Of a DNA stretch of 64,000 nucleotides, positions 1 through 64,000 are shown piece after piece. This stretch comes from Himantopus leucocephalus (taxonomy: Eukaryota; Chordata; Aves; Charadriiformes; Recurvirostridae), in assembly GCA_003993805.1 (NCBI GenBank), contig RSEF01000006.1, forward strand, positions 23,870,151-23,934,150, read 5' to 3'. Under the pieces are notes generated by a model. That model ran no database searches. It worked only from the letters and a program-made list of their open reading frames with translations, and was not told the origin of the DNA. The position numbers and the translations under genes were made by a program. The first letter of the stretch is position 1. Each line of letters opens with the position of its first letter.

Positions 1-18
1 GCCTCTATGTACCCACAG

Positions 19-3000
19 GAAGCTCTGGAACATGAAGCTGAAGGACCCCAACTCCAGGTAGGGCTCCGCCTTGGGCAGGGTGGGCAGGCGCACCCCGTGT
101 GGGCACCCAGCGCAGATGTTGGGTGGGGGACAGTCTCCAGCACCCAAGCTGATGCTGGTCCCTGCTCTTCTACCTCGGCAGCTTGAAGACCCTCAGCCAG
201 AAGAACAGCTTCTGGGTCCACAGGGTGCGGTGCCGGGGCACGGAGCCCCACCTGGCCCGCTGCCCCTCACAGGTGGCCCCACCGGCCCCCCGTCAGCACG
301 CCTGCCCCCGTGGCATGCATGCCATCGTCAGCTGCCTCCCTGGCCCTGCCTTTCAGAAGGGCACGGGCAAGGGCAGGAGCAAGACCTCTGCGGGAAAGGT
401 GAGCCCCGGCACGGCCCCATGCCCCATCCTGCTGATGGAGGGTTCTGGAGCCGGGCAGCACTGGGTCACCCTGTTTGCACCCGTGCCCATGGTGCAGGTG
501 GGTGTCCCTGCCCTGGGGCCGCTGACCGGCTGCTCCCCATGCCCAGGTGCTCCCAGTGCGGCTGCGAGCGGGCACTCACGCCGGCGAGGGCCGGGTGGAG
601 GTGCTGCACCACGGGCAGTGGGGCACCGTGTGCGACAAGCAGTGGGACCTGACTGCAGCCAGCGTGGTGTGCCGGCAGCTGGGCTACGGGACGGCGAAGC
701 AAGCCCTGGTGGGAGCCCAAATGGGCCAAGGTGAGGCAGAGAGCATGGCAGGAACTCGGGGCATTGCTGGGCTTGGAGGGGCATGGATAGGTAGAGGTTC
801 ACTGGATGCTGCTGGAGCATCCTGGGATGTCCAGGCAGCTCTAGCCTGCACTGAGATAGGGCTCCCTTGGCTGCTCCTGCCAGAGGCAGCCCCATGCCTG
901 TAGGGAACTCCCAGACTAGTGGAAGGAGGGTGGGGGACCTCCCTGCTCCAGGACAGGCATGGAGCAGGGAGCGCTCACCCTCTCTCTGCTTCAGGTCTGG
1001 GACCCATCCACATGAGCGAGGTGCGGTGCACCGGCCACGAGCGTTCCCTGGGTGAGTGCCGCTTCCAGGATGCTGAGCGGAGCGGGTGCCGGCACGAGGC
1101 CGATGCGGCTGTCCGCTGCCACATGCCCCATATGGACTTCCAGAGCCAGGTGAGCCCCTGCCACCTCCTCAGAGCCTGTAGAGCCCCAGCCCCATTGCAC
1201 AGCCCTTGCCCCCCAAGCTCTGTGCCCAGTGCGGATGCTCAGAGCATCCCCCAGGGGATGGGGGGGACACAGAGCAGCACGCTGATGGGGACCTGCAGGA
1301 TGAGCTGCTGGCCAAAGTGGTCTGGCAGGGAGGAAAGGAGGAAGAGGAAGGTGGGGAAGATGTTCAGCTGGACGCTGAATGGGGCTGTCTGCCCCATTGC
1401 AGCCCTGGTTGGGAGGGATGGGGTTATGCCCTACGCTCTGTCTCAGCCCCTCTTTGCCCGCAGGTGCGGCTGGCGGGAGGCCGCAGCCCCGAGGAGGGAG
1501 TGGTGGAGGTGCTGGTGTCAGTGCAGGGGCGGCCGCAGTGGGGTGCCGTGTGCGGTGCACAGTGGGGGCTGAACGAGGCCATGGTCGTCTGCAGGCAGCT
1601 GGGGCTGGGCTTTGCCAGCCATGCCCTCCAGGTGAGTGGGGTCCCAGCACGGTGCCTGGGCTGAGAGGGGTCCTACGGGATGTGTGGCGTGGGCATGGGG
1701 TGGCCAGGGGCTCTGGGGTGGGACAGCTTGGGATGACAAGCCCTGGTGGCAGCACTGGGGCAGGGGAGCTGGCAGGGGAGGCAAGGTGGGTGCTGGCAGG
1801 GGGTGCGAGGGCTGGTCCCAGCGCTGTGCTCCTCCTTTGCCCAGGAGACATGGTACTGGGCAGGCAGCCCCGATGCCACCCGGGTGCTGATGAGTGGGGT
1901 GCGCTGTGCCGGCACCGAGCTGGCCCTCCAGCAGTGCCAGCGCCACGGCCCTGTCCACTGCCCCAGCGGCGGGGGACGCTTCTCGGCGGGGGTCACCTGC
2001 ACCGCCCGTGAGTACCGGGAGCCCGTGGGGTACCGCTGGGAGGGGGTACCCCCCTTCTCCTGGCACAGAGAGCAGGGTGGGGATGACCTGCTCCATCCCT
2101 ACTGATCCCCTCTGTGCCAGATGCCCCGGACCTGGTGATGAACGCCCAGCTGGTGCAGGAGACAGCCTACCTGGAGGACCGGCCACTGGAGCTGCTCTAC
2201 TGTGCCCACGAGGAGCGCTGCCTCTCCCGCTCCGCTGACCACATGCACTGGCCCTATGGCCACCGCCGCCTCCTCCGCTTCTCCTCCCAGATCCACAACC
2301 TGGGCAGAGCTGATTTCCGACCCAGGATGGGGCGCCACGCCTGGACCTGGCACCAGTGCCACCGGTGAGTGTCCCGTGGGCAGGAGTTGGCAGGGGGCTG
2401 CCCGCTTCCCAGACCAGGCAGGGCATGGTGGCACCCATCCCGCAGAGGCTGGCCCGCCTGGGGTAATTAGCGGCGTCGGCGCTGGCACTGTCATTACGGC
2501 TTTATTTGGCTTCAAGGCTGTAATTTGCTCAGAGTCTCTGGGTGCTGCCCGCTCCCGACTGGGCGGCTGGGCCAGCCACGTGCTCCCCGGCCGAACACCG
2601 GCCCAACACTCAACCCCTGTCGCCACAGGCACTTCCATAGCATCGAGGTCTTCACCCACTATGACCTGCTGACGCTCAACGGCTCCAAGGTGGCCGAAGG
2701 GCACAAGGCCAGCTTTTGCCTGGAGGACACCAACTGCCCCGAGGGTAGGTGGCAGCCGCAGAGCTGCCAGCGACCCCCCCTGTCCTGCTCCTCATGGGGG
2801 GCTCTGCCTGTGCCCTCCCTCACCTCCCCTCCCTCCCGCAGGGCTGCAGCGACGCTTCGCCTGCGCTAACTTTGGGGAGCAGGGGGTGAGCGTGGGGTGC
2901 TGGGACACCTACCGCCACGACATCGACTGCCAGTGGATCGACATCACTGATGTGCCACCAGGCAGCTACACCTTCCAGGTAGGAGGACGGAGCAGCAGGG

Positions 3001-3469
3001 GCGCACCGTGCCACCGGACCTCCGGGCTGGGGGACCACCCTCCATGGGCACCCCCAGAACCCCTCCCCCTGCACATCGGGGTGCTGCTCCGCACCCCAGG
3101 GTGCGTGCCACGGCCCTGCCTGGGCAAGGCACGGCAGCGGTGCCCCCCAGCCCTGCCCCTTGCCCTCCCCAGGTGGTTGTAAACCCCAAGCACGAGGTGG
3201 CCGAGTCAGACTTCTCCAACAACGTGATGCGGTGCCAGTGCAAGTATGACGGGCAGCGCATCTGGATGCACGGCTGCCACACGAGTACGGAGGGGTGGGA
3301 GCGGAGGGGGCACAGCGGGCAGGGTGGGGGGCAAGTGGTGGGGCTGGGGGTGCTGCAGCTCCCGTGTCCTCACCAACCCATGCCATCGCTCTCCCCAGGT
3401 GATGCTTACGGCGCTGACGTAGTGAATGATCTGGAGCGACGGGAGCGTTTGGCCAACAATCTTGTGTGA
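19..3469 (+). CDS. LOXL4: Lysyl oxidase homolog 4, 3' part of gene (11 exons, 5' end outside window)
   Basis: Secreted copper amine oxidase that oxidises peptidyl lysine in collagen and elastin to start cross-linking. Coding exons: 19-57, 182-398, 547-730, 995-1149, 1464-1631, 1845-2007, 2121-2364, 2629-2744, 2842-2978, 3173-3284, 3399-3469. All junctions are GT-AG and phases add up to one open frame of 534 residues; the human protein is about 756, so roughly 220 N-terminal residues (SRCR1 and the start of SRCR2) are upstream. Exons 19-398 carry the end of SRCR2, 547-1149 SRCR3 and 1464-2007 SRCR4. From 2121 comes the lysyl oxidase domain, with the copper site [12 protein letters not shown] spanning the 2364/2629 junction, the quinone-cofactor lysine in [11 protein letters not shown] and the partner tyrosine in [14 protein letters not shown]. 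Catalytic residues are intact. The protein ends RLANNLV. The four-SRCR layout with this catalytic tail fits LOXL4 better than LOXL2 or LOXL3, and neighbouring R3HCC1L and CRTAC1 support that. Confidence 0.95.
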
Positions 3470-3845
3470 CCCCCTCGGCATCGGCACACTCCCGGCAGTG
3501 CCACCGGGCAGCCGGGCTCCCGCACACCCGCCCCTGTGCCCTGGCAGCACTGGACTGAGCTCAGGGACTCGAAGACTTTTGTATTTATTGATGCTGCCAC
3601 AGAGGATGGCGACGAGCGCCGGGGCTGGTGGGGAGTGCTCAGTGCCCTTCAGCCCCACATGGCCACCAGGACCTGTGAGAGGGGCCCAGGTACCGCAGCA
3701 GCCCCCACCTCCATGGCTCCAGTGCTCCCCGGGATGACTACCTCAGCCTGCCCACCCGGACCCCCACCCCAGCAGGCTCAGGACAGGCTCCAGCTACTGC
3801 CACCCATGCACCAGTCCTGTCCTCAATAAAGGTGCTGTGCTATGG
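3470..3845 (+). other. LOXL4: LOXL4 3'UTR with polyadenylation signal
   Basis: Sequence after the LOXL4 stop. A canonical AATAAA lies at 3825-3830, so cleavage is expected near 3845. A second AATAAA at 4362-4367, after a T-rich tract, could serve a longer form. Confidence 0.7.
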
Positions 3846-5474
3846 CAGAGGGGGTACCCCCTTATCAACCTCACCATCCCCTGCTCCTTCCCCTGTGCTC
3901 TTCCCTGCTAGGACCACAAAGCCAGTCCCTGGCCAGGAACAACCCTGGTCTAGGGGATGTCCCCCTGGCCAGGCAGTGTCCCTCACCACCACCCAGGGCC
4001 ACTAACCCCACGGCTGGCTGCCTGTGGCTGGTGCCAAGCGGCTGCGGCTTGCTGCCAGCGGTCCCCAACTGGCCAGGGCACGCTGGCCCTGACCTGGCTG
4101 ACCCCATGCATGCAAAGGGACTGGGCCAGCTCTGTAGCAGTGTGGGCCAGTAGCCAGCCTACCAGCCACCGCAGCTGCAGTTGCCATGCTGGGGTTTCCC
4201 AGGCTGCCCTGGCAGCTTCCCAGACCCAGGAACTGGGATGGGGCCGCTCTGCCCCTCAAAGCCCTTGCTCGTGGGCACAGGGTGGGGACACAGGGGACAC
4301 CGTGCCCTTGCTCTCTGTGTTTCTTTCCTCCTGTGGTTTCTAGCAATTTTTTTTTAAATGAAATAAATGGGAATATTCACCACTGACCCACGCTTTGTAC
4401 AGCCCAGCCCCAGGGAAGACAACTACCGGGCAGTGCCACCCCTCTCCTTGCACACCCCATCCTGTCCCCACCTTGCTGGCAGACACTGGGATGGGGGGCT
4501 TCCAGCACCCACCTTGGCCCTGCACAGTTGGGACAGGCTGTGTTGTACCCACACGTGACAGTCCCCACACGTGGAGGAGCTGCCGGGGATGGTGGTGACG
4601 CACTGGGGTGGCCTGAGGCCGGGGGCCGTGGCAAGGTGCGTGCCGGCAGAGGCTCACCCTGCCGTGGTTCAGGGGATGCTGGAGAGTGGGGAAGATGCTT
4701 TCCACATGAGAACAGCTTCATGCCCTGAAGTTTCCACTGGCCAAGCCACGAGTGGCCGGGAGCGGCGGCCGAGACGGCTCACAGCTGGCAGCGCCGCCGG
4801 CACAGGGTCATGACCGACTGCACTGCCGCCAAGCTGGGGGACAGCCAGGGGACACGGGCAGCCACATGAGCCCTTCAGCGCAGGCTGGGGTGAGGCAGCC
4901 ATGACCAAAAACACGCAAACCGCTGGCAGGGGTGGCAGAAAAGCACTGTCCTCATCCCCACCTGCTGTGAAGGGCACGGGAGCCCCACAAACCATTACTC
5001 CAAGAGTTCTGGGGAGCTACCGGGTGGGAGTGCTGGGGCACACAGAGCTGTTTTTCAAGGTGCTCAGAGAGGATGCAGAGCAGAGGAGGCAAAGCCAGGT
5101 CCCAGCCGCCCGCCCGTGCCCCCACCCCGGGGCAGGGCAGGAAGCCCCCAGCCCGCCCGCGCCGGCAGCGCAGCCACATCACAGCCCCGCGCGGGGCTGG
5201 GAACGTGGCCCTGCCCGCGCACCGACAAGGGCTCTGCTGTTCGGGGCCGCAGCTGCTCTGCGGAAGTAAACAGGGTCCCTGCCAGCACATTCCTGCCCGC
5301 CGCCCTGCCCGAGCCCTCCTGCCTGCACCCCCCACCCACCCACCGGGGACACCCACCACCTGGGAGGGGTGGACATCCCCATGGCAGCAGGGGGGGGCCA
5401 TGCGTGGCAGCCCCCAGCATGCACACCCTTCCCTGGCACGCAGGGGCACGGAGAGCCACAGCCCAGCCAGGAAA
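3846..5474. other. Intergenic spacer between converging LOXL4 and R3HCC1L
   Basis: GC-rich sequence without a gene. The only notable elements are the AATAAA at 4362-4367 and an A/T-rich cluster at 5471-5507 with plus-strand AATAAA at 5474, 5479 and 5501 and a minus-strand signal at 5490-5495. Open frames here are uninterrupted only because of base composition. Confidence 0.6.
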
Positions 5475-5862
5475 ATAAAATAAATGATATTTATTAACAA
5501 AATAAAGGACAGAAACTCTTGCTCGCAAGGCCCTGCCAGGTGGCCAGGGCTGCTCTGCACAGCCCCCCTGTGCTCGCTGCCGAGCTCCCCATGTCCCGCC
5601 GGCTGTTCCCGCCGCAGCAGGCAGCACCGAGGGTCCTGCCCTGGGCAGGATGGGCAGCGATCCCTGATGGCGACAGCATCCGCATGGCACCGACCAGCCT
5701 GCACACACCCTGCTCAGCCCTTTCGGTGGAGCAGCCCAGTGCTTTGGGATGCGGTGCAGGATCCATCCCTGCTCTGAGATGCAGGGCACCCTGCCTGCCC
5801 GCAAAGAGGGGCCTTGGCCCCTCAGGGGGGCTCCCAGCAGGGGTAAGGTGCAGCCTCCCAGC
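5475..5862 (-). other. R3HCC1L: R3HCC1L 3'UTR and polyadenylation signal
   Basis: Follows the R3HCC1L stop codon on the minus strand. The signal AATAAA (plus-strand TTTATT) is at 5490-5495, giving a 3'UTR of about 370-390 nt. Confidence 0.65.
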
Positions 5863-12112
<6,250 letters not shown>

Positions 12113-12814
12113 GGTGCCACCGCTGCCTGCCAAGGAGAGACAACGTCACTGCCCTGCCGGTGTCCCAATGGCCCCGCAACCGGGCAAGCGGTGGGCAGCC
12201 CCTACCCGCGTCGGTGGGTCGGGGTCCCAGCCTGGCACCCACCCTCGCTCCCACGCTGCCTGCAGCCACGGCAATGGATACTGGAGCCCCAACACCGCCC
12301 CTGCGGTAGCAGCTCTGCAGATGGGGTTTGGTGCTCGGAGCACCCCGCAGCCCTACAGCCTTCGGTGGGGTGTACCAAGCTTGGGGGAAGCAGGGAAACC
12401 CTGCCAGCATCACCCAGGCGCCTGCCCCACTTCGGCGGCTGCTGCCTGGGATCCCCGGCCCCAGGGGCCGGCAGCTACGGCCAAAGCAGGACACAGAGCC
12501 CGTGCACCATCCATGCATCAAAAACTGTAGAGAAGCCCGCAGCAGCCGCAGAGCACCAGAAACCAAGCCCCAGTCCGGGGACGCCCCAGTGGGGGACCAC
12601 GGCTGCCACCCCAGCACACCGCAGACCCGCTCACCTGCTGCCCCGTCCTGGCAGAGATTTATTTTTCATCATCTTTGGCAGCAGCAGGCACGCCGCGAGC
12701 TGCCAGGCCCCCCTGCCCCTATAAATATGCATCAGGCAGGGTTTATGGAGACGGATGGTGTGGGGGGCTGCGCTGCGGTCGAGGGGAAGGCAGAGCGGGG
12801 CCGGGCCGGGGCCC

Positions 12815-13060
12815 CGTGATTAATCACTGCCCACTCCGTTTAGGGGGATTCATCACGGGCCGCTGTCAGGTAAATCACTGGAAAAACACCTCTTCAGTAA
12901 TTAATGTGAAGTGACGGATGGACAGCCCCCGGGCCCATTAATCTGGACCATCAGCGCCGACCGAGATTATGAATGTCAGGATGCATAAACTGCCGGCGGA
13001 TCAATAGGGCCAGGAACCCATCCAAGGCTCTCATTTCCGAGGCACCTCCGGTACATTAGC
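12815..13060. promoter_or_regulatory. Candidate conserved non-coding element
   Basis: AT-richer island in R3HCC1L intron 1. It contains the 12-nt perfect palindrome GTGATTAATCAC (12816-12827), a dimeric homeodomain-type site, followed by further TAAT cores (CAGTAATTAATG, CATTAATCTGG). No ORF or repeat explains it. Inferred from composition and motif density only. Confidence 0.3.
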
Positions 13061-13302
13061 CTCCCTTCCACGCAGCCACCGACCGAGGCGCGAACGTTCC
13101 CCGTGGCCCCTCGCCGACAGCCGGCAGCGGTGCCGGGAAGGCGAGGGGAGGCCAACCGCCGGCTGGAAAGCGGCCGGGGCTGCCCGTGCCACACGGCATC
13201 ATCCTCTCCTCCTGATGAACGGACGGACAGACGGCTGCCTCAGTGTGATGGATGGGTCTCTCACGGCTCTCTGGAAACCACCGGCAAGCCCGGGCAGGGC
13301 AG

Positions 13303-13433
13303 TGCTCCCCAGCATCACCGCGGCGCCCGTGCCTGCGCCTCGTGCCGCAGAGGTGGGCAGGAGCGCGGCGCGCTCCTGCCCACCTCCGCGGCACGAGGCG
13401 CAGGCACGGGCGCCGTGGTGATGCTGGGCACTG
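13303..13433. repeat. Long near-perfect palindrome (fold-back inverted repeat)
   Basis: Left arm 13303-13367 and right arm 13369-13433 are reverse complements around a single base (13368). They differ by two substitutions and a 2-3 nt indel near the outer ends; pairing can be extended a little further with small gaps. It is extremely GC-rich, in R3HCC1L intron 1, and not part of a recognised transposon. Confidence 0.88.
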
Positions 13434-16039
13434 TCCCGGGGCTGCCCCAACCATTTTTCTGTCTCTGCAGCTCTTGTCATTTTTTCCCCCTCTTTGATAC
13501 ACTAATTTTGCTGGCAGAATGATCCCCTTTATCTTTATCGACCGCGAGAAAGGAACATATCCTACAAACCCTCCAAGGTCTGGATTAGTCATTTTTCAAC
13601 ACCGAGGCGTTATACATTTTCTCACCGAGCGGGAGCCCGGGTGCCGGGGGGGTGGGGGCACTGGAAGCCCCCCCCCCACCCCAGCACCACCATTTCCAAC
13701 CACGCAGAGCTTCCAACCACACCGAAGCACGTTCTGCTAAAGGACTTTTCCCAGCCAAGCCCACGGGACATCACCGAATGCCTTGGGGGGGATCACTGAT
13801 CCCCCCCAGGCTCTGCTACCTGAGGATTTCCAGCACGGGGAGCAGCCAGGAGGAGCATCGCCCCACGCACATCCCGAGTCACCTCCAAGAAGAGCCCTTG
13901 CATGCAGGATTTATAGGCTCCTCGAAAGCTTGCTGTTCACCTTGCCTCACCCTCCAAAGCAGATGGTGCAGCATTAGCCAGACGGCTGGTGCTGGGAGCA
14001 TCCTCTCCCCGCACAACCCTGCCTCTGTCTGCTGCACGCTGCCGGGGAAGAGCCTCTTCCCGCAGCCCAGGGAGAAGCGCAGCGTGGTGGTGGCTGGCCC
14101 AGGCTGGCAGGGATGCCGCAGCGCTTTTTCCTTCCCCACAGGGCAGCACAGCTCCTGCCCCCAGCCTATTACACACTTCATCGATGCCACGGCCACGCGT
14201 CGGCACCGACCGATTTCATGCTCCGGGAGGCAGAGCAACGGCCCTGGCTTCGGGTCTCATTCACACTACGCTGGGCAGGGCAAGCCTGCCGCTTCCAGAC
14301 TCTGGGACCAAGCTCACTGCTCGCCCCGCAAAGCCAGGCGGAGATGGGCAGCGCATCCCCCAAAAGGGCCTGTGCTGCCCCAGGTGGCTGCCCTGCTTTT
14401 TCGGAGCTGAGTGGCAAAACAGCTCGGCATTGTAGCACCAAGCAGGGATAGGCAACCCCGGACCGGGCACGCCACGGTGTGACAGTAAAAGTGGCAGTGG
14501 GAGCGCTGCCCGGCTGCCTGGCACCTAGCGCCCGCTGGCCCAGCACAACACAGCCTGGCATGGCCAGGGGGATGCTGGAGCATCAGCCGGAAGGTGGTCG
14601 GAGCTCCCTGCAGGCACAGGCTCCCCTCGCACCCTCCCCAGGAACACGCCGCTCAGGGGGAGCTTGTGCTCATGGCACGAGTTTGTGAGGCCTCAGAGCA
14701 GCCGCCCAGGCGATGTGCCAGCCTGCGTCTCTCCTCTAGTGACCGCCTGCAGCGCAGACGGGCAGCGTTTTCTCCCTCCCCTCTTCGGGGAAGGACCCCA
14801 CAAACAACAGTAAGACAGGGCTGACCACACCGCAGGCCCTACTTCACGCCACACAGCGCGTTGCCAAATCCCTCCATAATCTGCATCCCTGCCTGGCAGG
14901 TGAGGACACCCACGGCGCAGCTCCGACAGCAAAGCCAGGGCTCCCGACACCTTCTCCCACTGCGGGCAGAGGTGCCAGCCACGGCCCTGTGAGGGGAGCC
15001 CGGGAACGGGCACGGATGCCGGGCTGCGGGGATCACGCAGAGCGTGCCAGTTCCCGGAAAAGTTTCGGTGCCACCCAGCGCCCTCCCAGCAGGCTGCCGC
15101 ATTTCCTGGCAGGGAGCTGTATTTTTAGCCTTCGAGGTTTCTAATTCCACTCAATCCATATTCCCGTCGATAGAGCAGATAACCTTAAAGCCTTGACAGT
15201 GAACGGGGACAGCAACACCGGGGGACCGGGAGCCTTGCGGGACCGCACGCAGCATCGGCATGCAGCTCGCAGACCCGCAATGTCAGTCTTTACAGCCTGC
15301 TGCAGATTGGGCTCTTTGGAGGGGGAAAAAAATTAAATATAATAACAAGACTAATAAAAAGGCAGGTACAAGGAGATTCTAAACAGCCCCACTGGGGAAC
15401 CCGCCGCTCGCAGGGCTCATCCCATGCCAGGCACGCACTACGGCACGCTCGTCGACTGCACAACGCCAGCGCCTGGCAGCCCGGGTAAGGATTGCCAGAG
15501 GTTTTGGCTACGTTGCACCTCTCCTGCTCGGAGCGGAGCTCCAGCCCAGCCCGCACGGCTCGCACAGCAGGAGACGGGGCCAGGGCAGGACCCGGATACC
15601 TGGCACGGAGAGGCAGAGCGAAGGCAAGAACACAGAGCCGCCGGCACAAGGCAAAGCAAAGCACTTCAAGGAGCGGAGAGCTGCGTCCCATACGACACCT
15701 GCCTGCAGCTCCACAGGCTTTAAGACATCCCTGTCCCCTGCTGTCAGGAGAAAGATGCTCTCCAGCAGCCGGAGCAAACGCTGGCTGTGCGAGGAGGCGG
15801 TGAAGGCATCAAAGGGGCTGAGAAAAGAGAGAGATTTCAATCACACCTTTCACTTGCGATGCTCTTAGGAGACACCTGGAACAAGAGAAGGGGAACATTT
15901 CAGACAGGAGGGGGATTTGTAAGTCAATAGTGTCCCTTCGCTGCTGCAGAGGGGAAAAGGGACAACAAACCAGCAGAAGGAGTTAACAGCTGGAGGGCTA
16001 AGGGGAATACAAAGGACTTCACAAATATATCCGGGCAGA

Positions 16040-16165
16040 ATCAGCACAAAAATGAAAAGGTCTATTAATAAATGAGGAGGGAGAGAAAATTAATGACGGC
16101 TCAAAAATAAAGATGACTCAAAAGGGCAAAATTACTGTTTTTAACCAGAAAAATGCAAATGAGGC
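16040..16165. promoter_or_regulatory. Candidate conserved non-coding element with octamer motif
   Basis: A/T-rich block in R3HCC1L intron 1 with CTATTAATAAATGAGG and AAAATTAATGACGG and a perfect POU octamer ATGCAAAT at 16153-16160. Function is inferred from motifs only. Confidence 0.28.
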
Positions 16166-17212
16166 GGAGGCCTCGCAAAAACAGCTGCAGGGAAAGCAAA
16201 AACAGCACCTCCACATAGACATGGTCACCTGGCCGGTGTGGCCGGTGCCCAGACGAACCAATTAACCCGCCGACACACATGCGGTGCCGGGAAGAAACTG
16301 GGGCCCCGGTGACGGGCAGAGCAAACCAGGCACTGATTTTCTGTGCGAGAAAGGACAATAAAACCGGAGCCGGGCACAGGATAAACCCTGGGCCCATCCC
16401 TAGCGCAGAACGTTACGGCCGGAGGAAGGTGCCTGCAGGCCCGCTGTGATGGGCTCCTGGATGAAGGATGCTGACTTGCTCAGCGGGAGTTATTCCAGAA
16501 GAATTGCTGGGCACAGCTTATGGATAAGGCAAGCGAGACGCAATTTAGCTGAACTTCAGTTTTACACCATCTCCCAAACATTCACTTGAACAGTGAATTG
16601 TAATTATATTTGTAGATGATACTGCGCAGAGAGGTGTTGCAAACACTGGCAAAAGCAGAGAAATCATTCAAAGGATCCAAGAAACGTAGGGAGGAAACAA
16701 ACGAGACCCAGTCTGGGAAAACGAAGAGAAAACAACCCGAAGCAGCTACTCAGTGGGCAGGAGCAGCCTGGAAAGCAAGGCCCAGAGCCCCACGCTGCGC
16801 TCAGACCGCAAAGCAGGTGGCCGGGGTGGCCAGCCCAAAATGCACAAAGGGCAGAAGCTGGTCACCGGCATCTTGCCAGAGGCCACCCCAGGGCTGTGAC
16901 AGCCCTATGGTGAGCAGCACACAGAGCCCCGCAGGCAGCGTGAAGGATGGAGGGGACACCGAGGGCAGGCAGGCGGCCGTGACAAACAGCGTCCAGTGCC
17001 CGGGAGCCACCGGGCATGTGTTTTACAAGCCATGGGAGCCCAGCACACCAAGTTCCCAGGGGTGCCATATAACTCCCCTGCCCTCGAGGGCTGTCACCAC
17101 CGGCGTTGCCCTGTGACTCAATAAGTTGGGGAGAGTTACGGGGTCTGCAATGTGCCGTGCTGCCTGGGAGCTCCAGGGGCTACTTGCCAGCGGGGTGGGG
17201 GACAGGGCTGGG

Positions 17213-17263
17213 NNNNNNNNNNNNNNNNNNNNNNNNNNNNNNNNNNNNNNNNNNNNNNNNNNN
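17213..17263. other. Assembly gap (51 N)
   Basis: Run of N inside a G-rich minisatellite-like stretch: CAGGGCTGGG occurs on both sides of the gap and related GGGTGGGGG units follow. The gap therefore probably reflects a collapsed tandem repeat of unknown true length. Confidence 0.95.
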
Positions 17264-17289
17264 CAGGGCTGGGACAGCGGGGTGGGGGG

Positions 17290-17850
17290 CCAAGGCTGGG
17301 ACATGGGGTGGGGGAAAGCGGGGCAGGGGACACGGCGTGCAGCCCGGGGACCGGGCAGAGAACACACCCGGGGCTGCTGCGCCCCCGCCCCGAGCGCCCC
17401 GCCGGGCCGTGCCGCCTGCCGGGCCCCCGCCGTTTACCAGTGGCCGCGCCGAGTCCCCCGCCGCTCCGCGCCGCCGCCGCCGCTTCCGCCGCGCCGAGCC
17501 CGCCCCATCCCGCCCCGCCGCGGGGAGCGCCGGGACCTGTAGTGCGGCACCGGCACCGGTACCCGCACCGCCCCGCGCCCCGGGCGGCCGCTCCCCCCGC
17601 CGACGGGGCGGCCCCCCAGACCACGGCCCCGGAACCCCCGTGGGCACACGGGCCGCCTTCCCCCCCCCACACACACACACAGACGGTCCTCGGCGCATTC
17701 CCGGAGCTGGGACAGCGACGGGCAGCCCCGGTGCCACCGTGGCCCTTCCTCCCCCACGCAGCACCCGGCAGCTCCGTGGCCATGGCGGGGGCGGGCGATG
17801 GGCGCAGGGAGAGCGACCCCCCTCTGCCGCCCCCGGGTGACCCCACGGGA
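17290..17850 (-). promoter_or_regulatory. R3HCC1L: CpG island, probable R3HCC1L promoter and untranslated exon 1
   Basis: Dense CpG sequence with many GGGCGG-type boxes. On the minus strand a good donor, GCCACTG|GTAAAC, gives an exon left edge at 17438; with the acceptor at 12127 it would splice an untranslated first exon to the exon carrying the ATG. The transcription start is probably around 17500-17560. Choice of first exon is inference; no transcript evidence is available. Confidence 0.5.
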
Positions 17851-19230
17851 GGCTGCCGTGGGCTTCCCGTTTACCGTTTAATGTCACACACCTGCGGCTG
17901 CGCTCGGTTGGGACAGCAGACCCCCCCGCTACCCGCCTGCCGGGGGCCACCGAGGGGGGAATTACCGGGGGCTGAGGCAGCCCCGCCGTGCCGGCTGCCC
18001 CGACACCCAGGCGGGGGAAGGTGCCCGCACCGGGCGGCTTTGCTCCGCGTCCCCCCTGGGGTTTGGCGGGGAGCAGCCTGCCTGACCCCGGCAGATAAGG
18101 ACCGGGGCCCCGGAGCTGGCAGGCAGCGTGGGCAGCCTGCCCGGGACCGGAGCATCCACCGGCTCCTTAACGAAGGGCAGAGCACCCCCGAGACGGCGCC
18201 GGCGCCTGCGGGGGAAGGATGGGGCGCCCCGGGAGAACAGGGTTGGATTCTCCCACAGGCTGGGAGAGGGGCTGGCAGGGGAGAGGGGGCGGCCCAGGGG
18301 GTGCAGGCAGGCGTGGGGCTGGCTGTCACTGCGGGACGAGGGCAGAGCGGGGCCGTGACCCGGCTCGCTGGGGCAGGGGGCTGTGAAGGCTCTGGGCAGG
18401 CTGGTGCAGCCACCCTGGTTTGTTTGGGCGATGGACAGGGGGTCTCTGCCCCCCTCCCAGGACCGGCTTCCTAATAAGCCGAAGCTCTCCGATGTGATTC
18501 CCAAGCAACTGCTTCCCAGGCGGCCTCATGGTGCAGGTGAGGGAGGAGTGATGCCCCATAGCGTGCACACCGTCTGCATGTGGTGGGACACGATGCTGGT
18601 GCCCAGGCAGCCAGCAGCCAACGTGGCTTCTGCAGCTCCCCGGAGGCCGTGCAGCTGCTGAGGGACCGGGACCAGTCTCCTGCCACACTGGCAAGCTGTC
18701 ACTGAGGCATTGCATGGGGCATCAGTGCATAGGGCTGTGCCAAGCATCTTATCACTCCTCAGATGCAGCTACAGGGCTGGGACTGCTGATGCCTGAGACG
18801 CCCTAAAGTACTCGGACCTTCCTGACTGCCTGGTCTGGGTCCCAGTACAGCCACGGGGGCTCAGTGCAGAAGGTACATTACCCCAAGAGACCTGATTCTT
18901 CTGTGCTGAGTGGTGGACCCAAGTGATAATGTGTTTTTACCTCTGATTTCCCTTTATTTGGGTGCAGGTGTGAACAAGGCAGGACCCTGGGAATGAAGCT
19001 GCGCTCCATCACCACAGTCCTGTGGGATCACTCCTGGGACCGGGAAGGGAGGGCTGGGCAGGACAACCCCTGAGCAAGACAGACAGGGATGGGTAGGTTC
19101 ATCCCGTCCCAGCCGCATGGCCCCATGCAGGACAAGGAAGGCTCACACCAGGCAGGGCCACTTGGCACCCCCCGGGGAGCAGCCCCTGCCCCAGCCCGCC
19201 GCGGCACACAGGACCGTGGTCCCTCTTGCA

Positions 19231-19370
19231 GGTAATCGATAGCAACAGATCCTGATCGCTTTCATTATTATTATTTTCTTATGCATGTGCGCACAGGAGA
19301 TTTATCGCCAGCTACGGAGGCAAAATCAATTATTCATGTTATAAATTAGAAAATGATTTATGTTTGTGGG
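19231..19370. promoter_or_regulatory. Candidate conserved non-coding element
   Basis: Abrupt AT-rich block in GC-rich surroundings with GGTAATCGATAGCAAC, TTATGCATGTGC and AAATCAATTATTCATG. Such homeodomain/POU-like site clusters are typical of developmental enhancers. Inferred from composition and motifs only. Confidence 0.3.
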
Positions 19371-22300
19371 AGGCCAAGCAGCGTGGAGCCCCTGGCCGCG
19401 TGGGAGCTGGGTTTGTCTGGGAATGGCACCAGACACCCCCCGCCAGTACTTCCCCAGCCTCTCCATGCCTGCCGTGACCTGGATGTCCCACCCAGGGCTG
19501 ACCCCATCCCATCACAGCCCCAGGGTGACCCAGGGATGGTGGCTGGCAGGGAGCACCCAGCCTCTCCCACTCTGTCAACCCAGATGCCCGCGGACAGAGC
19601 CGGAGGAAGGCTGTGGGACCACAGTGGCCTGGTCACCCTGGCTGGTATGGCAGGATGATACTCCACAGCAGTTTCCATGGCAGCAGCAGCGCGGTCCAAG
19701 CGCTGCGAGGTGTGGGCTGCAGAAGGACCCCCTTGCTTGTCCCCACTGGAGACAACCTCACGTGTCCCCTCCAGCCCCAGCAGCTGTGTCTGTGCTTCTG
19801 CCTCCCAGAAGGGACACTGTGGTACCCTCCAGAATACCATCCATGGGGACAGGGACCCATTGCACTGCTGACACTCCCATGCTCCCCAGGAAAGAAATGA
19901 TGGGTGATGGCAAAAGGGTGGTGCAAAGGCACCCTGCTTGCACCACCCCCTAAGGTCAGCTAACCCAGAGTGGGGCTGCAGGGCTTTGCTTGGCCATGGC
20001 CCACCTTCTCCTGGGCCAGGGGGGTCTCAGGGGTCCTGGGAGTTTTCCCAGGCATGGAGATCCCATTCCCCGAGGGCTGACTGATGCTCTGTGCAGAGCA
20101 GGGTGGCACTGGGCTCCCACCACTCCTGGTGCTGGGAAAGGATTGGCTGGTGCTGCCAGGTCTGCCCCCAGCCCAGCTGTGCCCCAGGTGTTCAGCCTGG
20201 CACTAGTGGGAGCTGCAGCACCCCACGGATCTGCATCAGAGGGCCCAGCACCCCAGTCCTGGCTGCCTCAGCATCCTAAATCCCACTGCCCACATCACGC
20301 AGCCCGTGGGAGCAGGTGCCGGGAGCCAGCCGGCCGCTCTCTGCTGATAGCCGGGGCTGCTCTTGCTTCCGAAGAGTCTTGATCTAAAGCTGCCGTGCCT
20401 GTGCCTCCCTGGGGACAGCAGAGCGGGCCGGGAACGCTGCCTGGCTCTCCTTGTCTGTTCATCTGCAGCTGCGTCAGCTGGGGCCGCGGGGAGGCACAGG
20501 CTGAAAGGAGCAGCGCGGGAGAGAAAGGAGCTGTCAGCGGCCCCAGATCTGGGTCTGATCGCAAGCGAGCCGTGTATCCAGCTCCCGCTTGCGCGACATC
20601 CTGCACTGAGCTAAGCCCTGGCCCTCGGGATGGGAAGGAGAGACAGCACAGGGCAACCTTGGCTCTGCTCTGGCTCCCCAAGCAGCGTTTTCTCCCCAAG
20701 CCCTGCCTACAAGCCCCAGAGCCTCCTCCCAGCCTGTCACCCCCTGTGACTCCCACAGGTCTCAGGAAGCTGAGAACTTACTGGCTCAACACACATATGA
20801 GGGTGCCAGAGGGGGCAGGGGCTTTGGCTGCCCCCCCAGCTCCCTGCCAGGCTGCGAGCAGCAGGGACACCGAGAGCCAGCCATGGTCAAGGGACAGGGG
20901 GCTGCATTGTACCGGGGTACCGGGGCTGCTGCAGCTGTGTCCACCCCCAGCCAGCCCTGGTCCCTCTGGGACCACACTTGGAGTGCAGAGGAGTCCCTGC
21001 TTGCTCTGCTCCTGCTCTCAAGTGGCCCAGGGAGCTCAGAGACCTGCCAGAGTGGCCCAAGACCCCCTGAGCTGTGAGCGTCGGGCTTCAGGCTGAAACG
21101 CTGGGAAATAAAGGAGTCATGTTCTGGGGCCGAGCATCACCTCAGGCACCTCGCTGCTCCCCGGTCCCGAGGAGCCCAGCGCCAGCCTGTGCTCGTGTGA
21201 GCATCCCTCTGATTTATTGTTGCCGAGCAAATACTTACAGAGTGCTTTTGGCAGAGGAAAGCTCTGGGGAGCTGCAACGGGCATGCAGGGGCAAGGAGGG
21301 AATCACCCATAAGATGGAGCATGCCGGGGACACCCAGAGCACCTGCAGCCCCGAATTTCCCCATCACACCCAGCCAGGGGACACGCTCAGCCCGTGGGGA
21401 GGGGACTGCGGAGAGCTCCGGGCTGGGGTGGATTAGATCTGCTTTGCATTATTGCACCAAACACCTGGGGACTCGGTGGCTCGTGACAGCGCTGTATAAT
21501 GTAAGGAAGCAGCCCGCGGTGCGGGCAGGCGCCGGTGCTGCCGGCGGTTCGCGGGCAGGGAGGAGATGGGGCCGTGCCCCTGGGAGCATGGGCTGGCTGT
21601 GGAGGGGGGACCCGGGGTCTCTTGCTTCCCGTTTTCCTGCACATCTACAACGAAAAGGCACAGAGGGCAGCGCTTGTGCTGCAGGAATCAATATTGCTCC
21701 AGGAGCGCCCAGGGTGCTCCTCCCCGCGCTCCTCCTGGGAGCCTGCTCCTGAACGCCTCTCCCTGGGCTCTTGCTGTTGTCTCCTTCCCGCCATTGTCTT
21801 GCTTTCCAGCACTCTCGGCAGGACGGTGCAGCAGCACGGGGTGGCCGGTGACAGCCCAGGGGCTGCGGAACTTGCTAACCCGGAGAGCCTGGCTCCTGCG
21901 GCAGATGGGGGGAATAAGCAAGAGAGACCTCTTGGGGGGGATCCAGGTTTTATCCTGACTCGAGGTAGCCCCCGTTGGCACCGTGTCACAGCCTGATCCA
22001 TCGTAGCCCATGCTGCCACAGTCCCTAGGAGGTACCAGGGTGCCGTGGCCGGCTCCGGCAGGCAGAGATGCTGCCAGGAGGCAGTCTCTGCCCGGCAGCC
22101 AGTGCTCGGGGATGCTGTGACTGGAAGCAGCTCCCAGTCTCACCCAGCGCTGGCTGTGGCGGTGCCGCCGTGTCGGGTGACAGCCACTGCCCCGCGGGAA
22201 GGAACCCGGTTGCTTTCGATAGACCGTGATTTTAATTGATTCATCAGCGGGATCCACTTGAAGCTGATAAATCTTTCAGGAGCCCTGACAGAGGAGGCTG

Positions 22301-22914
22301 AGCTGGTCTGGCCGGGCATCCCCCTGCCTCCCTGCAGCTGCACGGCTCCTCCGAAGCAGCCGGCTGCCCTGAGCACTGGTCCTACCAGCCACAGCCAGCT
22401 GCTGGCAGCACCCCAGGTTTCCCCGCAGCCTGTTTGCTCTTCCCCAGCCAGGGATGCTGTCTGGGTGGGCTAGAGCACTGCCCTGCTGCAACCCCTCCAG
22501 CCAGGGAGCCCCGTCCCAGTGCTCCTTTCACAAGGGACCCCATCATCCCTGGCAGAGAAGAGCTGATGTTCTCTGGCTCCATCGCAGCACTGGCCAGGTC
22601 CCTCCTCTGGCCTCATGTCCCCTCTCCCGGCATGGGGCAGGACAGTCCCCAGAGCGCTGGCACTGGTGCATATCCGTGCCAGCCACAGCTCCAGGATCCC
22701 AGGGGGGACAAGTCCAGCTCATTCCACGGGGCCATGTCCCACAGGGGAATGGGAGGCTGTGTCTGTCCTCACTCCCCCACCCTGAGCCCCAGCAGGTAGC
22801 AAGGGAAAGCAGGGACGCAGGACGCAGGGACGGGGACTGCGAGGCAGGAGGCGAGCGCGGGCGGATCCGGTTACAGGCAGCACGGGGCAGAGAGATAGGC
22901 AGAGAACAGCAATG

Positions 22915-22975
22915 CAGCAAAAAGGGCTTTTAGTGATAATTAATAATTAACATTTCTAATGATGTCCCGGCGACA
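22915..22975. promoter_or_regulatory. Candidate homeodomain-site cluster
   Basis: GATAATTAATAATTAAC and TTCTAATGATG lie within 50 nt, giving several overlapping TAAT cores in an otherwise GC-rich region. No ORF or repeat accounts for it. Confidence 0.25.
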
Positions 22976-24216
22976 GGAAGAGTCCAAGCGGGGACCCGGG
23001 GGCACTGCTCACAGTGACAGGAGTGGCTGGGGACCGTGCAGGGACCGGGGAGGCTGTACAGAGCCAGGGGCTGGGGTGGGAGAGAGCTGTGGGGCCGGAG
23101 GTCCCGAGGCAGGGGCTGGGCACCCCTGGGCCCCCCTGGCTGGGCAGCACCCAGGGCCCAGCCTTCACACCCAGCTGCGGCTGAGGGGGCGGTAAGCCCC
23201 TGATGAAGGGGACTGGAAGATGAGATAAAACATACCTCAGGGCTGACATCGCCTCTGTGATGAGATGATGCCTCACCAGGGATTCCCATGCCCAGCAAGT
23301 GCTGAAGAAGGACCATGCTGGCAAGAGGAGGGGACCAGGGAAGCGTCCTGGGAGGCAGCAGCTCACGGGGAGCTGCTGGGATGGATGGCAGTCCCCAGGT
23401 CTCTGCCAGCCCTGGCACAAAGAACCCCCAGGTTGGGAAGTGTCCAGGCACCAGGGAGCGGTGGGCTGGCCTGGGGTACAGGACCAGAGCAGGCAGGGGT
23501 CTGCGGGCAAGGCAGGTCAGACACTGTGGGACAGTGACAGGGAGGGGACAGCAGGGAGGAGAGGGATGGAGAGAGCAGCCAGCTGAGAGTGAGAGTCCAT
23601 CGCTCTGAGCCACCACACGGCAGGCGTGCAGTCGTGCAGTCGTGGGAGAGGCAAGAGCAACCCTAGGAGGAACCAGGAGACGTATTTCTGGCAGGGCTGG
23701 GGACTTGCTTGCGTCCCTGCATGGGCCCCAGGGGACCTGCCTGTGCTGGAGCCAGCATGGGAGAGGAGCAGAGGCGTCATGGGGCTGCCAGGGGAGGCAG
23801 AGCCCGTGAGACCCATGATGGGAGGACGGTGACTCTTGCCCAGCACAGCGCAGGCGGCGGGGGAACGGAACGCTCACTATAAATACATCAGCGGGGTAAA
23901 CGCCAGGGAGGAGAAGAGCTATTTCAGCTAAAAGACAACGTTAGCACAGGAACGACTGGGGATAAATTATCCATGAATACATTTAGGGTGGAAATTAGAC
24001 CCTCAGAGCAAGGGAGGTCCCAGCACAGTCCCTCCAGAGAAGGAAGCAGTGCCAGGCAGGAGCTGGGGTTGGCCTGGGGTCCCACAGCATGCTGCGGTGA
24101 CAGCATGCGCCCTCTTCTAGTGTCAAAAAGCAGCAAGGGTGGCTGGTGCAGCCCGCCCGGCTCCTGCCCCGGCTGTGCTGGTGGGTGCAGCGAGCAGCAG
24201 CGTGCAGGGCAGTATG

Positions 24217-24433
24217 CATGGTGGGGTGCGTGCACATCACTGCATGCATGTGTGAGTGCAGATGTGCGTGTGTGCGTGGGCTGTGCGCACAGCTGGGCAG
24301 CGCATCGAGTGCTCATACACCGTGTGTGTGCAGAGGAGTGTGTGCAGACGGAGCGGCTGCACACAGACCCTTGCACGTGTGCATGTAGGTGCATGTGAGT
24401 GTGCTGAGAGTGTGTATGTGTGCTGTGTGCAGG
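24217..24433. repeat. TG/CA-rich alternating purine-pyrimidine zone
   Basis: Degenerate (TG)n with frequent TGCATG, GTGCGTGTGTGCG and TGTGCGCACA. Not a pure microsatellite, but strongly alternating, so a candidate for Z-DNA. It shares GTGCACATCAC plus GCATGCA with the zone at 25655-25880. Confidence 0.55.
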
Positions 24434-25654
24434 TGTCTCGGCTTTCCCGATGCTCTAGAAAGAGGAACGACAACCCCAGTGAAGAATCTTGGAGGTTAGT
24501 GCCTTGAGTCAGCACCATTCTGCTCACCTGCACCCAGTTCGTGTTGCACCATCTAGAATTTGCGGGAGGGGACAGACTGGGTGCTGATCCTGGGCAGATT
24601 CCTGGACTGCTGAGGGTCCCCCACCTCCCAGAGCAGTGCTGTCCCTGCAAGGGCCACAAGGGTCTCCCGGCACTGCCACCCCACAGGCTCACCCTGGCTG
24701 GCCAGGGCACTTGGCAGTGTCAGCAAACAGCCCTGTGCCACCCCTCCATCCATTGCAGTGCAAGCAAGGGACAGACCAGTCCCCAGCATCCTGCTCCCTT
24801 CTCCCCAGGGAGATCCTGGGGTGGCAGATAAGCCACCAAGCACAGGGACGCAGGGTGCCAGGGCTGTCGGCTGCAAGGGGGTCCCCACTCCCAGAAGGCT
24901 GAGTCAGCATGGATGGGGCAAGCACCCCAGGAACAAGAGCCAGGGAAAGCTGGGACACCTCTGCCCAGGGAATGGGACAGGGAGCCCTGGGTGTGCAAGG
25001 AGGTGGCTGGTGCTCACGCTGGCCCCAGCTCAGCAGAAGAGCCTCCCCCCGCCTGCGTGCAGCCCTTGGTGGAGCGCAGCGGCTCCCTTCCCCCCGCAGC
25101 GTGTCTGCCTGCTGCTCGCTCTAATTTCCTGTACATTGTCCCCACCACTGCCGCCACCGTCCCCTGCGCATCCCCGCTGTGCGCCGCACAGCCAGGCTCC
25201 CCACGCCCCACCACCTGCACCCGGCCTCACCGCCCCGCGAATGTCCCCGCATACATCCCAGCTCCTTTCACTGATGCTCTGTGCTCCCTTCCGCAGCTCC
25301 TTGCAGAGACCCATGTCCCAACCCAGGGTGCTCACCCTACCGTGTGAGCAGAGGGGGGGGACGGAGAGAGCTGGGCCAGCGTGGGCCAGCACAGGGAGTG
25401 ATACAGGACTGTGAATTACAGCCATGGCAGTTGTGATCCTAACATGCCTGCTGGCTGTTCTTGTCCCCCAGAGAAATGTCCCACCCCGAAGGGGTGGCAG
25501 CATCCACGGGAAGGGCACCGAGAGGCTCCAACAGCAGGTATTGGGAAGCACCTTGCAGCCCAACAAGTGGAAAATCACCCCACTGGGTGCCAGCAGCATG
25601 GGACCGGGGGCTGGAGCGTGCGAGGCCCCTCTCAGCACGTGTGCCCCGCAGGCA

Positions 25655-25880
25655 TGCAGCATGCGTGTGCCCATGGGGTGTCACGGTGTGAGCACATCCC
25701 TGCTGACACAGTGTGTGCACCTGCGGAAGTGTGTGCACACCACGCTGCTTGTCTAGCTGTGCACATCACGCATGCACACCTATGCGCACACACACGTGTA
25801 CAGGTGCATGCGCGTGGCGTACCGGTGCGCCGGCAGGCCTGACGGTGTCTGCCGGTGGGTGCGCACGTGCTCAGGGCTGG
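25655..25880. repeat. TG/CA-rich alternating purine-pyrimidine zone
   Basis: Mixed TG and CA runs such as GTGTGTGCACC, GTGCACATCACGCATGCACA and GCGCACACACACGTGTAC. Similar in type to 24217-24433 and to a third patch at 47080-47205. Confidence 0.55.
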
Positions 25881-27575
25881 GGCTGGGCCCCGGTGTGCTG
25901 GCACGTCGGGTTTGCGGCCCCGGGGAGCCGGTGTGCCCAGCACCATTCGCAGTCTCGGCATGCTCGAGCTGGCTTCCTGCCGGCGTTTGTGTTCTATACC
26001 TGCCAGTCGCAGGGAGGGTGTTGGGAGCCGGCTTGCAGAGTTTGTGCTAATAATTACCCAGGTGGTTACTAAATCTGGGATGAGCTAACGACTCAGCAGA
26101 GGAGGTGCTTGCCCTGAGCGCACACGCACGTGCAAGGCTGCAGCCAGGCGCCAGGGCTGTGGGACGCCGGTGGGCAGAGCGCACCCACAGCTCTGGGGTG
26201 CATGAGGACATGTGAACGCAGTATATGCACATTTGTGACGGTCACGCTGGCCTCCCAGCCCCAGCAGGCATCCCAGCCTCCCCACGGTGAACACAGAGAG
26301 CAGTGGTGGTTCCTGCCCCATGGCAGAGCCCCACAGTGGGTTTCCTGTACCCAGACACTGTCATGGTGGCCGTGGGGACCCCGCAGCAGGCAGCCGCGCA
26401 GCAAGCCCCATGCTCAGACAAGCACCCCGCAAGAGGGGGTCATCGGAAATGAAATCAAAGGGTACTTGATGGCCACATGGAAGCACCTTCGCGTGAGACA
26501 GTCACTGGGACTGGAGAGCTCTTGAATCCAGCAGGGAGAGAAGAACCGGGAGCAACAGGCAGAAGCTGTAGCCAGACACGTTCGAATGAGAAATAAGGGT
26601 TTTAGCAGGGCAGGTGATTAGCCACTTAAAGCAGCCCGAACAGCGCGGGCTCCTGCGGCTCCCGCTGTCTCCCAGCATGCCTCTCCTGGTGTCTCCTGCT
26701 GTCTCTTCTGGTAGCCGCAGCCCCAGGCTCCATGTTGGGGCACCTGCAAACGTGCTCCACTGGGGTGACCTGGTAGCCTTGTGCCCTGCCAGTGCTGTCC
26801 CTGTCCCTGCCACAACCACTTTCTGCATCCAGAGACACACGGAGGGCTCTGTGCCCAGCCCCGCAGTGACCACGCAGGAGAAAGGCACGTCAGGAGAGGC
26901 AGGCTTGTGGGCTAAGTGCCATCCTGCCTCAAGCATCCACTGGCTACAAGATTTTGGGCAAATCAGTGCCTTGCATGACCTGAGATGAGGCCTTTCTCGC
27001 AGTTTGGACTGTCTGCCAGGGCAGAGCCACTCATGGGGTCCCTGAAGAGGGAGAGTGGCAGCAGGGAGGTGGTTGACCTGCAGGGTGATGGTACAGGGAG
27101 GGTGCTGAGCCCTCGGGCTGCAGCTGGGTGTTATACTATGGGGCTGCCCAGCTCCGCTCCCTTTCCCCATCCCATGCCCACAGCTGCACGGCTCTTTGGG
27201 GCAAATCCCCCCTGCACTGAGGCCGGGGCAGATCCCTGGCTCAGCTCTCCACGTCACCCCAGCTGCCCTTGCAGGAGGTGGGTAGCGGTGCCCAGCCGTG
27301 CCCCAAGTGCCACCCACCCCCCAGCACCCACGGGGTGACCGCGGGGATGCAGCTCCTCTCCTGCGAGCCGGGAGCCCCTCCGCAGCCAGCCAGCTCCCCC
27401 GCCGCGGCTCCGGCTGCCCGGGAAGCGATGCACCGCTCAGCCCGGAGCCCCCCCCACCACCACTTCCAGCCCCGGCGGGCTCAGTGCCCGGGGCGATGCT
27501 CCCCGGCGGGTCCCCCCCGCAGCATCCCTGCGATGGGGACAGTAAATCAGCGCGGCGCAGCCCCACCTCCGCGCT

Positions 27576-27734
27576 CTCCATTGGCAGCGGCCCCCCTCAC
27601 CCCGCTCATTGGCGCTGCCGCCGCCGCCCGCCCCTACATAAGGCGCCGTTCGACCGGGCCAGCCCCGTCGGAAGCCGGGGAGCGGCGGAACCGGAGCCGG
27701 GCGGTGCGGCGGGCGGCGAGGCGGGCGCTGCGGG
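27576..27734 (+). promoter_or_regulatory. CRTAC1: CRTAC1 core promoter and 5'UTR
   Basis: Two inverted CCAAT boxes (ATTGG at 27580-27584 and 27608-27612) precede a TATA-like TACATAA at 27635-27641, predicting initiation near 27665. About 70 nt of GC-rich leader then leads to the proposed ATG at 27735. The spacing fits a focused promoter inside a CpG-rich stretch. Confidence 0.6.
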
Positions 27735-30700
27735 ATGCGCTCCCGCCGCCGCGGGGGGGCCGGGCAGCCCCCCTGGCCCGTGAGTAAAGGGGGTGGTTTG
27801 CTGCTTTCTGAAGTTTCCCGGGGACTCCGGGGCGGGGAGGGGGTGGCTTTCAACTCCGGCACGGTCACCGGCCCGGAGAGAAGTTGGTGGCGGGCGGAGC
27901 GGGACAGGGCACTCAGCCTGCCCCCGCAGCGTGGAGGGGGATGCGGGGTGGAAGGGGNNNNNNNNNNNNNNNNNNNNNNNNNNNNNNNNNNNNNNNNNNN
28001 NNNNNNNNNNNNNNNNNNNNNNNNNNNNNNNNNNNNNNNNNNNNNNNNNNNNNNNNNTGGGGGGGTGTGGGCTGGGACCGGGGGAGAGGCATCAGGGTGG
28101 CAAGAAGCAAGGGACAGAGGGAGAGAACGGGCAGCTCCTCTTTCTAGGGACATTTGTGCTTGGTCGTGGCTGAGCCCGTGGAGGGACTGGGGGCTGCGGG
28201 TAGAGGGGTCCGTCTGTGCATCTGCCTGCGTGGGAAGGGGCTGGTTGCGTGCTGGTGGGTGTGGGAGCAGGCAGCTGCAGCCAAGACCCCCAAGGACCTG
28301 GTGTCCCTTCGGGCTGAGCTCAGAGGCTAAGGTGACTGCTCATCTCCACACTGCATTAGCTGCTGCTGGCTGAGCCCCAGCGTGCCAGGTCCGGCGCTGA
28401 GGAGTCCTGCGTGGGAGGGGAGAGGGATGGGACAGCCAGCAGCTGGGGGCTTTGTGCCCGTCGGAAGCATCCGTGATGGGACTCATGCCCAGGCCAGGGT
28501 CTGTGGGAGGGAGCAGCGCTGAGCCCATGGCGGTGGGGAGCAGTCTGCTGGGGCAGAGGGACCAGGGCTATGGGCTTTGACCGGAGCAGAGGCACTGCAG
28601 GGGCTGGGCTGCTTGGGGCTGAGGTGCCGTGGAGGGGGCACTGCTGGCATCCCTGGGCAGCACCACTGCTGTGGAAGAGGGGCTGCTGGGTCTGCAGGAC
28701 ATCTCTTCCCTGTCCTCTGCCCTGGCGGGTACAGCTGTAGGATATGCTCCTGCCTGGGTATGGCAGGAACAGGAATATGATGTTATTGGGGCACAAGCCG
28801 CATGATGTCATGGGTTGCTGTTAGGTCATCACGTTGTCACTGCTCTGGGGTGACTTTGGGGTGTGATGAGGCCCCTCCTGCGCAATGTTGTGCAATGTTG
28901 TAGCAGTGTTGGAGGTGTCTGCGGCCCAGGATGGGATGTTGCTGCAGTGGTGGAGTATGACATCACTGGGGTGCGTGGTGTGGTGGGCGGCGATGTCACG
29001 GTGGCATGCGGGATGGGGCGGCTGCGCAGATGGCCAGCTCCCTCCCTCCCCATGATATGGGCCGAGGGCTGGGGATGTGCATGTGGGTGCATAAGGAGCT
29101 CCAGGGACAGCATTTCCCCGCAGGCCATGAGGGGTCTGGGGCACAAGCCCCTGCCTGCCCCACAGCTCCCTTCCCAGTTTCATCCCATCCTCCCCACATG
29201 GTGTTGCCAGCTGCAGCCATGCGCAGGGACAGATGAGCCCTACAAGCTGCATCCCTGCCATGGGGCCAGCACCCCGTCTCTGCACTGCCTGGCTGTACCC
29301 TGCGTGGGTGCCCATGGCACTCCCTACCCTGCTCCCATCCTTCTGCTGCGTCTACCCCTGCCTGGCACCTTGGCTTCATGTCACCAGGCTTAGCCATGCT
29401 GAGCGCGCACCCTGGGGTGACCGCAATTCCTGGGGTGACCTTGCCACCAGATGGCACAACGCAAGCCAGGATGTGGCTCTGCTGGGACAAGACAGGCTGA
29501 GCTCCGCCCTGTGTACAAGTATGACCCCGTAGCCTCAAACCTCAGGTAGAGCTTCATGCTGGGGTCTTGGTGCTATCAGCAGCATGCTGGGAACCACGAG
29601 GCCTTTCCTGTTTGCCATGCAGAGCCCAAGCCTCCCTCCCTCCAGCTTCCCAAAATGGCCTGGCTCCGGGCCGTGCATCCCTTCCCCATGGCACCAAGCA
29701 CCGGATCTGCTGGGAAAAGCTTTTTGTCTCCAATCAGGAACATTGTTTCCTCCTGGAAAGGCTCCATCCAGCCTAGAGGGATTTTGGCTGCAGCTGGATG
29801 GGGCGGAGGGGGACACCTGGGGAAGGGGCCAAGCTGCAGGGAGCAGGAGCTGGCGGGGAGGCAGAGCAGGGACGGCCCTGCCAGTGGCATGGGGACAGCC
29901 ACCCATCGCCTGGCTGTGGCCAGGGGTGAGGGGGCACCGCTCTACCTCGGCAGGGGCTCATGTGGTAGCCCTGCATCCATACGTCCACATGTGGATGGCT
30001 CTCCTCCATGCTTACTTCAGTGAGCCCAGTGTGGGGCTGTGGCAAAGGCTCTCCCTCCCTCACTGCCTGGCACTGCACAGCGACATCCAGGGACTGTCCC
30101 ATCCCTGTGCAACGCAATGAAACCCTGTCCCCATCACATGTGCCTTGCATGGGGCACCTGCACCAGGGAAAGACCCAGGCTTGTGCACCTGGAGAGCTCC
30201 TCCAGACAGGATGGCAGGGTGATGGGCACAGTGCCCCGAGTTTGGCTGGGTGGTGGAAAGCATGGTGCTGGAGGAGGGGGGAGGGAGGGAGCTGGCTGTG
30301 CCTGGGTCTGTAGGAGAATGCAGGTCACGCCAGGGAGGGGATGGGAGCAGCACAGAGTAGAGCTGGGGACACACACACGCATATCCACCCTTGCAGCTGC
30401 GCCTGGGGAATGGATGGGATTGGAGAGGGAAGGGGAGCAGGGCCTGGCAGTGGGATGTGGGTGTCTGGGTGTGGTGGGCAATGGGGCTCAAGGTCTCCTC
30501 TGCAGCTGGAGGACAGCCCCTTCCTGCCCAGGCAGGCAAGAAAGTTTGCTTGTGGCAGGGGAATCGGGGCCCCTCAAAGACCCTTGGGACCATTCCCATC
30601 CCCAGGGGAGGCAGCAGCAGACTGCTCCTGCAGCCTGGTCGGTCTGCCAGGATCTAAATCATCAGGCAGCTTCCCCTCTCCAAGCTGGGCACGTGTGGCA

Positions 30701-33700
30701 CCATGCAGCTGCGACAGCTTCCTTTGCTCACTGGCAGGGCACACAGCATGGGGACCGTCTGGCAGTGGGACCATTCTCCCCTATACCCATGCCAGTGCTG
30801 GGGGAGGGGGGGATTGTGTCCTGGCTCCCCAGGAAGCAGGGACAGCCCTACCCAGGGGGATGGCATGGCCCCATGGAGCAGTAGCCCCCGCGTGGTACCC
30901 CAGCCATCCCTCCAGCCTGCAAGAGTGGGACAGGCTGATCTTGCTCCCAGCTAGAGTGCTGGCACGTGGGTTTGTGCCCACAGCCCAGGGACACACAGCT
31001 CACTGCTGGGTTTTTTCCCCTCTGGAGGGGACTTCCTGGCCTGTGGCAAGGGCTGGCTGTCCTAAGTGCCACCTTGCTTGTCACCCATGCTACAGCCAGG
31101 TCAGAGCCAGCTCCAAAATCTCTGCAGCCCTGCCAGCAGTGCTGGCAGATGCTGTCCTCCGCAGTCCAGGTTAATTGAGCCTCTCCTCCCAGGCTCCCAT
31201 TCCTCCCAGCATCTCCTTCCCGTGACCACATCCCCGTGCAGGCACCCTTGCCAGCCAGCCTGGAAGGAGCTCACCCTGCAGAGCCCCTGGGAGAAACAGT
31301 GCCAGCAGGGTGGGGGAAGTGAGACACACAGGAGTCACCTGGCAGAGTGTCCCCATGTTCTCCCCGTGGCCTTCCCCAGCTCTGGAAGGACCCAGCTGGA
31401 CAGGGGATGAGCTCCACAGCCGGGCGACTGCCTGCCTCCTCTGGCCCTGCCAAGGGAGCAGTGATTGGCATCATGACTTGCCAGGAGCTTGGGTGCCGGC
31501 CGCCCCTTGGGGCAGGGTGCGCTGGGGCTGAGCCCAGCTTCGTCAGCACCCCACAGCCCTCCTGCCGCCTCCTGGGTCCCTCCCATGGGATGGGCTCCCG
31601 ACAGCCCTGCTACTGCTCAGCCCTGGCTCCCAGCTCACTGGGGTACGGTCCTGTCCCAAGGAAACCCCGAGGGTGAGCTGCAGCCGGGAGGGTCTGTGCG
31701 TGGGGATGACAAAGCTGAGGCTGTGCCCAAGGGTCTCGGGGCTGGTGGGGTGGCACAGGCTGGGGTGGATGACAAGGGGTGGAAAGAGCATCTCCTGTGC
31801 AAGGGCGGTGGGGATGCTTGGGCACAATGGAGCAGGGTTTCCTCCTGGAGCTGATGGGCTGCAGGTCTCTCCCAGGTGCCCAGGATGCTGGCGCTGTGCC
31901 TGCTGTCCCTGGCCTGGCTCAGTGAGGGCTCCCAGCGCAGCGAGCCCATGTTCACGGCCGTCACCCACCGCCTCCTCCCACCTGACTACGACAGCAACCC
32001 CACACAGCTCAACTATGGCGTGGCTGTCACCGACCTGGATGCCGATGGTGACTTCGAGATCGTGGTAGCAGGGTGAGTGGTGCACCCAGTGCCTCGGTGG
32101 CAGTGGGACCTGGTGGCCCTGCAGGGCCAGGAGGTCCTCACTCCTCTGTGGGCATGTGGCCGGCTGGGGGCATGCACAAAGGTGGTGGGGTGGGGGTCTG
32201 CATATACCCACATAGGGTGTTGATGCCAGCTGCGTGCCTGTGCGGGGCCACGTGGGTGCCCCGATCCCAGCCCTGGAGCCAGGTCCCCCTTGTGCGGGGC
32301 GGTGGCAGCTGCCCAGTGGCCGGGGTCCACCCTGCAGTGCAGAGCCAGCGTGTCACCAAGCCGGCTCGGCTCCGCTGACAGGACTCAGCGCTCTCCGGAG
32401 ATTCGGTTAATTGGCTGGAGGTTTTTTATAGCCCTTTATTGGAGTGATGGCTCGGAAGGGCTGGCAGGAGCCGGGGAGGCAGGGAGCTGTGCGCTGGTCT
32501 GCCAGCGCCCAAGTTGGGCTGGACACAGAGCAGCTGCTGCCAGCGGGTTCGGCCCTGGCGGGGGGACAGCAGGGACAACGGCACAGGCTCTGTGTGCCTG
32601 TGCTGGCATGGCTGTGGGCTGCCAGCACAGCGTGTCTGTGCGTGTGCCACCATGCTCACCCCCGAGGGAGGCTTGCTCACACAGGTGTGTTCACCTGGAG
32701 GGGACCCCTCACCCCCAGAGAACCCATCTCGGGGGGGCTGCAGGAGCCAGGGCACCACGGTGGCAGGCGGAGTCCAGCCCTGCCACTGCTCTGAGCATCA
32801 CCCTGGGGCAGCAAACCACGGGCAGCACCGGGGAACCCCCAGAGGGGCCCAGGCCACCACTGCCAGCCGGGCTGAGCCAAGCAGCCAGCCGGGGTTTTGT
32901 AAGCGGCCACGGTGCCCGTTGTATAACTTGTTTACTGGTGCACCGGGCAGAAGCAGGTGGGGAGCCTGTGGGGAGCAGCATGCCGAGAGGATTTGCCTTG
33001 CGTGCCGGTTTCCCTGCCCTGGGAAAGAGCTGCAAGCATGAACCTGTGCCCCATCCTGCCCCGCCAGCCACCCAGCCCCTGCCCTGGCACTGCCCTGTGG
33101 TACCCAGGCCAGGTAGACACAGGATGCCCAACATGGGCTGGAACAGGTCCAGGCTGAGCCCTCCCCATTGGCAGCCGGGAGCCAACCCTCATTCAGGAGC
33201 TGAGGGCAGCCCGGGGTCCCTGGCCCCCATGGACCATGCAGCTCTCGGCTGTGCCCATCATGGGGAAAACCTGATGTCACACCCGGTGCCCCCTGAGGGA
33301 TGGGGGCTTTCATCCTGTCCCCAAGCCTTCGGGAGCCATCGTCCCTGCTTGCACCCACAGGTACAATGGCCCCAACCTGGTGCTCAAGTATGACAAGGCA
33401 CGGGGACGGCTGGTGAACGTGGCGGAGGACGAGCGGAGCTCCCCGTACTATGCGCTGCGGGACCGGCAGGGCAATGCCATCGGTGTGACAGCCTGCGACA
33501 TCGACGGGGATGGCCGTGAGGAGGTCTACTTCCTCAACACCAACAACGCCTTCTCTGGTGAGCCCTGCTGGCAGCTGTGCCCTGAGGCCTGGGCGCAGGG
33601 GGAGCTCCCGGCATGGCCGCCCGCGACCTTCAGCGCGTGAGGGATGTGTGCGGGCTGGAGTTAATTTCTCAGTTGAGTGGCTCCATTGATTGATGGCAGT

Positions 33701-36700
33701 GCAGGCGGGACGCTGAGCCCAGCCAGCCGCCGAGTCAGCACTTCCAGCTGCCCATCGCCCTCCCTGTGGCACCCCGAATGGGACGGCAGCTTCCCCGACA
33801 TCCCCGGGGCCACCCTGCCACAGGGACCCTGCGCTGCAAATCCCAGCTGTGCCCTGCAGCAGCTGTGTCTCTCTGTGCCATGGCTCCCTCGTGCCTGCTG
33901 GACCAAGCCAGGTCTAATCCTGCCCTGCTGGTGCTGCTCCAGCTCCCAGGATGTCTGTCGTGGAGGGGGGAGACCCACATGCCCCAGCCCAGCACTGGGC
34001 ATCCCCAGAGCTCCCTGGGTCAGTGGTCCAGCCTAGCTCTGCTCTGTGTTCCTGTCCCACTGCCTTGACCTCCAAGCAATGGATCTGTCTTCCTGATGCT
34101 CCTAATTACCCGGGCTGGCAGTGACCGCCGGCACACCTGTCCCTAAATCAGACGCTGCCATCGGCGCTGTCACGGGCAGTGCGGCTCGCTGCCTGTGCCT
34201 GGCACTGCATCGATTTTTTTTTACCTTCCCAGGGATGATCTACGGGCCTGTGCCCCATTGGGACACATTTTACTTTAATGAGTTGATTCTTCTGCGTGTC
34301 TCCTGGCGGCTCTTAAGGGTCACGGGGGCTCTTGCAGCAGCAGCTCGGCCCCACGGCACTGCTAGGGACTGTGGGGGACAGAGCAAGGGTTTGGGATGCT
34401 CTGGGAAAAGGGTACCCCTTCCACAGCCTCCCTTTGCCGCAGGGCACCCTCCTCAGGAGGAGGTGGGATGCTTCAGGTCTCTGACCCGTGCCTTTCCCCC
34501 CCCCCCCTCCCCAGGCATGGCCACCTACACGGACAAGCTCTTCAAGCTCCGCAATGGGCGCTGGGAGGACCTCCTGAGCGACGAGGTGAACCGGGACGTG
34601 GCCAGCCGCTTTGCTGGGCGCTCCGTCGCCTGCGTGGACCGGACGGTGAGCAGGCAGGGCATGGCGGGCAGGGGGCACTTCTGCTCCTTTCCCACCCACC
34701 CCGCCCCCGTGCCCCTCCAGCCCTCCCCTGTGGGGTCCCGGGAGACCTCTCCCCTCGCCTGGGCACCAGCCCCATCCCACCCCCTGCCGGGGCTGGGGGA
34801 TGCTCCCCAGCAGCCTGTGGCTGTCAGGGCTTGCAGCCCCCCCAGCCGTGGGGACTGCGGGCGCCTGTCCACACGGTTGCCGCCAGCTGATAAACGTGCC
34901 TGTCGAGGTGATTTATGTTCCTGTCACCTGCTCTTTCTTCTTCCTCCTCCCCCAGTGGTTTGTTTCCAAACGATTATCACTAAATCAGGGTCCAGCTGCT
35001 GCACGGGACAAGGGGGGTGGTGGGGATGGGGTGGACCTGGCACACTGGGGATGCTGGGGGGGCGGAGTGCCCTGTGCCAGCACCCTGAGCCTAGGGACTG
35101 CACAGAACTTGGAGGCACGTCCCCAGGAATCCACTCCTGGGATGCTTTTCACCATGGGCTTTGCAGAGTTCTTGCTCTGCACATGGTAGCAGTTGCTGCT
35201 CCCACGGAGCCGTGAGAAAATCCAGCCCCACAGCAGGGATCCTGTGGTCCCTATGGAGTCAGGTTTTGGGTGGGCGGGTGCTGAGGAGGTACCGCCGGCC
35301 GCAGGGCTCCGGCAGGTACTCCATCTACATCGCCAACTACGCCAGCGGCAACGTGGGCCCCCACGCCCTGATCGAGATGGACGTGGCTGCCAGTGACCCT
35401 GCCCGCGGCGTCGTGGTGCTGGTGGACGTGGCTGCCCAGGCTGGCGTCAGCAAGTACACAGGTACCTGGCTGCCGTGGCCCCACGGAGGGGACGGGGCAC
35501 CGCTGGGCACGGCGAGTGTTGGGACCCCATGGCAGGCAGGGCAGCACCAGTGGCAGGCAGTGGCCCGTGCCACGCGTTAGGCTGCCTGACTGCCCCATCT
35601 AGTGGCAGCCCCATGGCCCATGGAAGGGACCGGGGCCACGACATGCTCACCCAGGACCCTTGTACCCACCATCACCCTGCCCGGCAGCCGGGCTGATCCC
35701 TCCGGAGCCCACAGCATCCGCAGGGCTGGCAGCACGGCATGGGAACGTGGGCATGGAGGTACGGCAGCGGAGAGCACCCCACCACCATGGGGACCGCTGC
35801 CGTGCCCCGTCTCCCCAGCGGTAAATTGTCACTAATTAGGAGTGTTGTCACCATGGCAATGGCAGTGATTAGGGTTGGGAGTGACACAAGCGGCTGCCAG
35901 GCCCAATTAGCTCCTGATGAGAGGGACTGAAGGAGGGAGGTGGGTGAGGAGGGGACACCGGGGATCTTAGGAGCACGGGGTGGGCAGCGCCGAGGGGGTG
36001 TGGGGGGCATTAACCCCCCTGGGGCAGGGTGCCAGCTGTCCCCTCAGCACCAGGCTGCTGTCCCCAGGGGGGCGTGGAGTGGCTGTGGGCCCCATCCTGA
36101 GCGACAGCGCCTCTGACATATTCTGCGGTAACGAGAACAGCCCCAATTTCCTCTTCCACAACCGGGGGGACGGGACATACCAGGACGTGGCAGCTGCCGT
36201 GGGTGAGTAGGGGGACCAGGGGGAGGACCCAGGTATTGGGGTCCCCAGGGCAGGGCTGTCTCTGCCTGCCCCTGCCTGCCCGGGCAGGCTGAGCACAGGG
36301 TGGAGGGACAGCCCCGGGGACGCAGAGCCCCACTGACTGCCGGGGGTGGCTGAGGTGCACCAGGGCATCCATCAGGGCAGGGATGCAGCCCTGCGTGGGG
36401 AACACCTGTCTGGGGACCACAGGGCACATCCTGGGAGGCATCCCGGGGAGACGGAGGCAGGGAGGGGGTCCCGTCTCCCCCTGTCTCCTTGCGGCTCCCC
36501 AGGGCTGGATGACCCCTACCAGCACGGACGTGGTGTGGCACTGGCTGACTTCAACCGTGATGGCCGGGTGGACATAGTCTATGGCAACTGGAACGGGCCA
36601 CACCGCCTCTACCTGCAGAGCGGGGCCCCCGGCCGCGTCCGATTTCGGGTGAGGGCTGGGGCTGGGACACCCCACACCCCCTCCCACCAGCTTTGCTGAT

Positions 36701-39700
36701 GAGCATCCTTGGCCAAGGGGCCTGGCTTCACCCAGATTTGGCTTTGAGCTCCAGTTCCCATCAGGAAGGGAATTTGGAGAACCAAAGCGGGACCTGGTGT
36801 CCTGCTCCCCGTACCCGGTGTCATCCTGTGCCCATCCCTTGCACAGGACATCGCCACCCCTAAGTTCTCCATGCCATCCCCCGTCCGCACCGTCATCGCA
36901 GCCGACTTTGACAATGACCAAGAGCTGGAGGTTTTCTTCAACAACATTGCCTACCGCGGCTCCTCCGCCAACCGCCTCTTCCGGTAGGAGCCCAGCGGGT
37001 ACCGGGGGGGCCGAGCAGCCCTCACAGCACAGCCAGGCTCACGGGGCTCCTCTCCGGCAGTGCCACTGCTCGGGCTCGGCTAATAAAAGGCACCGTGACT
37101 GAGCCCTTCCCGGCATCATTACCAGCCGCTGCGATCGTGCCTGCAGCAGCCCCCGGGGTCCCCGGCACTGCTGATTAGCAGCCGTGTGGAAGCTTGTTCA
37201 TGGCTCCTGTTAATTGTGGGGGTCAATTCCTCATTACCGCTGCGTGTCATGTCCTCACCTGGCATGTGGGGTGGTGGGAGTTGGTTGTCCCTGAATGGTG
37301 CTGGTTGCCATGGGTGAGTGGGGGGCAGTGGTGTGGTGGGGAGGCCTGGGGGGAGGGGGGGGTTTCCCATCCCAGAGGGATGTGGCAGTGTTTGGAGACC
37401 GCGCTGCTGCTCGACAGTGCAGTCCCACAAGAGCCAGGCTCTCATGACATCCCTGTCACCCCTCCACGGAGCAGGGATGTGAGGTGCCAACAGGCAGGGG
37501 CCAGTCCCGTCCCCCATCCACCCTGCAAAGCCACCAGCATCACCACCAGGGCTGTCACCTCTCTGCAAGGCTGCTCAAGGGGGACAGGGAGCTGCCGGGG
37601 GCCACAGGGGCTGGCACTAACACCCTGTCTGTGCTCCGCAGGCTTGTCCGCAGGGAGCACTCGGATCCCATCGTGGAAGAGCTGAATCCAGGGGATGCAC
37701 TGGAGCCTGAGGGACGGGGCACGGGTAAGTCCCCCCAGTCCTGGCAGGGGCAGCCCGTGCTGGGGGTGTGCCACAGCACTGGCTGGCACCCTCCGTGCCT
37801 GGGGATGCTGCATGGTTCATCACCTGCCCATTCACCACCAGCTCACTGCAGCCCCCATGACCCAGTACTCTCCACCTGTACCCAGCTAAGGGTGCCATCT
37901 CCAGTTGTTCCCCAGGGCTTTGCTCCTGGGGAGCTTCTTCCTGGGTTCCCACTGTTCAAAGCCAACCTCTGTGTTTGGGAGTGGGGCAGGGAGCCTCCTG
38001 TGTCTCACAGCCCCCCAGGCACTGCCTGCCCCTGTCCCCCCACTGCCCGGGGAGCTGACCCACCTGATTGCAGGGTGACAGCCATACAGGGCCCCTAATG
38101 CCTGCACTGGGCTCACCCCATCTTCCCTAATGCCCCTGTATCACTGGGAGTGCTACTGGCAGCAGGGTGTAGTGCCTAAAGACATGGGGCCGGGCCCCAG
38201 ACATGACCTGATCCTGTCCTTGCAGGGGGTGCAGTGACAGATTTCGACGGTGATGGGATGCTGGACCTGATCCTGTCCCACGGCGAGTCCATGGCACAGC
38301 CAATCTCCATCTTCAAGGGCACCCAGGTGAGTCAAGCAGAGGGTCCTCACGTTGTGCCCATCCCTTCCATCTCTCACGGCTCAGCTTCCCTGCTCCCTCC
38401 CAGGGTACGGGCAACAACTGGCTGCGTGTCATCCCCCGCACCCGCTTCGGGGCCTTTGCGCGAGGGGCCAAAGTGGTGCTGTTCACACGGCGCAGCGGAG
38501 CCCACCTGCGCATCATCGATGGCGGATCAGGATACCTCTGCGAGATGGAGCCCGTGGCGCACTTCGGACTGGGTGAGCCAGAGGGGTAAGGGGCTACCTC
38601 CACCCCCAGTCCTCCCCGGCACCCCCTTTGATGGGCTCCTGAGCCCTGCACCCCATCCTGGTCAAGGACCACTTCTGCTGCCCTGATGCCCTGCAGCATG
38701 GTAGTCATCCATGCCCATCACCCTGGGGCATGGGCTCCAGGGGAGGCTGCAGGCAGGGTACTTAGCCACCACAGCCCTGCTGCAACGGGCAGCTGCCCCC
38801 TTCCCCACCCCCTGCCTGCCACTTTGCCCAGGCACCAGGGCTTTCCCTGCCCATTAACCCTCACCTGGCTGAGCGTGGCCAGCAGCAAGCCTGCAGGGGT
38901 GTCCCTGCCCACTGGGAAGGCAGCCCATCATCCACATGCACCCCTTGGACTGCATCCCTGTGCATGGGCTGTCAGCACAGGCACCTCGGGAAGCAAGGGG
39001 AGGCTTTGCCCCTCCATCCCTACCACCACCACCCCCACCTCCTTTCAGCCCCTGTCCGTCCCGGAGAACCCCCCTCTGACAGGCTGCCCGCCTGCAGGGC
39101 ACGACGAAGCCAGCAGCCTGGAGGTGACCTGGCCGGACGGCCGCGTCATGGTGCGAGCTGTGGACAGCAGTGAGACCAACTCCGTCCTGGAGGTCCCCTA
39201 CCCTCTGGACGTGGAGGAGCCACTCATGCCTGCCCCACTGGAGGTGAGGGCCGAGTGTGGGCATGGAGCGGGGAGGCTTTGGGGGCAGGAATGAGGCGCT
39301 GGGCTCTGCTGGCTCGGTGGCTGCCCAGGGCTGATTCCTCCCCATCCTGGCGGTCTCCGCTTCTCCCCAAATGCAGTGCGGGCAGGGATTCTCCCAGCAC
39401 GAGAACGGACGCTGCGTAGGTGAGTGGTTGCTGAGGGCACAGCCGCGCCTGCACCTGGGATGCTGCAGCATGGCCCGGTGGGCACAGCGGGGGCACGAAG
39501 GCAGCAGCCAGGGAGGTGGCTGGGCATGCAGGCAGGGATGCTACGTAGCTCAATGCAGGGTACGGCTGCCTGCCCAGCACGGGGCATGGGAATGGGGACA
39601 GCAGCATGGCTCCGGAGGGGACCCACGGTGTCACAGGGAGGGGGTAGAGTGCTGTGCTGGGGGTGGGAGGCATGGCTGGCACGTGGCAGGCACTGCGCTA

Positions 39701-40409
39701 GAGCCACAAGCGATGGAGGGGCAGCGGGGATGTGACAGGGTGGCCATGCCATGTCCCTCCCAGGCAGAGGCATGGCTTGTGCATGGCTACCTCTGGGGGT
39801 GGGGGTGGGGTGTGTGTGTCACCCAGCATGTGCAGGGGAAACTGGAGGGGCCAGGGGCAGCAGCCCCAAGCTCCCAGCCCAGCCATCCCACCAAGGCCTC
39901 TCTGCTTGCAGACACGGATGAGTGCACCGAGTTCCCTTTCGTCTGTCCCCGGGACAAGCCCGTCTGCATCAACACCTACGGCGGGTACCGCTGCCGCAGC
40001 AACAAGCGCTGCAGCCGGGGCTTCGAGCCCAACGAGGATGGCACGGCTTGCGTGGGTGAGTGACAGCGGGGATGCCCTGACCCTGTGCGGCAGCAGCCCC
40101 AAAGCACCACCCTGGGATGCTGTTCCCCCCATCCCAAAAGCCTGGCCGCATCCTGCAAGCTGCCACGCAGCTGCCCAGCCCCTTGCGCCCTGGCTCTGTA
40201 TCTGTTCATCTTGCACCTTCTGCTGAGCCCCCACTGACTCCCCTTCTCTCTCTCTCTCTCTTTCTGTTTTTCCTCCTCCTCTCCTTCTCTGTGCAGCTCA
40301 AGTGGCCTTTTTTGGGGGATACCCCTCCGTCGGGAGCTGGCCCGGGCCCCCCCATGGTGCCCTCCTCCCTCTAGTCCTTGGACTCTGCCTTTGCCTCTAT
40401 GCACTTTAA
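27735..40409 (+). CDS. CRTAC1: Cartilage acidic protein 1, constant exons plus B-type (membrane-type) terminal exon
   Basis: Secreted or surface glycoprotein of cartilage matrix; the B form, called LOTUS, antagonises Nogo receptor in mammals. Exons: 27735-27779, 31876-32072, 33361-33557, 34515-34645, 35305-35461, 36068-36202, 36503-36648, 36847-36983, 37642-37724, 38226-38326, 38404-38572, 39098-39243, 39377-39419, 39912-40055, 40297-40409. Phases agree throughout; 647 residues (human B about 645). A signal peptide begins at MLALCLLSLAW (ATG 31885), so the first short exon, 15 codons from 27735, is the least certain part. Then come FG-GAP/integrin-like repeats with calcium loops such as DLDADGDFE, DIDGDGREE, DFNRDGRVD, DFDNDQELE and DFDGDGMLD, a UnbV/ASPIC domain around NNWLRVIPRTRFGAFARGAK, and an EGF-like exon 39912-40055 (DTDECTEFPFVCP). 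Intron 1 contains an N gap. The gene is far shorter than the mammalian one. Confidence 0.93.
27958..28057. other. Assembly gap (100 N)
   Basis: Fixed-length run of 100 N in CRTAC1 intron 1, between G-rich flanks; the length is probably a placeholder. Confidence 0.97.
28058..31875. other. CRTAC1: CRTAC1 intron 1
   Basis: About 3.8 kb plus the gap, GC-rich. No coding exon or repeat family is recognised in it. Confidence 0.6.
32375..32460. promoter_or_regulatory. Candidate intronic regulatory block in CRTAC1 intron 2
   Basis: AT-rich patch with GATTCGGTTAATTGGCTGG and TTTTTTATAGCCCTTTATTGG (MEF2-like and TAAT-type cores) inside the 32073-33360 intron. Motif-based inference only. Confidence 0.25.
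34200..34315. promoter_or_regulatory. Candidate intronic regulatory block in CRTAC1 intron 3
   Basis: ATCGATTTTTTTTACC and ACATTTTACTTTAATGAG lie in an AT-rich island inside the 33558-34514 intron. No repeat or ORF explains it. A PBX-like TTGATTGATGG sits upstream in the same intron near 33690. Confidence 0.25.
35815..35935. promoter_or_regulatory. Candidate intronic element with RFX X-box-like and homeodomain sites
   Basis: Within CRTAC1 intron 5. GTTGTCACCATGGCAAT at 35844-35860 resembles an RFX X-box with a wider spacer; it is preceded by ACTAATTAGGAG and followed by CCCAATTAGCTCC. The clustering suggests an enhancer; not tested. Confidence 0.3.
37075..37250. promoter_or_regulatory. Candidate intronic element in CRTAC1 intron 8
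   Basis: Contains GGCTAATAAAAGGCACC, CATCATTACCAGCC, GCTGATTAGCAGCC and CCTGTTAATTGTGG within 180 nt, unlike the flanking GC-rich sequence. Inferred from motif clustering only. Confidence 0.25.
40297..40409 (+). CDS. CRTAC1: CRTAC1-B alternative terminal exon (hydrophobic tail)
   Basis: Acceptor TCTCTGTGCAG with a long pyrimidine tract (TC repeats from about 40240). Joined in phase 1 to the exon ending 40055, it reads V-AQVAFFGGYPSVGSWPG and ends GALLPLVLGLCLCLYAL, closely resembling the human B-form tail ending GLGLCLQLYAL. The hydrophobic end suits membrane attachment, possibly through a lipid anchor signal. AATAAA at 40889-40894 can terminate this form. Confidence 0.88.
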
Positions 40410-41226
40410 CCCCTGCCCGTAACGTGCCAGAGCAGCCTTGGCAGAAGGACCAGCTGGCCTCTGCCTGTCTCTCTCTTTCTCTCTCTTTCTCTCCATGTCG
40501 AACCACCCTGGAAGCGCTGGCTGTGCCCTGCCGGGGTGGCCGGCAGTGGGACAGGCACGGAGCCTGGCTGCGGGGGGCTCACCCCTTGCACCATGTCTGG
40601 GAAAGCAGTCCCGGGGCAGCGCCCCTTCGCTGGCACCTCCCCACCCGGTCGCTTGCTCCGTCGCCTCGATACCGTACCATGTGCCTGCTGGTTTGGCCCG
40701 CGACGTGTGTGCTTCGCCTGCCCCCTCCTCGCTGACGGGGACCCCCCTCCCCAGCCCCAGCAGAGGAGGTTCCCCTCGGGCCCTGCGGGGGAAGGCCCCT
40801 CCTGGTCTGTTTTTTAATGTATTGACCCCACTGTTTGGAGTCGGACCCTGCTCAGTCTTCCAGCCCCTCTCCCGGAGAACCCCCCCCAATAAACTATATC
40901 CTGTCTATTAGCCCAGCCTGCTGAGCTGTATGGGGCAGGGCTGCACCCATGCTTCTGCCAACCCTGCCCTGGGGCTACGCGGGGAAGGGGCTGCAGGGTG
41001 GGGAGCAGCCTCAGCATCCCCCCAACTCTCCATGCCCCGGGGCCAGGAGCTAGCTGGAGACAGCACAGTGGCCCCGTGCAGCTCTGCCCATGCCCATCCC
41101 TGATCCCAGCCCTCGCAGCACGGCCAGATGTGCAGCGCCGGAGGGGGTGGGGTGCAGCAGTGGTGGGGCTGTGCTGCCTTCCTGCCGTGTGCTATAACCC
41201 CATGCCACTCTCTTCTCCACCACCAG

Positions 41227-41882
41227 ACATCGACGAGTGTGCCCAGGGCTTGCACAACTGCAGCCAGCTCTGCACCAACACCCCCGGGGCACACGCCTGC
41301 CACTGCCGCCCGGGCTTCCGCGCCCTTGATCCCGCTGCCAGCCAGTGCCTGGGTGAGTACCTGCAGGCAGCGGGGCCAGCAGCCCGTGGCACTCACTCGC
41401 CAGCCACTGCCAGGTGCAGCCGTGCCGCCTTGGGCGCAGGGACGCTGTTTCCTGGGGTGTCCTGTTGTGCTCACAGCCCTGGTCCCGGCCAGCCCAAAAC
41501 ACGGAGGGCAGGATGGATGGACTGTGGCTGTGCAGGAGTTGATGGAGTGAGGAGGCATCTGCTGCCTGACAGTCTTGGGGACAAGCAGTGGCAGGACCAC
41601 TGCTCCATGGGTGCAGGCATTGGAGACGCCTTCATGTCCCAGCTTCACAAGCTGCCCCCACCGTGGCCCATGTCCCCTCCATCCCGTACCCTGCCTGTGC
41701 CAGATGAGCACCATGCCCTTTGCGCAGCTCTGACCCTCTCCCATTCTCTTCCAGATGTAGACGAGTGCCAGACACAGCCCAGCCCCTGCGACCACATCTG
41801 CCACAACAGCCACGGCTCCTTCCACTGCCACTGCCGCCAGGGCTTCTCCCTGGCTGCGGGCGGGCGCTGCCGGCGCAACTAG
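41227..41882 (+). CDS. CRTAC1: CRTAC1 alternative 3' end: two extra calcium-binding EGF modules
   Basis: Two exons, 41227-41352 and 41755-41882, both entered in phase 1, so the exon ending 40055 can splice to 41227. They encode VDIDECAQGLHNCSQLC and VDECQTQPSPCDHIC, each a cbEGF module with six cysteines, a D-[IV]-D-E-C start and an aromatic NxxGxxxCxC core, ending at TAG 41880-41882. AATAAA follows at 41953-41958. The predicted isoform is 694 residues. Such EGF tails are absent from the human A and B forms I remember. Alternatively these could be remnants of an EGF-bearing ancestral gene, but splice sites, frame, stop and polyA signal are all intact. Confidence 0.8.
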
Positions 41883-42124
41883 CCTGCCCCGGCACAGCTG
41901 GGTACCCCCTGCTCACCCCCAGCCCCGTGCTGGTTGCACCCAGTGCCAACTGAATAAACCCATTCCTGCACTACTTTCCCTGTGGGCCCCTGTCACCGGG
42001 GCCACGGGGCTCTTACCGTCCCCTCATGCACTGCCCCATCGCTCCCCCTTATTTTCCCCCATACTGCCCCTCCTTGTGGGGCTCAGTGCTCCCCAGTGTG
42101 CTGGGGGATGCCCAGCCCCAGCCC

Positions 42125-42148
42125 NCCCCCCCCCCCCCCCCCCCCCCC
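42125..42148. other. Single N followed by 23 C
   Basis: One ambiguous base abutting a C homopolymer, between the CRTAC1 and GOLGA7B polyA signals. True tract length is unreliable. Confidence 0.85.
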
Positions 42149-42179
42149 AATGCAGGAGGACACAGGGCAGGCAGCAGAA

Positions 42180-43538
42180 GATGAAGTGCAGGGTTTATTG
42201 AGGAAGGTCTCCATGCAGGGTGGCCCCAGCAGGAACGGCGGGGCAAGGGTCACCCTGCACGCATGCCATGACCAAGCCGAAGGGAGCCCCATGGGGTGGG
42301 GTCCTCCCTCCGGGACCCCAGGAGAGCAACACCATCTCGGTTCAGTCCTGCAACCAGGCAGGGGCTCTTGTTCCCAGGGTACTGGATGTCACAGGGACCC
42401 TCCTATTTCCCCGGCCCATGAACCCCCACACCCTGAGCCCAGGCGCCCCTCGGGGTTCCCAGCACAGGCCAGGCTGAGAATTGGGGTGCTGGTGGCAGAT
42501 GCATGCAGGACGTGTGGGCAGGGGAGGTCTCAGCAGCGGGAGAGGAAGGGTCCTGGTGGAGCTGCTCCCTGCATTGGGGCAGGTCATGGGGCAGAGCAGG
42601 CAGGGGGCTGCAGGCAGCCAGGTGCGGGCAGGCTCTGCTGGGACTGGGCAGGGAGCCTCGCTCACCCATGCCACAGCTCAGCCTCCACCATGCTGGGCCA
42701 CGCACGAGCCCAGGGCACGCAGCACAAGGGCAGGAGCCTGGTCAGCACTGTGCCTCCCTGCCCTGGGCACAGGGCTTGGGGCTGGGGAGCTTTCTGGGGA
42801 TGGCACTGGGTCAGGCAGGGAGCAGAAGCAAGTGCCCAGTGTTGTGGGCAGTGCTGATGGATGCTGCTGGTGAGGATGCCGCTGCCGGGTGGGTGAGGGC
42901 ACCTGGCCAGGGCTGGGGAGCAGCAACGGGCAGCGCGTGGGGCAGGGCTGGGGTGAATGCATGGCACCATCATGCAGATGAAGCAGCACCAGGGCTCTGC
43001 CAGGCTCTCTGAGCAGTGGGCACATGGCGGCTGAGCCCCCCCTGAAGCACCAACAGCGGGACGCCCCAGGGAGGGGGTGCAGCAAGGGCTGGCAGTGCAC
43101 ATGGGCATGGGGATAAGTGCGTCCCCTCCCTTAGTGCTTGCCTGGGGTTTTGCCAGTCCGGCTGCTCCCCAATGTACGGCACGCAGGGTGCTGCCAGCTG
43201 GGGCTGCCCACAGCAGGGCAAGCTCCTTCACTTGGGGCGGGGGCAGCAGCGCAGAGTGCCCCGGAGGGCTGCGGGAACCCCTTGGCACCGGTTTGGCTCG
43301 GTGGGAAGCACCTGGGACACCCCAGCACCAGCCCCTGCCCGCAGTGGGTCTGAGCAGGGGCAGAGCCACTGTGGGGGGGAACGGAGCAGAGGGGGGTGGG
43401 CAGCCCCGCTGGGCAGCCCCCGGCCTCCCCCTCCCACCCACCCTGGGCTCAGAAGCGCGTGCTCTGGTAGTGCAGCCTGCGGAGCTCGGAGAGGCCACTG
43501 TCCCGGCAGTACGAGTCCCTGCAGGGACTCCCTGCCAG
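42180..43538 (-). other. GOLGA7B: GOLGA7B 3'UTR and polyadenylation signal
   Basis: Minus-strand AATAAA is at 42194-42199 (plus TTTATT). The 3'UTR is about 1.35 kb and ends only about 235 nt from the CRTAC1 EGF-form polyA signal on the other strand. Confidence 0.65.
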
Positions 43539-43700
43539 TCACCGGCCCCCGGCCCCACCGCCCCCACCACCGCTGCTGCTGCTGGAGCTGCCGCTGCTGG
43601 AGCTGCCGCTGCTGCACCGGTCCTCGTAGATGGAGATCTCGATCTGGGCCCTGCTAAGGATCATCAGTGGGATGTGCCAGCTGCAAATCCAATTGCCTAG
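43525..43700 (+). CDS. CRTAC1: CRTAC1-A alternative terminal exon, antisense to GOLGA7B coding sequence
   Basis: Acceptor CCCTGCAG|GG at 43524/43525 (weak pyrimidine tract). In phase 1 from the exon ending 40055 it reads [17 protein letters not shown], then an Ala/Gly-rich run, then [12 protein letters not shown], and stops at TAG 43698-43700, giving a 668-residue isoform. This matches the human A-form tail (GQSPGPRP, poly-Ala, [12 protein letters not shown]); human A is about 661 residues. The last about 14 residues (after DLG) do not resemble the human end. Nucleotides 43539-43643 are also GOLGA7B coding sequence on the other strand. Use of this exon in this species is inferred from frame and similarity. 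Confidence 0.72.
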
Positions 43701-45785
43701 CACCCACTCCCACTGTCCGCCCACCCTTCACCCTTGTCCTCCCCACCCTGCACCCCGCTGCCCAGAGGATACAACCCTCATGCCACGCTCCAGGGGGTCG
43801 GTGAGCAGCAGCCCCCGCGGCGCATAGATCTTCTCGTTCTGTTCCTGGATGTACTTGGAGATCTTCTTCAGGACCTGCCATCACATGGAGGGACACTGAG
43901 GGCCTGCCAGCCCTGATGTCCCCCCCTGCCAGCCCTGATCCCTGCTCTGGCCTCCAGCCCCCCTCCTCCCTGCGCCATCCCTGTGCCCACCGCCAGGCCT
44001 GCAGCCATGCCTGTCCCCGAGCCCTCCCTGGGGCTCAGCACCTTCTCGTAGTGTGTCTCCATGCAGAGGAAGATGAAATAGGCAGTGGCGCAGGCCAGGC
44101 ACCCCTCCAGGTACGAGCTGCCCCCGATCTTCTCCGCCTCGGCGTAGAAGCCATTAAGAGTTTTCACAGTTTCCTCGAAGAGCTGCCGCTCAATCTAGAG
44201 CAGAAACTGGGGTGAAGAGGAGTCTGGCCAGAGGGTCACCCCCTGCACTGCCCTGTTCCCATCCCCAGGGGGACTTGGGGAGCACTTCTTGATGCCTCAG
44301 CTCCCTGGCCCCTGCCCATTGCCCACCCATGCCAAGACCTGCTGAGCCTGCAGCCCTGTAGCAGAGCCTGCTGGTCCGCAGGAGCACCCAAGCCCTTGCA
44401 CACCAGGCAAGGTGGCTGTGATGGCATGCACCCAGCAGCATCGACTGGCCCAGGGCCATACAATACCCTATGGGGACCCCATGACTTCAGACCCTTCTCT
44501 CCCCCAGACCCCCCACAGAGCACCGACATAGGGCACCTCCCACCCTGTTGGCCTGCCAGACTCCCTACCCGGCTCTCCAGCTCGGCGGGGAACTTTGTCT
44601 GGAACTGGCACGTGGTCCCTTCACTGTAATCCCGCTGCACGAAGACCTTGGTGGCCAGGGATGCACTACGCCGCAGCTCCTGCAGGCTGTGTACCTGGGG
44701 AACAGGGAGGTGAGCTGGGGGGGTGGCAGCAGGGGGGTGATGGGCACCCCTGATGTGGGCTGGGGATCCCGGGAGCAATGCCATTCACCCAATAATCAGG
44801 GCATCAGGGCTGCAGGCTCGCACACCCTGAGGAAGGGAGCCTCCAGCATGGGCTGTGCCATGCCCTGAGCACAGCCTGGTGCAGGAGATGCGAGGCCAGG
44901 GGTGGGAGGGGGATGGCAGCATGGCGAGGATGTCACGGCAGCATGTGCTCCCTGCCCCAAGCATGCTGCACGCTCAGGTATGTGTCCCTGGTGGGCCACA
45001 GTCCGGGGAGGGGACAGCCCCCTGTCCCCAGCAGCACCTCAGCGTGCAGCCACCCCACCAGCTCCCACGCAGGAGGGAAGCAAGCGGAGCAGGGGGCTGG
45101 CAGCAGAGGGTCTGCAGCGGCAGCGCAGCGGGGCAGCATGCTGCAGCAGGGCGGCTGCACAAAAGGCATCGGCAGCCCCGGCAGCGGGAGGTGCTCAGCC
45201 CAGCCCCGCCAGCCCTGGCACCCCCCGGGGTACGAGGGCCCACGCCAGCCCCCTGGGCTCTGGGCCGTGGGGAGGCTGCCGGAGGCTGGAGAGGAGGATG
45301 GGAGGATGCAGGGCCAGGCTGTGCCAAGGGCGGGTGTCAGACCCCTCCCTGTGCTTCCCCTTGGGTGACATGGTGCCACTCCTGCTGTGTACCCCACAGG
45401 ACCCTCTGCCTCTGTCCTGGGTCCCACCCGCGGCACCTGGGACGGGGACCCCCACCCCCATAGCCACCCCTCCTCCCGGGGCACCCCACCCCAGACCCAC
45501 GCTGCTCCCTCCAACACGGGCACCCTGCACCCATCCCCCCCCAGACACCCCACATACACACGGGCCTTTCTGCGCACACAGACTNNNNNNNNNNNNNNNN
45601 NNNNNNNNNNNNNNNNNNNNNNNNNNNNNNNNNNNNNNNNNNNNNNNNNNNNNNNNNNNNNNNNNNNNNNNNNNNNNNNNNNNNGGGGGGGGTGGGCAGA
45701 GCCGGGGAGGGGGGGGGGTGCTCCGCCGCAGCCCGCTGCCGGGGTGGCCCCCACCGTGCCGCCGCGCACCCACCTCCGTGGCCAT
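43539..45785 (-). CDS. GOLGA7B: Golgin subfamily A member 7B (5 coding exons)
   Basis: Accessory protein of DHHC palmitoyltransferases (GOLGA7/Erf4 family), Golgi and plasma-membrane associated. Coding order on the minus strand: 45785-45774, 44694-44569, 44194-44042, 43874-43773, 43643-43539; 165 residues against 167 in human. The first coding exon holds only M-A-T-E. The next reads [20 protein letters not shown] and [16 protein letters not shown]; then [20 protein letters not shown] with the cysteine-containing membrane-associating stretch [20 protein letters not shown]; then [20 protein letters not shown]; finally [10 protein letters not shown] followed by a Ser/Gly-only tail. The donor of exon 4, GTT|GTATCC, is atypical but is the only choice giving RVIEI as in the family. 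The Ser/Gly tail separates it from GOLGA7. Confidence 0.93.
45585..45684. other. Assembly gap (100 N)
   Basis: 100-N placeholder in GOLGA7B intron 1, just downstream (in gene direction) of the four-codon first exon. G-rich sequence abuts it on the right. Confidence 0.97.
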
Positions 45786-46400
45786 GGCGCGGCGATCGCC
45801 CGGACCGGGCCGGGCTGTGCTGTGCCGGGGGGAGGGCGGGGGAAGGGGGGGGGTAGGGGGAACGGGGGACACCGGCGCTGTCACCGGGGCCGTGCCGAGC
45901 GGCTCCGGGGGACCGGCGCTGTCCGCGGTGCTGCCGTGCCGAGCGGCGGAGGCGGGCCCGGCCGCCCCGTGTGCGCAGCCGCCCGGCCAGACACGGCCCG
46001 CCCCGAGGCGGCGGGGATGGGCGTCCCGCCGCTACCGGCACGGAGCCCCCGCAGGACGCGGCCCCGTTGCTGGGAACGGCGGTACCGGGATCCGACTGCC
46101 CCGGGGTTGGTCTCTGCGGGGGAANACCGGGATCCGACTGCCCCGGGGTTGGTCTCTGCGGGGGAAGGGGCGGGGGGCTACTGCTGGAGGTCCCGGTGGT
46201 CCAGCCGGCAGTGCGGGTACCGGGGTCCGGCTGCTGAGGGGATGCGCCTGGAGGTCCCCGGGGGGTGGAGGGGGTGTGGAACGGGCTGCCGAGGGGGTGC
46301 TGCTGGAGGTAGCCGTGGCGGTGGCCCGGTGGGGATGCGGGGGGGCCGGCGGCGGGGCTGGCAGCCTGCCGTGCCAAGGGGCCTCCTCTGAAGGTGTTTG
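45690..46400 (-). promoter_or_regulatory. GOLGA7B: CpG island, GOLGA7B promoter and 5'UTR
   Basis: CpG-dense sequence around and upstream (in gene direction) of the ATG at 45783-45785, with several GC boxes and no TATA box. The exact start of transcription is not visible. It includes the 41-nt duplication at 46084-46166. Confidence 0.55.
46084..46166 (+). repeat. Perfect 41-nt direct duplication around a single N
   Basis: 46084-46124 and 46126-46166 are identical, starting ACCGGGATCCGACTG, with N at 46125 between them. The pattern is that of two contig ends that overlap but were joined instead of merged. A real tandem duplication is less likely. Confidence 0.85.
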
Positions 46401-47286
46401 TTTGCGAAGGATTTGCAGCTGGCTGGAGCGGGTGCTGTGCTCCAGCGCGGGCGGACATCAAAGAGGAGAGCTAACGAATTCCCTGTTATCTCTGCCCATT
46501 GACAGCTCAATTAGAGCCGGAGAAATGCCAAACGGGAGGGGAACAGAGGCTCTCCCGGGAGGCGAAGGAGGGGGTGCTCACAGCTGGGGCCGGGGGGAGG
46601 TGGGAGGGATGGGGGTGGCTGGGCACAGGGCCCTGGTCAGGCAGGAGAGCAGCCAGCCCTTCCCTCAACACCTGGGCGATGCTGAAGGCAGCGCGGGGCC
46701 CTGCCAGCGTGTCTGCTCAGGCCGCTAACGCAGCACGGCCGGCTGCCTGCGGCACACGGGCCCGGACAAAACAGCGGCAGCTCCAGCTGATTCCCGCTCC
46801 CTGCCCTGAGCACTGGCCCAGGGCAGTGGGTGGCTGGTGGGCAGCCCTGGCATACTGGAGTGTGGCAGGGTTTGGGACCAGGGGACACATGCAGGCAGGG
46901 AGCTGAGTCAGAGGTGCATCTCCCCCCTGAACACAAAGCTACAGATCCCATAGCTTTTTTTGGGAAACCTGCTGCTCCTGGGGTCCAGAGCAGCCCTGCC
47001 AGCCCACACCCCAGAGCAGTGGGGTACACCCAGTGCCACAGAGCCAAAGGACCCCCATGTGTGAGGGGGGTGCTCTGCCATGTACACACACAAACATGCA
47101 GACAGATGCAGACATTTGTGCATGCACACATCTGCCTGCACCCCTGTGCACCCCCAGGCATGCACGTGTACGTGCTCACATGCCCAAGCGTGTCCCCAGA
47201 TGCCCCCAATACCAGGCCCTGAGTCCCGGCTCCTTCCCGTGCTGCTGTCACCGCCACGTCAGGCCTCGCCTGCCCGCGCCCTGCCA

Positions 47287-47300
47287 GTTGTCATGGCAAT
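47287..47300. promoter_or_regulatory. RFX X-box-like site
   Basis: GTTGTCATGGCAAT matches the palindromic X-box GTTGCCATGGCAAC at 12 of 14 positions. It lies about 1.5 kb upstream of the GOLGA7B start codon. Confidence 0.35.
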
Positions 47301-47835
47301 GCTGCGCCTGCCAGGAGATGAAGTTTTCTCTCCCACGCTGCGGCGAGTGGCCGAGAGCAGCCGGGGGGGGCCCAGCTGTCCGTGTCACCCCAGGTTCCCC
47401 CCATCTGCCTGCACCCTGCGGTGCTGCCCCAGGGATGTCCTTTCTCTGGCTGCACCAACCCAGCCCAGGTGCTGGACCCTTGGTCCTGGGCTCCAGCTGC
47501 CACGGACCTGCTGTCTACAGGACCAGGGCACATGTCAAGGAGTGTCCGTTGGTGGGACATCTTCACCCCATCATGGGGAGCCACCTTCTGCCAGACATAC
47601 TACCCAGGGGCAAGCCTTGCCCAGTGGCAGGCAGGACAGGGACAGCCTGGACCCCATGGTGTTTCCCATCCCCACATAACCCCTGGCCCTCCCTGTGGTG
47701 CCCGCAGCCCTCAGCATCTCCGGAGCCCACCGGGGCCTGCCAGACCCCCATGCAGGATGCACCGTTGTGGGCTTTCCACTTTTAACCAGAGCAGGGACAG
47801 ATCCTGCTGGCTTCCATGCAGAGGGGACAGGCTGC

Positions 47836-47902
47836 TGACATGTCACGCCACGCCATGCCGTGCCATGCCACGCCATGCCACAACACGCCGTGCCATACCA
47901 TG
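47836..47902 (+). repeat. Degenerate pentanucleotide array (CCATG/CCACG)
   Basis: Tandem 5-nt units alternating between CACGC, CATGC and CGTGC types over about 65 nt, with a few interruptions. A small, imperfect satellite outside genes. Confidence 0.65.
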
Positions 47903-50900
47903 GCTCCCAGCAGGGCAGGGCAGAGGTGGAGGGCGGCTGGCATAGCTGATGGGATCCTAGGCAGTAGGAGCAGGAGCAGCAGGGGCTCTGGGCAGCCCCA
48001 AAGTGCTGCATGACCCTCCTGCCCCCCGGCACTGTGGTGGGGGCTGGCAGGGTGCCTGCAGCAACAGGGCTCTGGCCATTCTGCTCCATCTGCTGAGCCC
48101 TGAGGGGCTATTTTTAGGCTGCCTGGCAGCGGGGGCGGCCACCGCTCACACGTCTGCTGCCAGAGCTGCCTTTACTCCCCTGCCTGGGTCCCCCCTGCGC
48201 CTGGAGCGAGGGGGCTCTGACCTGTCCCGCAGACAGACCCCACAGACCTCCCCTTGCCCCCCGGCTCCGGCTGACTGCCCAGAGCCCCTGCCCCTGACCC
48301 CAGGGGACAGGCGTGGGACGCACTTGGGGCCCCTGCAGACAGCCCCATGCAGCCAGCGTGCCTGTGCCCATCACAGCGCGGCAGCCATGCCGCAGCAATA
48401 CCCCTGGTCCAGCCCCTGTGCTTGGCTCCCAGACCAGGACTAGGGGGTGTCATCAGCATGCCCCCAAGTGCACCCCAACCCTCCCTGCCGTCCTGGCACG
48501 ATGGCTGGGGGCCATGGAGGACCGCTGGAGCCCTGCGACCAGCCCAGGACCAGCCCCTGGGGCTCCATCCTGCACCAACTGCATGGCAAGCCCCCTCCCC
48601 AGCCCATCAGGGCTGTCAGCAGCTCCATCGCCGCTTCAAAAGGGCCATGGCAGGGCCGGACCCTGGCAGCCACTTCACACGGCGCTGGGGGGGCTTTCAT
48701 TAATGGCAGGGGGAGCATGAGCTCACTGCCCCAACAAGGACAATGGTGACATTTGGGAGGTGCGCAGACACAGCGGGGCAGGGTGATGAGCTGATAACCT
48801 TTCCTGGGAGACGCCAGGTGTGAGCACCAGTGGAGGCAGGGGGGGGCACATCCCCCACACTTGGAGCCACTGGAAAACAGTTCCAAGTACCCCAGCCTGC
48901 CCCTTCATGCAGGACACAGAGAATGCCCCGACCTGCTGTCCACCAGCCCTACAGCCTGGGCACCCTGAGGATGGGCACCCCTCCACCGTGCCCACAGCAC
49001 TGCCACATCCAGCTGTGTCCTTCCCAATGGGTGGCACCAGGACCCCGTTGCACTGGGAGCCCCCGCAGAGGGTGGGGGCAGCCCCCCAGCACACTCTGCG
49101 GGTGTGTACAGGGTGGGACACACACACACACACAGCATCCTCCTGCAGACAGGCGAGCAGAGGCTGACGCGGTTTCGGAGCAAGGTGCCAAGGTCCAGCT
49201 TTGGCAGAGGTGAGGGCTGGGAGCCGTGGCTGTGCGAGGATTGCCCCCGTGCTGGGGACGGAGCTGTGCTGGGAGCAGACAGGAGTGGCTTTTCCCAGCT
49301 CCCCAAGGGGTGTAGGGGGCCAGCAGCACTGCAGAGAGGGTCCCCATGGCCCCGTATCCCCAAGCACAGTGCCGTGCAAAAGGGGTCTTCCCCAGAGGCA
49401 TTCCCACGCAGGATGTGCCCCCTCCCTGCCCCGCAGAGGGGGGGCCGGGGCCGGGGGGGTCGGCAGCGAACAGGGGGTCTGTGTGCAGGCTGGCGGGAGC
49501 CGGGCAGGGCCAGGAGCTGCCGGGGGGGGGGCTGGGAGGGCGCCGGGGTGGCCTCGGCCCCGCAGCTGGGCCGGGAGCGCTGCCAGCCACATTCCTGGGG
49601 CTGCCGGGCGAGCGGGAGCGTGTGTGGGCGCAGGGCAAGTGCACGGCCACCACTGCCCCTGCCCGCTGCCCGCCCTGCCGGTCCCGCACCCCCAGGCCAG
49701 CTCGGCCCCACGGTGCCCGCAGCCATGTCCCAACCTCCCTTGGCCACCCCGAGGCAGGGCCACCCATGCGGAGCCGTGCTGCCAGCCCTGCGTTGCCCCC
49801 CACGCCAGGGTGATTTTTCCCGGGAGCTGCTGGACACCCCAGGACACATGTCCCTGCACGGCCAGCCCCTGTGTGCTGTCCCCTCCTGAGGGTCCCTGCT
49901 CCGCGGCAGGTGCAGCCCATGCCTGACACTGATGCAGCCCGGGCGCCAGGAGACCCAGGAGACTGGGACGGGGCTGGGACAGGGAGGACAAGAGGATGGG
50001 GAGGACAGGAGGATGGGAGGGACCCCACCCAGGAGCCCACCCAGGCCTAGGGGACGCATCTCTGCCCACAGAAACAAGGTTGGCAGCACCCGAAGCTGTG
50101 GTGGGAGATAGAGCAGGGACACGACGGGAGAGGATGGGAAGAGGTGACCAGGACCCTGCTCAGCATCTCATTTTCCAGGAGTCTCCTGCTCCCCCGGCTC
50201 AGATCTGCTCTGTGCTACAGCGAGGCACAGGTCCCTGGGGAGGGCCCAAAGTGGTGAGGGGGCACCCCCAGGGGATGTCCTCTTACCATGCCACCCTGGC
50301 TGGCCATCCCCGAGGTCCCCACCGTGGAGGGGGCAGCCCCCATGGCCCCGCTTCCGGTCTCGCTGCCGTGACAGGTGACACAGGCGGTGGCACGGCCGGC
50401 CCGGCTCCCCAGAGCGACAGGCACAAGTGTCAGTGCCCCAGCTGGCTGCGCGGGCGCAGGACGGGGACGCAGGCACCAGAGCAGCCTGCGCAGACAGGAC
50501 ATAGGGAAGGGTGCCAGCTCCAGCTGCCCTGGGGCCGTCCCCTTCCCAGGGGTACAGTCCAGATCTACCTCCCCTGGCTGTGTGTGTCCCCCCCCCCCAG
50601 CTCAGGTGGGGAAGGGTTAAGGAAGCAATGGGGGTGCAGCAGGGACCCCGGCAGAGCATAGGCAAGGCCTCAGCTCAGGGACAAGGCTGCCAGGACACCT
50701 GGCAGGGCAGGAGCAGGGGACGGACACCCCTCTCCTGGGGCCCGCCCTGCTCCCCCTCAGCATGGCCACGCTGCCAAGAGGTGACTCAGTGGCACTAATG
50801 AAGGCATCGTGACAGATGCAGGGGGATCAGGCCAGCTGGCAGGGAGCCCCTCACTCCCCCCGCTGCCCCCCAGCCCCCTCGCCTTCATCTGGTGGGGTGC

Positions 50901-52189
50901 CAGCCAGCGCAGGGTGCTTGTCACCCCCAGCACCTTCCTGGGAGGGACTGTGGGCGCTGGGGGCTGGACGGGGCTGGGGGACAGGGTGGGCTGAGAGCCA
51001 GGAATCAGACCGTGGCCAGGAGCAGGACAGCACCAGTGCTGGCAGTGCCACGGGGACAGCCCCGGGACACTTCACACCCACAGGGCAAGGTGTGCTCGGC
51101 ATCCCGCACGCTGGAGCTCCATCCTGCACACGCAGCCTCCCTCTGCCTCCACCTCCCTGCTCTGGCTCCCAGGTCTTGCCGGTCCCAGCCCAGCTCCCAT
51201 GGCAATTAGCTGAGCTCCCTGGCTGCCCTGTCCCGGCCCATCCATCACGGATTAGTTATTTTCTACCACCATTTATCTCCAGGCAATCTCACTCCTCCTG
51301 TGACAGCCTGATGCCTCCAGCACCCTCCCTCCTGCTACCGGGCAGCCCCGATAAAGCGCCGCTCTATCTTATCGTGCTCCCCGGCAGTTACACATTAATG
51401 GTGCCATCTCCGGGGCTTGGCCAGGGCGGGATGAGCTCAGCCCACCCTCAGTCCGGCAGCGAGCATCCCTGGACGAAGCGGTGACAGGCGCTGCGGCCGG
51501 CACAGAAGGCATGGGGAGGGCAGGCAGGCTGCAGGCAAGCGCAGGGCATGCAGGTGAAGTTTCCAGCACGGCTCAAAAGCAGATGGATCCCACCGGGGTT
51601 GGGGGGACAGTCCCTGCCCCCAGCCCGGGACAAAGGGCAGCCGCTATCGCCTGCCTGCACCAGGCTGTTTGCTCTGTCGCCCATTAACGGAGCCGCCTTA
51701 TCCGGCGGGCAGGGGCCAGAGGCAGCCCAGAGCCTGCTGGCCAGGCAGGGGCATTGATCGCGGGAAGGGGAGGAGGTGCCCCAGATAACCCCTGCAGACA
51801 AATGGGTTTCTAATGGGGTCTTGAGCCTTGCACCCCCCGGCTCAGCCTATCTCCAAGGGGATGGGAGAATGTGGCCGCAGCGCTGCCCTCCCTCACCCTG
51901 CTCGGGCTCCAGCTCTCCCTGTGCCCCAGGCACCGGCTGTGCCTGGGTGCAAGCTCTTTGCTGGGAGGTGTAACCCCAGCTACGTCTGTGCCCAGCAGAC
52001 CACGGGCTGCCTGGGGTGCATGCTGGCAGGACCATCCACGAGTAATAAGGACCCCATGACGTTGCCTTGGCATTGATGCCACACATGGCACCCTGGCACA
52101 TGGGTGCCCCAACTGTCCCCCAGTGCTGCAGCATGAAGCCTCCGGGGTGTCCTGCTCCTCCATCCCCTGCACATCAAGCACCCCCAAGC

Positions 52190-52210
52190 NGGGGGGGGGG
52201 GGGGGGGGGG
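52190..52210. other. Single N followed by 20 G
   Basis: Ambiguous base abutting a G20 homopolymer about 490 nt upstream of the SFRP5 ATG. The tract length is unreliable. Confidence 0.85.
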
Positions 52211-52499
52211 CGTAGAGTGGTAACCAGGGTCCCCTGTCCTATTCCAGTGTGTACCTTTGGGGTGCCAGGCGGGATGGGGGCAGCGGGGCTGGTGGATAAC
52301 GGGGGGCACCTTGCACCCACAGCACATCCCCGCGGGGCAGGTGAGCCAGCCCTGCCAGAGGGCATCGCCCCCAGGGGCACACCGAGCCGGGGAGGGGGGG
52401 GACCGGGGGGGTGTCTGCGTGCAGGGGACACCCAGCCGGCCACCCCGGGAGGGAGGGCTGGAGCAGCGGGGCGGGAGGGCGAGCGGGGCAGGCTGGCGT

Positions 52500-52502
52500 G
52501 GN

Positions 52503-52544
<42 letters not shown>

Positions 52545-52699
52545 GGCAGCCGGAGCAGATTGGCTGCCGGCGAAGCCTCCCCGGGCTCCTTAGAAAGGGC
52601 TGCGGGCGTGGGAGGCGCTAAGGGGAGCAGGCAGCGCGCCCGGCCGCGCTCCCGTCCCGCTGGGCAGGCACGGCCGGCGGCGGCAGGCGGGCAGCGGCG
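52500..52699 (+). promoter_or_regulatory. SFRP5: SFRP5 promoter and 5'UTR region with long G tract
   Basis: An N at 52502 is followed by 40 uninterrupted G (52503-52542), then an inverted CCAAT box (ATTGG at 52559-52563) and about 135 nt of CpG-rich leader before the ATG at 52700. The G tract may form a G-quadruplex, but its length is uncertain because it touches an ambiguous base. No TATA box is seen. Confidence 0.5.
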
Positions 52700-54898
52700 A
52701 TGCCGCGGGCGGTCGGTCCCCCGGGGGGCCGGGGTACGGCGCTGCTGGCCCTGGCGCTGGCCCTGGCGCTGGCCCCGGGCGGCGGGCAGCACTACGACTA
52801 CTACGGCTGGCAGCCCGATAGCCTGCCCCACGGGCGCTTCTACGGGCGGGAGCCGCAGTGCCTCGACATCCCGCCCGACATGCAGCTCTGTCGCGACGTG
52901 GGCTACAAGCGCATGCGGCTGCCCAACCTGCTGGAGCATGAGACCATGGCCGAGGCCAAGCAGCAGGCCAGCAGCTGGGTGCCTCTGCTCGCCAAGCAGT
53001 GCCACACCGACACCCAACTCTTCCTCTGCTCCCTCTTCGCCCCCGTCTGCCTCGACCGGCCCGTCTACCCCTGCCGCTCCCTCTGCGAGGTGGTGCGTGA
53101 CTCCTGTGCTCCCGTCATGGAGTCATACGGCTTCCCCTGGCCCGAGATGCTGCACTGTGGCAAGTTCCCCTCCGACCACGAGCTCTGCATCGCCGTCCAG
53201 TTCGGGAACAGCAAGGTCACCCCACCACCAGGTAAGCAGGAAGGGCACTGCAATGGGATGGGGATGCACGCAGGGCACCTGCCAGCACTGTGTCCCCATG
53301 CAGCCGGGGACCTGCATGCAGGGTCGTCCCGTGGAGCCCCCGCGCCCCCATCTCTGCACCCCTCGAAGCAGGGCCTGGGGCGCTGGCGCTGGCCAAGGAC
53401 CCTCTGTCTGCAGCAAGGCACAAGCGGGGATAGTACCAGTGTCATCAGGGGCTTTGGCTGGGCACACTTCGCCGTCCAGGGAGTAAGGGACCCTGGCCCC
53501 CAGGGGACCCAGACACCTGCCCAGAGCTGCCCCAGGGCATGGGAGAGCAGAGCAGCCACAGCAGCAGCACAGGAGGTGAACGTGGGATGAGATGGGAGCT
53601 GCTGGGGGACCCACGGCAGAGCTGTGTCCCTCTCCTCCTGCTGGGTCCCATCCCAGCAGCAAAGAGCATCCCGCACTTGCGGTTATCGGGCCCACACTGC
53701 TGTTACAGGATGGCTGTCCCCTCAGGCACGGGAGCGGACATCACCCAAAGGCGGCCCAGGGTCAGGATCAGGGCTGTGACACCCTTCAGGCTGGGGCCAC
53801 CCTCGCTGCTGCTGCTGTGCCCCAAAGCATCAGCAGCTGGATAGGGGGTGTCCCCATACCCCATCCCTCCTGGAGGGGTGCTGGGACACCGGACTGCGAG
53901 GTGCTCTGTGCCCCCAGCATCACCCCAGCACAGCTGCCCAGGGAGCAGGGGAGCTGCTGGGTTTCTCCCAGCATATCCCCATGGAGCTGGCCCAGGTGAC
54001 AGGCACAAGCAGGGAGCTGTGACAGTGGTTGGTTTCTCACCACAGTGTCCAAGATCTGCACCCAGTGCGAGATGGAGAACAAGGCGGATGGCATGATGGA
54101 GCAGATGTGCTCCAGTGACTTTGGTGAGTGCTGGGGTCCCCTTCCTGGTCCCCCCACCCTGGACAATGGGCTGCCCTCCCCAGCTCTGACGGCCCAGGTG
54201 AGGATTGGCTGGAGGGCATGGTTTTCCAGGGACAGCCCCATGGGAGACCCCCCCAAGCCATTCCCTGGGACATGCATGGGATGGGTGCACCACAGGNGGG
54301 GGGGGGGGGGCAATAAGCAGAATGGGACATTTGGGAGGGTCACTGGGGCCTCTGCTGAATCCCCTGCCAACAGCCCCTTCCTCTCCCCACACAGTAAGTT
54401 CCCTAGAAACCCTTCTTCTGGGTCACACCCCAGGGACAGGCTGTACCCTGTCCTGCACAAATGCCTAGCCCAGACCCCCCAGCCCCTGGCAGCACCCCAG
54501 CAGTGCCCTAGGGCAGTTGTACCCCCCCCAACTGTGCCCCACGGCTGCCCTACCCAGTGGTGAAGATGCGCATCAAGGAGATGACAGAGGAGAACGGGGA
54601 GCGGCGGCTGGTGGCCGCCCAGAAGAAGAAGGTGCTGAAGCTGGGCCCGCTCAAGCGCAAGGACACCAAGAAGATGGTGCTGCACATGAGGAATGCAGGC
54701 GCCTGCCCCTGCCCTCAGCTCGACAGCCTCAGCGGCAGCTTCCTGGTAATGGGGCGCAAGGTGGGCGGCCGCCTGCTCCTCCTTGCCATCTACCCCTGGC
54801 AGAAGCACAACAAGGAGATGAAGTTCGCTGTCAAGTTCATGTTCTCCTACCCCTGCCCACTCTACCACCCCCTGCTCTATGGGGCTGGGCAGCACTAG
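52700..54898 (+). CDS. SFRP5: Secreted frizzled-related protein 5 (3 coding exons)
   Basis: Secreted antagonist that binds Wnt ligands. Exons 52700-53231, 54046-54123, 54558-54898; phases agree and give 316 residues (human 317). The start is the ATG followed by PRAVGPPGGRG and a Leu/Ala signal peptide (ALLALALALALA). Mature start near QHYDYYGWQ. The frizzled cysteine-rich domain occupies about residues 50-170, with PQCLDIPPDMQLC, VGYKRMRLPNLLEHE, QCHTDTQLFLCSLFAPVC and PCRSLCEVVRDSC. The netrin-like domain starts VSKICTQCEMENKADGMMEQ and ends VKFMFSYPCPLYHPLL, with the basic stretch AQKKKVLKLGPLKRKDTKK typical of SFRP1/2/5. YDYYGW and the overall C terminus favour SFRP5 over SFRP1, as do the flanking genes. 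No frame break is seen. Confidence 0.95.
54297..54310. other. Single N followed by 13 G in SFRP5 intron 2
   Basis: Ambiguous base next to a G homopolymer, away from splice sites. Confidence 0.85.
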
Positions 54899-56955
54899 GG
54901 CTCTGCCCACCCTGCCCTGCCCTGGGACTCCTGCATTGGCCTGATGCTGCACCCCTGGCATCCCTGGTTGCACCCCAGGACCCCGGCTCTGCTCCCCTCA
55001 ACCGCTTGACTGTGCCTCAGGACCCTGCTCTGCACCCCCAGGATCCCCAGCTGCATTCAAGGGAGCCTCGGTCCACAGCCAGGACCCCTGCCCCATCCCG
55101 AGAGCCCTGCTCTGCACCCCTGGGACCCCTATTGTCCTCACAGGATCCCTGCCCGCACCCAGGAGCTTAGCCTGCACCCAGGACCCTTGCACTGCATGCT
55201 TGTGAGCCCTGGTCTGCACCAGAGACCCTTGGCTACCCCCAAGCCCCCTGTGCAGCCCCCCAGGGACCCTCGCATGCACTTAGGATCCCTGCTTGGCCCT
55301 CTCCGCTGCACCCGAGACCCCTACCCTGCACCCCTGATGACATGCCCCAGACCCTCAAATCCCTACTCCAGCCCACTGAAGCATCCCATGCCCTCACCCC
55401 AGCCCTGGATTATCCTACATTCACAGGGACCCACCCCAGCCGAAGCAGCTCTCTCCTGCCCCACTGTGCCCCTCAAGACCAAGTGCCCAGAGCAGCACAG
55501 CCCCTGCCTGGGCTCCCCCACCCTTCCCATCCCACGTGGCTCAGTGGGGGGTGTCCCACCTCCAAGCACCCCAGACCAGCCCTGCTGCATCCCTCACACA
55601 CCCCCCGACAACCCTTGCCCATCCACACCGCAGTAAATTATGCCGCCTCGGAGAAGCCTGTGTCCGGCTCCCTGTGGTTCATGGGCAACTGCCCCTTGAG
55701 GCTCACTCAGGGACCCCAGGAAGGATGGGAGGGGACACTCGATCCTGCCCGCTGAGTGGGGTGACCCGAGGGAGTGGGGTCACCCTGAGCTCCGGCTTTA
55801 GCTCTGCTCCAGGCCCCATGCCCAGAGCCTGAGGCTGGGCAGCCTGGCCAAGCCAAGGGACGAGGTTCCCAGTGGTCACAGGCATTGCTGGAGACTCGAG
55901 GATTCCTGCCACTTCAGGGAGCCTGGGAGGGTGGCAAGATCAGGAGGATGGGGGGGTACAGGGGAAGCCCCACAGTTGGGTATGAGGGTGTTTGCCAGAG
56001 GGGTTTCTCCCTCCGTCATCCTTGGGGGACAGATCTGCAGGCTGGGAGTTAGCAGCCTGGCACTGAGCATAACAGGGGCAAATCCTGGGCCAGGATCCCT
56101 GCCTCCATCCCTGGGCACCCCTCCTCTGCACCACCCAGAAGCTCTGTCTGCAGCTCCCAGACGGCCCTGCCCGGCCGCCAGACCTCCCACCCCACAACCT
56201 CCAACCCCCTCAAGGTTCCCTAGGGACACCCGCCTGCACCAGCCAGGACCCCCCCCCAAGCAGCACCGGGACCCTCAGCCTGGCCCCTCCGATGGCAGCA
56301 GGGTGCTGCCCCTCAGCTCGGCTCCCCCAGTCCCACCAGGCGAGGGGGGCAGCCCACCCACCCCAGTCCCACTCCAGCCCTGTTTACCCAGTGCATTCTT
56401 GCGTCTGCCCATCCCGCCGGGTGCGGGAGGCACGAAGGCGGCCGCTGGGATATTTACCCAGCGCCTGGCTGCCCGACGCTGCGGCTTCTCACCAGAGCTG
56501 GCTCCGCTGCAGGGGAACCTCCCGGGACAAGAGGGGAATTGAGGCTGCAGGACGCCTGCGCCCACCCTCCTCCCAGCTGATGAGGCCACCACGCACCTGC
56601 CCTGCACCAGGGTGATCCCCCACTCCCTCTGCCCACCCTCAGCCCCACCGGCTGCTCCCCACCTCCCAGAGCCCCAAAAAGGCATCCCGCTCCAGCCAGG
56701 AGGATGTGCCCCTGCCCCACAGCCAGCCAGGGACAGGGGGCAGCCAGCCCCTGCCACAGCCTCACACCAGGGGGCAGGCAGTCACTGCCCCCACCCTGGC
56801 CAATATGGAAAAAAACTGGGGGAAAATACCAAATATTGTTAGAAGGTATGTTCAGAACGAGGCTGCTGAGCACACTGCCACAGGAATAAACATCATCAAT
56901 TATGTCATTTTACTGCAAAACTTAAAAGTGTGCAAATAAAACCCCATCGCCCACA
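54899..56955 (+). other. SFRP5: SFRP5 3' flank and probable long 3'UTR
   Basis: The first polyadenylation signals after the stop are AATAAA at 56885-56890 and 56935-56940, in an abrupt AT-rich block (56800-57060) that looks like a 3'UTR end; that would give a 3'UTR of about 2 kb. An AGTAAA near 55633 is a weaker nearer candidate. The first 430 nt hold a degenerate CCC-rich minisatellite. Confidence 0.45.
54920..55335 (+). repeat. Degenerate minisatellite downstream of SFRP5 stop
   Basis: Irregular repetition of units like CAGGACCCCTGCTCTGCACC, spaced about 20-30 nt, for example at 55016, 55080, 55105 and 55170. Units are too diverged for a clean period. Confidence 0.5.
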
Positions 56956-58059
56956 GCCCAAGTTTATCTGTAGCCCTCTGTATTTTGCGTCATTAGCATC
57001 TTTCCAGGGAGAGTTAGACATACATGGCCATCGCACTCATCGCTCCAAGTGTTTTCTCTAGAAAAACAAGTAACTTCTCTCTGCCTCCCACCGTCAGCTG
57101 TCCAAGCTCTACAGCTCAACCCCCCCAGACCCTCACACGCCAGTACTCACCCCACTGCAGATAAACCTCCACCCACAAACATGACCCCACAGCTTTTGGG
57201 GTGCTACACAGCCCCCTCCCCAGTGTTACAGCTGCTCCGCTGCCCCCAGGAACTGCTGAGCCCTCTGCATGCCAGCCCCACCCTCACCACCCCTGGCCTT
57301 GGAGCACACCCAGCACAACCCAGACACCCTCATCATCGCTGCCAAGTCCAGCTTTTCCCCAAATTTCCACAGGGCACAGCTTGAGGAAGGGGTTTATGAG
57401 CCCATGGCTGAGAAGGGGTCTCCGGCTGCCCCATGCAAGCTCCCACGCTGGTGGGCTGTACAATCAGCAGCAAGATCTGGGGCCCCAGTTCCTTCCCAGG
57501 CTGGTGGGTGCCATGGCCCAGTGGGCACTGGGCAGTGCCAGCTCGAGAGCACCAGCCCCCACACACCCCCTGACTGGGGCGGGGGGGAGCTGCAGCTGGC
57601 TGGCAGGGACCCAGGCCATGGCCATTCCCAGCTGCACAGCAGCCAGGGTCACATTCCTGGGATAGCTGGGAGCTTTGCTGTTCACGCAGGGAAAGGTCAC
57701 CCTTGTGCGCGCAGGCAGCTGCCGGGACCACCGCCTGGGCAGAACAGGGGAAGGAGCAGCCCCGGGTAGGCACAGAAGAAGCCCAGCAGCTCCTGCCAGA
57801 GCTGAGCTTCTCTCTGGCTCCATCCCAGCAGGATCCAGCCCTGGCACAGCCAAGGTGGGGCAGCTGCACGCAGCCCTGAGCAGGGGGCAAACAAGGCCAT
57901 AGGATGACAGAAGATGGAAACACCAGTAAGCAATGGGAGCTGGTGGCAGAGACACACCATTTCTCCATGACCACCTGTAGGACAGCAAGGCCAAGGCCAC
58001 AGAGGTGCCGAGGTAACCCGGGCCTGAGACAGCTTTTGCTGGGGCAAGACAAGAGCCAG
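56956..58059. other. Spacer between converging SFRP5 and ZFYVE27
   Basis: No gene or recognised repeat. Open frames on either strand show no family resemblance. Confidence 0.55.
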
Positions 58060-58852
58060 CCGAGGGCAAGAGATTTATTGGTCATTCTCTATATACACTT
58101 ATATATTAATCTGTATTAGAAAGCAGCCGTCGCTAAGTGCACAGAGCGGCACCAACCCGTGCCTCTTCTCACGCTGCAGCTGGAGACCTGGAGACCACAC
58201 AGCCCGGCCCAAACTCACTCCAAACTCACCCTCTTGCCTCCTCTGCACTACAGCCAAATATGGGGCGGGGGGAGGAAAGACTAAACCTGCAGGCAGTGAG
58301 GCCCAGGAGCAACTAGCAGAGTCTCAGCTGAGCCAGGACCAAAAGACCACATCTCCTGGGGATGAAGGTAGAGCTCTGACTTGATCCCAAAAAATACAGT
58401 CACCTAGCACAGTGCTGGGAAAGGTAGGGACAGAGCCCTGAGGCTCTTCTGCCCCACCCAGGAGGTGGAGGTAGGACCGTGAGTGGGAAGGATGGCTCCT
58501 CCATCACTGAGCCAGGCCACAGGGCCTGGGCAAGTACGTGGCAGGGTGCAGCGAGTGCCAGGGAACACCCAGGGCTTGGGGCAGCTGCCAGGGAGCAGCC
58601 ACAGGGATGGGGGCACAGCTGTGGGCAACACTCCACTGCAGGGACCCAGCTGGTGCGGCAGATGCTGCAGGGCAAGGAGGGCTAGTCTGCCCCCAGCCTG
58701 GTGCTGGCAGGAGGAGCAGCGAGCGCAAGCGTCCTCTGGCAGGGTGACACCACTCTGGGAACCAAATAGCCCAGGCTCCCAGCGAGCAAGGGCAGGGTAC
58801 CCGCTGTCCCGGGTGTCAGGCAGTGCAGGACCCAGGAGCTGGCTGGTTTCAG
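58060..58852 (-). other. ZFYVE27: ZFYVE27 3'UTR and polyadenylation signal
   Basis: Minus-strand AATAAA (plus TTTATT) at 58074-58079, about 780 nt after the stop codon; cleavage is expected near 58060. Confidence 0.7.
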
Positions 58853-61800
58853 TCACTTGATGAGCACCTGGTTGCACAGGGCACACACGAACACTGTCTC
58901 CCTCTGAGCTTCCGGGGCTGGAAAGGAAAGCAAGTGTCAGATATGCTCCTCTTCCCTACCACATCACCCACCACGGATTAGGGAGCCCAGCCATGGAGCT
59001 GCTCCAAGAGCTGCAAACCCATCACTGCCTGATCCGAGCCAGGCAGCGCTGGGCAGGTCCTGCTGACCCTCCCCACCAGGGCTGGGGCAAATGCCTGCAG
59101 CAGACAGCACAGGTGGGAGCAGGAGCTCTGTCCTCCTCCACCTTTGCACTCACCTGTGGCTCCCATCACAGCCTTGGGGACTTTGAAGGAGCAACACCTG
59201 GAGCAGAAACTGTTCCCACAGTTACTGCAGCTCCGCTGTGGAGAGAGATAGAGGTGAGACACTACTCTGGGTGCACTCCCAGCCCTCCCCAACAAACTCC
59301 AGTGCCAGAGCACTGCTATCAGCATTCCCTGCTGAAGGGGAGTGGGTGCAAGCCCTGAGCCCCCACAGCAATAACAGATAGGCCATCTGCCAATGACACC
59401 TGGATAAATTGCCCAGGCCCAACGCTGGATCTGCGTGCAAATATGCTCTAACATCACAGGCATCCTGTGCCGAGCCTAATAAAGCACTGGGAGCACAGTC
59501 TCCAGGAGGTTTAAGGACACTGTATCGCTTCCTATGCTGTAACTCTGGAGGGAAGTAAGCTCCAGAGAGTCACAGACATATATGAGGCTAATCCAGAAGG
59601 AAGGGGTGAAGGCCGTGAGTTTGGAGAACAGGAGGCAGTGGGAAGACAGCAATGCAAGTCTGGAGGGGGCAAGAGAGACATCCCTCCCAGAACTGCACAG
59701 GGAACTGCACATGAAGCATCACGCACAGGGGCTCAGACAAGACAACAGGTGTGGCCTTTGTTCCCCTAATTCCCACAATCAGACCCATGCACTGCTTCAC
59801 CAGAAAGCTCTTGGACCGTAAGAAACAAGCTAAACCAGGGCACAGAGCAGGTGCCCTGTACACCAGTACACACGGGTTTGGCATGAGGCAGCTTCCGAAA
59901 GAGCAAAAGGCACAAAAGCACGAGGGATCCCTGGCACCATTAGGCATGCGACAACACCCAGCACTTAGCTGAGGTCATCTGCTGCCGGGCTGTGACCAAG
60001 GTCAGCCACTCAAGCTGCCGGAGAAAGCTAAGGTGAGCCAGACATGCACAACACCTCTGCCCCAGGTGCAGGCAGCAAGCCGGGGCAGAAGCCAAAGACT
60101 CACCCTCTTCTTGAGCACAGAGAAGGTGGCTGCGCAGCCCGTGCAGCTCCCTGGAGGAAAGAGAGCAGAGGTCAGGCAGGACTGTGCTGCCTGGGACTGC
60201 GAGAGGCACAGCAGCACCCGTGCCTGTTGCAAAGGCTCAGCTCGGAGATGACAATGCTGCACCCTCTCATCCCTGCCCTTCTCAGGAAAGCTGGGAATAT
60301 CCTCCCCATGGAGGAGGGAGGTCACTGGAGGTGTCAGCACAGCCCTAGCAGGCAGCACACCACTCTGTCCACTCCCAGTTCAGTGGTCGCCACTGGGAGC
60401 AGCACAGACCCTGCTCTGCTGAGTTCCCCAAGCAGCACCCACTCCCAGCCTTACCAAAGTTGTTGCTGGGGTAGCGCTTGCGCAGGCGCTCGGTCAGGCG
60501 TGACACCTTGCTGCGGATGACCTCATTTTTGCTCATAAAACCATTGTCCGGGAGGCTGAGGTCAAAGTCTGCTGAGCACTGAGAGCTCTCGTCATCCTCC
60601 TGCAGAGAACAGAGACAGCTCAGCACAGAGGGGTGGCTGGGAGCATGCTTGGGGGCTGCAAGGCAGCCTGCCCCAGAGATGGGCACCCAACAAGCAGGAT
60701 GCTCCACCTGGCATCACCACAAGCCATTGGCAAACCAGGCAAAGGCTACCAGCTCCAGCTGGGAGGAAATGCCCCTCTTGCACACCTTGGCATGGTAGTA
60801 CTCACCATGACCAGCAGCTGGTTCTCCTTCTCCCGCAGCATAGGACAGAGAGGAGAGGCAGTACAGATGGAGTCAGAGGCACCCAGACCCACACCCGTCC
60901 TCCCCAAGCAACCAGCTTGCCCGCCAAGGCCCTCGCCCCTTCCCACTTCAGCTGCCCTGCATGCACAGCCCACCCCCACCAGCCTCAAACCTCAATAGCA
61001 TCTTTGAACTCTTCATCAGGCTCTGCCTCCTCTGCCTCCTCCACACTGCCAGGGGTAAGGTCCTGCAAGAGATGCACCGAGCTCATCCTGCTGTACCCCC
61101 ACCTTTGTCCAACGGGGTGGGGACACACACACACACACACTTCTGTGGCAGGTTCCAGGACAAAGGTTCAGCCCCCCCGGCAGCTCCCTGAGAAGACATG
61201 AGTCTCAGAAGGTGGGGTGAGCCCCTGCCTCCCAGACTGAGTCTATACACATCACAAAAGGCCTAAGCCAAGCCCGCAGTGCAGCAGGATAATTCCCCAG
61301 AACTCGAGAAGGGCTTCCAGCAAAGCCTGCAGCTGGAAGGAGCTTGTGGGTAGAGGGACACAGGCACAGTCAGACCAAAGGGCTGACCCTGCAGCTCCCA
61401 CCCCACAACTGCCAGCCCTGCCCCTATCTCACCTCTGTGCTGGTGGGTGTGGGGGTCCGATCGGGGGGGGCAGCAGCTGGCAGGGGTTCAGCAGGTTCCG
61501 GAGTGCTCTCGAGGGGTTTGTTGCCCACACACTGCTCGACTGAGGCCTTGAGCTCCATTATCACTGGTAAGAGGGGAATGCAGCTGGAGCAGGGTGGCAC
61601 TTCCCTTCTCCCAGCCCCACCGCACAAAAGCTGGCTGCAAGAACCTATCTCCAGGGCTCAAGGTAGGACATTAGCACATATGACCTTCATCCGTCAGGTA
61701 TGCTGAGCCCTCCTCTGCTCACACATCAAACTTAGGGCAGCAAGGAACCCCCCACCATCTGCCCCAGCTCAGGATAGGGAACAGCAGGGGCCTTAGTCAT

Positions 61801-63464
61801 AGCTCAGCCACACAGATCTCATCCAACTCTCCTCCAGCATGTGTGACAAAACAGAGAGCGCCTCCAGCTCTTCTCCCCTCCGACAGCACATTTTCAAGCC
61901 TGCGTCATACATTGCCACAGGCATCAAGAGTACTTCAAGTCCTGCAGAGCAGCATCAGGGAGCGAGAGGGGTGGCAATGCTCATGCATTGCCAGGTCCCC
62001 ATTTGACACAGCACAGAGGAGAGCGGGAAACAGCACCCAGGCCAGGACACACGTCAGGAGAGCGCCTCACCTCTCATATCTGAGCCCCACCACCCAACCT
62101 GGGCTACTGAACACCATCCCCAGGAAATCGTTGCCCTCTGGGGGCTGTCAGGTCCCACAACAGAGCCTGACACAGGTCACTGGGCTCACATAAGGGTGCT
62201 AGGAGAGGTCCAGAGCAGGATCCCTGGCTTCAGAGGGCCTTTCCCCAACACGTCCCACACAGGTCACTTCCAGGGAGGCCTCTTACCTTGGTAAAACTGG
62301 GTGTTTCCCAGGAAGAGGGTGCTGTTGAGGATGGCTAAGACCCAGCAGAGGGGCAGCAGGTAAAGGACACAGACAGAGCCCAGCAGTGCCCCATAAAACC
62401 TAGGAAGGAGCAGCAGAACACAGCAATCAAGACAGAGCAACTCAGGCCACAAGCACAAGCCCCATTCCTTTGCCTGGCCTTCCACTTGCTCTCTCCAAGC
62501 ACTAAACACATCAAACACAGCTCCAGAGCCCAGCCCCTCTCCCCGCTGAGCCCACCGCAGGATACCCAACCTGGTACTACTCACTGGGAAGAGACAGTGG
62601 GGTTCTCCCAGTACAATACACGGTACACTGCTTCACAGTTGCAGCACATCCCGCTCAGGAACCCCTCCAGCTGGATGAGGCTGTGAATGAAACCTCACAG
62701 TCACAAAAAGGCCCCACAAACACACACCCTGGCTCCCCCCATACTCATACGCTTTACAGTGGCCAGGCTGGCACAAACTCAGGCCCTTCACAGCCACAGA
62801 GAAGCCTTCCCAGCTGCAGAGGCCCCAGGAGCCCCACAACCAGGAGGGCTCCAGAGACTCACAAGCTCTTGACCTGGGTGATGGCCTCCTGCCGTGAGAG
62901 CTGCACCCTGCGCAGGTCCTCCCGCCGGACGCTGTGGTACCTCCTGCGCACCAGCTCCGGCTCCGAGGGCCGGGCCCGGCACGTCTCCTGCAGGTAGCCC
63001 AGCAGGGCTGGCACCACGACCAACAGGGCGAGCACCGAGTACCAAGCGGCTGGAAGAATTGGGACAGAGTCAGCCCGGGGGGTCCGGGGACGGGACCGGT
63101 CCTGTCCCCCCTCCCCTACACGCACCTTGGCCGAGGGTGAGCAGGAGGAAGTTGAGGCCGAGGCAGACGAGGAGGGAGCACACGGGTCGCTGCCACCTGC
63201 GGAGGGGAGGGAGGGTGAGGGACGTGATGCCCCGGGGACGCTCCCGGTCCCGGCCCGCACCTACCGCAGAAGGGAGCGGACGCCCTCGGCGGCGTCCCGC
63301 AGCGGCTCCAAGTAGAGCTCCAGCCGCCGGTAGCTCCGCACCAGCTCCAGCAGGTCGAAGGCGGCGGCGGCGGCCTTGGGCGGCGACGGTTCCGGAGGGG
63401 CCTCACCGCCCCCCGCCGCCCCCTCGGGGCCGCCCGCCGCCCCGTCCCGCTCCACCGCCTGCAT
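58853..63464 (-). CDS. ZFYVE27: Protrudin, FYVE-domain endoplasmic reticulum protein (12 coding exons)
   Basis: ER membrane protein that promotes neurite outgrowth and links ER to endosomes through Rab11, VAP and kinesin. Coding order on the minus strand: 63464-63265, 63196-63126, 63049-62863, 62680-62585, 62399-62287, 61563-61433, 61062-60991, 60826-60806, 60599-60455, 60150-60104, 59235-59154, 58917-58853. All phases agree; 409 residues (human about 411). Start MQAVERDGAAGGPEG, then the conserved FDLLELVRSYRRLELYLEPL, two membrane segments (VCSLLVCLGLNFLLLTL and VLALLVVVPALLGYL), a third hydrophobic hairpin (GALLGSVCVLYLLPLCWVLA), the VAP-binding FFAT-like DEEFKDAIE, RSKVSRLTERLRKRYPSNNF, and a C-terminal FYVE-type zinc finger with four CxxC pairs (CTGC, CSNC, CSRC, CALC). 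The finger has RRSCSNCG in place of the usual basic R+HHC+xCG motif, as in other protrudins. Confidence 0.95.
60806..60826 (-). CDS. ZFYVE27: ZFYVE27 21-nt microexon (protrudin-L type)
   Basis: Encodes ENQLLVM in phase 0 between DAIE and EDDE, at the place of human ETHLVVL. The donor is ATG|GTGAGT; the acceptor GGGAGAAG has no proper pyrimidine tract but has TGC motifs 9-13 nt upstream (TATGCTGCGGG). In mammals this microexon is neuronal, SRRM4-dependent, and alters the FFAT region; skipping gives a 402-residue short form here. Confidence 0.85.
61123..61141 (+). repeat. (CA)n microsatellite in a ZFYVE27 intron
   Basis: About nine CA repeats between exons 60991-61062 and 61433-61563. Confidence 0.8.
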
Positions 63465-63960
63465 GCCGAGCCGAGCCGAGCCGAGCCGGGAGAGCGGGGC
63501 CGGGAGAGCGGCGCCGGAACAGGCCGGGCTGAGCCCGCCACCGCCGCCGCCGAGCTCGGCCCTACGCTGCACTCCGCTTCCGGGAAGCGGCCAGGTGCGC
63601 CGTGACCTCACCGGCGGCGCTGGCACGCAGCCAATCAAGAACAGCCGGGCTAGGAAACACAAGGAGAAGCCCCGCCCCTGCGCGGGCAAAGGGGCGGAAG
63701 AGGCCTCGGCGCCGGAAGCGGCGGGGGTTCGGCCCCGCTCTCGGCTCGGCCCGGCCCGGCCCGCGGGGGCCCGTCGGCGACGGTGCCGGGGCTCGGGCCC
63801 GTGGGTGTGCTCTGGGTCCTGCCACCGGCCTGGGCGTGGGGCTCGGTCCGACCTGGGGCCGGGAGTCGGGCCCGGTGGGTCCGGTTTAGATACGGAGCTC
63901 AGCCGTGACCTGGGTCTGATCTGGCTCCTGGCCCGGTCCCGATCCGTGTCTGGGCCGGTG
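63465..63960 (-). promoter_or_regulatory. ZFYVE27: CpG island, ZFYVE27 promoter and 5'UTR
   Basis: CpG-dense upstream of the ATG. It contains a tandem CGAGC(C) run at 63467-63490, ETS-type sites CTTCCGGGAAG (near 63578) and GCCGGAAGCG (near 63711), GC boxes and no TATA box, as in housekeeping promoters. Transcription probably starts between 63500 and 63600. The island runs on towards the window end, where a G/C-rich GGTCCGG-type repetition gives no gene call. Confidence 0.6.
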
Positions 63961-64000
63961 CAGGGCTCAGTCCCAGTCTGGGTCCGGTCCCAGTCCAGGG

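Follow-up and report, generated by a model that had tools for sequence, protein, structure and literature searches.

Organization of the CRTAC1-GOLGA7B locus

The window, by which we mean the whole 64,000-nucleotide stretch of Himantopus leucocephalus DNA that was analysed, contains a convergent gene pair, CRTAC1 on the plus strand and GOLGA7B on the minus strand. Thirteen coding exons of CRTAC1 were located within 31885-40055, with GT/AG at all junctions and consistent phases, and the product matches the Pfam families FG-GAP, UnbV_ASPIC and EGF_CA. The GOLGA7B product matches Pfam Erf4 with 119.6 bits and is 98% identical to the closest protein record among the best 120 of 832. The last coding exon of GOLGA7B (43542..43643, minus strand) has 34 codons, encoding 10 residues and a Ser/Gly tail. 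It is preceded by the exon VLKK..GMRV (43773..43874, minus strand), for which the phase-0 donor was placed by eye and the acceptor was scored, and is followed by the stop TGA and then CTG (TGA at 43539..43541, minus strand). The poly(A) hexamer AATAAA of GOLGA7B lies at 42194..42199 on the same strand.

The last shared exon of CRTAC1 (39912..40055, plus strand) encodes the first EGF domain and ends in a phase-1 donor. Beyond it we found three possible 3' ends, designated B, EGF and A, each with a phase-1 entry. The B terminal exon (40297..40409, plus strand) encodes the hydrophobic end ..CLCLYAL and has an AATAAA at 40888. The EGF end consists of a second EGF exon (41227..41352, plus strand) and a third EGF exon that carries the stop (41755..41882, plus strand), with an AATAAA at 41953; together they give CRTAC1 three EGF domains. 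The intron preceding the second EGF exon ends in a weak Rfam match to mir-1227 (41147-41220, plus strand; 30.4 bits against a gathering score of 70, E 0.03). Exon A, a terminal exon predicted in birds, lies at 43525..43700 on the plus strand, is open to the shared phase-1 donor through the acceptor ctgcag/GG and stops at TAG 43698-43700, giving a 58-residue reading. If the EGF end were used, about 200 bases would separate the ends of the two genes; only form A of CRTAC1 would run through GOLGA7B.

Mirrored coding of the CRTAC1-A and GOLGA7B tails

The sequence-only reading that preceded this analysis had placed the last 34 residues of GOLGA7B, on the minus strand, inside the terminal exon of CRTAC1-A, with the codons of the two genes facing each other exactly, middle base to middle base. 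Reading both strands of 43542-43643, with the GOLGA7B stop at 43541-43539, bears out both statements. It had also proposed a 12-residue CRTAC1-A string as a mirror of the GOLGA7B tail. The first 10 of these residues do lie opposite GOLGA7B codons, whereas the last two, L and G, lie opposite the GOLGA7B intron (cag, gcc). The mirror is thus an antisense coding-coding overlap of convergent genes, in which both strands are open and assignable to two different genes. By its sequence, exon A fits the hallmarks of CRTAC1 isoform A: GT..QSP..P, an Ala-rich run, APVLVDGDL and a phase-1 entry after the EGF exon. The open frame of exon A alone is unsurprising, because in this register the plus strand can acquire a stop only opposite the minus-strand Leu codons TTA and CTA or the Ser codon TCA, and the tail encodes its Ser by AGC and TCC. 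It is the recurrence of the fit in other species that goes beyond chance.

The cross-species fit was judged on proteins, by whether the residues are possible as a reverse complement. Seventeen A tails, comprising 12 of the 14 tail-bearing matches described below and 5 from a separate search, were compared with 99 GOLGA7B tails that were recognisable and of normal length among the best 120 of 832 proteins. The fit was full in 9 of the 17, 0.97 in 7 and 0.86 in 1 (killdeer, partial), as compared with maxima of 0.61-0.76 for shuffled tails (200 shuffles each); the best of the 99 GOLGA7B tails was chosen for each A tail, so that the pairing is a selected one, and the shuffles were built from that best tail. 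Full fits join bat to bat, seal to bear and opossum to opossum, with agreement in tail length, and the macaque and colobus A tails found their best fit in the rabbit GOLGA7B tail. On this protein-level fit, the mammalian A tail, too, is the antisense of the GOLGA7B tail.

The distribution of the A tail was examined in 103 CRTAC1-type matches, taken out of 7993 scored candidates sharing most words. The records are 90% cluster representatives, whose members may be hidden, and groups were assigned from record names; the sole fish noticed was a lungfish. The A tail is present in 14 of the 103: 12 mammalian records, one killdeer model that starts inside the exon and one contig ORF. The B end accounts for 38, the EGF exons for 36 and other ends for 15. 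By name, the EGF-type ends belong to birds, reptiles and frogs, with none among the mammalian records examined; the mammalian A end may have replaced the EGF end as the non-hydrophobic CRTAC1 form. The mammalian A-tail records are both eutherian and marsupial (the latter including P0122 and P0128), and 3 of the 12 come from one pangolin species. In Manis javanica (P0129-P0131), PAG is changed to PAR at the exon-A acceptor, which would break GCAG/G and be silent on the minus strand. In P0216, isoform X4 of Manis pentadactyla CRTAC1, the exon-A region is read in a different frame from the other A tails. On the GOLGA7B side, rodent tails are intact (e.g. P0036), and a Ser-rich tail is present in gar, lungfish, coelacanth, chimaera and bamboo shark. 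The earlier claim that the overlap is older than the bird-mammal split stands for the mirror in the DNA; the isoform is documented for mammals only.

Constraint on the core and use of exon A

Among 19 A tails, the 11-codon core shows 6 differing residue pairs, spread over 4 columns, and for these a one-base change is possible only at plus position 1, which is position 3 of GOLGA7B, with none at position 2; the pattern used to pick the tails, set after all 103 and all 25 ends were known, had already limited the residues at five of the core sites. The similarity of A tails ends at the edge of the GOLGA7B exon; past DLxL the ends diverge and the stops shift. Because the core replacements are silent in GOLGA7B, the A tail behaves as the mirror of GOLGA7B. 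The direction of the core constraint and the end of similarity at the exon edge both support the earlier view of the A tail as a by-product of GOLGA7B. Its further suggestion, that the tail arose by exonisation of antisense coding DNA with GOLGA7B as its keeper, fits the distribution, since a Ser-rich GOLGA7B tail extends from gar to bamboo shark and the A tail is mostly mammalian. Judged by the same records, the GOLGA7B Ser/Gly tail is older than the A tail. The Cys of EDRC is residue 141 as counted on GOLGA7B record P0015, and a published table of ZDHHC5 substrate sites in Golga7b includes C141 (PMC12147223).

That birds make the A form, as had been assumed, found no support. Apart from the killdeer model, the named bird CRTAC1 records examined end in B, in EGF or otherwise. 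For 11 kinds of poly(A) hexamer there was no plus-strand match between 41953 and 50797, that is, to about 7 kb past exon A, in a window with 256 undetermined bases. Many real poly(A) sites are without common hexamers. The exon-A acceptor is ordinary, with a score of 3.2 that is the sixth lowest of 19 and is reached by 16% of the 4901 plus-strand AG sites in the window. In mouse, 3' RACE of CRTAC1 yielded a B-type end (PMC4945026). In this bird exon A has a frame and an acceptor, but with the poly(A) signals on the B and EGF ends it is most probably cryptic or rare, and birds would appear not to use it.

It may be asked whether CRTAC1-A is instead an ancient functional isoform of amniotes, birds included, whose tail is maintained by selection on CRTAC1-A itself in addition to selection on GOLGA7B. 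Acceptor, phase and frame of exon A are intact in the window. The killdeer model P0223 bears an A tail, with an end, KDHQWDVPA, that resembles that of the window; the bird-like ORFs P0244 and P0245 retain acceptor and frame; the core is kept in these two and in P0222; and bird A isoforms are perhaps hidden by the 90% clustering. However, the named bird records with their B, EGF or other ends, the 7 kb devoid of poly(A) hexamers and the placement of core changes where they are silent for GOLGA7B and replace residues in CRTAC1 all speak against it. The tail ends also vary among the bird-like ORFs, and P0222 runs on without the stop of the window. We consider such an isoform unlikely and retain the reading of exon A as a mirror that is cryptic or rare in this bird.

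A conserved frame beyond the GOLGA7B stop codon

The sequence-only reading overlooked that a conserved block continues past the GOLGA7B stop. After TGA CTG the GOLGA7B frame is open for 29 codons (43452..43538, minus strand; LAGSPCRDSYCRDSGLSELRRLHYQSTRF), a candidate readthrough product, up to a second in-frame TGA at 43451-43449 on the same strand. Nine foreign plus-strand ORFs cross this block. In 8 of the 9 there are 29 codons, gapless, between two Ser, and in P0222 there are 30; a Ser lies opposite the place of the second TGA in all 9, so that the second stop of the other species would follow from the facing Ser (TCA would be TGA).

The changes within the block have a coding-like pattern on the GOLGA7B strand. 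One-base residue differences fall at plus position 1 (the GOLGA7B third position) versus position 2 in ratios of 11 to 2 within five mammal-type sequences, 7 to 3 for the window against P0246 and 1 to 1 among three bird-type sequences. The pooled third-position share, 19 of 25, has P of 0.0006-0.0073 at neutral shares of 0.42-0.50, and counting two double changes on both sides gives 21 of 29 (P 0.0009-0.0121); mutation models predict a share of 0.38-0.48, and the pairs are not fully independent. A pangolin DNA composite was inferred from two protein frames. Of the 20 bases that distinguish the window from this composite, 10 are third positions (binomial P 0.09); 6 codons are changed silently and 8 are replaced. 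The protein-similarity score is 109 in the GOLGA7B frame versus 76-94 in the other five frames. When the same changes were placed at random, P was at most 0.00075 for codons 13-29 under every one of the 16 base choices for the ambiguous sites of the inferred pangolin DNA, ranged from 0/4000 to 0.0145 for codons 1-29, and was 0.25 for codons 1-12 alone. A frame-0 coding signature thus runs up to the second stop, as seen in few sequences and with inferred pangolin DNA.

Coding on the opposite strand does not explain this signal. The antisense frame that shares third positions with GOLGA7B was considered as its source; its counts of silent (6) and replaced (8) codons are identical, its score is lower at 94 versus 109, and it is closed by a TAG in the window and in the pangolin composite. 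Plus-strand coding upstream of exon A was likewise rejected as the source of conservation, because the visible plus-strand changes concentrate at position 1, the position at which the exon-A frame itself changes. A search for the pattern of the extension end gave no match in viral_contigs and 6 prokaryotic contigs in genome_contigs, which were taken as chance.

Then, how might the extension be read? We propose tentatively, at somewhat less than even confidence, that bird and mammal GOLGA7B makes a second, C-terminally extended form through readthrough of its UGA. This form would carry 29 additional residues, starting with LAGSPCR in the window and ending with LRRLxYQSTRF. That end resembles a class I PDZ ligand (T-x-F) and would provide GOLGA7B, the partner of ZDHHC5, with a link of its own to PDZ scaffolds. 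The extension is accordingly presented as a candidate for conserved stop-codon readthrough, with translation a prediction from its pattern of change. Readthrough is favoured because in-frame acceptors are scarce past the stop, the third-position-sharing antisense frame is closed and no SECIS was reported. As to selenocysteine, which we rejected, the Rfam matches up to E 1 over 40000-46500 included no SECIS; the two matches obtained were both below gathering scores. The stop context in the window is UGA CUG rather than the efficient UGA CUA(G), which is the readthrough consensus, UGA CUU G being a low control (PMC4359377, PMC4132726). Since some published readthrough candidates are without the consensus context (PMC4359377), the off-consensus UGA CUG lowers the prospect of readthrough and does not exclude it.

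The block 3' of the stop could instead be a non-coding element of the 3' UTR, such as a hairpin or a site for a protein or small RNA. Directly 3' of the UGA lies a stable hairpin of 7 + 7 pairs (43503..43538, minus strand). A 37-nt piece, chosen once the folding was known, has -24.5 kcal/mol and z -4.96. The outer stem of the hairpin forms in the pangolin composite as well (z -2.07), where one A-U pair is exchanged for C-G by a double change. In view of the P of 0.25 for codons 1-12, this first part of the extension could be kept by RNA structure instead of coding. However, the coding signal is strongest outside the hairpin, in codons 13-29, under all 16 base choices; the block keeps its length in 8 of the 9 foreign ORFs and is one codon longer in the ninth; and the folds of longer pieces are no more stable than those of shuffled sequences (z -0.46 for the whole extension, -0.80 and 0.12). 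We regard a purely non-coding element as rather unlikely, and under the readthrough proposal the same hairpin, starting at the stop, may promote readthrough. The hairpin contains a perfect 18-nt palindrome, GAGTCCCTGCAGGGACTC (43513-43530), which lies on the exon-A acceptor, 10 nt 3' of the GOLGA7B stop, and is one of two in the window, the other being at 5182.

The extension might also be coding and be entered by alternative splicing. The Calidris pugnax GOLGA7B model P0081 ends in ..TTRVKESPCRDSYCRDSGLSELRRLHYQSTRF, which is not continuous with the Ser/Gly tail, and splices into the frame by another route. In the window, however, only extension codons 19 and 26 are preceded by an AG that could serve the phase-0 donor of the preceding exon as an in-frame acceptor beyond the stop; in a numbering of 65 codons that puts the start of the extension at codon 36, phase-0 AGs stand before codons 3, 8, 54 and 61. 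Five mammal-type ORFs have Val opposite codon 18, so that the two bases preceding codon 19 would be AC and not AG, and in the window continuing the preceding exon into its intron yields 14 residues and then a stop. Entry by splicing is in our judgement decidedly unlikely, which leaves readthrough as our proposed, if tentative, route.

Discussion

We think it probable that the locus is best explained by constraint on the last exon of GOLGA7B, which continues past its UGA, and by a mirror frame that is used by mammalian CRTAC1 and is cryptic or rare in this bird. Under this explanation, the GOLGA7B residues would fix the first and second codon positions and thereby force the opposite strand into an open frame rich in Ala, Gly and Pro, and the register would turn changes that are silent in GOLGA7B into replacements in CRTAC1. 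Mammalian CRTAC1 would use the mirror frame as an alternative last exon (15A in human, giving the form that lacks the hydrophobic end). The distribution of this exon suggests that it arose when DNA antisense to an older coding exon was exonised. On the GOLGA7B strand, constraint of the coding type would continue for 29 codons beyond the UGA, and the exon-A acceptor would be kept because of it.

The closest known likeness is TRalpha2 (THRA) and Rev-erbalpha (NR1D1), a mammal-restricted case in which an alternative terminal exon of one gene codes for protein opposite the coding end of its convergent neighbour (PMC3047299, PMC4569393). It also offers a caution for exon A in birds: marsupial TRalpha2 has splice sites that look competent, yet no such isoform was detected there (PMC3047299), while another study dates the onset of TRalpha2 splicing before the eutherian-marsupial split (PMC4569393). 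The overlap described here differs in that it involves other genes, that marsupials have the A tail and that the mirror frame is open even in birds. It spans all 34 codons of the last GOLGA7B exon in middle-to-middle register. For the same genes in human, one sentence states the overlap (PMC10477339), and the CRTAC1 ends 15A and 15B have been described (PMC4945026); the available parts of these two papers do not describe coding on both strands, the mirror or the GOLGA7B extension. In the open-access literature, to which our search was confined, we found neither the mirrored coding nor the extension described.

For the extension, the likeness is to the readthrough genes OPRK1, OPRL1, AQP4 and MAPK10 (and to SACM1L, BRI3BP and ACP2, which are untested to weak), with a UGA stop and coding-like conservation to a second in-frame stop (PMC4132726). 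Some of them share with GOLGA7B a predicted stem-loop near the stop (PMC4132726). GOLGA7B differs from them in its context, UGA CUG and not UGA CUA(G), and is a candidate predicted from sequence. It is absent from the seven human candidates named in the available part of PMC4132726 and has no mention in the main texts of PMC4132726 and PMC4359377. An insect readthrough scan excludes signals that lie opposite coding sequence (PMC5100048), and it is our guess that the annotated human exon A, as antisense coding, may have hidden GOLGA7B readthrough from such scans.

The extension ends in STRF, which fits the class I PDZ ligand pattern, S/T-x-hydrophobic. ZDHHC5, the partner of GOLGA7B, has a PDZ-binding motif and binds PSD95 (PMC12147223), and an extended GOLGA7B could tie the ZDHHC5 complex to scaffolds.

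The locus gives a clear-cut example of a known human protein whose tail is the reverse complement of a conserved exon of a second protein. Because the tail of CRTAC1-A mirrors the conserved exon of GOLGA7B, its conservation says little about a function of its own. If readthrough takes place, exon A begins inside the antisense of the extension, and one mammalian exon would face both the normal and the extended frame of GOLGA7B. If the extension is translated, GOLGA7B, an accessory of the palmitoyltransferase ZDHHC5, would exist in an additional, so far undescribed form whose end might bind scaffolds, and readthrough could escape scans where coding genes overlap in antisense.
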